Source: Albugo candida (lineage: Eukaryota; Oomycota; Peronosporomycetes; Albuginales; Albuginaceae). Taken from it: DNA of 64,000 nt. The translations under genes and the position numbers were made by a program. The DNA lies in NCBI GenBank assembly GCA_905220665.1, contig CAJNAR010000164.1:620001-684000 (forward strand). Reading direction: 5' to 3'. The notes beneath the pieces were generated by a model, which was given only the letters and a program-made list of their open reading frames with translations, ran no database searches and was not told the DNA's origin. This document shows, piece after piece, positions 1-64,000 of this stretch (position 1 is its first letter; every line of letters starts with the position of its first letter).

Positions 1-3000
1 CAATACAGAAAATCTACAAAGTGAACGGTTTTCTATGGAATGTAAGATTCAGTTCGTCGATAGGAGACATTCCTTGTTTGGAGGGTGTGCTTTCTTCGCC
101 GAGTGAGACGAAGCTCTTGATCACGGATAACCTTGTACGAGGTAAAAAGTCAACAATGTACGAGATATCGCACCTTTTGCCTGGAATACCTTATTATGTC
201 AGAGTTGCTGCGAGTAACGAACTTGGCCTTGGGCAACTCTCAGTCACAAAGCGTGCGATGCCAAGTGGAATACCCGCAGCAGTATCCAAAGTACAATCTG
301 GACCTGCTCTATTCGTATCGGAGGTTCAAGCTGTTCAGACAGCAGCCACTTATATCAATGAGATACAAAGTATATCCACTACAACTGCTAGAATAATTGA
401 GATTCAGACTTTACAAACTCGTATCTCGGGGTCCTTCATGAGCAATTGCTTGGATGGAGCTTGTATCAAAGGCTCCATAGCGTTCAGAATTCCAAGTGTA
501 CAAACGATCACGGTTACTTCCTCTGCTCCGTTTCGTGGTGAGTATGTAGTTTCTTTTATACGTCACGTTGCAGATAGCAATTCGATTAATGCTGGTCAAT
601 TCGTTGTTCTTGGGAGTGTCATTGATACAATCCCTATTTCGTGGAATGCAGCTGCTGATGACTTGAAGGATAAATTGGTGCAGCTTTCAGCATTGAACAC
701 TGACGATATCGTGGTTACGCGAGATGGAGATGGTACGCTTGCGTCTGATTATGGATATACATATTCAGTCACTTTTGTTGGAAACAATGTTGCGGGCCAA
801 ACTCAACTCATGAAAACTTCAGTGTATCCTGATTGTGCAACTTGTGATGCGCTCCTGACAGTAACAGGTGATGCAGTGTCGCCTCCAACAGTATCAATGA
901 ATGAAAATATAGCAATGGGAAGTGATATCGCAATACAACGAGTATTTGTGGCGGCAGATAAACCGATCACTACAGGAGCCTTCTATCTTACTTTTACGCA
1001 TCTTGGAGCTTCCAAGACCACCACTTGTATTGAATATGACGCACCAGCACGAGAAGTAAACGATGCCTATCAAAATTCGGTCGAGTTCATATTAGAAAAC
1101 CTGCCAAATGTAGACGATGTATACGTCACGCGTTCGGCTGATCCTTCACAAGCACCTAATGGATTTTACTATGATATATACTTTCTTGGAAACGGTGTGT
1201 ATGGCGACATCATGAGATTGGACATCGCTGAATGTCCATCGTCACCTTTTAGAACATCAATTGACTCGCAGCTTTACCCCACTAATGCACTTCTGAGTGT
1301 CATCATGATCGACTATGGAGGCTATAATCCAGCTAATACTTTTGTTTCTGCTGGTGCGGGTACAGCAGAGCAATTACAGAAAGATCTGAATCAGCTCCCA
1401 ATGTTTGGTAACATCAAAGTCACACGATCACTCTCAGATGCAGAAGGGGGATTTGTTTGGACCGTCGCGTATGGAGTTGAAAATGATAACGTTCCTCAGT
1501 TTATTTGTGGAGCTGATGCAACATTTCAAGCTCTTAGTGATGCTTTTTGTGAGACGTCAACCCTGGTGGATGGAAATGTAGTAGCTGGTTCTTTCATTCT
1601 TGAAACATCGAGTCTGATACCATTTGATGCGAGTTCAGCAACTATGGAAGCCGAACTAGAACGAATTGGCTGGATCGGGGATGTTCACGTCGAAAGATTT
1701 TCTCTCTCACCACAAGATGGATACACATGGATGGTAACTTTTGTAGAGTTTGAAGGAGATGCACCAATGCTTCAAGCTACTAATCTTCTTCTCGGAACTG
1801 GGAGCACGGTAGTCATTGATGAAGCGCGTAAAGGAAATGGAATAAATGGAAGCTTTAGGCTTTCTTTCAAAGGTTCCTGGACGGCACCCATCGCTGCAAA
1901 CGCTCCTGCCAATTCTGCAGAATCTCGGTATGATGGCTCATCCATGCAAGAAAAACTAGAAGCACTTACGAGCATAGGGAAGCTTCAAGTAGAGAGATCA
2001 GCATACTCTGTTGATTCGGAAGGGGGATATCGCTGGCTGATAACGTTTTGCGACAACGTTGTTAATTCGGGAGATCTACCTTCCCTGAAAGCAGATTTTC
2101 AAAATCTTACCGGTACAGGTGCTCTTGTCTCTGTCGAAGAAGTTTTGAAAGGATCAAAAGCAGTAGGAAATCAGGTCTGGCTCTCTTTTGAGCCTCCCAT
2201 AACATACCGAGGAGCTCCCATTACAAAGTATCAAGTGAGGTGGGATACAACACCGACATTTTCTTCCACCGCTACTAAAGAACTTTATATCGATGACCCG
2301 GCGCTACTAAATTACAAGCAAACTATCGTAATTGGAGCACCAAGCTTAGCTTGGTCAAGTCAGAGACTTCAGGAACGAGCAGAAATTCAGACTTTAACAA
2401 TTGGGTCTTCTGGTGCGTTTAGCCTTTTCTTTCGAGGAGAAAAAACTCCCTCTTTCACTGTCAGCACTAGTACAACGTCCGATATCTCATTGGCTCTGTC
2501 AAATCTGCTATCAATATCGTTTGTCACTATCTCACCAGAAGCGGCTTTGCTTGTGCCTGGTCTGGAAGCCTCCATCACATTTACGAACGAAATTGGCGAT
2601 CTACCTCTATTAGGTACTGATAATCCTGATGGTGCAAGCATCACCGAAAGACAACGCGGTGTGACAAATTTTCGAAAAGAGGTCAATGTTTTCAAATGTA
2701 GTGCTGCAAGCGGTTCCATTCAGTTCCAGACAAAAATGGCAGTAGGATTCTCAGGCCAGTCTCGCAGCATATCCGTTGCCTCGAGTACCTCACTTTCAGG
2801 GTTACAAACTGCACTTCACACACTTTTCAATGTAGAGAAGACATCGATTACGGTAACGAGCTTGCAAAACCTTTTGTGTGCATCACCAGCTCCCGCACCA
2901 GTAATCATCACATTCCATCGACTTTATGGTGATATTGATCTAACAATATTCTATGGAAGTACGGACCTGGCCTTTTACGAAGCCAACATTGATGGAGTCT

Positions 3001-6000
3001 ATCCTGACATGTTCGGAGCAACAAGCGGCACATTCCAAGTTGGCTACCAGGGCGCTTTCACACGATCCTTGGATTCAAATTTACAACATCGAGATATGAG
3101 GCTTGCTTTGGAAAGTCTTGATACAATACAAACAGTTCATGTGACCAGAGAATACGCGGCGTGGTTTATCCAAGATGTCGGTACTGTGGATGCTAATCAG
3201 GGCCAGATTTATGTGACTTGCTCGAGAAGTGCGACATGCAAATTCAAGCAAGCAATGTATGGGGTTCCGGGCTGCCTCATCAAAATTGGCGGTAATTGGT
3301 ATACGATAAGATCCGATACTGATTCCACTCAGGGATTGAGCTCTTCAAGACTATACTTGGGGGACATGAATGGAAGAGAAATTGGTTATATCGCGCAAAG
3401 CGCTAGAAATATTAGCGTTTATGAGTGGATCAGAGGTTATAATTATCGTGTTTCCATGTTGCAAGTAAAAGAACCGATTTTGCCATTACAAATGAAAAAG
3501 CCGAGGCTTACTCCACACGATGCATTTGTACGAATTGATGGTCGGCCTTGTCACAAATGCCATTATATTCCGACGAAAGCGGTAGATAACTTGATGATCG
3601 GACAGCTTCTATACGTTGACGTGCATGCTTACAATATAAATGGTCGAGGAGAAGATGGAGTTACCGCACTGGTCACACCTAATCAGATTCCCGATCCTCC
3701 CATGAACGTTGAGCTCCGTGTTCTCTCCAGTAAGGAAATACAAGTTTTTTTCTCTCCTCCGGCAATTTCGACTAGCATCATGAGTTCGAATCTCAACAAA
3801 GATATCTCTTCCTATTTGATACAGTATGATACGAACGATGAATTCATGCACGGCCGCGAGGTATGCTCAAAATGTGCGACAGCTTTAAGTGGCTCCGCTC
3901 TTACAACAACGACATCCTTACAATCGAAGTTCGATAATACTCTCAATCAGTTCTGGATAGGACAAGACTCCGATTGTGTGTTAACTGTCATTTCCGTTCC
4001 AACCTCTACCCGTGTGAATGTTAATCTTGGCCTTGGGTGTAGGCGTTTGTTTTTCACCGGAATGAATTTTTCCCTGTACTTCCATAGAGGCAAACCTGCC
4101 ATTTTGTCTGGGGGAGCTTTGACAGGCACACCTCCGTTCACACATATTCTCTCTGGCCTTATTGGGATGCAAACCTACTATGTTCGAATAGCAGCTGTGA
4201 ACTCGATTCCGGTACAACAGATATCTTACTCCGGAGATCCACCAGATAATCGTAAATGGTCCTCTCCAATTTCAGCAATGACGAAAGACAACGTACCAGA
4301 TAATCCGATCACCGTGGTGCTTAACGCTTTCTCGGGGTCAATCATGGAAGTGCAGATTCAGCCACCCACACAAGACGGAAAAGGAACAGGGGGACTTTCC
4401 ATAACTCATTACTGGATTGATATCGATGAAATAGCGACATTCAACTCCACAGGGAAATCATCCCCGGCGCTTATCAGTGTGAACTCGCTCTCATCTATAT
4501 ACCCTGGTGGACCTCTTCTCCATTACATAACTGGCCTTGACACAGCCGTACAATATTATGTGCAAGTAAAAGCAATGAACTCGATAGGATATAGCCGTTC
4601 CACCCAGGCTTCCAACTCTGTAACTTTGGTAAAAATGAATTCCGGGCCACAAGAAGTAAGCATACATTTTCCTTCCTACTCATTGAGTCAGAATGAATCT
4701 GGCAAAGCCGTCACTACTGCAACGATATCGTGGAAACCACCTATCGATGATGGCGGTAGCGATATTGAATCATACATTGTGGAATGGTGGAAACTGGAAG
4801 GGCGGCATGAAGTTCAGTTATTACAGATAAGTTGGCAAGTAGATCCGGTCAATGTAGTTCTCTTTCGGGTTGCTTTCGGAGGAGTCATGAGTGGATATCT
4901 TCCTTATGATGTTCAGCCGGAAAATCTGCGCAGTGCGTTAATGAACCTTTACCTTAATGGGAATCCAGTAATTGGTCATGTTCGTGTAACGAGGACGATG
5001 AATCGTGATAGGAAGGGATACGAGTGGCTGATCACATTCTTGGCCGATCAAAATTTCGGAGACCAACCGTTGATACAGCTCTCTTATCCACAGAACAGCG
5101 GTATCAACGGAAGAATATATGATATAACGTCAGGTGTGTCTACTCCAACCACTGCTGACTTTCCTGGCAAGCCAGAAGTGCAAGTGCTAGTCATTTCTGG
5201 TTTGTCGCCACCAACTGGATACTTCCGTCTAAGTTTTCGCGGCTCACAGTGGACTAATTATGTTCCAGCTACAGCAGATGATAGCATTCTTAAAACTGCA
5301 TTGCAACAATTACCAAGCGTAGGGCGAGTAAGTGTCTCTCGTTCCGTTTTCTTGGGGTCCAACAGCTACATCTGGAAGATCACCTTTGAAACAAATGTTG
5401 GCGATCAGCCTCCATTTGTCATTGATCGGTCCAAAATACATCCAGATAGCACATTTATCGGTATCAAGGACGGAGAAAATGCAGTTACAAGCACTGGAGA
5501 ACGATGTCTTCCGGGGGATGATCCACTCACCTGCCCAGGAAGCTGGAACGGTTATTCTACAAATATCGCCGGCATGGCAATAATCGGTGAATCTCCAATA
5601 GATTATAAAAGTCATCAGACCGCAACTTCAAGTGTCTTAACGTACCAGGTATCCAAACTCAAACCTGGTAGCACCTATCATGTTACTGTGAGCGCAAAAA
5701 CTGCGATCGGAGTAGGACCACGCGTTAGTGCATTTCCAGCCCCACTTATCCCACCACTACGAGTTCCAGCCCCTCCAAAAGATGTAATGGTTGATGTCAA
5801 CCCCGGGTCAACTACTCAGCTTATAACAAAATGGGAGTCTCCGGACAATGATGGAGGAGCAGAAGTCCAAATGTATCGTGTTCAATTTGATTCTTCTCCT
5901 CGATTCAATGGAAATCGAGGGGAGGAAAATGTTTGGTGTCCCACGGCACCCAAATTAGCCGTTTGGAGTGTTCAGACTGCACGGGTTGACAATACAGTTG

Positions 6001-7670
6001 CAAACCCGATCAGTAAAGGATACTTCCAGCTCGAGCTTCGACGGGACTTGAAAATTTTCCCGTCCGAGCCTATTCCGTGGAATGCAGTTTCAATGGCAAA
6101 AGAGGAGGTCGGATCAGGCATTTTTTCTCAATCCAAAGTATTTTGCACGATTTGTTCAGCTTGTACTGATACCTGCGATAGTAGCGCAGTGCCACCAGTG
6201 TTCTTGAAGCGCGAATCATCAGGATCAATGCAGTCAAAATTAGAACACATTTTTGCATTATCGGTAGGTGTTCATGTAGACACTGCTATACCCAATCCAA
6301 GCGGTGATGGTGGGTACAAGTGGATAATTACTTTTCTCGATGCAGGTGATGACTTCGCTTTACTACCAGGCACAAATGCCCTGTACGATTCTTCAAATAA
6401 TGGTGGCGCAGGATTATACTCTGTCACCACGACGAAGCTTGTTGCTGGTGTCTATCCCGGACCGTGCACAGGAGCTCATTCGATTCCGAGTAGCGGAATT
6501 CTCAACAAAGGACAATTTTATCACATGCGTGTTTTCGCCTATAATCAGGTCGGATTCTCACAACCAACATCTGCGTTATATCCACAGAAACCGATGGTTG
6601 TTCCCGGTCTTCCAACAGGTGTCACAACAAGAGTGTCTAGTGCGTCTCAGTTGCAAATTGTTTTCAGCGATCCAGATGATGATGGAGGAGATAAGATTAT
6701 TGAATATCTGGTGGAATATGCCACAACTGTTTATTTTTCCGATGCGAAAAATTTATCTGTCACTTTCCTACAAAATGGTCCACCATACTCTAGGTTGATT
6801 TCAGGTCTTCAGAAAGGAACTTTCTACTTTATTAGAGTAAGAGCTCGAAACTCGCAAGGTCTCGGTCAAGCACAAATTGCATCTCCAATGTCACTAAATC
6901 CTTCGGTAAAACCCGGACCTCCAACTAATGTTGTCGTAGGTGTCACATCTCCTAGTATGCTTACCGTCGGCTGGAATGTACCAGTTGATGATGGTGGTGA
7001 TGCAATAACCGCATATAGAATTCAATGGGATGCTAACGCCATGTTTGAAGCCTGGAACCTAGATGCCAATACTGTAGTTGTTACTGACGTATCATCACGA
7101 TCATACACAATCGGAGGACTTCAGCATTTAGCAACTTATTACGTTCGAGTGATGGCACAGAACTCATTAGGAGTTGGTACCTCACAATTGGCGTACCCAG
7201 GTGGATGGATTCCAACCAGTCAACGACCGGGAAAGCCGCATGCTCTCAATGTCGAACGTACCCAGTCCATTGGCGAGCTGCTTGTCTCGTGGCAACCGCC
7301 AAGCATTCCTGCTCACGGAATTCCTTGTGGCGGTTCTTTGGAAGCCCCTTCTTCGTGCGGAACATTAAGTGGCAGCGATGTCGCATTTGGCGGCTCGTAT
7401 TTTCAAAAATACGAGGTTCAATGCTCGTCAAGCGCTTCCTTTCCGGTTTCGACAACTGTTGCAATAACCACCACGACAACGAGCACGCTCTTGACTGGGT
7501 TGTCATCTTCTTTACGCTACTTTGTTAGGATACTAGCCATCAACTCTGAAGGTCTCCTCAGTGAGTTCTGTCAACGCAAGGACCTTGACGGGTACCATTG
7601 CCCAGAAAATCAGATTTCAGCATCCAATTCCATCATCACAGGGCCACGTGCATCAGAAGTACCACTGTGA
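1..7670 (+). CDS. Giant fibronectin type III / beta-module protein, 5' end outside the window
   Basis: The frame is open from the first base to a TGA at 7668-7670, giving about 2,555 residues without a visible intron. Seven or more fibronectin type III domains can be read, for example starting with PDPPMNVELRV (about 3690), PAPPKDVMVDV (about 5770), PGLPTGVTTRV (about 6605), PGPPTNVVVGV (about 6915) and PGKPHALNVER (about 7230). Most carry the DDGG turn and a YxVRV/YFVRI G strand. Between them sits a second module of about 100-130 residues, in roughly eleven copies. Its pattern is a GxFxLxFxG strand, a short helix like MQEKLEAL, then VxVxR and GYxWxVTF followed by GDxPxL. Cysteine pairs and N-glycosylation motifs suggest an extracellular or lumenal location, but no signal peptide or membrane anchor is in view. 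Family function is unknown to me. The codon frame is clean, so this is not a pseudogene. Confidence 0.85.
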   Translation, partial: IQKIYKVNGFLWNVRFSSSIGDIPCLEGVLSSPSETKLLITDNLVRGKKSTMYEISHLLPGIPYYVRVAASNELGLGQLSVTKRAMPSGIPAAVSKVQSGPALFVSEVQAVQTAATYINEIQSISTTTARIIEIQTLQTRISGSFMSNCLDGACIKGSIAFRIPSVQTITVTSSAPFRGEYVVSFIRHVADSNSINAGQFVVLGSVIDTIPISWNAAADDLKDKLVQLSALNTDDIVVTRDGDGTLASDYGYTYSVTFVGNNVAGQTQLMKTSVYPDCATCDALLTVTGDAVSPPTVSMNENIAMGSDIAIQRVFVAADKPITTGAFYLTFTHLGASKTTTCIEYDAPAREVNDAYQNSVEFILENLPNVDDVYVTRSADPSQAPNGFYYDIYFLGNGVYGDIMRLDIAECPSSPFRTSIDSQLYPTNALLSVIMIDYGGYNPANTFVSAGAGTAEQLQKDLNQLPMFGNIKVTRSLSDAEGGFVWTVAYGVENDNVPQFICGADATFQALSDAFCETSTLVDGNVVAGSFILETSSLIPFDASSATMEAELERIGWIGDVHVERFSLSPQDGYTWMVTFVEFEGDAPMLQATNLLLGTGSTVVIDEARKGNGINGSFRLSFKGSWTAPIAANAPANSAESRYDGSSMQEKLEALTSIGKLQVERSAYSVDSEGGYRWLITFCDNVVNSGDLPSLKADFQNLTGTGALVSVEEVLKGSKAVGNQVWLSFEPPITYRGAPITKYQVRWDTTPTFSSTATKELYIDDPALLNYKQTIVIGAPSLAWSSQRLQERAEIQTLTIGSSGAFSLFFRGEKTPSFTVSTSTTSDISLALSNLLSISFVTISPEAALLVPGLEASITFTNEIGDLPLLGTDNPDGASITERQRGVTNFRKEVNVFKCSAASGSIQFQTKMAVGFSGQSRSISVASSTSLSGLQTALHTLFNVEKTSITVTSLQNLLCASPAPAPVIITFHRLYGDIDLTIFYGSTDLAFYEANIDGVYPDMFGATSGTFQVGYQGAFTRSLDSNLQHRDMRLALESLDTIQTVHVTREYAAWFIQDVGTVDANQGQIYVTCSRSATCKFKQAMYGVPGCLIKIGGNWYTIRSDTDSTQGLSSSRLYLGDMNGREIGYIAQSARNISVYEWIRGYNYRVSMLQVKEPILPLQMKKPRLTPHDAFVRIDGRPCHKCHYIPTKAVDNLMIGQLLYVDVHAYNINGRGEDGVTALVTPNQIPDPPMNVELRVLSSKEIQVFFSPPAISTSIMSSNLNKDISSYLIQYDTNDEFMHGREVCSKCATALSGSALTTTTSLQSKFDNTLNQFWIGQDSDCVLTVISVPTSTRVNVNLGLGCRRLFFTGMNFSLYFHRGKPAILSGGALTGTPPFTHILSGLIGMQTYYVRIAAVNSIPVQQISYSGDPPDNRKWSSPISAMTKDNVPDNPITVVLNAFSGSIMEVQIQPPTQDGKGTGGLSITHYWIDIDEIATFNSTGKSSPALISVNSLSSIYPGGPLLHYITGLDTAVQYYVQVKAMNSIGYSRSTQASNSVTLVKMNSGPQEVSIHFPSYSLSQNESGKAVTTATISWKPPIDDGGSDIESYIVEWWKLEGRHEVQLLQISWQVDPVNVVLFRVAFGGVMSGYLPYDVQPENLRSALMNLYLNGNPVIGHVRVTRTMNRDRKGYEWLITFLADQNFGDQPLIQLSYPQNSGINGRIYDITSGVSTPTTADFPGKPEVQVLVISGLSPPTGYFRLSFRGSQWTNYVPATADDSILKTALQQLPSVGRVSVSRSVFLGSNSYIWKITFETNVGDQPPFVIDRSKIHPDSTFIGIKDGENAVTSTGERCLPGDDPLTCPGSWNGYSTNIAGMAIIGESPIDYKSHQTATSSVLTYQVSKLKPGSTYHVTVSAKTAIGVGPRVSAFPAPLIPPLRVPAPPKDVMVDVNPGSTTQLITKWESPDNDGGAEVQMYRVQFDSSPRFNGNRGEENVWCPTAPKLAVWSVQTARVDNTVANPISKGYFQLELRRDLKIFPSEPIPWNAVSMAKEEVGSGIFSQSKVFCTICSACTDTCDSSAVPPVFLKRESSGSMQSKLEHIFALSVGVHVDTAIPNPSGDGGYKWIITFLDAGDDFALLPGTNALYDSSNNGGAGLYSVTTTKLVAGVYPGPCTGAHSIPSSGILNKGQFYHMRVFAYNQVGFSQPTSALYPQKPMVVPGLPTGVTTRVSSASQLQIVFSDPDDDGGDKIIEYLVEYATTVYFSDAKNLSVTFLQNGPPYSRLISGLQKGTFYFIRVRARNSQGLGQAQIASPMSLNPSVKPGPPTNVVVGVTSPSMLTVGWNVPVDDGGDAITAYRIQWDANAMFEAWNLDANTVVVTDVSSRSYTIGGLQHLATYYVRVMAQNSLGVGTSQLAYPGGWIPTSQRPGKPHALNVERTQSIGELLVSWQPPSIPAHGIPCGGSLEAPSSCGTLSGSDVAFGGSYFQKYEVQCSSSASFPVSTTVAITTTTTSTLLTGLSSSLRYFVRILAINSEGLLSEFCQRKDLDGYHCPENQISASNSIITGPRASEVPL

Positions 7671-7833
7671 TTGNTCTGTCATGCAAACTTAATGCCGCTG
7701 GTATCACGCATTTGCATACCAACCACTTGAATTAGGTCGAGTCCATAGCTTCATGGCTAGTATTTGTGTGTTTTGTCATCTTCTAAGATTCAGTCATTTC
7801 TGATACCACGTCAGTGCCTCTCTAATCACATGT

Positions 7834-10800
7834 ATGTCGTTAAATACCTTTATGAATTGGCAGAGTCTGAAGCAACGACATCTTTATTTCTCTGATACCG
7901 TTGCTCATCGTGTCATATTTGCTTCCCTACTATTCACATTGCAATGCTGTGCTCATGTATTGAGCAACGTCTCTCGCGACACGATCTTCCTACGGTCATA
8001 TCAAGCCACAAACATTTCCTCTCTCACACTGTTTCTCTCATGTACTATCGCGATTATAATGAGCGAATCTCATGCTATACTCATGCAAATAGTGAGGATT
8101 CTCATGCCAAACAACCCAGCATGTCGCACCCGAAAACTCTCTCAACTTCTTGATACAACGTCTACAAAAAAAAATACAGGAAAGCAAGAGCAAAAGTGTA
8201 CAAGCGACTCGACCTATTTGAATTGGATCACCTCAAGAGATGAAAACCGTGCCAAGTTGTACATGTATCCTTTGTGTCCTGGAGTCCTTTCCGTTGGCCA
8301 AATGATACTTGCATTCTTCTCCCTCTACTTCCCTGTCTTAAATTCTTATACATCAGTTATGATCTACATTTGGATAGAGATAGCGGCACAACTGATGACT
8401 CAACAATTTTGGGATTTCTGTTCTAGGAATTTCAACGTCACAGAGGCCAAACAGTACTTTGGATTTATCACATTTGGCTCTACATTTGGGAGTCTAATCG
8501 CCAGTCTCGTGTTATTACCATTTTTACAGAAAAGAAACATGGTGGAAGAGTGGAACTTGGTTTTAGCCGCATCCTTACAAGCAATGTTAGCTGGTATTTT
8601 ATCAGTATATACGTGGCAAAAGGAAGCGCTTATGCTGTCATCGAGCAACACTGCAGAGATTGCGCGATCTGTCTCTAAAAGTCATGTAAAATCAGCAACA
8701 AGGAACCCACGAGTAGCAAGCTCACGTTTATGGACTATTATCCCACCAAACATCGCCGTCGAGATTAAAAAGCGAACATATTTACAACACATTTGTATAT
8801 TTGAGTTTTTCTCAACAATTGTACGAGTTCTTGTCGACAACTCCGCCCTTTCGATTTTATCTGAGCAGAAAGAGTCCGACATTAAATCCTCACTTGCAAT
8901 GATGAGTAGCATTCAAAGCGTTTTAATGATACCGCTACAGATCGTATCAGGACGGTTTTTTGGTCGATACGGCGTGATGGTTGGTATAAGCTTGCTACCG
9001 CTGAGTGTAAGCTTTTACGGGATCACGACGCTACTGATCTCGGCTTCCTGTGTCTCCAAACCAACAGGAATTTTGCTTCTAATACTTCATCGTGCGCTAT
9101 ATCTCGCTATATCGCTGGCTATTTTCAATCCTGCGCGAGAGCTGCTATGGCTTCCTCTTAACGACCGCGAACGCCCACAATTCAAAAGCTTTGTTTATGG
9201 TCCTTTTCGATCTATATCACGAATCGTTGGTGCCTTGTTTACTATGGTGTTGACTTCCTCGATATGTGTGGGCTATCTCGGTTCTTCTACTTTGAGCATC
9301 TTACTTGTTACAATATCCGTGTTGTGGTTGCTGAATGCGTTGGCAGCTAAGAAGTCGTACGCTATTGAGTTTTACGCCTCATTGAAAAAAGGCTATCTTG
9401 ATTTACGATCTCACATTATCGACTTTACACCTGATCAGGTCAGCACCAGTCTTGTATTTTTACTGGAACGTTCCATTATACTCTAAGTTTGTAGATTGCA
9501 GTGGTGAAGGGGACGCTCGCTTCAGGAGCTCAAGATCAAGTAAATTACGTGCTGAATTCTTTGACTCCATCGCATATACCCATTTTTGCCCAGGTATGTG
9601 GCTGAGTCTATGAGAGATTGACTTGATTATTTTATGATGTGATTCTAGGAGCTTCGAGCTTTATTTTATAGGACGGACCATGAAAACTTTGCGGTGACTC
9701 CCTTGAGTATCAAACTTCGCCTTCTGAAACTACATACACTTGCTAAGAAACAATTCGTTTTGAAAGCTAAAGATTCTTTTGTAATTCCCGATGGAAAGAG
9801 TTGCCCGCCGTCTATTTTCAATAGTATGGACCTGATGCTGCTTGTGGCACAAGACCGACCACAATCAGATTCTGAATGTGACTCCGCGGTTACTGAGCAA
9901 AAAAATGGCGGAACTGCGCAGTGTCCACAGTGGTTTGTGCCTCGACAATTACGAGTGGCCGCTATTCTGGCATGCGGATACGAGATCTTTAGCACTGACA
10001 ATTTACAGTGCAGAAGGATGTTGGAGAAACTACTCTCTCAAGAGCGTGAAGACTCAGAAGACAACGCAGTGTCAGTGTGTGCAGCAGTAGCTTTGTTACG
10101 TTTAACAGACTGGATGGACGAACGCGCAAATATGATTCTTCAGCGTTTATTACACGAGGAGGAAGATCTAGAGGCTCGTGTTATTTGTCTCCGTGTTGTG
10201 GGCGAAGAAATACCCGAACTTCTCGGAGATGGATTTCTTGTTTATCTGCTGCACCATGAGTCAGAACAAATTGTGCAAGCGACAGTTGAATGCTGCTTGC
10301 GCACTTCGCGTCAGTCCCGTATGCTTATCCCAGCGCTCATACAGCACTTGGGAAAATCATCTGTACAAATTCGCATCGTGAAGTCATTGCAACGATGTGA
10401 TGCCAGAGCTGTGTGGCTTGCTATATCTCGTCATATCGAGGAACTCGTGCAAGATTTCTTTGGAGATAGTGCTGCAGCATCACATCCCGAGTTTTGGTAT
10501 GATCATACACAGGCTGTGCAAAAGAGAAAGAACCTTATCGGAGCTTTGAAAATTTTGGAGACGATCCAACATCCAGTCGAGCCAAAAGTTGAATTCATTG
10601 TTCAGCTATGTCTGAGGATAGTGAAAAGGGCGACACCAGAAGTTCTTAACACGAAGATGAACTTGCCCATGAATAGCGCACCCTATCAAGGAGATGACCA
10701 GGATAATTCACTGAACCCGGATTATTTACCTCCTGTGGGTTATCAACAGACTTCTCGAAGCCCAGATTTATTACATCGGCTATTTGGAAGGAACACATCT

Positions 10801-13293
10801 GTAGTGGAAATGCTGATTGATACACTGATGCCACTGGTAAGTGACTTTTACGACCCTGGTCTATTTGCACTAAATTTGAGATTATTCGTAGCTCACCCAA
10901 AGCGATAGTAAATCCCTTGCCTCTCAACTTGAGCCACTTGACAAAGTGTTGAATGCCAAGATTCAGGAGGCTTACGAGATGGCTCATGTGATGAAGCTTT
11001 TCAAGGAAATGTGCCCACATACAGCAAGCAACATTGGCGAAAAATCTCTACTTATATTGCAACACGTGCAGCAGTGTCTTGCTGATGTTCGACGAATGAT
11101 ATTAAAATTGTTAGCAACAAGATTTCCAAAAGAGTTCAATATCAGGGTGATAATCGAAGGGCTGGATTCAGAAATATCGCAGATACAAGCAGCAGTGTTT
11201 GAAGTACTCGATAACCTTGTTTCGAGTAACTACAAGCACTTTGTGCTCCCCTTATTGTTTCCATCCACCAGCTTTTGCACCAAAGTAAGCTACTTATGCT
11301 TACTCTCACATGCTTGAACCTAAACGTTTTGGATCATTTTGCTGCTCATTAGCTGCTAAAGCAGGTGGAAACGTTTTTCGAAGGGAAGAAAGGCATGCAA
11401 CTCTTACTCGAGACTTTGCAGGAAGAGCAGTTACATAATGAGCTGACTGGAATGGCTCTGCAATATTTTCTTCATATTTCCGAGTTTCATGCAAATCTGA
11501 TTGAGAGCGACATCAGTAACGTCTTCAACCACAGAGTTTTACCGCAATTATTGAAGCATTCAATCACTAGAGAAGTGCTGGTAGAGACATATCACAAGTA
11601 AGTGGGACGAGAAGCATTGCTTATATATATGTTGTCTCATTTGTTGTATTCTTCATATCTACAGAAATCGTCCAAATTATCCGTATGAGTCGCTAGTAGC
11701 TCTCGAATCAGAAGCGATACCCATTATCTCTCAAATTGCAGTAAGAATGAATGACATAGCGCTACCAGATTTTCATGTTTTTTCTGGCAATGCAGACGTC
11801 GACCTGCTTGCGAGCCTCGACAGTATTTGCGACAGCTTATACTATTGATATATTGCGATCCATGTCGTACCAGTTCGTTCCAGTCCGTGTAAAGAAAGGA
11901 GAGACATTTATTACTGAAGGAGCCGTAGGTGATATTTTTCGCTTTTCGCACAATGCAATCGGTTTCTCACCAGTGATTCTTTCCAAGCATCGGTTGTGTA
12001 TATTGTTGCAGTAGGAAAAGTGCATGTGCACAAAAAAAGCTACTTGCTGGCCGAGATCACATATGGGGGATGCATTGGTCAGACAGCCCTATTGCGCCAC
12101 CATCTACGACCCGGTGTTCACATTTCTTCTGCCACGGCATCAATTGATTGCATTTTGTTGAGCATCTCAAGGCCTGCTTTAGACGCCTTGATGCGAGAGA
12201 ATGGTCGTATCTCACTCGGCGTCTTACAATCTGTAGCATCCGCATTCCGTTTCATGTACTTTAAGGTCAGTGTGCGCTATCCAATATTGAGTGGTGAGAC
12301 TTATCAGGTGCTATGATCAGCCAAGGCGTATCATAATGGAAAAGGGAACATTACCAATTTATTATAAAAAAAATGAGATTGCACCAAGCGATACCAGTCT
12401 CTCACCCCCCACGGAAGATGATAGCGAGCCTCTGCAATCCTCATCGGCAAGAAATATCTCGTTTGCAGGCTCGAAAGCACTTCTTCGTCGAAATACAATG
12501 TTCTTGGCTCGGGAAGCATCAAGCACTTCAACCCACGAACAAGACAAAATTTATTCCCTAGACAGACACCAATCAGATGCGTCCCAGGGCTTGGCTTCTA
12601 CTTCCAACTTCATTTCCTCCAGTTGCGCTGACAGAGAATACACAGAGTTCGAAAAGTGTATCAATCTTAAGGGTTCCCACCTTTTGCGCAGTCTTGCGGA
12701 TGACAAGGTCTCGTTGGTGGCTTACCTAGCGCAAGTACGCACGCTGCTGCACAAGGAAGTACTTTTTTTGGAAAGTGATAAAGCTACTCATTTTTTTATT
12801 ATTATCAACGGAACGATGACAATCAGCTACGACGACAAGAGTCAAACATGCTCGGAGCTGCACAACGGCGACTGCTTAGGCGAAGAGGTATGCGCACTTC
12901 ACAATATCAAAGCTTGTAATTCACTCATATTCCGATTTGCTCATACGATAGTCGTTCGATTGTGATGGAGTCATGCAAGGAAGCGCTTCATCCAAAGGAC
13001 GCACTACTCTGTTTGAGTTTCTCACAAGTGAGCTGATTGAACTGAGTCAGTCCCAACCAGAGCTGATGCATGCGCTGCTGGCTTGGCTGGCAGACAAGTT
13101 ATCAAAATCAGTCGAGTCGATGTTCGAGTTTTTGGTTTCCACCTGTATACCACCGTCAGCTTGCCAACCGGTTGTAGTTGAACCGACCAAACCTGTGCCA
13201 CGCAGACATGAAACTCTACAAAAAGAAGATGCGTGTTATGAAGGTCGTCGCGAAATTAGAACGAGGCGAGGCTATCGGGCACAGTCAACATGA
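7834..13293 (+). CDS. Npt/TLC-type nucleotide transporter fused to HEAT region and two cyclic-nucleotide-binding domains
   Basis: I join ten exons: 7834-9438, 9495-9593, 9649-10836, 10892-11284, 11353-11597, 11665-11740, 11796-11928, 11988-12265, 12321-12887 and 12952-13293. The product is about 1,641 residues. Residues 1-530 form a multi-span membrane domain. It has the ATP/ADP-antiporter (TLC/Npt) signatures QQFWDFCSRNFNVTEAKQYF and, late, ARELLWLPLNDRERPQFKSF. The middle (exons 2-6) is helical, HEAT-like repeat sequence. Exons 7-8 hold a first cNMP-binding fold (KKGETFITEGA, then YIVAVGKVHVH). Exons 8-10 hold a second (FLESDKATHFFIIINGTMTI, LHNGDCLGEE). Introns are 55-68 nt with phases that match. 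The same domain order is known from bacterial Npt1/Npt2-family proteins. I infer membrane transport of nucleotides or a related solute gated by a bound ligand. The acceptor at 11988 is the least certain junction. The end lies 16 bp from the convergent neighbour. Confidence 0.8.
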
Positions 13294-13309
13294 TAAGATC
13301 CCAAAAATA

Positions 13310-14707
13310 CTAGTTCTTTGATAAATGAAGTTCTTCAAACACCGGCAGCAATGTTGCAAGAAATCGAGCCAACTGCTCGGCTTCAGTATCTGGTCTCGAA
13401 TCCGGTGTGATTTTTTTGCTTTCTTGAGTACTTTGCGGCGGGCTGTCGACATGGTCCACTCTGAGACCATCTATATGATGCTGAACGCATCCTCCCAGCT
13501 CGATCGAAACGATTGCACCACGTTCTTGTTCATGCTGAGTCATCCGACCTACTAGTAGTAAGCTATGAAATGCATCCGGGGAAAAACTACCATTTTTGTT
13601 CATATCTGAAGCGACCCCAGCGGCATTTACTGATGACGGAGAAGGTGTCACTGGAATAGCAGCTGCCGAACCAGTCGAGGTTCCAGACATAGGTTCCGGC
13701 ATCGAGCGAGAGAGCGCAAAAGCGCGCAAATAAGAGTTACTTAGTGTCCCCATCGAAATCACCCATTGTCCCGAGTTTGAGGCCTCTGGGCACTCGCGAA
13801 TAGAATCGATCGTTATCAATGGCTTGGGGATCGAAGTATTCGCTTGCATGAGTAGTGTACGCCATGACAGCGCCACTTGTGGGGGTGCGTAAACCGGAGT
13901 AGTCTCTTGAACTACTGGAAGAAAAGCTCGAAGTAGTTCCTCTTTCTGTGTAAACTCCCATATCTCCAAGGCTGCTTGCTCAGCAGTTACATTACTTATT
14001 TCGTGAGAGCAATGGAAGGAAAGCGCATTGTGACCATCACTTGCAAACACGCTAATTATCCAGCCACGGCTCTGCACCCTGGTATGCTCCGGGTAAGCAT
14101 CGATGTTGGATTGCTGGTCTGCCAGAACATTCAATAATTCCAATCCATGCAGATAGCACTCCGTTGCTGCAGCTTCAATATGTTTTCGTATGAATCTATT
14201 CGGGATGGTTTCATTCTTCTCACATGTCTGCTGCCAGCGACTCACAAGTTCCAAGATTTCCGAGTCTTGGAATTCGTCAAGTTCACTGTCGGAAGATGAG
14301 TCCTCTGATGCATCATCATCATTACCTTCGAGATCGTTGTAGCATTGATCAGCACTAACGCAATTGTTTACATTGTACTGTTTTATTGGTACATTGGCTA
14401 GTGGCGCAATCGCAAATAAATTGTAAAGTGTTTGCATCCATACTTGATGATCGGTCAGCTTGCTTTTGAGAAACGAAATTCGGTCCTGAGTTTCTGAGAC
14501 CTTACAATGTGCCTCCAGAGCTTGTAGAGCATAAGGGCTATACTGTCCCTTAATCACTTCGATTTCTCGACGGACGGATTCTAACCGAATCAGTATGGGA
14601 TCATTTCCATGCTTGAGACGTTTTCGAGGCCGACATACTTGTTTGTTGGACGAACTTTCATCTCCCTGCTGTTGTACTGATCGATCATCCTTCTCATCCA
14701 TTTCCAT
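13310..14707 (-). CDS. Uncharacterised acidic/coiled-coil protein, possibly START-like
   Basis: Single-exon gene of about 465 residues. The first ATG of the frame is at 14707 (MEMDEKDD); the frame extends 13 codons further upstream without an ATG. The N-terminus has a basic stretch (RPRKRLKHG) that could be a nuclear signal. It is followed by a predicted coiled coil of about 70 residues and a Ser/Asp/Glu-rich linker (DDDASEDSSSDSELDEFQD). The C-terminal 250 residues look globular, with regularly spaced Trp residues (RGWIISVFASDG, LEIWEFTQKEELLRAFLP, GQWVISMGTLSNSYLRAF). This layout of basic/coiled-coil head plus START-like body resembles the large oomycete M96/START-like family, but that is a resemblance only. 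It is convergent with the transporter gene, with 16 bp between the stop codons. It is divergent from the TPR gene at 15046. Confidence 0.7.
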   Translation of the reverse strand: MEMDEKDDRSVQQQGDESSSNKQVCRPRKRLKHGNDPILIRLESVRREIEVIKGQYSPYALQALEAHCKVSETQDRISFLKSKLTDHQVWMQTLYNLFAIAPLANVPIKQYNVNNCVSADQCYNDLEGNDDDASEDSSSDSELDEFQDSEILELVSRWQQTCEKNETIPNRFIRKHIEAAATECYLHGLELLNVLADQQSNIDAYPEHTRVQSRGWIISVFASDGHNALSFHCSHEISNVTAEQAALEIWEFTQKEELLRAFLPVVQETTPVYAPPQVALSWRTLLMQANTSIPKPLITIDSIRECPEASNSGQWVISMGTLSNSYLRAFALSRSMPEPMSGTSTGSAAAIPVTPSPSSVNAAGVASDMNKNGSFSPDAFHSLLLVGRMTQHEQERGAIVSIELGGCVQHHIDGLRVDHVDSPPQSTQESKKITPDSRPDTEAEQLARFLATLLPVFEELHLSKN

Positions 14708-15045
14708 TTCTCCAAGTGTGGTCGAACAAATTTTTCGGGGATACACAAAGTGTTCTGTCTCGGCGTTGTCTCATAATTCGTATTGAGACACGCTGATGTT
14801 GATGGTTTTGAAAACGAAAAGTTTCAATAGTGATTCATTCGACCTATAGGAACTAAGGGCTTATCAGCGATATATTATTTGTCTTGTTACAGTTGCTGCG
14901 AAAGGTATAAGGACTTCGCTCACACTATAGGTAGAAAGAAGCCATTAAATCCATCTTCATCAGAGACCAGGCGAGTGGCATAAATGTCTGTACGCTTGGA
15001 TTTTCAGGTTGATCGAAATTACATAATTGACACTTTTTTGTGTAT
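14708..15045. promoter_or_regulatory. Divergent intergenic region (about 340 bp)
   Basis: This stretch separates two genes transcribed away from each other (13310-14707 on minus, 15046-17390 on plus), so it must hold both 5' regions. I see no clear TATA element and no conserved ORF. An in-frame ATG at 14984 leads only to a short frame that stops before the TPR gene. A spliced 5' leader is possible because a TTTTCAG occurs near 15008. Confidence 0.4.
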
Positions 15046-17390
15046 ATGGCACAAAATGCAGTACAATTTATCAAGTCACTGAGAGACCGATCGCGTGACG
15101 GCGAAGTGATACCAACAGAACAAAGAAATGAATGTTTAACTAAATTGGAAGAGTTACGATTCTGTCTTTATAATAATTCCGCCAAAAAGCTATATTCTCG
15201 TTTATACCTGTATGCCACCATAATAGTATCCAAAATTTTCATGGAATACTCGGATGAGGATCCAACATTAGAATCTGGTACCAGACAGGGAACACAGCGT
15301 ATGGATGCAGGTTTCTTAATTGAAAGAGCTATAATGGACTTTTATCGAATGGTACAGATACCGTCAGCTTTTTCCGACTCGGTATTGAATTTTCGGAGCA
15401 CAAGTGGACCTCAATTTGAAAGTGATAGCATTCAAAGGATATATGAGCAATTACTGGTCGTTCTCATTAGTAGGCGATGCGATAATCAACCGCCCCATTC
15501 CAATCACGCATGGATAGATATTGAACTGTTGACCCAAATCGGACTATTAGTACCCTGCATTTGGCTAAATCAGCCTACGCTTGATCGAGGATCGCAAGAA
15601 CGAGCTGTGAAATGGCTTGAGATATTAATACGATTGTTTATCAATCAAAAGAATGCTTCCGTACAAGTATTTGCTTGTGCACCAATGTTTCTACTCGCCA
15701 TGATTCAAGTCGTGCGAGCGAGGGACTCAGATTTCGAATGTGCAACACAGTATTTTGACCATATTGAGTTGCTCTTAGAAAGAGCAGGTAGCTCGGCAAC
15801 TTATCCCCCTGCACTACTATATTGGTATGGAGTGGTGCTCCATACTATGGGTGACTATAGAAGCTCTAAAAGAGCTCTCAAACGATCGATACAGAATAAT
15901 TACGAACCGATTGAAAGTTTGACCATGTTTTCGCTTGTTTCATTGCATCTAGAAGAATATTTTGATGCTGCGGATGCCCTTCAACGTGCATTAGAGTTGA
16001 ATTTTGAGCATCTAACGTCAATCTACAACTATGCAATCGTACTTGAACTACTTTCCGACAATAAAGCGAAGCAAAAAATGCTTGGACACTTCTGGGAAGC
16101 AACTCTGGTGGCGGAAGGCAAACCAAAAAGTATTTTGAAGGGATCTGTTCACGAAAATCATTTTCAGGAGAGCTTGAAGAGCGAAACTGCGAAAACCGCT
16201 AATCGAGCTTTTGATTCACATCCTCTCTTCCCCGACAGCATCATTGATACAGTCTTTTTTCCTCATCAAGAACGGGCTATGGACATCCAGAATTTCCTCT
16301 GGGAGTCGGGCTGCACAGCTATGGAGAACGGTACGATATTTAGCATGGTCACAGCAACAACTAATGTAAACTCAATTAGGCTCCTGGGAGGACGCAAAGG
16401 GCTTTCTGGACAAACTACTTGATACCCATATACTGCTCAGCGGTCATCACGACGATCGAGTGAAGCAACAACTACGAGTTTATGTGTATGTCCTCTTGCA
16501 GGTACGTGAAGTGCTCATAATCTAAGCGTTTGTGTCTAACAAGTAACGAACAGAGTGGCCATCCATCGATGGCTATAGACATATGTCACACAGTACTTGA
16601 GCAGCTCAGCAATGATGACTCTATAGGAACGTATTCCATGGAACAGACTATACTTTGGTTCCAAATGTATCTTGCGGACGCACTATTGTGTTTAGAACAT
16701 GTGAAAGAGTGCAACGATCATCTAAAAACAACCGTAGATCCAATGTTAAAGCGTTTGCTGGCCGCCAAGGATTACAGTCAGGACAAGGATAGTTCAGAAT
16801 TCCATGATAAATTCTTGGTTTGGCGCATTGAGCTGATGAATAATTTTGCTATTACTAGCGTCTGCATGGGAGACTTAAATCTTGCAATATCATCCCTACA
16901 GGATGCTTTATTGTTTGCTAAAACTACAAAAATGGAGATGGACTCGATCCTTATACATGTGCAATACAATCTTGTATTACTATTGTGGCGAGCTGGGCAA
17001 AAAGAGGCGGCTTGCCTCGTCTGGTTTGATGCTAGAGGATGGGACCCATTACGCGTGGGCTATAATGAAGACACTTGGAACGATTACAAAAAGAACTTTT
17101 TGATCGAAGTAAACGAATGCGCGACCGCGGAGGCAACAATACGAGGGACAACTGGAAGTGATCATGCACCAGCCAACAGTGACGATGAACAGCATATCAA
17201 TGTTGCTCCACAGCTCCAGGTGCTAGAATTGGATGCCATGATTTTAGAGCACTGGATGAGCATCGGAGCTGCTGCCTCGGTGAGTAATGCTTTACACTAC
17301 GTCGACGTTATGAAGCCATCGGAAGAACTTCTTGTGAATAAGCAGGGCAATAACACAGTGAGGGATGCCAAAACATTTGTATTCAGCTGA
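15046..17390 (+). CDS. Tetratricopeptide-repeat protein, function unassigned
   Basis: Three exons, 15046-16330, 16380-16501 and 16554-17390, encode about 747 residues. The second junctions are clear. Exon 2 reads SWEDAKGFLDKLL then VYVYVLLQ, and exon 3 opens SGHPSMAIDICHTVLEQL. The protein is almost all helix with TPR-like pairs, for example YWYGVVLHTMGDYRSSKRAL, DAADALQRALELNFEH, and near the end NFAITSVCMGDLNLAISSLQ followed by YNLVLLLWRAGQKEAACLVW. No signal peptide or membrane segment is seen. The overall size and the late LLWRAGQKEAA segment recall FANCG-like TPR proteins, but I could not confirm this by eye. A scaffold role is the safest inference. The 65-bp gap to the convergent SPPL2 gene leaves little room for 3' UTRs. 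Confidence 0.75.
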
Positions 17391-17455
17391 TCATTAGAGA
17401 CCTTGAGATACATTTCACCGTGCCCGGGCACTGTGCTCGTATGATTTCTGGTTAT

Positions 17456-19459
17456 TTATGGTGAAAAGCTACTCTCTCTCGTGACATTTTCCACATCTGC
17501 ATCCATGACATTTCCAAAGTCAGACCAAAATAGCCTAAGCTCATTGTTTATCCAAGCGCGAACGATAGTAGCACCAAGAGTGCATGGTACCAAATACATT
17601 AGCGCGGGTTGGCCAACACCAGTCAAATTTACTGCAGCGTTTGCCATACCAAGCCCCAAAGCGTATGCGATGGATACTGTGATGAAATATTGTACCTGCC
17701 GTTGATTCGCGACTGCTTCTGGCTTCGTTGACATGGATGCATATACCGTGGTTTCTTCAGAAATCTGCCTTAGCTTCCCAGAGCGCAAAAAGTTCTTACA
17801 CTTGGCTAGAAAACAATCGAATCGCAATGCAAGTGATAATAAGAGGCTTGGGACAATTATGTCACCAAGACCCAACATGGAAAAACCACCTCGCCAGTCA
17901 AATTGTGGTATCAGTAGAAGCATTGGCAACGGCTGAGGGTCCTCGCAGGGAGCGTAATGCGGATAACGTTCACAATAGTCAATCCCAGGATAGTCGCTTC
18001 GAGTGCTTGCCGGTGCACCACCTGTGGCAACTCGTTCCATAATGCTGCTCCCAAAAATGAATGGTGTGACAAAGACGAAGAATATGTCATAAACAAAGGC
18101 GAGTAGAAGCAGAACAGTGGCAACTCGCAAATTCGGTACTTGAATGTTTCTGAGAAAGCTGCAGCACAGAACGATCCCCAAGATATCTTGCAAGTACCAG
18201 CACTGATTACGATAAAAATACCACAAAATTACTGTCACAGCACTTCCAAGAACTCCCAATACTTCCAATAATCCTACGGTGACCACACAATGCCTGAACA
18301 TTGACGAAATATCGCAACGCCAAGTAGTCAAATATGGAAATGTACGACGTAAAAGTGGCACGAAGATGACAGAGCTCAAGCTTCCCAGAGCCGACACCCC
18401 GAAAATTATGGGGAAAAAGCGTCCAATGTCGAAATAGTACAAAATTATTAAAGCGAACCCAGCACAAATCACAAACCCCACGGCGCTGGTAGCGTCAATT
18501 TCCTGCACATCTTGCGCAAGGCATTCATATTGATCATGTTGTAGTAAGTGAGACTTTTCAATTTCATCGTTCTCCGTGTTCCTCGAATCTAAATATTGCC
18601 ATTGTTCACGAGAAATCGAGTAAAAGGAAGCACCGATAGCTGTCAACACCCCAACAAGCCACAAAAGAATTGATGACCAATTGGCCAATTGATGTGACCG
18701 GCGGAGCAAAAACACTTGCGGTTCAGTAATAGCTGCTTTTTCTAAACGTAGTCCTTCCTTGATAGTCACATACACGACTGGAATTGAGATGTTTTTTGAC
18801 AAAGTATTATTGACGCCAATAAGAATGTGTGTATCCCATAAGCAACAAAGTTGATGTTTGGGCATGCTGCCGGCCGAAGTGGTGATGACCCCTGTTGGGA
18901 TGCACATGTTAGAATGACAGGCCGGATTTTGGGAGCAACGAAAATCGTCCGTCTCCCATATTGGATTCTTTACGGAAGTCACATTGCTCTCCCCTTTATT
19001 ACAATCATACTCAAATGGAGCAAGCTTCGCCAAATTGGATCCTAATGAAGCTATCGTGCTTTCTTGTGTGTAAGTTTTAATGATTGATTCATATGAAGCT
19101 CTACGAGTTCCCTTGATAACGAGTGCTTTTGCCCCTGCTTGTTGAGCATTTTGGGCTTTCTGCAAGTAGCTACAGCTTCCTCGATCCACCAAAAAAACTT
19201 CCGAATTATTTGATGTCAAGTTTTTATTGCATCCCTGTGAGTCTTGCATCGATTTTGTAGAAATAGATATCAGTTTTCCATAGTAAGTTTGCTTGTCGGG
19301 AAGTGGTTGTCCCCATCCTGCACGATTGCTTGGAGCACACAGTTCTGAAATTAAGCTATCGTTTTTTCCGTTCAACAATTTTAGTACTCCGGTTGGTACG
19401 ACCATTTCCACATACTGGATTTTTAAAAAAAGTAGGCAATTGAAGACCCAGAAATGCAT
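17456..19459 (-). CDS. Signal peptide peptidase-like (SPPL2-type) intramembrane aspartyl protease with PA domain
   Basis: Single exon, about 667 residues, starting at the ATG at 19459 (MHFWVFNC). The N-terminus is a hydrophobic signal sequence. It is followed by a protease-associated (PA) domain with the typical GSCSYLQKAQNAQQAGAKAL block. After one transmembrane segment (WSSILLWLVGVLTAIGASFY) comes the multi-span peptidase domain. It has the two catalytic aspartates in YD (LLAFVYDIFFVF) and GLGD (FSMLGLGDIIVPSLLL), and the C-terminal PAL motif (QPALMYLVPC). All three defining motifs are intact, so the enzyme should be active. The family cleaves type II membrane proteins in endosomal/lysosomal or other endomembranes. 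The PA domain and length put it nearer SPPL2 than SPP. It is divergent from IFT139, with about 97 bp between the ATGs. Confidence 0.93.
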   Translation of the reverse strand: MHFWVFNCLLFLKIQYVEMVVPTGVLKLLNGKNDSLISELCAPSNRAGWGQPLPDKQTYYGKLISISTKSMQDSQGCNKNLTSNNSEVFLVDRGSCSYLQKAQNAQQAGAKALVIKGTRRASYESIIKTYTQESTIASLGSNLAKLAPFEYDCNKGESNVTSVKNPIWETDDFRCSQNPACHSNMCIPTGVITTSAGSMPKHQLCCLWDTHILIGVNNTLSKNISIPVVYVTIKEGLRLEKAAITEPQVFLLRRSHQLANWSSILLWLVGVLTAIGASFYSISREQWQYLDSRNTENDEIEKSHLLQHDQYECLAQDVQEIDATSAVGFVICAGFALIILYYFDIGRFFPIIFGVSALGSLSSVIFVPLLRRTFPYLTTWRCDISSMFRHCVVTVGLLEVLGVLGSAVTVILWYFYRNQCWYLQDILGIVLCCSFLRNIQVPNLRVATVLLLLAFVYDIFFVFVTPFIFGSSIMERVATGGAPASTRSDYPGIDYCERYPHYAPCEDPQPLPMLLLIPQFDWRGGFSMLGLGDIIVPSLLLSLALRFDCFLAKCKNFLRSGKLRQISEETTVYASMSTKPEAVANQRQVQYFITVSIAYALGLGMANAAVNLTGVGQPALMYLVPCTLGATIVRAWINNELRLFWSDFGNVMDADVENVTRESSFSP

Positions 19460-19556
19460 CGTGAGGCTCACGATTCGAACTTAACGTTTTCACGTTGTAG
19501 GCTGCACACTAAACTCGAAAAAAACGATCTCGAAAGGACACAGACATTCGAATCAA

Positions 19557-22500
19557 ATGGAGTCGTCCGTTACTCTGATTCACTATTACTTGTATAAGGG
19601 ATGGATTGGACACGTGCAGCAACTATGCGAGAGCATATTGGAGAAACAAGGTAACGATGTTATCATTCTGTTTTGGCGTGCATTCGGTATTATCCTTGAA
19701 GGAAGTTTCTCATCTGCCGTGCGGGAACTCGACTCACTCAAACGGAAAAAAGAAGTCGAGCTACCTTGTTTACATGCTTTGGTATATGCACATAGCCGTT
19801 GCAAGAATATTGACCACGAAGAAGTAGCTCATCTTGAGCTGCAGATCGTCATGGCGGAGGAGAATGCTGGAGAGCTATCACTATACTTGGTACGTCTCTT
19901 GAATTGATGTACTATATACATTGTATCATGTATTACATGCAAGTGCGCAAGATTCTTCTGGTACTTGCGTGAATATCAGAAAGCATATAAATTCATCGGG
20001 CAGCTGTTAAGCTGCAGTGAAGATGCAAGCATTCGAGCAAGGGTTCTAATTTTACGAGGCTGGATTGAGGCAACGAAAGAGATAAAATCACGAAATGACG
20101 TAGAAGTACGCAAGAATGCAATGGCAACCTTTAGCAAAATTGGAGAGTAAGATTTTTGTTATGACCTAATGTTTTACCTAATATCGTCGATTTTTATCAG
20201 CAATAAAAACGTGGATTACCTACTCGGCATTGCCAAATACCATGAACTTCACAAGGATTACGAAAAAGCAGTAGAATTCTTGGATCGTATTATTGTGCAA
20301 TTTCCGACCTTCAAGTACTCAATTAGCGAGAAAGCGCTTATTTTGCTAAAAATGGGAAGCTGGGAAGCTTGTTTCGATACCGTTGAACGAGCGCTACAGA
20401 ATAATGCAGTGGATATCGAAGCTTTGCGAATCCTTCTTATGTATCAGCTCACAAGAGAGGGGAAGGCTCGGGACGCAGCTAAGAATTTACGCGGCTTAAG
20501 CGGCATTTTGGGAAAGTTGGAACCAAACAACTCAGATATCTTATACCAAACGGCCAAATCAGTTGCTAGAATAGCTGACCGAAATGAGGAAGTACTGAAA
20601 TGCACATTAGCTATGATTGATAGTGCTATACTGTCTCAAACCAATAGTGGCATGTTCTATGCAGAGAAAGGCTATCAACTTTCACTGCTTGCAAACTACC
20701 AGTTGTCTATGGATGCGTACAAAAAAGCGCTTACTTATGAGGAATCCAATGAGATGGCCCTTCATGGAATGATTTACTGTCAGATAAAGTTGGGGGAGGT
20801 CGAAGATGCTTATCAACAGATGGAATTCCTGAACATCATTCAGGAGTCTGTCGGAACCAATGCTAGCTTCACCTTCTTACAAGCTTTATTGAGCTGGTAT
20901 AAAGACCGCAACAGATCAAAGCATAGCTATTTACTACAGGAATCGGTAAGGTTGCACATGGAGGACTTCAAAAAACACATGCAATCAGGCGAAGCATCCA
21001 CATCTGAGCTATTGTGCGCTTTGAACCCTTCATTTCTTGTGGAACTAGCAGCGGAATGCATGGATGGTGAAATTTTTGAGAATACTGGTAGAAAGCTGGA
21101 CAAAGACTCTGAAAATAGCTCCTCTGCTCTTGCTAATGGTATGAGTATACTGGAGAAGCTTGTCCGAAATTCGCCTGGTTTGTTGCATGCTCAGTTATTG
21201 CTGGCTCAGGCCTATTTTGGCTGTGATCGCTTGGATGACGCCTATCAGATCTGCAGTACAATGCTTAGTTTGGAACCGAATTTTTCCGAAGCTCATTTGA
21301 TGATTGCAAGAATTTTTTTGGAGCGGGATAATCATCGATCTGCCTCTTCAAGTTTGGAGCAAGCATTGAGCCATGATTTTGCCGTACGGCACACTGTACC
21401 TTACCACACAATAAAAGCCAAGATAGCTGAAAGCACCGGTGATATAGAAAACTCATTTGAGGAACTGCAAGTGGCACTCAATTTACTGGAAGCAGCCGCA
21501 AAATGTATTTCAGAGAGACAGCTGAGTAGCAAGAAGAGATCGGGAGGTGCTATCTCCAGTCAAGCACAAGCAAGATTGAAAAATACCACTTTGTATGATA
21601 AGGCTTCAGTATACATTCAACTGGCTCAAGTGCTTGCTCAAATGAATAAGCTACCTGAAGCAACCAAAACGATACAAGATGCAATGTCATTATTCCAAGG
21701 GTCTACACAGGAAGTTCGAGTTTTGGTGGCAAACAGCGAGCTTGCAGTCAGACGTGGAGATTATAAAACTGCGGTAGATATTCTAAGCAATGTCCCATCT
21801 TACTCACCAGCTTTTGCAAAAGCACAATTAGTCAAAGCTGATATATTTTTGACGCATCACAACGACAAGGTGCAGTATGCCAAATGCTTTCAAGAACTAG
21901 TACAAATAAATCCCTGCGCTAGCTCAAATAGCAGTCTCGCAGAAGCTTATCTTCGCATCCAAATGCTTGATGAAGCTCTTGACGCGCTACATGCCGCAAC
22001 TGCGTATAGCCCAAACGACCCCACCCTTGCGAGTAAAATTGGGAAAGTTCTCGTTGCGAAACACGATTATGAAAAGGCTATCGAGTATTATGAGAATGCC
22101 CTTGCCTCGAACAAAGATAATCTTGCATTGAGAAAAGATTTGGCTGAATTGTATGCCCAAACGAAGACTTACGACAAAGCTTTGCGCGTGACTCAGGACA
22201 TTTCGTCTCATCAAACGGACAGAGCTGAGGAGCTTGTCGATGATACGAATGGTTTTAGTCAAGAGGATCTCATCAATTTGGAATATATTGCTGATCTCCA
22301 GATGGTCTTATCCAGAGTTCAATTGGATACACAAGATCTAGAAGGATCGATTAGCACTATGCAGAAGGCTCTCTGTTTGCAGAAGATTCTCTTAGAGCGG
22401 AAAAAAAGTGAGCAGCTCGATGTACAGAACAAACAACGAAAAGCTATTTCAGATACTTGCTATCTTATCTCGAAAACATACCTAAAGAAGGGTACTAATG

Positions 22501-23807
22501 CTGAAGTTGACATTATTCTCGAGTTTTTTACGCAGGCATTAGATTTCGACGGTGGTCATGAACCATCGCTACTACTGCTTGCTCAGGTACACAAACAATC
22601 AAACCAGTTCGATGAATGCCAAAGCAATTTGATGACACTGCTACGTCTAAATCCTTCGAATGAGGAAGCTGCACTTATGTTGGCTGACTTGATGCTTCAC
22701 AAAGAGCAAGAAGAGGCAGCAATTCAGCATTTTCATCAGTTACTGGAAGTCAAACCAGATAATTTCGCAGCACTGTGCCGCTTCATTGTGATGTTACGTC
22801 GAGTTGGGAAATTGAACGAAGTACCAAAGTATATCGCAAAGGCAGAAGTCTCGCTGGAAAAGAATACCGCGGGTGAAGTTGCAGGATTACATGTATGCAA
22901 AGGTCTTTTCGCTCGCTACAAGAACAAAATCAGTGAAGCTATAGAAGAATTCAATTATGCACGACGTGATGCTGATTGGGGGCAAGTCGCACTGATGAAT
23001 ATGATACAAATTTGCTTGAATCCTGATAATGAGAATCTCTGGGATAACCTGAAAACTAACTCAACAAATGAAGAAGCAAACAGTAATTCCAGCACAAAGG
23101 AGCAAAACGAAAACTTGAGAACAGCTAACACACTTCTGAGCGAGCTTCAAAACCTCAACGGATCATTTAGTTTATTCACAACGCTGGAAAATAGCTCAAT
23201 GACGAAGAAATTGCTAGTTCGAATTCTGGAAGCGTACGCTTTATTAACAGCCAAGACAAAGTCAACGTCGGAAAAAGCAATACAAATCTTTATGGAGATA
23301 CTTGATTCCATTGATCGAGATTATGTACCGGCGTTACTTGGCCTCGCCACCGCGTACATGCTAACAAAGCAACAGCCCAAAGCTCGTAATCAATTAAAGC
23401 GCATTGCAAAAATGACCTACAATCAACAGTTTGCTGATGACTTTGAGCGTAGCTATCTATTACTGGCTGAGCTATATATCCAGCGCTCAAAGTATGACTT
23501 GGCGCAAGAACTATGCAAAAAAGCGCTGATGCATAACAAAAGCTGTGGAAAGGCCTGGGAAATGCTAGGTCATATAATGGAGAAAGAGCAATCTTACATC
23601 GACGCGGCAGATTGTTATGATGAGGCTTGGGCTTGTGAGGGAGAGGCCAGTGCGACCACTGGTTTCAAATTGGCTTTTAACTATCTAAAGGCCAAAAAGT
23701 ATGTCGCGTCAGTCGATATCTGCCACAAGGTACTCAACCTTTATCCAGATTACCCGAAAATTCGCAAAGAGATTCTCGAAAAAGCTTACGCTGGATTTCG
23801 GCCATAA
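19557..23807 (+). CDS. IFT139: Intraflagellar transport protein IFT139 (TTC21B-like)
   Basis: Three exons, 19557-19889, 19944-20146 and 20201-23807, encode about 1,380 residues, close to the human TTC21B length (1,316). Similarity as I recall it runs from end to end. The N-terminus has HYYLYKGWIGHVQQLCE. Mid-protein there is MIYCQIKLGEVEDAYQQMEF, then EVRVLVANSELAVRRGDYKTA and ASKIGKVLVAKHDYEKAIEY. Further on come DADWGQVALMNMIQICLNPD and ALLGLATAYMLTKQQPKARN. The C-terminus reads FNYLKAKKYVASVDICHKVL then PKIRKEILEKAYAGFRP. The protein is a chain of TPR repeats. IFT139 is a peripheral subunit of the IFT-A complex that drives retrograde transport in cilia. Its presence implies a functional flagellum at some life stage. 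Introns are 54 nt each with matching phases. Confidence 0.96.
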
Positions 23808-23872
23808 GTACTGATATTCAACGTGTGGATAGCTAGCAACTCTAAATGAACCCAGTAGTATGCACATCAGTT

Positions 23873-24150
23873 CTATCTTCCTGCTATGGCTTTGCATAAA
23901 TTACAGAAGCTGGTGCTGATATTAAGGAAATCCAAGGCAGTTGGCTCATCATGTTGTCCGTTTGGCTGAGTTTCAAAATCACGCCATGCCAAAATTATAC
24001 AGCTACTTTCTTTATCTGGACATGACCCTGCCATATAGACCACTTTCTTATGATTTTTTTTAGCATTCTTACACAATTCCCGTACACCCGCACGTATATT
24101 GCTGAAGAAAGTCGCGAAATTCTATAACGTTGGTCACGACTCAGTGAGCT
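23873..24150 (-). CDS. Possible small gene or 3' exon, unidentified
   Basis: A frame of about 80 codons on the minus strand ends with a stop at 23873. It can be entered at an acceptor (GTTATAG) near 24127. It reads NFATFFSNIRAGVRELCKN, then VVYMAGSCPDKESSCIILAW and ends FCNLCKAIAGR. The amino-acid composition looks like real protein, and the position between a convergent gene (66 bp away) and the SFI1-like gene allows it. I could not connect a convincing upstream exon, and I do not recognise the family. The first ATG inside the frame would give only 53 residues. Confidence 0.3.
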
Positions 24151-24564
24151 CTTCTGTACTCCTTCCTGACTACTGAATTCCTATGTGCTGATGCCATCTG
24201 TTGCTAATGGTGTTGACTTGAAGCATATTCGATTTGACTGGCTTTGATGATTTTAGCTTCAATGATTCCAGTCACACATTGCTAGATTCGAACGAAGAGC
24301 ATCATCTTGTTGAGATCAAACGATAACGGAATTTGTGAAAGTGCGAATGCACTTGACGATACCAGCTAAACATAAAAGAAATATTCAACCGACTAGCCTC
24401 ACATGAGGTGTTATACAATCGAATATGTCGCTTTGCTACGCTAAAATCTTGTAGGCCCTTCGGTTATTATGATCGATCAGAGATAAGTGGGTGTAGGCTA
24501 CATGAATGAGACAATCGTACGGTATTATTATAATGAATCGATTCCACCAACTCGCTTGCTTGTA
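24151..24564. other. Region without an assigned gene
   Basis: This stretch lies 3' of the SFI1-like stop and upstream of the doubtful minus-strand exon. It contains only short frames. One of them (around 24185-24280, minus, encoding NTISNRWHQHIG) could be an exon of the doubtful gene, but I could not join it in phase. Confidence 0.4.
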
Positions 24565-27500
24565 TCACTGCAGGCACATGCGCTGATGAGATAGAGCCAT
24601 CTGAAGTTTACGTGCTTCACGAAAAGCTGTCGAAGAACTGGTCTGATGTAGATGAAACGAACGTGCTTCTTCCTTCCTGTTCTGGTGTAATCGTCTCCAT
24701 GCCATAAACAAGTGGTATCGAGAACAGTTTTCTATCTGTCTGAGCTGTCGGAAGGTGACAATGTGACGCTTGTGATGATTTCTCCAGGCGAAGAAAAACG
24801 ATCTTTCGAGTAGTAATACATGCTTGATATGTAGATAATAACTCAGTTGCATCCATATGGTATACCTGCGAAAACCAAGCCAGAATACTCGATGCATCAA
24901 GTAGAATTTACGTCGTCTATCTGCGCGCATTAGCTTGGCAAATATCGTGCAGCGATAAAACCATTGTGAAAGTTGACGCCATTGCCTTCGAACCACAAAG
25001 GAATTTACTCGGAGGCTATGTCGGACGTGATTCGACCATATGTGAATTGATTTGCGTGCCATACGATGCTTCTGATCAAAATTTCTGAGCCCGAGGACCA
25101 ACTTCACTTGCAGCAAGTGAGCGTGATAGCATTTCCAGGCACTGAACACACTATTTATTGTAAGAGAAATGTATATATGATGGAGTAAGGACATAGCCAC
25201 TTTTCGCCTTTTTGTTAATGCCACCCAGGAGATCCATGTTTGCAACAGAAGATGACGAGTGTACTTCTTGTGAGTTTGGACGACGATTTGACAAACATAA
25301 TACTTTTCTCGCCACATTTGCATTACACTACGCAATGCCTGTGATCGATGGCTGGCAAGTATTCGCTTTAATTGTTTACCGTGCGCAACCTTTTTTTTCC
25401 AGGTACGTAGTAAACGTCTTAATAAGAATCGTCTAGCCACATCAGTGTTATCAATCGCAACAATTCTTCTTCTTTTATGCTGTAAAGTGTATTCGCACCA
25501 TTTATACACTGCATTTCCAACTTGAGACGACAGTATCATTCCATGAATGTGCCACATCCTGTTTTTGTATTGAGTGATTCGTTGCCATTGAGTAAGATAC
25601 AACCGTTGCTGGCACATTCGATGGAATTTAATAGAGCGAGCTTGAAGTCCAATAATCGTTTCGTGCCAGTAGCATAAGTATCCTCTCACCATCATCATTT
25701 TGCGCTTCATGTGAGTTTTTCGTATGCCTTGCAATATTTCTGTATATTTCTTCCACTTCAAGAAGGTTTGCTTCAACTTTTGTTCTCGGTAAACTCTCCT
25801 GATTTTGCTACTTCCGAGATGACGCAGAAGTGTAATCGTCCTCCATTTTTGCATGGAAATCTTCTTGGAATGTAATGTTCTCTCTTGCCAGAGTTGGTGA
25901 GCCAAATCATTTATGGCAATACGTCTTAGAGAAAATTCGCGCCACTTGTGCCAAAATTCTCTACAGTCCCAGCGTGCTCTGATTTCTCTTAGTAAAGAAG
26001 CTCCACGATGTTGTCGACATGAATGTTTCCAGCAATAGAGCCATTTCTTGACTCGCATCAATTGTCGTTCGTGGTACATACGACTCCAATACCATAACAC
26101 ATTCAGCAAAGTGTTTCGATTGTTTCTGCACACAATGCATCCAGTGACCTTTTCCAAATGCAGTTTTTGTATCGTCATATTATCCCGCCAGCGTCTAAAT
26201 CTCACTCGTAAAAAAATTCGAGTCGTGTAATTACGATTCAACTCTCGTTCACGCTCTCTTTTCATGTGAACCTCCCATCGATAAAATCCTTTGACGATAA
26301 GGCTGTCAACATGAATATCATCGGCATAGTTCAGTAGCTTACGCTGCTCCTTGGAATTTTGGGTATACCTTGACCAGGTAGTAATCCCACGAGAAATACC
26401 TCGTTGCTTTGACATTTGAGTGAGCAAATGGCACCCTCTTTCGATCGCTATCTGTCGTGAAAGAGTAATTATAAGAGCTTTCCATGCCTTGCTTCGTAAA
26501 GTTATATCATAATGCTGATCGGCAGAATGAGCTTGCTGGTGTGCCTGGAATGCATCCTGCCAAGAATTCCAGGCAGTATCTTTCAGTAATACTTGGCGCT
26601 GGCGATGATAAAGTACTTCAGCTAACGCATGAATTTTTGCATATTTCATTGCGAAACTTTTCCATTCTCGTAAATAACACGTCGCTTTTTTACAGAGTAT
26701 TTGGCATTGTCGATGCCGACTTTGCCTTCCAGCGACAATGAGTTCGTGACATGCAGAGCGAGTAATCTCTTTTCTGATAAGATAAGAAAAACTTTTTGCT
26801 CGTTGCTGAGAAATGAAATGGTAAGTAATCCAACGTTCAAAAACATTTTGCGTCCATTTTTTACGTAATCGACCGAGCTTCACTATATAATCGTTTCTGA
26901 TATGCAACCTATTGTGATATGCATTCTTCCAAGCGTACAATACCCGCAGTGTGGTGGACACCTGTTCTTGACAAGAGAGTTTTTGCAGAGACGTAGATTT
27001 ACACGTAAAAGTAAACCATACTTTGATAACAGCCCAAAATGTTCTCCTACATTGAGAAAGTTGAACGTTGTGCATTTTTATCACAATTTCCCTACGTTGC
27101 AGTCGTGCATTCATCCAGATGTTCCACATCATTAATACTAGAGCATGTCTTCTTCTATTCTTGAATCGCTCGATGATATGCTGTATCTGTATTATACGAG
27201 ACCACTCAGTTAAGACAAAAGCTTTGCGAAGTCGTCGTTTTTTCGCATAAAATTTCTGTACACTAATGTCCAATATGGTCGATCTTTTCCAGGCTTCAAA
27301 CGCCATAGACTTGCTCCATTTATATTGAATCATTTTGATTCTTCTGATTGAACGAGCAATGCAAGTATGATCCAACCAGCAATGAAGTACGATTTTGAGC
27401 TCGCTTTTTTCGCATTTCTCTCTGATTCGTCGTGTTTTGATTCCATTAATGTCTCTTTCAGCTAAGATACCCCGCCACACCATTAGCACCGTACTCATCA

Positions 27501-27984
27501 CACGCCTTCTGCAATGTGAATAGCTTTGAAGTGACGTTTTCACCTTGTTCTTGCGTGCAAGATTGTATCGCCTCCATCTATCCAAGTGATCTTCTACTAT
27601 CTGTCTCCTCAACTTGGTAGGTGGCGAGCGTCGTGAGAGTGCATTGCTAGAGAAAATTCTAGAACCACGTTTAGAAGACGAGTTTGACGTTTTCCTTGTC
27701 TTCGATAACGCATCCAGTTCATCTAATTGCTTCCGTACCTCTCTAGAAATAGCTCTGTGACGATTTATAAGCTCCGCGCGATTTGTTGTCTCCGAATCTG
27801 AGTGATTCTGCTCTCTTTGATCGCAGCCCTTCGTTGCAGCTGATCTCTTGCCAAGCGCATGGACTTTATCCTCCAAATTTCTCCTTCCATCTCGTAGTAT
27901 GTTGCAGTAGTTCATGACTATGTCACTTTGCAGTTTCCCATCCTCATTCCAGATGTCTTCGATTTTATCCATGACATTTTGCAT
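24565..27984 (-). CDS. SFI1-like centrin-binding repeat protein
   Basis: Single exon of 1,139 residues from ATG 27984. After an N-terminal 130 residues with Ser/Arg-rich character, the whole protein is a run of helical repeats of about 30-40 residues. Each has a conserved aromatic/basic core such as LMVWRGILAERDINGIKTRR, VLYAWKNAYHNRLHIR, CYLREWKSFAMKYA, LLRTWKKKVAHGKQ and VMQMWREKYY. The Leu-x2-Trp-(Arg/Lys) signature repeated over 25 times is typical of Sfi1, where each repeat binds one centrin on a long helix at spindle poles or basal bodies. Sequence is very rich in Arg, Trp and His. Together with IFT139 and B9D2 it fits a flagellate cell. Exact orthology to yeast SFI1 cannot be judged by eye, because repeats of this type also occur in other centriolar proteins. 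Confidence 0.8.
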   Translation of the reverse strand: MQNVMDKIEDIWNEDGKLQSDIVMNYCNILRDGRRNLEDKVHALGKRSAATKGCDQREQNHSDSETTNRAELINRHRAISREVRKQLDELDALSKTRKTSNSSSKRGSRIFSSNALSRRSPPTKLRRQIVEDHLDRWRRYNLARKNKVKTSLQSYSHCRRRVMSTVLMVWRGILAERDINGIKTRRIREKCEKSELKIVLHCWLDHTCIARSIRRIKMIQYKWSKSMAFEAWKRSTILDISVQKFYAKKRRLRKAFVLTEWSRIIQIQHIIERFKNRRRHALVLMMWNIWMNARLQRREIVIKMHNVQLSQCRRTFWAVIKVWFTFTCKSTSLQKLSCQEQVSTTLRVLYAWKNAYHNRLHIRNDYIVKLGRLRKKWTQNVFERWITYHFISQQRAKSFSYLIRKEITRSACHELIVAGRQSRHRQCQILCKKATCYLREWKSFAMKYAKIHALAEVLYHRQRQVLLKDTAWNSWQDAFQAHQQAHSADQHYDITLRSKAWKALIITLSRQIAIERGCHLLTQMSKQRGISRGITTWSRYTQNSKEQRKLLNYADDIHVDSLIVKGFYRWEVHMKRERERELNRNYTTRIFLRVRFRRWRDNMTIQKLHLEKVTGCIVCRNNRNTLLNVLWYWSRMYHERQLMRVKKWLYCWKHSCRQHRGASLLREIRARWDCREFWHKWREFSLRRIAINDLAHQLWQERTLHSKKISMQKWRTITLLRHLGSSKIRRVYREQKLKQTFLKWKKYTEILQGIRKTHMKRKMMMVRGYLCYWHETIIGLQARSIKFHRMCQQRLYLTQWQRITQYKNRMWHIHGMILSSQVGNAVYKWCEYTLQHKRRRIVAIDNTDVARRFLLRRLLRTWKKKVAHGKQLKRILASHRSQALRSVMQMWREKYYVCQIVVQTHKKYTRHLLLQTWISWVALTKRRKVAMSLLHHIYISLTINSVFSAWKCYHAHLLQVKLVLGLRNFDQKHRMARKSIHIWSNHVRHSLRVNSFVVRRQWRQLSQWFYRCTIFAKLMRADRRRKFYLMHRVFWLGFRRYTIWMQLSYYLHIKHVLLLERSFFFAWRNHHKRHIVTFRQLRQIENCSRYHLFMAWRRLHQNRKEEARSFHLHQTSSSTAFREARKLQMALSHQRMCLQ

Positions 27985-28433
27985 CTTTTGACTGAATTGG
28001 TGTCATTGGATCGGTCATTTCAAGAGGTTACGCGAAGGTAGGGCGCCGGAAGTCAACTACGCGATCCGAATCATGCTTGCCTTCCTTCATCGTGCATACA
28101 AATGGTACAGTATGGAAATGGGTCATTGCTTATTTGAGAAATCAGAACTCGCATGCTTTCGTAAGTGAGGTGGAATTGATCGAATCGTGATAATGTGATA
28201 TTATTTTTGTGCGAGTAGATGCGTTTTTTCTGCTGGTCTTAAGTGTATGCGGGTACTACATGTACGATATTTTATCGACGCTCAAAAGCTATTTATTTGC
28301 CAATGAGTAGAGCTATGAATTCGTTGAAGTCATTTGAAGCACTCAAATTATGGTGTTAACTAGTCCATGACAGCGCTAAAAAAATTTCGGGTAGCACATT
28401 TGATGCATTTCGTAGCGTTTTGTAATGCTACTT
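27985..28433. other. Intergenic region between SFI1-like 5' end and TFIIF beta 3' end
   Basis: About 450 bp with no supported coding frame. It must contain the promoter of the SFI1-like gene and the terminator of the TFIIF beta gene, both read on the minus strand. I see no distinct element. Confidence 0.4.
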
Positions 28434-29570
28434 TCATTTTACTCCATCTTTGTACTGCGGCTTCAATTCGTAGCAGCTTTTGTTAGGACCTTTTCGATGA
28501 TATACGCATATCTCCTTCAGGACCTCTTTCAGAAAAGACTAAAGAAAAGGCACTTAGATATAAAGGCTTTTCGTGTCCAGTGAAACATGGACTCTTACTT
28601 CTGGTTGACGGCAGTGTGAATTCAACTCCTTTAGTGGCCAATAATCTCTTTCATCGAAATGGTGAAATACCAAATCTTTGAGTTCATCCTGTATAGTTCA
28701 ATCAGCATCAGAAATCCAAAGTGCATAAGTAACGATAGGAAAGTGACCTTGCTCATCTTCACTTTCTTGTCCAAGCGTTCCGGGATCTTAGAATCTGTCG
28801 CCTACGTTTGCGAAATCATCTCATAATGCACATTTGCAAAAAATGTTCGTGATATACTTCTTCTGTGTCCAGATCAGGCTTGTCTATCGTAAATTGTATG
28901 CGAGCTTTCTTTACTCGTGGCAAATCCTCCAAAGGTTGTACAATTCTATATGCATGCTCCAGAAAGCGATCGGATTCAACTTATAATATAAAAGATGCCT
29001 ACCTCGTTTTGACCATGGAGCGAAGCAATCTCTGCTTGCACATCTTGCTATATTGATCATTTCTTTGTGCTATGATTGTGCAGCTGTTACTGACAGTTCC
29101 CTCGATCGCCATGCGCCCGGAGCCATCTTGTGAAAATACTTTCAGCTTTAGAGGAGTAGGACCGATCTCAATCCGATATTCAGATGGAACTTCGTCGTCT
29201 ATGGTCATCGGATTGACGTTTAGGAGGCCCTGAGTAGTATATGCCACCTTAATATATTACAATCATTATTCATCAGCATACCTTTCGTCGTCCATCTCCA
29301 CCAGCTCTATTCAGCTTAATGGATCCTAGCATCAAGTCGCTTTCTTTTCGGGCATGTAATCGTCAGCAACACGGATTTTAGTGATCGTATTTAGTGACCT
29401 TTGATTTTCTTCCAGGATGCTCCAAGTGCCGTCTATGACGGTTTTTATGGTGACACAATATTATGGAGACAGAAAAGCTCTCATTGCTTTACCGGGATTT
29501 TCGCAAGATAAATCTCGCGGTCCTCAAAATCAAGATGCAAGGGCTCAACAATGTCTTCATTTTCAGTCAT
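28434..29570 (-). CDS. Transcription initiation factor IIF, beta subunit (RAP30-like)
   Basis: Eight small exons on the minus strand join in phase: 29570-29493, 29432-29399, 29343-29282, 29229-29003, 28945-28858, 28786-28748, 28688-28599 and 28538-28434. They give 240 residues, against 249 in human GTF2F2. The N-terminal dimerisation part reads REIYLAKIP, then SWKKIKESDLMLGSIKL, matching the family's WLVKVP...W...GKLRI pattern. Exon 4 has LKVFSQDGSGRMAIEGTV. The C-terminal winged helix reads LKDLVFHHFDERDYWPLKEL, QPESFLKEVLKEICVY and KSCYELKPQYKDG, the last matching the conserved WELKPEY. TFIIF escorts RNA polymerase II to promoters. All introns are 55-71 nt except one where 34 or 52 nt are possible; I chose 52 (29230-29281). 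Seven introns in 1.1 kb make this gene easy to overlook. Confidence 0.85.
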
Positions 29571-29721
29571 AATCGCCTTGCACAAAATGCTGTAGGTTCG
29601 GCGAATTTATGCGTGAAACCAAAGAACGTCGGCAAGAAAACATGTCTATTAATTCCAGCAAGTACTCTCAGCTGCCCGTAACCTGACGTTTCTAGATCTC
29701 GCAGTGACGAACTCGAATAGT

Positions 29722-29943
29722 CTATGCATCTTGTTCCGACTTTTTTTGCGCCAACCGCCTCAGCTCCTAATATCAGATGATTTATTTAGGTTTTGTTTTC
29801 GCGAGCTTACGAGTGATCAAATAGAAGAGAAGTACCTGTACGCCTTCACGTCTTGCATTCCAATCCGCGATCGGTCCAGCGATAAATTGAGCTGCTGCCA
29901 CGACAACAGCCCCTGAAAGGACGAACTGAATTACACCGTTCAT
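29722..29943 (-). CDS. Small single-pass membrane protein of 50 residues
   Basis: Two exons, 29943-29836 and 29766-29722, are joined across a 69-nt GT-AG intron in phase 0. The product starts MNGVIQFVLSGAVVVAAAQF, continues IAGPIADWNARREGVQ and ends ELRRLAQKKSEQDA. Residues 4-22 form a hydrophobic segment, followed by a charged helix. Size and layout are like small subunits of mitochondrial or ER membrane complexes, but I do not recognise the family. The complete frame, clean splice signals and a start 78 bp from the divergent MYND gene support it being real. The alternative is chance. Confidence 0.6.
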
Positions 29944-30021
29944 GGTACCTTTGCGCGTAAGATTTTGTGCGCATTTAAGATAAGTGCGAATTAAAACGGT
30001 TTGCTACTGGCTGCTTGCATA
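29944..30021. promoter_or_regulatory. Compact bidirectional promoter (78 bp)
   Basis: Only 78 bp separate the ATG of the 50-residue membrane protein (minus) from the ATG of the MYND protein (plus). Both 5' UTRs and core promoters must overlap here or extend into the coding regions. No TATA box is obvious. Confidence 0.45.
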
Positions 30022-31149
30022 ATGAAAAATCAAGCAATTGCACAACTTCGCCGGAAGCTTGAAGCCACAAATGTAATCATGCGCTATGACTACGCCTGGT
30101 AAATAAATATCACCTGACTACCTACCTGACGATCAGTACTTACTTTGTTTTGCTGTCAATCCAGGAAAGATGTAGAGTTTTCCAGATGCTCTAGCCGAAT
30201 GACAGGGGTGGTCTGTCGATTACTGTATCTCCAGGCTCTATGGAAGCTAAAGTCAACGAATGCGACATCTCATTCACCTGAATACCATTTGGGCGAAGAT
30301 ACCGAACAATCAAGTGTTTATATAACTGTATACGCTGCATCCAGTGATTATCCAAAGTTCACGGAACATGTTGCAGAAGCATGCAAACTGATGGACTTCA
30401 ACATAATAGTTGACCGCCAAGAAGCACCACAAGCAGATATTATCTTTCTGTACATACCTCCTTCTTTGGAAGATATTACTGATGATCAGTACAAAACCAT
30501 TGAAGAAATACTGGATCTTTGCGAAGAATTCTCATCACCCAAAGAAGGATCACAAAGAACACTTCAGACCCCAACATTGTGTATATTGACTGGAGATAGT
30601 GAATTGCTACCTATTGAGACTAATGAAGAGTGTAATAGGGGACGGGATCTTGCAGAACTGGCAATCACGCAACGACTGAATCCGATCTTGGAAGGAAGAG
30701 GATATGAAAGTGCTGCTCTTTTTGCAGTTGAATTTCTCCGACCTGCACACCCACAAAATGAACACGATTCTAATACAGAAGCATCCAAAAATCTTAACCA
30801 TTTTCAACTGGAGACGCTGATGACACGCTTTGGCTGTTCATCGAGTAATCTTATGCATCACAATGAAAAATGGAAAATCTACGTTCACAAAGATTCAGTC
30901 GTATCCTCTTACCTGGCTCAGGATAATCGAAGTGGCGAAGCCGTAGAAAATGATGATGAACAGGCTTATTGGGAGCAAATATCAAAATCCAAAGCATGTG
31001 ATAGTTGCCATAGCATACAAACAAACTTGCTTCGTTGTACTGGATGTAGAAATGCAGTTTACTGCTCGCAATCCTGTCAGAAAGAAGCTTGGAAGTTTCA
31101 TAAGCACACGTGCAAACAAAACTTAGGAAACCAGCTGAGGATCGCATGA
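30022..31149 (+). CDS. MYND-type zinc-finger protein
   Basis: Two exons, 30022-30098 and 30165-31149, encode about 353 residues. The first exon adds MKNQAIAQLRRKLEATNVIM before the larger frame. The junction is a GT-AG intron of 66 nt in phase 2, rebuilding Trp in YDYAWKDVEFSR. The C-terminus is a MYND finger: CDSCHSIQTNLLRCTGC, then AVYCSQSCQKEAWKFHKHTC. This gives the C-x2-C, C-x2-C, C-x3-C, H-x3-C ligand set. The central 200 residues have no recognised domain; a stretch around DIIFLYIPPSLEDITDDQYK is acidic. MYND fingers are protein-binding modules in chromatin and chaperone-related proteins, so an adaptor role is inferred. No SET domain is present. It is convergent with the kinesin-like gene, 102 bp away. 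Confidence 0.85.
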
Positions 31150-31251
31150 AGTCTTGCTACGAAACACTTTTTTGATAGATAAAGCATGAATTTATATGAT
31201 AGGATTATAAATGCAGTCGGCTATGAATCATGGACAATATTGATGATGGAC

Positions 31252-34200
31252 CTACTCAAATTGTGGATTTTTGTTAGTGTTTTCCGTGACTTGGAGAGCA
31301 AGATTCAATGACCAGTTCTCCTCTTTCATTTTGTTCAGTTGAGTAAGTAAAGTCTCTCGTTCTTTCTCGGACCAATTTTGAGCACTCAGCATCTGATGAA
31401 TTCTCTTTTTCGCAAGCGTTTCTTGTTCGTTGGCAATCGCAAGTGCATGTACCAACTGATGGACTCGCTCTTGTAGACAGGAAATTTCTTGTTCTTGCTG
31501 ACTGCTTGTATCTTTCGACGATGCGTTTTGCGACTGGGCACTTGACTCACAAATCGCATGCTTATTTGTTACACGCTTGTCTAGCACTTCAAGGCTCAAT
31601 TGCGGATCCTTTGCCATGTCTAAATTTTTTCGATTGTTTGAGGTTGAGGCCACTGCGCGATGACAACGCGGACACAAATTTGAGATTTTATGATCCAGTT
31701 GTTTTCTTGTCCGTTGATTATTCTTTTCATGTGCGATTTCATCCCTGATAAGTCGACATTTGTCCTCCAGTCTTCTATTGTACACTACCTTCAATTCCGA
31801 TATTTCTCGGGTGTGCGATTCGACCTGCTTCTGATTCGTCCGCTTAAGCTGAAGCACTTCCTCTTGAAGCCTTTCATTCTCTTCATATACATCCCTGTAC
31901 TTGCCTCGGGTATTGCCCAATTCAAACCACAACACTTTCTCTTGTTGCTGCTTCTCAGCCCGGAAGGCTTCCAGTTCTTGTATACATGTACGCAATTGCT
32001 GTTTTTCTGCTATCAGGTCTCTTTCCAGAGTATCGTGTTCATTCATTTTAGACGCAATACGCTTTGTGTACCAGTTGTGTTGTTGCTTCATCTCTACTTG
32101 GAGTTGTTTCAATTTCCGTTGCAGAGATTCAACCAAGACATCTTTTTTCACAAGTGCTTCATCCGCTTGGATGATTGATAGAGATGAAATGTTTCGAGAT
32201 GCCTCGCCGGCAGCCTTCTCTGCAACTCGGGCAAATTGTTGTCGTCGTAAGGATTCCTGACAATCATGTAAGCTTTGCTCCCAGTCTCTACGTGCTTTCT
32301 CCCATTCCTCCTCTTTGCACATGTGTTTGACCTCTAACGCTTGATAGGCAGCATCTTTGGTTCGCAGCTGTTTCTTCATTACTTCTTGCAGCATCGTTAA
32401 CCGATCTCTATATTGACTTAGTTGCTCTTCATGATCGATTCGTAGCGTCGTATTTTCCGTTTTCAGTGCTTTGAGACTTTCCGCTAGTTGTGATGTTGCT
32501 TGCTTATCTCTGACTTTCTCTGCCGAGATATATTCACGCAGAGACGTCACCTCCTGCATCGTGGTAGCTTGTGATTTCCGTGCTTGCTCGATTTCATTCT
32601 CTAATTGTATAATTGCACTGTCTTTGAGCTCAACAACACCTTTGGCTTCCTCCATTGCGGCTTCCAGGCGACAAACGAATGCTTGCAGTAAAAGTTGCTC
32701 GCGTTCTTCTCCTTTGTCAGATCGTAATATCTTTGCGTCAACCTGCAGTAAGTCTTCTTTATCTGGCTCATCTAAGATAGAGCTGTCTGAGTTCGCCAAT
32801 GTGCACAGCTGGTGTTCCAAAGCTGACATGCTTTCATTGGAGGTAATGAGTCTCACTTGCATTTCTTGCAGTTTCTGCTCCACCATAAGCTTGTCTTGTT
32901 CTAATTGTTGCAATGCACGCAGGTGATCTTGTTGTTGCGACTGTAAACGCCGCTCTAGTCCAGCAATTCGGTAAACATGAGCTTGTTCAAGTTCTGCATT
33001 ATTTTTCAGCTTTTCTCGCATGTTGTCTGCTTCTTTTTCTATCAGTATCAGTTTGTCCATTACTCCAAGTTTGCCCATTAATCCTTCCTGAACGCAAGTA
33101 TCCTTTTGAGCCAATTGTACTGCCTTCAAGTACGTCTTGTCAATGATTTCGAACAGAGACATTTGATTGGAAGTGATCCTTTCGATGCTGGAATCGTTCC
33201 TAGCGCCGTTCTTATTATGTGAGGCGCCCTCCTTTGCATTCTGGTACACTTGTTGTAGTCTCTTGGAAAATAGAGTTTGTCTTGTTGTTCCAATTTGGTG
33301 CTTCATCAACGATGAGTTTGAGGTTTTATGAACGCATGATGCATCGCTCTGATATATTGCGCTGTACCTAGTTCACAACAATGTAAGCGATCTTACTTGT
33401 AGTTTGGACAAATAAAGTACTCGTTCTCTTCCGCAAGTAAGTGACTGGGGTCATTAATTTTCGTGCAAGTTTTGATATCTTTGGCTTTGCATGCATACAG
33501 GAGCGACTGTATCGCTTGTAATTGAAATTGCTGAGGTTTGCGAATGGCAACAATAATGCACGTGATCCATTCATTTCCAATACACGATCCGAAATGATGC
33601 GAGAGCACAGCGTTGATAGGAAGATGTGCATCAGGGAACTGGAACTGGCCATTTGCTTTAGATGCAGAAGAAACCGAAAAGTCGTCTGAATCAGAGTTAG
33701 AATTTAGATCCTTGCGGATTTCTTTCCGTTCTATAATTCCACTATCCGAGCAAGCAACGAAAATCGTTATGAGAGTAGGTCAACAAAAATCACGGAATGA
33801 TCAACCTTCCTGCGGGATCAATGCAAAGAATTCTGGAAGTGGTATTGTTTCCGCTCCGCATAGTACGCTTGACCGTAATGCACATGCTAAAATCTCGATC
33901 GAAGGGATCTTTCTCGTTTAGAATTACTTTTCGGCAATGGTTTGATGCGTAAATCCAACTTTTGGCCTCTTCATACAGTTCTATACCAGCTTCAGCGCTA
34001 TCAACTCGTGTGCCATTTCTCTCGCATTCGTTCATATAATCTTCAACAATAACTAGTGTCATTTCGTTTCTTGGGATGAAATGAAACATTTCTTTTCCTT
34101 GCCTCGTGCATGCGAAGCTCAAAATAATCTCGAAGTCACCGATGTCTTTTTCATCATACAGTCGCTTTTTCTCTTCAAAAACGGCTGAGATTAAGAAAGC

Positions 34201-34589
34201 CCACATTCCTACTGCTTACAACCGTGTGAATATGCATGTATAGTAGAATACAACGCATTCTTACCACTTTGATCTCTTCCATGACAAAAAGAAGACTTTC
34301 CAGAACTAGCTGCACCTGTGACGTGAAAAATGACACATTTTTCTTCATCTAAAGATCGCTTGAGTATATCAGATATGCTGTCCGCGTAAATAGAAGCCAT
34401 ATCATCGTCAGCTTCGTCGTACACGCGATAAAAACTTATATTTGCTACTCCCGGAGACATTTCGCTGTGCTCTAATTGCAACGTGTTCATAGTCGTACGA
34501 GACACTCCATTGTGAGGTTCTGGAAGCGCTGTTATTTTATCACTGTTGTCCCCGTTATGGAGATATATCACGACTCGAGCACGCTCCAT
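31252..34589 (-). CDS. Divergent kinesin-like motor with long coiled-coil tail
   Basis: Exons 34589-34265, 34211-33806, 33741-33397 and 33346-31252 give about 1,056 residues. The first 350 residues follow the kinesin motor order. There is an opening strand (RARVVIYLHN) and FYRVYDEADDDMASIYADSI. The P-loop is VTGAASSGKSSF instead of GQTGSGKT. An SYLEIYNE-like strand (FEIILSFAC) and switch II IDPAGSGIIERK instead of DLAGSE follow. The motor ends FGSCIGNEWITCIIVAIRKP and SLLYACKAKDIK (as in LGGNskT...tLrfA.rak.I). Switch I (NxxSSRSH) is not recognisable, so motor activity is doubtful. The remaining 690 residues are coiled coil with a CPRC pair. The last intron (33347-33396, 50 nt) is my inference. 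Without it the motor stops at 33393 and the coiled coil is a separate gene starting at 33306. The stop codon there overlaps a perfect GTAAGA donor, which favours fusion. Confidence 0.65.
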
Positions 34590-34714
34590 CCGTCAAATTG
34601 CCGCCAACGTCGTTTGATGTAGGATCGGCTTTGAAGAATACGGTAGTTTATTCTGTATGTACGCATGGCCTGTGATACTGGATAATCAGCCGAAATACAT
34701 ATAGATAATCTGAA

Positions 34715-36753
34715 ATGCAAATTCATAGACATCATGGAATCCTTGCAAGCATGAGCATATATGGTGCAACTTCATACTTTTGGAGAAGAAATGATCGGAA
34801 TACTCTTTGCGAGACAAAAGTTCTTGATTCATCGGATTCTTTTTTTGCATCGTACCACAAGATTTATGAACGAACTATTGGCAATTATGAAAATCGGATT
34901 CGCACATTTAGTGCTCCCGAGCGTGTTTTCAACTACTTTGCATCCATTCGAGTAAAAAAACAGTCTTACATGACCCGAGAAGACTTGGCTTTTGCCTTGA
35001 CACCATATCATCCGCTCAACAAGCCTTACGCTCTCCACAGAAAGTCATCCTCGGTCACCGTCCGCAACATATCGTGCAATGTTCTACAATAAGCCTCTTA
35101 CCGGTCATTCCGTAGGATTTTATTAAAAAGTATCATCAACAAGTCAAAAATATATTTTTGGCGCGAGAATCAGGATCGCTGAATGACACTAAGGAACAAG
35201 TTGAAGCTTTCTACAATTTTTGTGATCAGCATCGAATTACCTATGAGGTTGCATAAAAGCATTCCATAAACTTTCAGATCAACCAGTGAACTAATTTCTC
35301 CATCGTACTTTTAGACGCATTTAAGATTCTTGGAACAGCTCAAGTATGATACGACAGAAGTATTATCGCTTCTGCACGACCATGGGATTGCTTCAAGCAG
35401 TCTCGCCACTCTGGGTTCAAGCTTCTGGAGCGTCATAGATGCGGATGGAGATGGTCTCATTTCCTATGCAGAATTCATGTTTTTCAATCTTCTACTAAGC
35501 AGTAAGTGAGCCGGCTTCACGAATCTGTCAAGCTCAAAACGTCTCGACTATGATAGTTTCGCCAAGGCAATTTGAACTTGCATTCAAAATGTTTGATGCA
35601 GATCGAAATGGTTTATTGAGCCAGCGTGAATTTTTCCAGGTCAAGATGTTGACCAACACGCGGAATTAATGATGAGATGATAACAAAGATGTAGGTAGTG
35701 GATTTATTGCGGACGCGTACTCCTTCAGGACGTCAAGATCGATCATTTCATCCGACGGAAGGCGCAGTATTCAAGCATTTTTTTGGGCGATTCGGAACGT
35801 ACTCTGAACACCTGCAGTACATTTCAGAAGCGATACTCACATGACTCATTGCAGGCAAAGTCTTTCGTTTCAAGACTTTTGCGTTTTTCAGCAGCAATTG
35901 AAAAATGAAATCCTCCGTCTTCAGATATCCTTTTTGTAGACTTTGGGCATGCCTCTCATCACAGTTTATCGCTTTCATTTTCCTTGATGCACCGTCGTTG
36001 AAACTTTGAGCAGTATGATATGGATCATGACAACGAGTTATCTCCAGAAGAATTCGGGATGTTTTTGATATCGCATGTAAAGCAGGTGCGAAATCATCAT
36101 GCGCTATATACGCCCATTTCTTCCTGTCAGCGTTGTGCTATGAAGTCAGAAATGGATACATGGGTGGATCGAGTCAGCTCAAAGCTCCAAGACATTGAGG
36201 TGAGGAGTCACGCTACCATCAAATCGAGCATCATTTCGATCCAAAGTATGTGCAGGGATGTGTATCGGAAAAGGATTTCCTGAATTTTTTCAGACTCTTG
36301 GATCATTTGGAAGAGTTGCAAGTTGCCTTTCGGCTTGTTATGAACCAGAATGGAGTCAACAAAGGCATGTAACAAACATACACGACCAAGCGAATGTGTA
36401 TTAGCTCAAAATATTCCTAATAGAACAATTTCAGCGTGCCTTTCGTGCAGCTCACCGACAAGATCAGATACTGACTTCTTTGCAGTTGGACATTCTTTTT
36501 GCTTTGTTTGATACGAATGGTACGTAACACTTTGTGTAAGGATTCATTCTCAGATTCTATACCAAAGATGACGGGTTGCTTGACATGGATGAATTTCTGA
36601 TGGTAATGGCAAAACGCAAGGATGGTGGATTCAATACGGTACATATCATATATTTGTGCCTGCTTTGCTGACATTGACGCACCTGTATAGAAACGAGACA
36701 CCGGTGCGTTCGACTTTATCGCTAAACTGATAGAGTGCACCAAGGCGATCTGA
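34715..36753 (+). CDS. Mitochondrial calcium uptake protein, MICU1-like, four EF-hand motifs
   Basis: Twelve exons rebuild about 460 residues: 34715-35053, 35116-35247, 35315-35501, 35557-35639, 35695-35798, 35855-35924, 36005-36085, 36131-36172, 36229-36364, 36424-36519, 36568-36638 and 36691-36753. Similarity to MICU1 as I recall it starts at YENRIRTFSAPERVFNYFAS. It passes through HFFGRFG, LSFQDFCVFQQQLKNEILRL and DFLNFFRLLDHLEELQVAF, and ends GAFDFIAKLIECTKA. Four EF-hand loops are visible: DADGDGLISYAE, DADRNGLLSQRE, DMDHDNELSPEE and DTNDDGLLDMDE. MICU proteins gate the mitochondrial calcium uniporter from the intermembrane space; the basic N-terminus could be a presequence. Splicing is unusual. 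Intron 6 is of AT-AC (U12) type, and intron 9 appears to be GC-AG (36365-36423). Other introns are 45-67 nt GT-AG. Confidence 0.85.
35925..36004 (+). other. U12-type (minor spliceosome) AT-AC intron in the MICU-like gene
   Basis: The intron begins ATATCCTTTT right after an exon ending CAG, a perfect match to the U12 5' splice-site consensus ATATCCTTT. It contains TTCCTTGAT at 35980-35988, which fits the U12 branch-point consensus TTCCTTRAY, and ends in AC, 17 nt after the branch adenosine. Removing these 80 nt joins EILRLQ to FEQYDMDHD in phase 0, exactly as in the MICU1 alignment. No GT-AG pair in this stretch keeps the frame. Minor-spliceosome components have been reported in Phytophthora, so the lineage can splice it. 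Confidence 0.85.
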
Positions 36754-36773
36754 AGACAATAGGTCGACTGTGA

Positions 36774-39700
36774 CTACACTTTGCGAGGTTTATAGTAAGG
36801 GCCGAAGAGCACTTGAGCATTATGTGCGTCATCTTGCGCGTCCAATTCTTTTTCTTGTTCCTTGGCGTTTTCACTTGTGCGATGAGAGCTTTCTGCATTT
36901 TCGCCGCCTTTTTCTTCTCCAAGTGATAAATGTTTAGACGCTCGGTACATGACCCCAGTCGTTGTGATCGGAAGAGGCGTGGTCCCCGCAGTGGTAACTG
37001 GATTCGTCCATTTAAGGAGCTTGTTACGAAAGTGTGATAACCCCGAAGAAGCCGTCAGTTTTGTGACGTGCCATTTGAGATGGTTTTCAAACCGTTGTAA
37101 CATTTTCTTGTATGTGGACAGCCGACCCTGACAAACGTAAGGAGGTAAATCCAGCTCGAGACCGCTCAAATTGACAAAAAAACCATTGCAATTTATGCAC
37201 AGCCGAATATTCCCGATTCGAACGTATTTGAAATAAAACAGCTCTTGCTCATTTGAGCTGGGATAAACTTCATCTTCCTCTTGAGAGCTGGTCAGCGGTT
37301 CCCCTTCATGTCCTGCAAATGCATTTATCGTCGCTGAGGTGCTGGATGCACTCGTATTGCGACTGCGGAACCTAGAACTGTTCATACCTGAGCCAGAGCT
37401 ATTGTTGTGCTGAGAAAATCGCTGCACCAGGTTAGAGGATTTCAGTGTAGATACAGCCTTCTTTGACTTTGGAGAAGCAGGAGGAGAGGTATGGATAGAT
37501 TCCGTTGCATGAGAGCCAGTGCCACTTGGTTGGGAGACTTTGCGGCCGAATAATGCTTGCTGTGACTCCGCATTCTGCGAAAAATTCTCGCTGACCACCT
37601 CGGTGGTCGAATAAGAACTTGTAGATTAAGTCGTAGAAGTCCGCTGCTAATTGGATGACGATCACATACGGAATGTCCGGGAAGATGCTTATCTCTAGTA
37701 AGTCTTGAACGCGAAGTTTTTGACCCCAAATTCGCATTAATGGCCCACTCTCAGCTCGTATGGTCAACATTCCCTTCTCGTCCGCGAAAGGTATTTTGTC
37801 GCGTGCCTCAAATCGGTTATCTAGCATAAGCTTTGCTCGCATGACCGATGAAACATCTTCAAATTGGCACGATGTGGGCTCGGAGTGCAAATTATTGATC
37901 TCTAGCCAGTGTAAATTTATACAGAGTTTCGTCCGCTGATTTTCATAAAACGTATGCGCCCCATTGATTCTCTCCAAGCAAAGTTCGATCAAACTAGCAT
38001 CCGAATGATCGGATGCCATAGTCTCTGGGCTACCGCGGAGAAGAAATCGACCACCTAAAGCATGAAACGTGATGCATTTGAGTGCGTTCGGACTCGTACG
38101 AAGATTTTTGCTGAGTGTTTTGCTCTCGCGACATCGAAGCTCTTCTTCAAGCTGGGCATAAAATCGCTTTCCGACAGTACCCGGGGATGCGGACGTATTG
38201 TGATGCGTACCTTCAATTGAGTTACTTTCCGTGCTTCCGGCCGAGACGGAGGTTCGATTGACTCGATGTCGTCGCCCGCGATGAACAAATTTAGGCGGAG
38301 CTAGTAAGACATGGCGGACGACGTTAAGAAGTTGAAAAAATTGATGCCGATCCGTCGAGAGGTTCAGAAAAGATAGATTTGCTTCAACACTTATCGCTCC
38401 AGTGGCAATTGTCTGTATGTAGGTCAAATTTAGGTCGCATTCTTCCAGGACTTGTCTCAGCACGAAGGAGGAGGATGTTTTCTGTGAGCTGTTCGCTTGA
38501 CTTCGACGTAGTGATTCAGGATTATCGAAAATATTGGATTGTCTCACAGCGTGTTGCCGACACCACTGCGGCTCGGCAGAAATGTCTACATCATTAGGCG
38601 ATACATGTACTGTGACATGCTCGAACGCGGAAGATGCAATTACGTCTCCTTGAAGTCTGTCTTTCCCCCCAGAAACATGGATATGCTTCGACGCAACAAG
38701 AATGCTGCTTTTGCTGCTTTCGTCAGATACATTGATCTGTGCGTTATGAATATCGATCGTGTATTTTTTGAAAGCGATCAAGTCCATGTTAGGTGAAGAA
38801 GGTAATTTCTTGCGTTCTTCTTCCTGAAAGTCTCCTCTTGATCGCTGTGTCTGATCATCTTCGCCCAATCCTAGCTTCCCTTGCTGTAGAAGTTCTAGCA
38901 GCGACTCTTTTCCTTCGCGTTTCTTCGTTGAATCGTGTTGATTCCCATCACCTTCCGGATTTCGAGATTCTGCAGAAGTGAGCGTCACTGCTTTCGTGCT
39001 TGTAGATTTTCTATCTTCACTCATCTCATTCGTCCGTTGCTTAATCTCATGAAAGGTGTCCACTATTACTGCTACCATGTAAAAGATCGCATCTCGAGAC
39101 TTCAGAGTCCAATGCAATTTCATAGATTCAACCTGAATCGGCCATATGTCCTCGTCGTCTTCCGTGCAGTTGAGCTGGCAGCTACATTCGTGCAAGCCAG
39201 TAGCTATACTAGAGATGTCTATTTGATGATCGACAGTAAGAGGTAGTTGCCATGTGATATCTTTTGCCGTACCAGCTGCTATCATGTCAGATTTACAACT
39301 GGAATAATTTTTGCAGCAGCTTGTCTCTGCATCAACTGGCTCAATTATAAAAGGGTGCACGCTCACCGATTTAAATTCAGGTGAGAATACATGATAAGGC
39401 AGATGAAGCCTCTGTCCAAGACTGGGACTAAGGGAAAGATCATCTCGGTTCTGAAGAAGCTCATCTCGGTCAAGACCACATCCTGTTTTTCTGAGTGCAG
39501 GATTCTGGTAAGTAGCTCGGTAGCTGCTCCCTTTGGTTTCCAGAGTGAAATTTTTGACCGAAGTATGTTCGAACGGTATCCCGAATGCGCTTTCATCAAT
39601 TTCTTCTCTTGCTGTTTCATCTACACCTCGCTGGAGTAAATAACATTGAAGGATGTCGACTACAAGCGAAGATGCCGCATACTCAAGATCTAGACGGGAC

Positions 39701-42700
39701 TTCAACTTGGCCTTCGAAGCTTTGTCAGCAATCCCCTGTGCGCTCTTTTTGTTTTTACCATAGTCACGACAAAGTTTAACAATACCTTGCGTGGAAACGT
39801 CTTTAAGCAGAATAAGTACCGCAACGTCTTGCTGATGTCCCTCCCACCATACCATTTGAAATAGATCTACTGATATATTCCACTGAATTGCACACGAAGA
39901 AATCAAAGTATTTTGTTTAGTTGACTGCATGCTGACTTCAGTGAATTCATGTGCATCTTCCTTTGAGTCACCGGCAAAAAAATAGTTTAAGAGCGGATAC
40001 ACCTGATCCCAGTTCGCACCAAGGAATGCTCTAGTATTATAGGGAACCTTAAAGGAAGTATTGGGTTTGGTAAACTCGCTCTCTCCTATTCCAAAACCAT
40101 CCGACTCTGGTAACGATCTGTGCTTGATTGTAAACTGAATCGTCGAAATTATTTGAAGCTGTTGTTCTTCATTGGTATTTGCATCAAATTGGGTAGGTTT
40201 CCACAGAACACCGACACTTAACACTGTCCTTGGGAGGTACAGAAGTTGGAAATCGTCTCGAGTATCAATCCTACCTGAACTGAAGGCTGCACTGTACTCA
40301 TGGCACGAAGTTGATGCTTCTGTTAGCAGGACGTCAAGACTATCCATACTGATCGAGAAGCACTCCAACTGAAGGCACGTAAACTGAGATTGAGATAACT
40401 TTATCCATAGAATTCGATCGTGAACTACATTTGTAGGATCATTTAGGATTGGGTAAGGAATTGTAAGAAGTAGTGCTGTGCACGCCAAATTTATATTTCC
40501 AAAAATTCGACTCATCCACATAGGCACTCCAGAACTTTTCTCCTCTACATCTTGTTGCTTGGTGCTGATAGAACCTTGTATAATTTTGATCGTCTTTGAC
40601 AGTTGTGAAAATCTCATACGCTGAGCAAAATGCACTGAGCACGTGTCAAAATGTATAGAGGTGTCAAAAAACGTTTGTCTGGGGAGTAACGACGTCAGGA
40701 CTTCTGGTGCATTTTCTGTCGTCCACTTGATATCACTGAAAGAGAACCGAACATTTCCGTCACCAATCAACAAAAACGGAGCTGCCAGGCTGGATCTATA
40801 GCTCGCTGTCCATGATTCTTGCTCCAGGGTCATCGCAAGAGACTTTGCCGTCAGTATTCCGTCCAAACGATCGATCGAGCTAAAATTCGACATTAAAAAG
40901 CTTTCCTCCTGCGCTTCGAGTTTTTTCTTTCGTGTAAGGCTCAGCATTTTCCTCATCCATTCTGTCATTTGACGCCCTTTGTATGCCACACACCGCATCT
41001 GGAGATCCTCCAGACCGATCGAGCTTACTACTTGAATTTGATTAGCACAGTTGCGATCGAGTAAATCCACGCATAATGATTCAAATTGTAGATGTATCTG
41101 TACTGAAGTATCTCGAGAAAGGTCTTGAAGCGTTCCAGTATTTAAATATTGTTTCACATCATGATTGAACATATAATCCATCCGTATGAACATGAGAGGT
41201 AATTTAACCTCTTCACGAACATTGATGTGTATTTTTGCGACAATTAAACTCACGTTAGGAGAAACATGAACACTGCGACAATCCTTTAATTCCGTACGGT
41301 TCAGTTGAAGCTTTTCGATAGTTGTCACCTTGAACGTATCATCCCAGTTTATTTCAAAAGTGTCAGTTGAAACGTTTTGGATTTGCGTTGCCGAATCTTT
41401 CTTAGTCTTGAACTCAAGATGGTGAGCTTTAAATAACACTGAATTGGCCACACACTCCATATCCACAAACTCAAAACTCAACATATTCGCTTCAATCATA
41501 AGCTGCTGGGTTTCTTCCATTCGAGTCGTACTCAAACTTTCGTGCGATTGACTTTGAAAGTACAAAGAACATATGCGGTGTAGAAGTCTCTTGATGGTTG
41601 CAATTTCCTGCAACGTTCTTTCAAAATCCCGGCAATTTAGTTTTATTTGCGCTGAATGAGAGTGTAAGCTGATTTGCAAAGCTTTCTCGCCTGCCTTATC
41701 CTCTTGTTCTCTAACGTTCGTCTCATGGATAAAGCTAATTTTGCTAAACTCGACGAAAGGTGAGATGCTTGCTTCTGAAGAATAATTTGACTTTCTGCAG
41801 AGAAAGCATGAACTTGCCTCCAAACTTACACGTCGTAAGATATGCGATATCTCGGTGCACATTGCCAAGCCAGAGCCAATCTCATGTCCGTGCACATGTA
41901 TACTTTGCAAGCACTGATGATTGTTTATTCTGATCATTTGGGTATCATATAGGACGATTGTATAGGATATCCATTCATCGAAACTCTTCGTTGTCACCTC
42001 AAGCTGAATACGATAAAAATGAATAATCTGCTCTACATGTCGCTCGTCTTTCCTAAAACTGTTCCGTTTATTCGTGTGTATGTCTAGATCAAATGCGAAT
42101 ATCGTCAGCCCTTCAAAGTAAGTAGTGCGCTCATTTTCCTTGTGTTCATCCTTTCGTCCCGCCACTATCCGAACCTCGGCTGTGCATATCTTGCAATCAA
42201 GTTTCCAAGCGGTATTTGATAATTTAGGGGAGCACTTTTCAGCAATGGAAGGATCGGGATTAATCAATTCCACTTGCTTTTGGTACCATGTTGCTTGGAG
42301 CATGATACCGATGCTGATGATGTCGTTAAAAAATGGTTCGATTATCATTGAGAATTTTTCTATGGTCCCATTGATTCCATTTGTACAACCCGAGCCAATG
42401 ATCGCATGTAACTACGTGTAGAATTCGGCTCAAAGGCTGTCTCGCGTGAAAAAGTGCAAAAAAATACTCACATGAGTCTTTTGCACCAACAAAATGTTGT
42501 GCGTCCCAGTTTTTGAAATGAAGTCGAGTCGTACCTCCTGAAGCTCATTCGTCATGCTTATGACATCTGTCTGCCCATGATTATGATCCACAGAAGGAGC
42601 TTTCATTAATTCGACTCTCTTTGCATCGAGCATAAGCTGCAATGCGTCATTATGATAGTCGCCGTTTCTTGGGGTCGTAATTCGTTGCGTCGTAAATTTT

Positions 42701-43774
42701 CCAACAAAATTTACATCCAAAATCTCTAGAGAAGGTAATTTGGTCTCTATACCATCGTTTTTCTTCTCTTTATCGTTCCTGTGACTGATCCACTTGTATT
42801 TTTCTACTTGCAAAGCTTTCACAAATGTTTCTGTTATTTGTACAGTGCACTGCGAGCTTTTGGCATCGGAAGCCGCGAGTTGTACTCCTAGAATGCTGTG
42901 TGTTCCAATCAGCTGGATTCTCAATATGAGAGTAGAGCTGTCGAGAGAGAGAAAATCTACTTCTTCGTTTATACCAATCAGTTTTTCATTCACCCGTAAT
43001 TCGGGCTTTGAAAGAAATCGTAACTTTAGACCTCGAAGATGGATCTGTAAATTTCCATTGTTCCGCTCGATAGAAATGTCGACAACACTCATACTGATCG
43101 ACTCCCAAATAACAACGACCGCAAAAGCGTCATTTCCTAGTTGAAAGTTTACTCGGCGGATGCAAACATCAACGTGGCGTGCCAGTGCGAATACATTCGG
43201 TGTCGAAGTAATGTCTGCTAGAAGTAGTGAAGCAGCCTTTAGTGAGATGCATCAAACTCATGTTTGACCTACCCGTCTGATGCGGCTCACGAGGTGAGCT
43301 GCGTTCTTCGGTATCTGGTCCACCTTTTGCATATTTACTTTTCAGTTGTTGAAATCTCTGTAAAATTGCCAAGCTGAGCTGTCCGTTGATCCCATCGATT
43401 TCTATAAACAATAGTTTGTTCGTTCCAAGAAACAAGAAAAATTCCTTGATCAGGATTCGAAAACGGACTCGCTCGATTGATATGCTCCCTTCGGAACCGA
43501 TTCGAATATGCACACAATCACATCGTAAACTGCGAAACGACACGACATCAATAGATACGGATATATCACCACTACCCCACTTCCTTCTCAGCCAACAACT
43601 CAGCAGATACGATAGTGCAAATCGAAGTATGCGATACCGGCACAAAAAGAGGGTACTCGCGATAAGACATATAATGATCAATTGACGGCGCCATAGTGTT
43701 GCATCCTCAGAAATCGGCGTCCATTCATTAAGCGAGGAAAGCACACAATGCAGAAGGAGGCCAAACATGATCAT
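36774..43774 (-). CDS. Bridge-like lipid transfer protein (BLTP2 / Hobbit / FMP27 family)
   Basis: Exons 43774-43273, 43217-42472, 42411 to about 37596 and about 37555-36774 give roughly 2,280 residues, close to human BLTP2 (KIAA0100, 2,235). The N-terminus carries a membrane anchor (LIIICLIASTLFLCRYRILR) and a chorein-like start. Most of the length is beta-rich without known motifs, as expected for an elongated lipid groove. The C-terminal conserved block includes VIVIQLAADFYDLIYKFLF, then FYFKYVRIGNIRLCINC and PPYVCQGRLSTYKKMLQRFE. Family members bridge ER and plasma membrane and move bulk lipid. Introns at 43218-43272 and 42412-42471 are clear. The last junction is unsure: the frame changes between 37432 and 37598, where both frames are open. 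A 40-nt intron (37556-37595, donor GTCAGC) is my best guess. It is convergent with MICU, stop to stop 20 bp. Confidence 0.8.
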
Positions 43775-43874
43775 TCCAGCTATATCATTTGGATCTTGTG
43801 TGAGAAGAGCTCAAGTGGCAACCAGTGGGCGCGACAAAAAGTATATTTGGAATAAAACGACAAACGTCAAATCC

Positions 43875-45556
43875 TTATGATTTTTGGATTCGAATGAAAA
43901 CTGAATTGTCCAACACAGCGGAGAGATCCGGAATTCTAGTCTCGTTCCTGGCGATTTTCTGCAGTGTAGCTAGAACTAAATTTTTCGATTTTGTGTCGTT
44001 CAATTTTGTGTACAGCTTTGCCTGCGCGTTGCCCATCAGTTTTTGAGAGAAAGTTGGTAAGTGCAGAACACGTACGAGTGATTTCAATGCAGGCTTAAGC
44101 TCTGGCTGGATCGAAGTGGAGGTCTGTAAATAAAATTCAGCTTTGTCGAAATCTCGCATTCTGATGTAACATTCTCCAAGTTGTGCAAAAATTCTAGCCC
44201 GAGCACTTGGCGAGCATTGTGGGTTTATTTTCAACATTTCTTGTAACCTTTATCCAGAGCATGAATACACCAAACAATCGAAGTATCTGATACAAGACCA
44301 TACCATTCTACTGCGGATCGACTTGATGAGTTTAATAACTCCTGATTTGAAAACTCTTCGAATGCGGTCAAGATAATAGATTTCACATGGTCCATCTCAG
44401 CTTCCGGAGCCAAATTCAGCGAAAGTTGAAATAGTTCCAAAACATCCTATTCCATATGCGTGAAAATATAAATTAGAAAACATATCTGAACGCAACTGGT
44501 CGGACTCACTTTTTTATTGCACACACTGAATGCAGCGTGCCCTCTTTTCACAAAGTGCATCCAATCATGCGTGCTGGATGCCTGACATTGCTCATAATAC
44601 TTTCGATCGTCCGTTAGACTATCGCTTCCTTTTCCTTTTACAAATGGGGAGAGTGCAAAAAAGCGTTCTTCTGGTGAGATCACTTGTAACTTTTCTTCCT
44701 GTATTGGTATTTTTTTCCAAATCAGCTTTTTGCAACCCGTGAGCTTGAGCGTTCCATCGTACAGTTGGAATATTTCCATCGGAATCGATACATCGTGCAT
44801 GACGTCTATTGAATTATCTTTGATATCGAACAGCGGATACAGGCAATCTTGAACAAATACAGCATTATAAGTTGTCGTTGAAATCAATTCATATCCTATA
44901 AGGTAAAGCGATCAGCTTGACAAAAGCTTCTTTCAGTGTATTTGAATGCTTTTACCTTTTCGTTTACCCAGTTCTATCAAGGCAGCTAGAGAGGAACCAT
45001 GAGATATTCTAATATCACGCTCCTGGACAAAAATAACATTATTGGGGATGGTGGGGTTGAATTCGATTATGATGACGAGTGGGTGATACTGCTTCAAGTC
45101 GTCCCAGATGTGATAGTCCGCTCCATCGATATCGATTGATATCATGTCAAATTGCATTGGAAGGGAAGGACAACATTCTTGGAGGATATATTCTAAGGAG
45201 TGCCTTCCTTCCAGTGTGATTAACATATTTAGACAGGTCACATTGGAGTGCTGAGCATATCGCTGCTTCATTTCGAGATAGCGATCATCATCTGCTTCAA
45301 TGAGAACTCCAAACCAGCGCTCTGGCTGATTATGTAATAGATTATATGAATTGCTCAAATGCTTGCCATCCCAAGCACCAAATTCCACGCACCAACGGAC
45401 TTGTTTGTAATGCGTAGGATTCGCATCAAGTATCGCGAATATCTCTGCAATGACGCCATCTTCTCCACCTTGAGAAGTGATGTTATATCCTTTTTTTATC
45501 AGCCAGTCATTTTTTTTGCGTCGAGGCGGTGCAACCCGTCGAAGGATTTCCGGCAT
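43875..45556 (-). CDS. FkbM-like methyltransferase with C-terminal TPR region
   Basis: Exons 45556-44956, 44895-44510, 44446-44299 and 44239-43875 encode about 499 residues from MPEILRRV. The first half is a Rossmann methyltransferase of the FkbM-like type. It reads TSQGGEDGVIAEIFAILDAN, WCVEFGAWDGKHLSNSYNLL (SAM-binding loop), FGVLIEADDDRYLEMKQRY, FDMISIDIDGADYHIWDDL and ELGKRKGYELISTTTYNAVF. The second half has paired helices of TPR type near the end (IFAQLGECYIRMRDFDKAEF). The third intron (44240-44298, donor GTCTTG) is the weakest call; without it the frame ends at 44231. The substrate is not predictable. The start codon lies only about 44 bp from the stop of the upstream carrier gene, so their transcripts must almost touch or overlap. 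Confidence 0.7.
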
Positions 45557-45599
45557 GGAGTGATAAAGCAACAAGAACGCAAAAGTGTTAGAGATCGGG

Positions 45600-46658
45600 T
45601 TAAAATGACTTTGCTAACACGAAAAGAAAAGTTATGTAAGTTTGTAATTTTTCTTTGATCATCAGCGTCAATGCTGCAGACATGGCTCCCTACACAGCAT
45701 TCTCGGAGGTCAATTTTCAGCACAATTACACAAAGGCTTCAACTTACACGCATGATCTCCGGGCCGAGACCTCGGTAGAGGCCAACGACCCCATCTTCTT
45801 GATACACTTGACGCAATGTATCTAGAGTGCTCTCTTCTTTATTTGATCGAATTTGGCTATCGTAGAGTTCATTTTCGACACTTCCAGGATCGTTCTTTTG
45901 TGTCTGCGCCAGTACTTTGGCTCGGATATATGGGAACAGGATGATTGTTGCAATGGAGCGCGCTATTGCACCCAGAAAAAAAGCCTAAAGGAGCGACAAC
46001 ATGAATTAACGTATGATAGAACTTTTCACAATGCAAAAACCTCTAATGCAGTAAGTGCAAACATATTCCGTTTGTATCGAGAAAGATAAAATACTTTCAC
46101 CCGTTGGAATAAAGTGTACTGGATAGCAGGCTGAAGTCCGAGGATCAAATAAGCTCGTAGGCCTTTGTAAAATCCACTGACGCCACTTTCCGACGCAATT
46201 TGACTAACGATATCAGCAACACTGGGAGAATTCTCGCTGCTCGTTTGCAATCTCGTCGCAATTACTTCCATTGGAATAGTAAGTGGTCGATGTGATATCT
46301 CTGAGAGATACCCAAGGAACAAATCCATTCCAGTGCTCATCGAATTAGTACCATTTGCAGACGACGCTTGTGACAAGAATGTATACGCGTAGAAATACAA
46401 AAACTTGGAAACTGTTGCTTCTGCGGCTTTGTATTGAATGCCACGATATAAAGACATGATAGCTCCCTCACTGTCAATTTTACTCACGGCTTTGCTTTGA
46501 CCTTCTTCGACCTCTTCATGATTTGCAAATGCTTTGTTTTTCGATTGTATGCGAGTCTTTAATGTATCAAGCGGATAGAGAATAGTAGTAGAAAGGAACC
46601 CACCCAGGCCAGCGGCGCATGCCTGAGCTAAAACATCGGAGGAATCAACAGGTGCCAT
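45600..46658 (-). CDS. SLC25 carrier, peroxisomal adenine-nucleotide carrier-like
   Basis: Three exons, 46658-46041, 45984-45748 and 45689-45600, give 314 residues, the standard carrier length. Three repeats are seen. The first has LSTTILYPLDTLKTRIQSKN with the P-x-D-x2-K motif, the second has LTIPMEVIATRLQT, and the third reads ATIILFPYIRAKVLAQTQKN with a degenerate motif. The [G]-x-G-loop helices follow each (GIQYKAAEATVSKFLYFYAY, SGFYKGLRAYLILGLQPAIQ, GLYRGLGPEIMRGAMSAALT). The last repeat and the LAQACAAGLGG start recall PMP34/PNC carriers that exchange ATP for AMP across the peroxisomal membrane. Substrate assignment is tentative. The small last exon (GAMSAALTLMIKEKLQTYI) completes helix 6 and shows that the gene runs to 45600. 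Confidence 0.85.
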
Positions 46659-47008
46659 GATCTCACAAAAAAGATGATTTTTTGGGATGCTTTCTGTCGT
46701 TTAGGGTGATGGTGACACAATACTTTGGGATTATCACACGTTTTTGTCAAGCGGACCGAGCCGCCTGACTATTTTACTAGAATTTCTTGTGCTAAAGTAC
46801 TCTGATGCGCCATCACGATACAGTCAATCTCGTGAAATGTCAAACAGCGTTAAATCTCATTCTTCCAATACCTCCGTATTTCGTCGTCTAGATTTCCTTC
46901 TGCCATTTCATCTTAATATTTCTCGACTATAAAACTAGATGTTATGATGCAGGAAATCAGTATTTTTGCAATATCTATGCCGAAAGCAATATGATACGGT
47001 GACATGAT
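46659..47008. other. Intergenic region, no gene seen
   Basis: About 350 bp between the carrier start and the stop of the next minus-strand gene. It should hold the carrier promoter. Only short frames are present and none is convincing. Confidence 0.4.
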
Positions 47009-48314
47009 CTAAGGTGGTGCACCCATATTCACTTCTCCGTTGAAGATAGCAGCCGCTTTTACGAAACGATCTGACTGTTGTGCTTGCAAGTTCACCATTT
47101 TGCTTAGAAATAGCGGCTCTTGTTGATATTTCATCATGGCTGCCTGTAAAACTTCTTGCGTCAATCCATGTTTCGCATGAATTTCTTTTGAGAGCACATC
47201 TGCTCGCCGAATGTACCTGGATTTGATGAGTTGAGTATACCACAGTCGAATATGAATATCATGTGACTCATACCTTTGATTGATTTCTTCTTCTTTATTG
47301 TCTGGATTGAGCGCGCTCACTTCCACACAAACCTCCTCCATCGCAACATTCAAGGATTCCATGGATTCTTCCATGATAGAGATAAACTAGTCATGAAAGC
47401 CAGTCAGTTTCGAAAAAGAGGATGCGTATCGTTTAAGAATAATCAAGTCACCTTATCCAACGTAAGATGAGAAGGGACCTCAGCTTCCGTCATGGCCGCA
47501 CCCGTCATGACGCGATACAAATCTTGTAGTTTCGCAACTGCTTCTAGCACCTCTTTATCTCCTTCCTCCTCATAGTATTCTGTCGCGGTCCGAACTTCTC
47601 CCTCGGTCGTCTGGTTCTTCTCATACAGTTGTTTCTCAATAACTTTCATCGCCTCTTCGAATTGACCCAACAAATACGACGCGAGCTGATCTTCGGGTAA
47701 TAAACGCCCGCTCTGTGATGATTCTTGTCGAATATTGGCCTCGAGCTTTGCTAGTTGCATCTAGGACAGGGTAAGTCAGAGTCATTAAAAATAGATTCTT
47801 TTCTCGATAAATTTGTGTCGGGTACCACTACTTGACCCATTTGAGCGGTAATTGAATCCAGGATGTTCAAAAGCTGTTCTTTATGTAGGCTGGGAAGTAC
47901 GATGACTTTTTCAGCCTTTTTTGCTTGCGTTATTTCCTTTTGATGATTCTATCATGGTCACATGTGAGATGGGAAAGAATTATACTGTTTAAGAATGCGA
48001 AGGACCTGCTTGTTTTTCATTCGTTCTCGTTGTACTATGTAAATAATAGCTGCAACTGCCGATGCGGCAGCACCAATAATTATTCCTCTGACCATGAATT
48101 CTTTTGTGTGATCAATCAATTGGGACGCCTGAGAGATGTTGCAGTTAGACGCGAGCAATAATGACTTTATAGCCACCCACAATCGATACGATCTGGCAAG
48201 ATGTTCTTTGATGTTGACGGTAGAGCCAAGGTTGCTCGAAGGTATTTCAAATTTTGTGGGAGGAAGACCAGCTGCAAGATGATCACGTCTTCCTTCATTG
48301 CTCAGCGGACGCAA
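47009..48314 (-). CDS. Uncharacterised single-pass membrane protein
   Basis: Five exons, 48314-48006, 47948-47832, 47760-47452, 47386-47274 and 47216-47009, join in phase to give 351 residues. After about 90 N-terminal residues (MRPLSNEGRRDHLAAG) there is one hydrophobic segment (GIIIGAAASAVAAIIYIV) followed by a basic RERMKNKQ. The rest is helical and charged, with predicted coiled coil (LGQFEEAMKVIEKQLYEKN, DKEEEINQR-like segments) and a C-terminus rich in Gln. I do not recognise the family. The N-terminal region may begin later than shown, since a possible 5' exon of the m-AAA protease gene lies on the opposite strand around 48278. Introns are 57-71 nt. Confidence 0.7.
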
Positions 48315-48605
48315 ATCGGCTCTGTAGCTCGTATTCGGAAAAAATCTCTATTTTCTACGCTCCAAAAGTACAAGGTAGATTGCAAAATCCTCAATGTCGT
48401 TTGTGCGGAATTCCGTGATTGTGTGTTGGTCCTGATAGCTCGAGAATAGCTTTTGGCTAAAGCAAGTTGGGAACAAGAGAAAAAGTATTGTGGATAGCAA
48501 GGATAGGCATCGTTCTTTCTTCGATCTGAGTAATAGTGAACATCGTTTCATGCCTATTTAATTGTTACATTACTGATTGTCGCTGCAGCAGTATCAAGGA
48601 CTAGA

Positions 48606-51133
48606 ATGCCCGATCGAAATCCATATCGTTGGCTGATCGAGCGAATCCCTTCTGGTAAGAAGCAAAAAATCATAATATAGTCTAGTAACTCACTCTATAT
48701 CCAGGTTTTGGGCGTTTTATTCCGAAACAAAACGGCAAGCGAGCAGTGAAAGATACTGCGAAGGAAAATTCGAAAAATGGAAGTTCTTCAAAAGGGCAAG
48801 CCAAACCAGAAAATAACGGAAGCAATAAAAATGACCCAAAGAAAAGCGCCAATAAAAACGATGGAAATGGTCCCAAACAGGGACTGGCTTATTTGATCCC
48901 ATTGGCAGTTGTTGGTCTCTTACTATCTGACCTGAGTAATTTCGACAAACCGACACAAGAAATCACGTACCAAGAGTTCCGCAGTTCTTTGTTAGAGACT
49001 GGCAGTGTTGAAAAGCTTGTTGTCGTCAATAACAAGTACGTCGTAGTGTATCTCCATCCTTCATCGTCGGAGGTAGCTATAAAAGATGGTACCAAGTCAC
49101 GAGCGGACAATTACGGTGGAGCACATCGTGATGAAGACCGGACATGGAATAATCGACTCGAATTTGGCCGCGATTTCGCCCACCAATCTGATGATGGACA
49201 ATACCAAAGAGGATCACCATCATTGTCTTCGGCTGATAGAGACGGTTCCATCAATCATAAATTAAAAGCTCATCATCAATACTACTTCAATATCGGAAGC
49301 GTGGAAAGTTTCGAGCGACAACTAGAGCAGGCACAACGTGAAATAGGAATTGCGCCACGTGATTTTATTCCTGTTCAGTATACAAGTGAAGTGAACTTCC
49401 TGTTGGAAATTTTCAAATTCGTACCAACAATTGTTTTGGTTGGTTTATTACTAATGTCCATGCGCGGTCTCGGAGGAGGTGCTCCAGGAGGAGGGGGTGG
49501 GATCGGAAATATCTTTCGTGTTGGAAAATCCCCAGCAAAGAAGATCGTGAAGGAAGACATCAAGATCTCATTCAAAGATGTCGCCGGAGTCGATGAAGCT
49601 AAAAAAGAGATCATGGAATTTGTAGATTTTCTGAAGAATCAAACGCGTTTCACGAAACTTGGTGCAAAAATTCCAAAAGGAGCATTACTTGTTGGTCCAC
49701 CAGGAACCGGAAAAACGCTTCTGGCGAAGGCTACTGCAGGAGAGGCCAGCGTTCCGTTTTACAGTATCTCCGGTTCCGATTTTATTGAGATGTTTGTGGG
49801 GGTGGGTCCATCACGTGTGCGAGACTTGTTTCGAGAAGCTCGAGCAAACGCGCCCTGCATTGTCTTCATCGACGAGATCGATGCTGTTGCTCGCACAAGA
49901 AGCAAGGGCCAGTTCTCAGGTGGAAATGATGAAAGAGAAAACACTCTTAATCAGCTACTGGTTGAAATGGACGGATTCAATTCCACTGAAGGAGTTGTCG
50001 TTCTAGCGGGTACCAATCGCGCTGATATTTTGGATAAAGCGATTTTGCGTCCTGGACGCTTTGATCGTCAAATTACGGTCGAGAAACCTGACATCAAAGG
50101 ACGGCGTGCGATTTTCAAAGTTCACTTAAAAAATCTGGAACTAGACAGCAATATTGATGATTTCGCTCGTCGGCTTGCGGCTCTGACACCCGGTTTTGCT
50201 GGAGCAGAAATCGCAAATATATGTAATGAGGCTGCAATTGTCGCTGCACGACGAAACGCTACTACCATCACGTTTTCGGATTTTGAAAAAGCCACTGATC
50301 GGGTCATCGGTGGACTTGAAACAAATCGGATAATGACACCCGAGGAGAAGAAAATTGTTGCATACCATGAAGCAGGACACGCCGTTGCTGGATGGTTTTT
50401 AGAACATGCGGATCCGTTACTGAAGGTCACCATTGTTCCTCGTGGTAAAGGGTCTCTTGGATATGCTCAATACCTCCCAAAAGAGATCTCCCTGCATAGC
50501 AAGGACGCAATGCTTGACATTATGTGCATGGCTCTTGGCGGTCGTGCCTCAGAGTTTGTCAATTTCGAAGGTCGTATTACCACTGGTGCATCCGACGACC
50601 TGAGGCGAGTCACTCAGATTGCATATTCTATGGTACAACTATACGGTATGAATGATCGAATTGGACAACTTTCTTTTCCAAAAGACGACAGCAGCCTGGT
50701 GGCCGAGAAACCTTATAGTGAAAGGACAGCCGATATTATGGATCAAGAAGCACTCAAGATCGTGAATGCCGCATACGAACGGACCAAGACAATTTTGTTG
50801 GACAAAAAAGAACTGTTGAAGGAACTAGCCGAAGAATTACTCAAGAATGAGACCATCAATCACTCCGACATTGTACGCGTCTTGGGTCCTCGTCCATTTG
50901 GCAACAACAGGACCTACACAGAATATGTAGAAGAATCCTGGCGACAGGCTGATCAACATCAGCTTGAAAAAAAGAAGAAAGAAGAAGAGGAAAAACGTGT
51001 TGAGGCTGCTAATGCAACTGAAACTGAGCAATTAAGTGGCTCAGACAAGCTCGATGAGACAGATGAGGAGGCAGTAGCCAAAGAGCACAAGGATCTGAAA
51101 GAAGATGGAGCAGAAGAGGGAAAATCGCGATGA
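48606..51133 (+). CDS. Mitochondrial m-AAA protease, AFG3-like
   Basis: Exons 48606-48654 and 48705-51133 encode about 825 residues. The first exon supplies [16 protein letters not shown] and the joined N-terminus reads [13 protein letters not shown], as in AFG3L2. There follow two membrane spans ([15 protein letters not shown] and [15 protein letters not shown]), a glycine-rich linker and the AAA module. The module has Walker A GPPGTGKT, Walker [12 protein letters not shown] and the second region of homology. The M41 peptidase follows with the zinc motif HEAGH in [13 protein letters not shown]. All catalytic residues are present. The enzyme degrades and processes inner-membrane proteins facing the matrix. 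A longer presequence from an upstream exon is likely: MITSSFIAQRTQIGSVARIR, starting near 48278, looks like a targeting peptide but I cannot join it in phase. The C-terminus is highly charged ([11 protein letters not shown]). Confidence 0.95.
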
Positions 51134-51484
51134 TCCTCGAACATTCCTCGTCAAGCGGACTGAGTCAAGTGTTTAGCAGATCGAGACAGAAATAAACGCG
51201 AGTAAGGAGTGAAAACATCGTTACTCAAAATCCTATCTAGAAATAAAGCAAGCTGGTGACTGTAATTGAGTGTTACTTCGACTATGATGGTCACGGTTGC
51301 AATGCAACGAGTAGACTAAGTATCGCCGCTGCATTTACGGAATCTTGAACATTAGCGGACCGTTTTGAAAGATTTGAGAGCGTTGTAGAAGCGATTATCA
51401 CATTGTCTATTGTACTGTACACAGCACGTTGTTGAGCTTATGATCCAGATATGCTCAACGCACGTAAGTTGGCAACATGGACCT
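51134..51484. other. Intergenic region, 3' ends of two convergent genes
   Basis: About 350 bp between the AFG3-like stop and the B9D2 stop. It holds only short frames and no recognisable element; it should contain both polyadenylation regions. Confidence 0.4.
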
Positions 51485-52361
51485 TTAGGACTCGAGCACA
51501 GAATATCGAAGGTATATCACACCGACTGCTTCGATCGATATAGCGTGGGAGTTGCTTTGGTTGCCATTCATACATTCAAGAAGTTCTTCCTGATGTTTTC
51601 GACTCGTCGGCAAGTAAGCTAACCTGCTTAGCGTATTCCGAACGGAATGTGATGATAAACGCATGATAGGACCATAAACGACTTGATCTGTAGCGATGAA
51701 TAGTGGGATTGAAGCATGACCACCTACATAGAAGCAAGAAGTGACAACCAGTGCCCGTCTAATCAGACTATCATGCAAAAGACGCACAGAATGAGTGAAG
51801 ACCGAACTTATTCACACTCCAAGCCTGCCCTGAAGTATCAGTCACACGTACATATTTCTTATGTACTAAAAGAAGTACCTCAAGCTCAAACGTTGGCCAC
51901 TTTGTTAGTTCTTCATCCTCTTGGCAAATAAGCTGGAGATCGATCGGATGTCCCCAAACAGCATCAAGTAAGATCCTCGAGGTAGTGTCGTCGATGCTGT
52001 ACGGATCCGAATTATCCGAGACTGAGCACTCACAGCTTTCGTGCCTTGCAAGTTGACTTCGACCATATCCATACGCAACATGAGTCTGACCCGATATTTC
52101 TCCTTGTAGCACTTTCCACGAGCCTTCCGATTGTCCTGAACTTCCAAGAGATTCCGTATCTATTATCGACCGTTCTTGTACCGGCATCGTGTTTGCATCA
52201 GCAAAATGTACGCGCCATTTGCAATAATGCCCTTCTTCCGAGGATAGATTCAAGGCTAATTTGCTACTCCAGAACTCAAAGGATAGAAAAGAAGATCGAG
52301 ATGAGCTTGAGAGCCCAGATGCACCTACAATCTCACCGACAACATATATAGATCTAGCCAT
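51485..52361 (-). CDS. B9D2: B9 domain-containing protein 2 (transition zone)
   Basis: Exons 52361-51879, 51824-51803 and 51723-51485 give about 247 residues starting MARSIYVVGEIVGASG. Similarity to B9D2 as I recall it is clear in four places: VVGEIVGASG, HYCKWRVHF, SWKVLQGEISGQTHV and VWGHPIDLQL followed by WPTFELE. It continues less clearly through AWSVNKFG to the final strand SIEAVGVIYLRYSV. B9D2 forms a complex with B9D1 and MKS1 at the ciliary transition zone, where it controls membrane protein entry. The protein is longer than human B9D2 (175 residues) because of inserts between the first and second conserved blocks and before WGHPID, which may hide unrecognised introns. The middle exon of 22 nt and the GYGF-like region after it are uncertain. 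Confidence 0.75.
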
Positions 52362-52884
52362 TATGTATCTCGCTGATTTAAATATAAATCGACTTGACTG
52401 ATTGCACATTTAAAACATCGTTTATAGAGTCATCTTGTGCGTGCAAAAGCCGAATAGGATTTTGTCTGCTCGATATGGGTATTCTCACTTTTAGATGCAG
52501 TCATAGCATACTGAGTGCCGTGGTATTAGTGAATATAGAGGGACACATAGCATGATGATATTGGTCTTTGGTAGATATGAATGTTATCACTTCTCCGGGG
52601 TGAGACCATATCTGGCTCAATTTTCATGCACACTTCGTAAGCAGTCAAGGCATTTTAGTCAAACTCGCTGATAATTGTGAGGAAGATCTGTCAGATTGGA
52701 ACTCGATCATGAGTCAAGTTGGATAAAAGCTCTTTGACAAGCTAACATGCACTTCTAAGATACAAAAGCGGCCTTTTGCGACAAGACTAATTGACACGAT
52801 GGTGAAAATTAGCTGAATAGTATCTGTGTTTCAATATAAAGAAGCCAGCATTCACTGCTACTGCTACTGGACATTCAGTACGCT
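52362..52884. other. Intergenic region, no gene seen
   Basis: About 520 bp between the B9D2 start and the dihydroxy-acid dehydratase stop, both genes on the minus strand. It should include the B9D2 promoter. I see no conserved frame, repeat or RNA structure. Confidence 0.4.
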
Positions 52885-54845
52885 TTATTCATCTGTGACA
52901 CAACCCTCCGAAGCTGACTTGACGTTTTTGATATACTTAAACAGAGTGCCTCGAGTAGCCTTTAATGGAGGAGGACTCCATGCTCGTTTTCGAGCTTCCA
53001 ATTCATCTGCTGTCACATTAACGAAATCGATACGATTCTGTATTGCATCAACTTTGATCTCGTCTCCATTTCTCACCAAAGCAATTGGTCCCCCTGTCTG
53101 AGCTTCCGGGGTTATATGTCCGATAATAAACCCGTGAGACCCACCAGAGAATCTTCCATCTGTCAACATTGCGACGTCATTTCCAAGTCCAGCGCCCATT
53201 ATTGCAGACGTTGGTGTCACTGCATGAGTTAAGTTAGTGATCGAGAAGAGTATTTCTCAGTATATCTTGTGGTGCAAAACTTACGCATTTCTGGCATCCC
53301 AGGACCTCCCTGCGGACCTTCGTATCGTATGATTACGACACTACCTTTGCTAATTTCGCCACGCTCCAGTGCTTCAAGCATATCTTCTTCTTGATCGTAA
53401 ACCTATGCATAAAAAAATCAGTACAGACTCGAATCGTACACACGTGCTGCCATCAAGTTCAACTCACGCATGCTTTTCCTTGAAACACCAAGCCTTCTTT
53501 TCCTGTTATTTTTGCAACTGAACCTTCGGGGGCAAGATGGCCTCGAAGAATACGCAAGTGTCCAGATGATTTAATCGGGTTTTCCACAGAATGAATAATT
53601 TTGTGATCGTCGGTTAAATCGGAAACCTCGAACAAGTTTTCTCCAAGCGATTTCCCAGTGACGGTCATGCAATCGCCATTTATGATTCCCTTCTTGAGCA
53701 GGTATTTGAGAATTGCTGGAGTTCCACCAACACGATGTATATCCTCCATCACATATTGCCCACTTGGTTTCAAGTCAGCCAAGAACGGGACTCGTTTACT
53801 CGTTTTTTCAAAATCATCAATGCTCAAAGCTACTCCAGCAGCTCGTGCCATAGCAATGAGATGTAGGACTGCATTCGTTGATCCTCCTAGAGCCATCGTA
53901 ACCGCAATGGCGTTATCAAATGCTTCTCGAGTAAGAATATCTCGCGGTTTGATATCTTTCTCTAGCAATAAGCGTATTGCTTTTCCAGTTCCTTGACACT
54001 CATCAATTTTGTCCTTTGAGTTTGCCGGATTGCTGGATGAGTACGGAAGAGATAGTCCCAGTGTTTCGATCGCAGTTGCCATCGTGTTGGCTGTATACAT
54101 GCCTCCGCATGCACCGGCACCTGGACAAGCGTGACGGACGATATCTTGCCGTTCTTTTTCTGTGATTCTTTTTGCAATGTATTCACCGTACGATTGAAAA
54201 GCTGAGACAATATCTAAGACATCACCTTGCGATGAGCAGCCTGCTCGTATAGTTCCACCATAAACCATTAGGGCTGGTCGATTTATACGAGCCATTGCCA
54301 TGATACATCCTGGCATGTTCTTATCACATCCAGGAATACAAATCGTGCCATCATACCATTGACCGCTCATAACAGTTTCAATAGAATCAGCAATCAAATC
54401 GCGGGATTGAAGGCTATAGCACATTCCTTCGGTTCCCCTTGTAAAATAAAAAGCATCAGCCTTTACAAGAAAATAGTAATAGGTCCTCATACATGCTGAT
54501 TCCGTCACTAACGCCAATAGTATTAAAGCGCAAACCTATAAGTCCGGCTTCTTGAACACTCTGCTTCACGTGACCCGCAAGGTCTAAAAGATGCATGTTG
54601 CATGGATTGCCTTCCCACCACATACTTGCTATTCCAATTTGAGCCTTATTCATATCCTCTTCTGATAGTCCTGTTGCATACAGCATTGCTTGCGATGCTC
54701 CCTGAGATTTTGGTTGTGTGATATGACAACTGAATCGATTCAGTGGCCGATCACAATCGGAAGAGAAGCTCATTTGACAATTCCTGACCATTTGTGTACA
54801 TGTAGTACTCCTTTTAGCGGATTGAAGCCGTACTGTTCGCAGCAT
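52885..54845 (-). CDS. ilvD: Dihydroxy-acid dehydratase, mitochondrial
   Basis: Four exons, 54845-54493, 54437-53468, 53402-53285 and 53219-52885, give 591 residues. The start is the first ATG ([15 protein letters not shown]), whose Arg/Ser-rich N-terminus is a typical presequence. The IlvD/Edd family signatures are intact: [13 protein letters not shown] across the first junction, [16 protein letters not shown] (cluster cysteine), [49 protein letters not shown] and [14 protein letters not shown]. The enzyme converts 2,3-dihydroxy-3-methylbutanoate (and the valerate homologue) to the 2-oxo acid, the third common step of valine and isoleucine synthesis, using an Fe-S cluster. This shows the organism keeps branched-chain amino-acid synthesis. 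Introns are 55-66 nt. It is divergent from the gene at 55057. Confidence 0.95.
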
Positions 54846-55056
54846 GATTCTATTTGATCTTAGTGTGCGCAATACAGATATCCCTCACTTTCTCGTTTTT
54901 TCTACTAATTTACTTCTAGCATCACACAATGACAACCAACGCTTTTACAAACTACCAAAATGGTGTTGCCGGTACATTAATGCGGTGATCGCTGACGGTG
55001 AAGCGTAACTGTCAAGATGTATATTGATAGATCACAATTAGATCAGCAGATTGGGA

Positions 55057-56268
55057 ATGAACAATATCATGTTCGATGATTTTGTTCTGGATCCGGTAAT
55101 ATACTCAAGCGAAAGCGATTTAGAATCCGATGCCCAATCCATCAGCACTGATTCACTTTCAGACAATGACAAAAAAGATAAAAGGCGAAACAAATACGAC
55201 AGCAATGGTAGAGACAGTCTTGAGTTATCCATGTCCGTTTCGATATGCCGCCTGACAAGAGAGAAAGTCACCCGTAGTGTTGTTGCCATGGTTGGAAAGC
55301 AAACAAACTCTAAACCTGAAATAGGAGCAGAACGACGATCCCATCTCATGTCAAACCAGAACACTAGGAATAATGTCGACATGAATTCTGAAGATGTTTT
55401 TCCAATTAATGAAGTTTCTACAAGAACTCAAAATTCGGTGGATGGAAGGAGCAGGATAACACCGACTGCTCTTTTGAACACCTATGCTTCGAATAAATCG
55501 AAAAGTTCATTTTTTGTCCACGCGGGCAATGATACACCAGCATTTTCCCAAGTACTCGGTAATTGCGCTGTAAAAGTGGAGGGCGAGTCTACGACGCCAG
55601 CTACGCAATCGAATACGGGAATTGACAGCAGCCTGCTCACAGATCGAAGTCTAGCTGTAGAGCCACACAACACTAGACGGAATACAATCAGGAGCGATTA
55701 CGGAATGACTGTAGTACCCGTACCTAAGCCGTCATTGTCACGTGAGCGTACTAAAAAACAAAATGGTAAAGCCATTCCCATGGTTGGGAGCAATACTCGA
55801 GAGCCCCAATATTTAAATTCGAGTCACAGACCTAGCAAGAAGATTATTTCGAATCAAATCCATGCGCACTTGTCAGATAAAGCGAGTGAAGCCAAGCTGA
55901 AGCCAAGTATAATCGCAAGTCCAGAGGGTCGAGAATTTGCCACCACGATTGATGAGATTAGCTTACGAAGGTCATTGGACCGACTAGATGGTGAGCTGAG
56001 AAGGCTTACTGCAAATATTGAAAATCGCGTCGCAACACACGAAGAAGAGGTCGTTTCTAAAGAAGGTAAATCAGAGGACGATAGTTCAACGCTTCTTGCT
56101 TGCAGCAACGGTGACGGTAAAACCACATCACAGGTAGCTTTCCGAAGCTCATCGCGTGGAAAGCGAACACATACTTGTCCAAATGCACCACCTTTACTCA
56201 AACACAACTTAGGAGGGATACGAAAACATCGTTTGCGGCGCAGCAAGCTCATCTCGAGCGATAAATAG
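55057..56268 (+). CDS. Uncharacterised, mostly disordered basic protein
   Basis: Single exon of about 403 residues from MNNIMFDDFVLDPVIY. It is rich in Ser, Thr, Asn, Arg and Lys, with low-complexity character over most of its length. The only helix-rich part is near the end (EISLRRSLDRLDGELRRLTA), a likely short coiled coil. Basic clusters (KRTHTCPN, RKHRLRRSKL) could serve nuclear entry. No domain is recognised. An open frame of this length without stops argues for a real gene. Its start is about 210 bp from the dehydratase start on the other strand. Confidence 0.65.
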   Translation: MNNIMFDDFVLDPVIYSSESDLESDAQSISTDSLSDNDKKDKRRNKYDSNGRDSLELSMSVSICRLTREKVTRSVVAMVGKQTNSKPEIGAERRSHLMSNQNTRNNVDMNSEDVFPINEVSTRTQNSVDGRSRITPTALLNTYASNKSKSSFFVHAGNDTPAFSQVLGNCAVKVEGESTTPATQSNTGIDSSLLTDRSLAVEPHNTRRNTIRSDYGMTVVPVPKPSLSRERTKKQNGKAIPMVGSNTREPQYLNSSHRPSKKIISNQIHAHLSDKASEAKLKPSIIASPEGREFATTIDEISLRRSLDRLDGELRRLTANIENRVATHEEEVVSKEGKSEDDSSTLLACSNGDGKTTSQVAFRSSSRGKRTHTCPNAPPLLKHNLGGIRKHRLRRSKLISSDK

Positions 56269-56417
56269 ATCTCGAGGCACACGAATTAGTGTACCTTAAC
56301 TTTTTGATCCAGCCAACTTTTCCTGACAACTGATTGGCTTAAATTGTTGAACAGCTTTGGTGGTGTAGAAAGCAGCAGTGATTTTTGGCACTGAAAAATT
56401 TGATTCTCTCTTGTGCA

Positions 56418-57337
56418 ATGGTATTCGAAAAGCCTGTTGTCGTCGACTGTCGCGGTCATTTGCTCGGCCGATTGGCTTCATTGATTGCAAAAGAACTATT
56501 GCAAGGTCAACAAGTCGTTGCGGTGCGATGTGAAGCACTCGAAATTAGTGGATCTCGTACGTATATTTGACAAACATGCAAAAGTCGCTGTGTGCAGGCA
56601 CCCGCTACCCGCTACACAGGTTGCAGACCTAAGTCTCTATTTCTTATGAAATGCTCGTGCAGCGGGTTTCGGAGTGACCATGCCGTCTATTATGAATTGA
56701 ACTACGAGACGGAAAGCGAGATTCAGTATAGAGTCCAGTGTCTGCACATTTAGACCATTGCTGTTTCTTGAAAAGCCATCCATCTTACGGGGAATTCCTA
56801 CATTAGACGTGCGCAACAAGGTCAAATTCATGCAGTTTTTGAACAAGCGAACCGCTACCAACCCGAAAAAGGGACCCATTCACTACCGTGCTCCATCACG
56901 GATGCTGTGGCGCACCATCCGAGGTATGCTTCCTCACAAAACGGCACGCGGTGCGGCCGCTCTTCAACGACTGAAAGTATAGTTATGCACATTTATGTCC
57001 ATATGATGATCTTTGAACTAAAATGATGTGATAGGCTTTTGATGGTGTCCCGTCTCCTTATGATAAGCAAAAGCGAATGGTGATCCCGGATGCTCTTCGA
57101 GTGATACGCTTGAAAGCAAATCGGCGATTCACTATTCTTGGTCAGCTTGCATCCGAGGTTGGCTGGAAACATGGCGATCTTGTCGCACGTTTGGAAGCGA
57201 AGCGAAAACTCAAATCCGAGGCTTACTACAAGAAGAAGCTCGCTCAAAAGAAACGAATGGCAGATGCCACTAAAAAGGTTGTCACAGAGCACGCAGAACT
57301 CAAGCCCACACTGGAGAAGTTCGGATACTCTGTTTAG
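56418..57337 (+). CDS. RPL13A: Ribosomal protein uL13 (RPL13A)
   Basis: Exons 56418-56556, 56807-56976 and 57035-57337 give exactly 203 residues, the same as human RPL13A. Family sequence is evident throughout: [34 protein letters not shown] then [55 protein letters not shown] and [20 protein letters not shown]. It is a structural protein of the large cytosolic ribosomal subunit. The first intron is 250 nt, four times the local norm, while the second is 58 nt. The gene is convergent with the SCYL2-like gene 138 bp away. Confidence 0.96.
56557..56806 (+). other. Unusually long first intron of the uL13 gene, with hairpin potential
   Basis: This 250-nt intron has GTACGT and CATTAG ends. Inside it CCGTCT (about 56692) can pair with AGACGG (about 56716). 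An outer GTGCAG can pair with CTGCAC, directly followed by ACA-TTT. An upstream CTGTGT can pair with ACACAG. Ribosomal protein introns often carry snoRNA genes, and a stem closed just before ACA fits an H/ACA RNA. I could not find a clear H box, so this is only a candidate. Confidence 0.35.
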
Positions 57338-57475
57338 ACAAAATCACAATCGAGTTGCACTATGAGGAGAACAAATTTGAAAAGTGTTGCTATGCTGTAT
57401 TGTATAGCGTGAAAACGATCTCTTTGACAGCTCTCGCGCTTATTGATCAGCTAAGACATATATCGTTCTCTAGTT

Positions 57476-60288
57476 TCAAAGCCCATCAAACGCACTAAAC
57501 TTGTTCATTGGATCAACAGATCCCGAATTGTTACTGCCCTGCAACTGCAATAGTTGTCCCGGAGCGATGCTTTGAGACGCGCCAGTGTTGGCGGTGCCTA
57601 TGTGATGCTGATACCCTCCAGGAAAAGCATACTGCTGTTGATGGAATTGTTGTCCCTGAGTCTCACCTATGGAAGGTGCAAAGTTCTGCTGCGGGTACGC
57701 TTGTAGCCCGTACGGAACCAAATGTGCATTGGGTGGGGGGTACCCTGTACGCCCCATACCTGTATTCGGGTATTGAGCTCCTATTGCTTGCGGAGGTGGC
57801 ATGGGTGTGCTATACTGATTTATTGGATGCATTGACGTTGCCGTATTTGCCGGACCCATGTTGAGATTACTAAATATATTGTGGTGTACGGGTTGCCCTT
57901 GCGGAGGCGTTGATGAGGCTAATAAGTTACCATTGTTACATTCCGTCGAACCAGAACCATCCTAATGCAAATAATCGACACTTTTAGGATAGATTTTAGC
58001 ATCAAGTTGTGTAAATTACTTACTTTTTGATCAATATCAAGTAGATTCGTATCAGTTCCTCCTGTGGTTCCCGACCTTCGTCGTCGTGCAGTATTTTTTG
58101 CTCTGCGCCGAGGAACAATGGACTCTGTACTATCGTTTTTCCGATCCGAGGTTGATCTAGTGCCAGAATTTCTAGTAGATTCTTTCAATAAAAAAGGATC
58201 ATCGGTATATCTACCAGGCCGTGAATTTGTGTCGTCTCTGACTCCATGACTGTCACTTTTGGCAGGTACGTACTCCTCAGATAGCATGGCATTGGCCGCA
58301 GCCACTCCAGAACGCTTCTCCTCAGACTCTTTAGCTGCGGTTATCGCTGAAGTGAATCCTGAATTTGCTGCCACCCCGGCTGAGATTGCCTTTACAGAGC
58401 CTTCGGCCATAAACATTTTGTCCCGTTCGCTAATGACACACTTCAACATATCTTGTATCTTTTCACAAATGCAATCAAACTGCTGGCTATTCAACTCCTT
58501 CTCCCATAATAGCGGAGTAACAGCGGGAATTATATACTTTGCGAGAAACTCGGGTCCCAAGTGTTTCCCGAGATTGTCGTAACAGCCAAGGATGCACATG
58601 CACACAGCCGGAGATTTGTCTGCTTGTAAAGTTTGGCTAAGCGTAGGGATGACGCTCTCCACCAGTAGATCTTTATCAAACACATGAAAGGACTTGGCCA
58701 GCCATAATAATGCATTAACGCGGACAGATAATTGAGGTGGCTGTAAAATCAGTTTGTTGACGCGTGGCAGGATCACTTGTTTCAGTATACGATATTCAAA
58801 AAGACTTGCTTGATCGACAATCTTGTTCAAGACTGTATCCAATATCTCCGGAACGGTGCTGTCGAGCGAGCGACATAACATGGGGACAATATGATCACGT
58901 ATATAGGTCTCTTCAGCTTTCGGTATCAATATTTCCAGTTCGGAGACAAACATGAGCATACATTGCACCGGTTCTGTGATAGCTAGAAGAGGAATCAACA
59001 TTGGGGCCAACTTCGCCATAAAAGTATGTTTATCAACTTTTTTTACGATTTTCAGCAATGGGTTGATTGTGAATGGCGCCACCTGCTTGTTGATCACTAT
59101 TCCTTGCAACGCTGGGATGACCATATCACGAAGTGTTCTAGGTGAGAATTCTTCAAGTTGGTCAGGCAGAGCAGTTAAGAAACGAGCCTGAGATGCAGGA
59201 TCCTGCTCAACCAAGGTTTGGAGGGTTCTCAACGTCTTCACAGGACCGGCATCAAAAAATTGTGAAGCGAGAAATGCTCTTGCTTCGGGTCGTTGAGATG
59301 GTTCAACTGTCAATAATGCTCGAATAGTATTTTGCAATGAAACGGGTACTGAAGAAGGAAAATGAATAGGGTGTAGCGATTGCACTTTGTACGCATGGGA
59401 CATTCTGTTACCATCTCGCACATCTAGCACAGGGTCACGGCCACCATCAGCTCGAGGCGGCACAAATAACTCAAATAGAAGCAAGCCAAGGCTGAACATA
59501 TCTGCACTAGCATTGAATTGCCTTGGTTCGGTCACTATTTCTGGAGCACAGTATTGCAAAGGCGGCTCCCATAGTCCTTCCAAAACTCCTGTTTGTGTAT
59601 TCTTCACTCCAATACGTCCTGAAGCACCTTCGTCTCCCAAACCGTAATACTCGCTCCTTGATAATTGGCCAGGTTCAACCACACGACAAAATCCCATACC
59701 GCCTAGTTTCCATTCGCCACTCGGTGTGATAAACACACTATGGGGCCCCAGGCTCATGTGAACTCGTCTTCCTTCTCGATGGAGAAAACTAAGAGCTTCA
59801 CCAAGATGCATCATGCCACAGGCGACTTCAAACTCTGATAAACCAATCTCTAGCACCTCTGGAAGCACATTTGTGACATTATTAAAATTTTTACAGGCAT
59901 TTGCCAATGAGCAAGTGACTCGCTCGGTCACAAAACTCAGCGTTCGACGTGACTCCTCGAATGCTTCGACGACTTTCAGAACATGCGGATGTCTAAGTAC
60001 TCTCAGTGTTTTTATCTCACTCCGGAGGATATCCAAGTAGCGCTCCTGATCTTCTTTTTTCTTTAATCCCGCTTTTCTCACGAGGTCATCTTTATCAAAT
60101 ACAAAAATGCTCACTTCTGCGTTTGTTTTTCGTGAAACTGCAGGAAATATTTTCCATACCAATTCGTGTCCTCCTGACGCAGTAGGGTCCTTTGGTGTTT
60201 CATAGCTCTTGGAAAATTCCTCTCCTATGACACCTTGTACTGCACCACTTACTGCCGTTTGTACAGCACTGGATAATGTCTTGAGCAT
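57476..60288 (-). CDS. SCY1-like pseudokinase (SCYL2 type)
   Basis: Exons 60288-58024 and 57961-57476 encode about 916 residues, close to human SCYL2 (929). The N-terminal 300 residues are a kinase-like fold that has lost catalytic motifs. There is no Gly-rich loop or VAIK lysine, the HRD position reads VHMSLGPHS, and DFG is replaced by LGGMGF. A HEAT-like helical region follows (AKSFHVFDKDLLVESVIPTL, CILGCYDNLGKHLGPEFL). The C-terminus is low complexity, rich in Gln, Pro, Gly and Tyr (QGQQFHQQQYAFPGGYQHH). SCYL2/CVAK104 binds clathrin and AP2 and acts in traffic between Golgi, endosomes and the cell surface. The intron between exons is 62 nt, phase 0. Confidence 0.9.
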
Positions 60289-60569
60289 TGATTTCGTACT
60301 ATGGATTGTCGATATGACACAATGATAAGGACAATGATAAGGAGCAAGCGTATACCGATGAGGAACGCTGCCTTACGCTGTGATAATTGTGGCTCCGTGG
60401 AGAGAGTACTGTAACCTGCTAAACAATTCAATTTTGACTTTCGCTCGATTGGCTGAAACAGATCAAGAAGAAAAATCGAAGGGTCCCAAAGCAGATCACG
60501 AAATCCGGGAATATCGAAAGCAAAGTAAAGGCTGGGATTTGAAAGAGAAAAGAAAAGTCGATACTTTAA

Positions 60570-61268
60570 ATGGCAACTACGTTTCACAAACAAACCGCAG
60601 AGATGCCATTTGTGCCACCATCTCATCATTATAGTAATGCTCCCAGGATTACTAATGAATTATTACATCGCAAAGCTGGTCGTCCGGATTCCACACTCGA
60701 AAACCTGGACTTTACTGCACCCTTGCCAAAAACACCCGCACCACCACTATCTCCACCTCTTCCACGTACAAACCCGAAAGTGGTGATGAATCGATCTAGT
60801 CACATTATGGTTGCAAAATATCGAGTACGAGGAAATCTGCCTTATCCACGCGCTCCATCGTCACCTCACCTGGGAATGAAGCAAAACGTCGAGTTCGACA
60901 TCAGTTCAGTTCGTAATTATCATGGAGGTTCAACGTCCCCCATACATTCACCTCCCATGCAGGCATTGTATCATCAGCACCATACAATTCATACCTCTCC
61001 GATTGGTTCGACAAGTTCTCCATCATCGTATTCCTTTAGCGCGGTCCAAGCAACAAAAGGGTATAGTCAACAGTACCTGATCTCACAACGACCAGAAGTA
61101 TGTGGGACCATGTTTCCGGAAGTCTTGTTAGTGTCCCCTGGTGAACCAACACCGACACAATTATCTAATTATGATAATAAGCAGCCGACTGGCTTTCTTC
61201 ATGTTACGGATGGTAATCAAACTGTTGAATTTCTGGTTGGGGTTGCCAATATGCCAACCAAAGCTTAA
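60570..61268 (+). CDS. Uncharacterised proline/serine-rich protein
   Basis: Single exon of 232 residues (MATTFHKQTAEMPFVPPSHH). It has proline-rich motifs (PLPKTPAPPLSPPLPR) that could bind SH3 or WW domains. Ser/His/Tyr-rich disordered sequence follows, then a short ordered end (TGFLHVTDGNQTVEFLVGV). No known domain or membrane segment is seen. The complete frame and the lack of an alternative in either strand support it. It is divergent from the SCYL2-like gene (281 bp between ATGs) and convergent with the phosphatase gene. Confidence 0.6.
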   Translation: MATTFHKQTAEMPFVPPSHHYSNAPRITNELLHRKAGRPDSTLENLDFTAPLPKTPAPPLSPPLPRTNPKVVMNRSSHIMVAKYRVRGNLPYPRAPSSPHLGMKQNVEFDISSVRNYHGGSTSPIHSPPMQALYHQHHTIHTSPIGSTSSPSSYSFSAVQATKGYSQQYLISQRPEVCGTMFPEVLLVSPGEPTPTQLSNYDNKQPTGFLHVTDGNQTVEFLVGVANMPTKA

Positions 61269-61638
61269 AAGTGTTGCCCAAGATACCAGCCGTATTCAAC
61301 CTCTCTTATTTTGCTTCTCATCATCATCGATGATATTGTCTGATATAAAAACATCACAGCGCCCTTACATAAGATAGCAAATAGGATTTGTCGTTGACGC
61401 AGAATGATTTAAGCTAGAATAAAATTGTGTTAGATGTGCGTTCTCTCTGTGTAAAGTGCGCGACCTCGCACTAACTTGGGTAAATCTCAATGCGTCAAGC
61501 TGGCTGGTGAGATAACGAATGACTAGCCTTCGTCTAGCCGTGCCTTGTCAATCTATTTCTGCAAGAAGGTTAGGGACAATACGGATGCAATTAGAACACA
61601 AAACGAGATGCTGTTTGTAGTGTTTTATATAATATCAA
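61269..61638. other. Intergenic region between convergent genes
   Basis: About 370 bp lies between the stop of the proline-rich gene and the stop of the phosphatase gene. I see nothing beyond short frames. Confidence 0.4.
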
Positions 61639-63858
61639 CTAGTGAAAATAGTATGAATCGCAAGCAGCATCTTGAAGTAAGGCTACGACACGACTCTGGT
61701 GAGTTTCTTCATACCCAAGGGAAGAAAGCTTGTCCTTCACTTGCGGTATGCTCATACTACCACACGATGTGACACTTACTATAAGCATCAAATCGATAAG
61801 CTGAATGATTGGGTCCGAATAATCAGAGAGCTGTTCGAATGTGATATTTCCTACGGATGGGAACGCAAGCTTCCACAAGTGTCGAAACTTGCTGTTGTGT
61901 ATGCAAGCGACGGAAGAATTTGCCAAGCTGTCTATCATGCTGATGCATTCCTCTTTGGATGCGGGAACGCGTTGCTCTGATGTCTCGCCTTCATCAAGTA
62001 GAGAATCAAGCGATCGTAACCGCGTCCGAGTACGACTTTGACGGGGAGCTGTCTGATCTGGAATGATGTCATCAGTACTCGTATTTCTCAGCGATAGTAC
62101 TCCATTGAAATTTCCTGGCTTCCCCACTGACAGCAACACGCGGGTTCCATGTGGAAGTGCCAGCAGATCACGTATTGGTTCTCCACTAGTGGTTGACAAA
62201 TCCATTATTTGGTTTGACTTGATGAGAAAGCGTTTCTTTATCACATTCATGATCTGCTGTCCATCGCTACCTTCGTAGTAGGTAATCCCGACAGGCTGGC
62301 CATAACTCGACAAGCTGTGAATTTTCAGCTCTTTGCAACGTGCATATCGGTAGTGTAATCCTTTGCGTGGCCTCGGAAGGTGAATATGCCATAGCCGACT
62401 GACACAGACATCACATATTCGCTTAGACCGTTTCGAATCATCTGCTTCAGTGATCTTGTTATCGTTAATCTGGTTTGCTATCCGGATGCTGGAACATTTA
62501 CTGCAAAACTCTTTTTTACAAAAGCTGCATCGATATTTCCAATCCAGTATTTTAAAAACTTTGCAGCATAGAGAGCAATTTTCTGATGCGTTTGAATCCT
62601 TCACTTCCAATGGAAGCGGTCGATCTGGAATCTTGTCCTGCAGTAGTGAGTCTAATTCCGACTCTGTGATACTGTTCCCATTATATAGTCTCATTTCTTC
62701 TTCCATCAATGCATGAAGGAAGCCTGCATTAGGATAAACCACACCTCGGTTGGCTAGAACAAAGTTGGTTGCAGTCACTAAGGACCAGTAGCGAGCCCGC
62801 ATCAGATACATGATAACTAATGTACCCGAACGAGAAATGCCTTGTGTACAATGAACCAAAACTCGAGCGTGCTGGATGCGCTTTGCATTCTCGATAAATG
62901 CGAATACTTCCTCGAAAAATTGGGAGATGTTCTCTTCTGGTCTGTCCTTAATTGTGACAATGCAATATAGCACCCCAATATTTTCAAAAACATTTCCTAC
63001 ATCCAAGCTAGCGTTGACAATATGGGTGATTCCAAGGTCCCGAAGAACTTTCTTCGATTGTGCGTGCCACATATTACCAAGAAATAAGAATCCCTCTAAA
63101 ATCTCATTTGGGTAGTTGATGGCATGCATGCCACTTAGAGTACGATGTAGTGTTTTATCTCTTTCATTTGAATAAGCTAATGTCGTACAAAAGTGATAGC
63201 GATGTTTGAAGGTTGCGAACCCATCACTTAGTATCTTCACACTCATGACCAGACCATCTTCGACAAATATTTTTGCCAGACGAAGCATCCAGCAATCCTG
63301 AGGTTTTTCCGCTTCGGTGTTGCATTCATAGATCAAATCAAAAGCAGAGACCATGGCGGAGATTCGTAGAGCATTCCCAAATAGTACAACTTCTCGTAGA
63401 CTGCGTTTTTTCGGTGTCAGACATGCACGATATTCAAGTGGAATGTAAGCGACTATTTGGTCAATCGAGATGCAATTTTCGCTTGGTGGAATTGAGATTG
63501 CAGTTGAAATTGTGTCTCTTTCAAAATCAGGTTTTGGTCTAGTATCGACGAGAATCATCCCGGTTGATGCTTGCACTTGATTGTACAGCCATTTACAGTT
63601 GACACGCTCCGTCCGTACTTTTCTCTTTGGCAGAGAAATGCTGCCTTGTATCTCAGCGCTTGTATTTGTCCTTGCATTGATGCAACTTGTCGCTGAATTG
63701 TCTGTATTGCAACTCGTTGAACAAAGACATTTCCCTGAATCGCATTGTGCTGTAGAATATGGAAGCGATTCCATATGCTTTTGTCTGGCATGCGGTTTCG
63801 CGCAAGCCTTAATTTGATCGGTCCCATCCTTTTGTCTGACGTGTCGCCGTTGTTGCAT
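61639..63858 (-). CDS. Dual-specificity phosphatase fused to rhodanese-like and FYVE-like domains
   Basis: The first ATG in frame is at 63858 (MQQRRHV), giving 739 residues. The frame continues upstream to 63990, where a TAG preceding AATTCTCC could be a splice acceptor, so a 5' exon may lie beyond the window. In order there are three recognisable parts. First is a rhodanese-like domain without its own catalytic cysteine (GMILVDTRPKPDFERDTIST). Next comes a dual-specificity phosphatase core with LRDLGITHIVNASLDVGNVF and an intact active site HCTQGISRSGTLVIMYLM. Third is an eight-cysteine FYVE-like finger: CSLC, YRCSFCKKEFCSKC and KRICDVC. The finger lacks the R(R/K)HHCR lipid-contact motif. 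The last 200 residues are unassigned. I infer a phosphatase directed by protein-binding domains, similar in plan to MAPK phosphatases, which also pair rhodanese and DSP domains. Confidence 0.85.
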   Translation of the reverse strand: MQQRRHVRQKDGTDQIKACAKPHARQKHMESLPYSTAQCDSGKCLCSTSCNTDNSATSCINARTNTSAEIQGSISLPKRKVRTERVNCKWLYNQVQASTGMILVDTRPKPDFERDTISTAISIPPSENCISIDQIVAYIPLEYRACLTPKKRSLREVVLFGNALRISAMVSAFDLIYECNTEAEKPQDCWMLRLAKIFVEDGLVMSVKILSDGFATFKHRYHFCTTLAYSNERDKTLHRTLSGMHAINYPNEILEGFLFLGNMWHAQSKKVLRDLGITHIVNASLDVGNVFENIGVLYCIVTIKDRPEENISQFFEEVFAFIENAKRIQHARVLVHCTQGISRSGTLVIMYLMRARYWSLVTATNFVLANRGVVYPNAGFLHALMEEEMRLYNGNSITESELDSLLQDKIPDRPLPLEVKDSNASENCSLCCKVFKILDWKYRCSFCKKEFCSKCSSIRIANQINDNKITEADDSKRSKRICDVCVSRLWHIHLPRPRKGLHYRYARCKELKIHSLSSYGQPVGITYYEGSDGQQIMNVIKKRFLIKSNQIMDLSTTSGEPIRDLLALPHGTRVLLSVGKPGNFNGVLSLRNTSTDDIIPDQTAPRQSRTRTRLRSLDSLLDEGETSEQRVPASKEECISMIDSLANSSVACIHNSKFRHLWKLAFPSVGNITFEQLSDYSDPIIQLIDLMLIVSVTSCGSMSIPQVKDKLSSLGYEETHQSRVVALLQDAACDSYYFH

Positions 63859-64000
63859 ATGTGACCGGCACAATCGTAAGACTTGTCGTACTATCGAATC
63901 TACTCGGTACCTAGTGGCCTGTTTTTGCAAAAATTTAAATTTGCCAGTGATAGAGAAAAGAGGTTTAGAGAACACGTGACCAGTTGGAGAATTCTACTCG

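Follow-up and report, generated by a model that had tools for sequence, protein, structure and literature searches.

An NTT-HEAT protein gene with two cNMP-binding domains in the oomycete Albugo candida, with support for a bacterial origin

The window considered here is a 64,000-nucleotide stretch of Albugo candida DNA (contig CAJNAR010000164.1, positions 620,001 to 684,000, forward strand), and all coordinates are window positions. On its plus strand, 7834-13293 splices, in the model used, to ten exons with an intact reading frame of 1641 amino acids, the nine introns all being GT-AG and 55-68 nt long. The splice sites are predictions backed by orthologue alignment, and for intron 7, which starts at 11929, an alternative GT is close by. 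The exons, what each is predicted to encode and the basis for the assignment are as follows.

7834..9438, + strand: exon 1, NTT/TLC-type membrane domain, residues ~23-518 (AF2 model with AtNTT1/CpNTT1 as best solved folds; hhalign to bacterial NTT-HEAT proteins)
9495..9593, + strand: exon 2, HEAT-like solenoid begins (splice model, orthologue alignment)
9649..10836, + strand: exon 3, HEAT-like solenoid (hhalign, sub-cut-off HEAT_2 in orthologues, orthologue fold model)
10892..11284, + strand: exon 4, solenoid goes on (splice model, orthologue alignment)
11353..11597, + strand: exon 5, solenoid goes on (splice model, orthologue alignment)
11665..11740, + strand: exon 6, solenoid ends (splice model, orthologue alignment)
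11796..11928, + strand: exon 7, first half of cNBD1, the domain starting at ~11808 (Pfam, splice model, profile alignment)
11988..12265, + strand: exon 8, second half of cNBD1, the domain extending to ~12250, with the phosphate-binding cassette at 12077-12121
12321..12887, + strand: exon 9, linker, then first part of cNBD2 from ~12666, with the cassette Gly-Glu at 12879-12884
12952..13293, + strand: exon 10, remainder of cNBD2 (to ~13101), C-terminal tail and stop

Upstream, one open frame of 2555 aa with fibronectin type III matches (3-7670, plus strand) is open at the window edge, and a single N (7674) stands directly past its stop codon. Downstream, a convergent open frame (13310-14770, minus strand, 486 aa) has no Pfam match at E 0.001.

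An earlier note, made from the sequence alone, had placed an Npt-type transporter, a HEAT region and two cNMP-binding domains in one protein, and the single splice model together with full-length orthologues bears this out. Twenty-two oomycete proteins (P0001-P0022) are 41-45% identical to the query over 85-98% of its length, three more oomycete orthologues cover 38-74%, and those from Saprolegniales are 32-39% identical; length and domain order are similar in Peronosporales, Pythiales and Saprolegniales. Division of the locus into separate genes, which the note had said cDNA might reveal, is rejected because oomycete orthologues run through all ten exons, evidence that, short of cDNA, favours one gene. 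By this comparison of predicted proteins the locus is confirmed as one real gene of ordinary ten-exon structure. (Six oomycete orthologues, P0014, P0018, P0024, P0028, P0030 and P0032, are labelled ‘ABC superfamily’ in databases; P0024 has ABC domains in its precomputed Pfam list, probably from a merged neighbour gene.)

Detection of the membrane domain by Pfam falls short, PF03219 (TLC) giving 14.3 bits on the query against a cut-off of 21 and at best 18.5 bits, also below it, in five orthologues. This curated cut-off is a detection convention and not a defining trait of the NTT superfamily. A Pfam TLC scan of the A. candida genome returned zero matches and, since even this gene was missed, is uninformative on other NTTs there; in a protein search of that genome the single matching locus, among the best candidates listed, was this gene. 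Profile-profile comparison (hhalign) to bacterial NTT-HEAT proteins gave E 6e-59, the first row of the query profile being exon 1 only, so that the HEAT part of the match rests on the 12 orthologues. Exon 1 alone found no relative among PDB sequences. The AF2 model of the domain (pLDDT 85.3, pTM 0.83) has Arabidopsis NTT1 (AtNTT1) as its closest solved fold, followed by CpNTT1. Homology and fold model together place the domain in the NTT (TLC) superfamily. An ordinary MFS domain, the other outcome that the note had allowed for, is rejected, as inward-facing NTT1 structures outrank other MFS folds in the structure search.

Pfam yields no HEAT match on the query, and among orthologues HEAT_2 stays below its cut-off, with 4 of 13 rows matching at E 0.01. 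The solenoid of one orthologue is modelled, with low confidence (pLDDT 64), as helix pairs having weak structural matches to CAND1, AP2 and SF3b. The cNMP_binding profile matches the query in two stretches (69.3 bits). The HMM searches proposed in the note thus succeeded for the cNMP-binding domains but not for TLC or HEAT, and recognition of NTT and HEAT homology needed profile-profile comparison and fold models. With HEAT taken from profile comparison and the low-confidence orthologue model, NTT, HEAT solenoid and two cNBDs are present in one protein.

A quick initial tree (65 rows), for which 7 of 117 bacterial proteins were left out beforehand and the other 110 clustered to 55, had the oomycetes adjoining protein P0135 (SH-aLRT 99). 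A genome-contig scan seeded with P0135 and P0139 gave 27 loci, and it is because 22 of these are titled Marinimicrobia or Neomarinimicrobiota that the neighbour lineage can be named. A second tree of 51 hand-picked rows, including 8 of the 22 Marinimicrobia loci and 2 of the 5 titled only ‘bacterium’, recovered the oomycete clade with SH-aLRT 100. After removal of nine of the 51 rows that were redundant or on long branches, a more careful tree of 42 rows united nine oomycete and eight Marinimicrobia rows in one group (100/100), a value to be read together with the long oomycete stem and the hand-picked rows, among which no Bacilli row was identified. The grouping holds when the NTT part (99/93) or the HEAT part (100/99) is used by itself. 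Two alternatives, picked after the first tree, were rejected by AU test: oomycetes joined to the seven-row group of P0026 and P0070 (p 0.0004), and oomycetes as sisters of two bacterial two-cNBD rows (p 0.0009). In the careful tree the query falls outside the five Peronosporales/Pythiales rows sampled (92/90), as would suit Albuginales. In the phylogeny with bacterial homologues, which the note had called for, oomycete sequences form a single clade among bacterial NTT-HEAT proteins, and the nearest bacterial lineage among the sampled rows is Candidatus Neomarinimicrobiota. A bacterial origin with introns gained later is supported by these sequence comparisons, in agreement with the old transfer envisaged in the note.

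The cassettes of the cNBDs, all aligned with one shared profile, differ between the bacterial and oomycete proteins. Bacterial one-cNBD relatives keep the acid and Arg in 55 of 59 cases (many near-identical Sorangium rows included), and both residues are likewise kept at all 19 Marinimicrobia loci that could be read (of 22, with L024, L028 and L030 left out). The 36 oomycete rows include several near-copies (five from P. nicotianae), and six are gapped in each domain. At the cNBD2 site Arg is absent from 30 of 30 rows by alignment column and from 29 of 29 by spacing, P0001, P0018, P0019 and P0036 among the latter appearing mis-modelled there; in 2 of the 29 an Arg lies no more than two residues away, and the query has Met (residue 1536). 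Owing to a four-residue insert in cNBD1 of the query and Peronosporales/Pythiales, the Arg site there can be read in two ways. If the gap is placed as in the PDB alignment to PKG, working back from the C-terminal side, the site holds His in 28 of 30 rows, Gln in one and Gly in one, a poor gene model. With the count started at the Glu position instead, 20 rows have His, five Thr, two Tyr and one each Lys, Ala and Arg, so that 29 of 30 rows lack Arg (the poor model P0036 being scored non-Arg). The sole Arg is R1287 of the query (12107-12109), at the usual spacing from the Glu position and also put in the Arg column by the shared-profile alignment; the query thus has His1291 at the Arg position, or Arg1287 if the gap is placed after it. 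The cassette Glu of cNBD1 is replaced by Gln in 23 of 30 rows, the query's Gln1278 included, and present in seven, six of them from Saprolegniales. The classical Glu and Arg pair is accordingly absent from both domains of the query, cNBD1 having Gln (with Arg under one gap placement only) and cNBD2 Glu without Arg. In a cNBD tree each copy forms one oomycete clade (100/100, from a short alignment with a long-branch warning), which makes both copies older than the sampled split. A leader-sequence comparison for the ancestral cNBD gave weak scores, the best oomycete cNBD2 reaching 10 bits and that of the query falling below zero. Outside the oomycete clade, the metagenome proteins P0059, P0061 and P0064 are bacterial two-cNBD fusions in which Glu and Arg are gone from both copies.

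Direct computation gave one gene model with orthologues, its order of domains, an NTT fold, a single clade of oomycetes and, among sampled rows, their neighbour lineage. The explanation we consider probable is that the gene is the oomycete orthologue of a bacterial NTT-HEAT-cNBD transporter, acquired once near Neomarinimicrobiota and filled with introns, and that its cNBDs are no longer classical cAMP/cGMP sensors, the family having mostly lost the cyclic-phosphate Arg. The single gain would predate divergence of the sampled oomycete lineages, the donor would be a lineage near Candidatus Neomarinimicrobiota, and introns would have accumulated after the transfer. The product may sit in a membrane and import or exchange a phosphorylated solute, nucleotide-like or otherwise. 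Its HEAT solenoid would lie on the cytosolic side and bear two cNBD folds, which would act as a coupling module of structural or protein-binding kind, or as sensors of a different ligand.

Whether the membrane domain transports at all bears on this. The AtNTT1 residues K155, E245, E385 and K527, reported as important for transport, align by profile to T65, E182, D335 and R463 of the query, so that one is kept (E), two are conservatively replaced (D, R) and one, K155, is lost; the full set found in ATP/ADP-exchanging NTT1/Npt1 is not present. Over the 36 oomycete rows the K155 position is Thr in 30 and Val in four. This could be taken to mean that the domain is transport-dead and the protein a receptor-like scaffold, a reading we regard as improbable: E182 (33 of 33 readable rows), D335, R459 and R463 (each 36 of 36) and K206 (35 of 35) are invariant, and Lys at K155 is absent from 41 of 41 bacterial fusion rows, which marks its loss as a family trait and not decay. 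In the Marinimicrobia fusions (n=9) K155 is Phe in all nine, E245 is Glu in seven and Asp in two, and K527 is Glu in seven and Ile in two; among other bacterial fusions (n=32) E245 is Glu in 12 and K527 is Lys in four. A charged path is, from the aligned residues, still conserved within oomycetes. Since NTT fusions lack K155, ATP-for-ADP exchange may be absent from the fused group; the oomycete protein is not classed as an ATP/ADP translocase, and ATP is no more than a putative substrate.

A second matter is what, if anything, the cNBDs bind. Major, Embley and Williams (2017; PMC5381601) proposed tuning of uptake by cAMP, and control of transport by a bound nucleotide was also implied by the earlier note. 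Binding of cAMP or cGMP to one or both domains would accord with two good Pfam matches, with Arg1287 at the usual spacing in cNBD1 of the query, with retention of the cNBD2 cassette Glu in 29 of 31 readable rows and with the adenylate/guanylate cyclase domains encoded in the genome (nine matches, e.g. G000:C11:278391-281117), from which cyclic nucleotides are likely made. However, Arg is missing from cNBD2 of all readable rows and cNBD1 of 29 of 30, and the partner Glu of R1287 is the Gln prevalent in cNBD1, so classical cAMP/cGMP control is doubtful. On cassette evidence such gating is unlikely across the oomycete family, and less surely so for the query with the partial exception of its cNBD1. 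Scarcely better placed, and still rather unlikely, is the view that the cNBDs sense a purine ligand other than a cyclic one, which could be the very nucleotide or nucleoside transported, by analogy with the trypanosomatid PKA regulatory subunit, where nucleoside binding goes with loss of the cassette Arg and an Ala-to-Glu change (eLife 2024). The Arg loss fits, as does His beside the Arg site in 28 of 30 cNBD1 rows, more than expected of a decayed site; yet the Ala-to-Glu change, by our own count two residues past the cassette Glu, is absent, the query having Ala (cNBD1) and Ser (cNBD2). A bolder and quite tentative extension of the preferred explanation is that on entry into oomycetes the cNBD was doubled and cyclic-nucleotide recognition given up, with His kept beside the lost cNBD1 Arg, and that some other ligand, for example the nucleotide-like substrate itself, may gate the transporter. 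That the three bacterial two-cNBD proteins also lack the Glu/Arg pair is a hint, at sequence level, that doubling is accompanied by a new ligand or role.

The note had considered this architecture unexpected for an oomycete. It and its bacterial origin had already been reported in PMC5381601, which describes the oomycete fusion, duplicated cNBD included, as an ancestral transfer from bacteria, with a Pythium ultimum gene that has 13 introns and is expressed; a 2019 diatom review repeats the finding. By sequence, the present gene is a further member of that family. In the 2017 paper the sequence closest to the oomycetes was one from Marinimicrobia (support 72), and Bacilli with two cNBDs were named as an alternative. 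That paper also sets the HEAT/cNBD fusions apart as an uncharacterised clade, the transporters that have been characterised being NTTs of a single domain, so that the match to Npt1/Npt2 claimed in the note is loose. Among the papers listed in a literature search there was neither a functionally characterised family member nor functional follow-up of the 2017 paper. What is new is a firmer neighbour lineage, which narrows the likely donor, and evidence that speaks against the family being under classical cyclic-nucleotide control. Members occur in every oomycete group returned by protein searches. The published cAMP-tuning idea becomes directly testable, the prediction being mostly against it with the query, through cNBD1, an informative exception.

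Compared with the oomycete family of PMC5381601, there is likeness in domain order, duplicated cNBD, introns, bacterial origin and oomycete-wide presence, and no difference in kind, at 41-45% identity to Peronosporales/Pythiales orthologues. Neomarinimicrobiota proteins (e.g. L009, L014; P0135), closest in the tree, likewise have NTT, solenoid and C-terminal cNBD, but with one cNBD of canonical cassette instead of two, one uninterrupted bacterial frame instead of ten exons, and 17-23% identity to the query over the NTT part. Trypanosomatid PKA domains share the Arg loss with oomycete cNBDs, the Ala-to-Glu change being absent from the query. The plastid and chlamydial ATP/ADP translocases NTT1/Npt1 (PDB 9j3l, 9j3n) have the NTT fold in common with the oomycete protein, with 13-14% identity in structural alignment; unlike the fusion they are single-domain proteins, and while E245 and E385 of NTT1 have E/D equivalents in oomycetes, K155 is not conserved and K527 is Arg.
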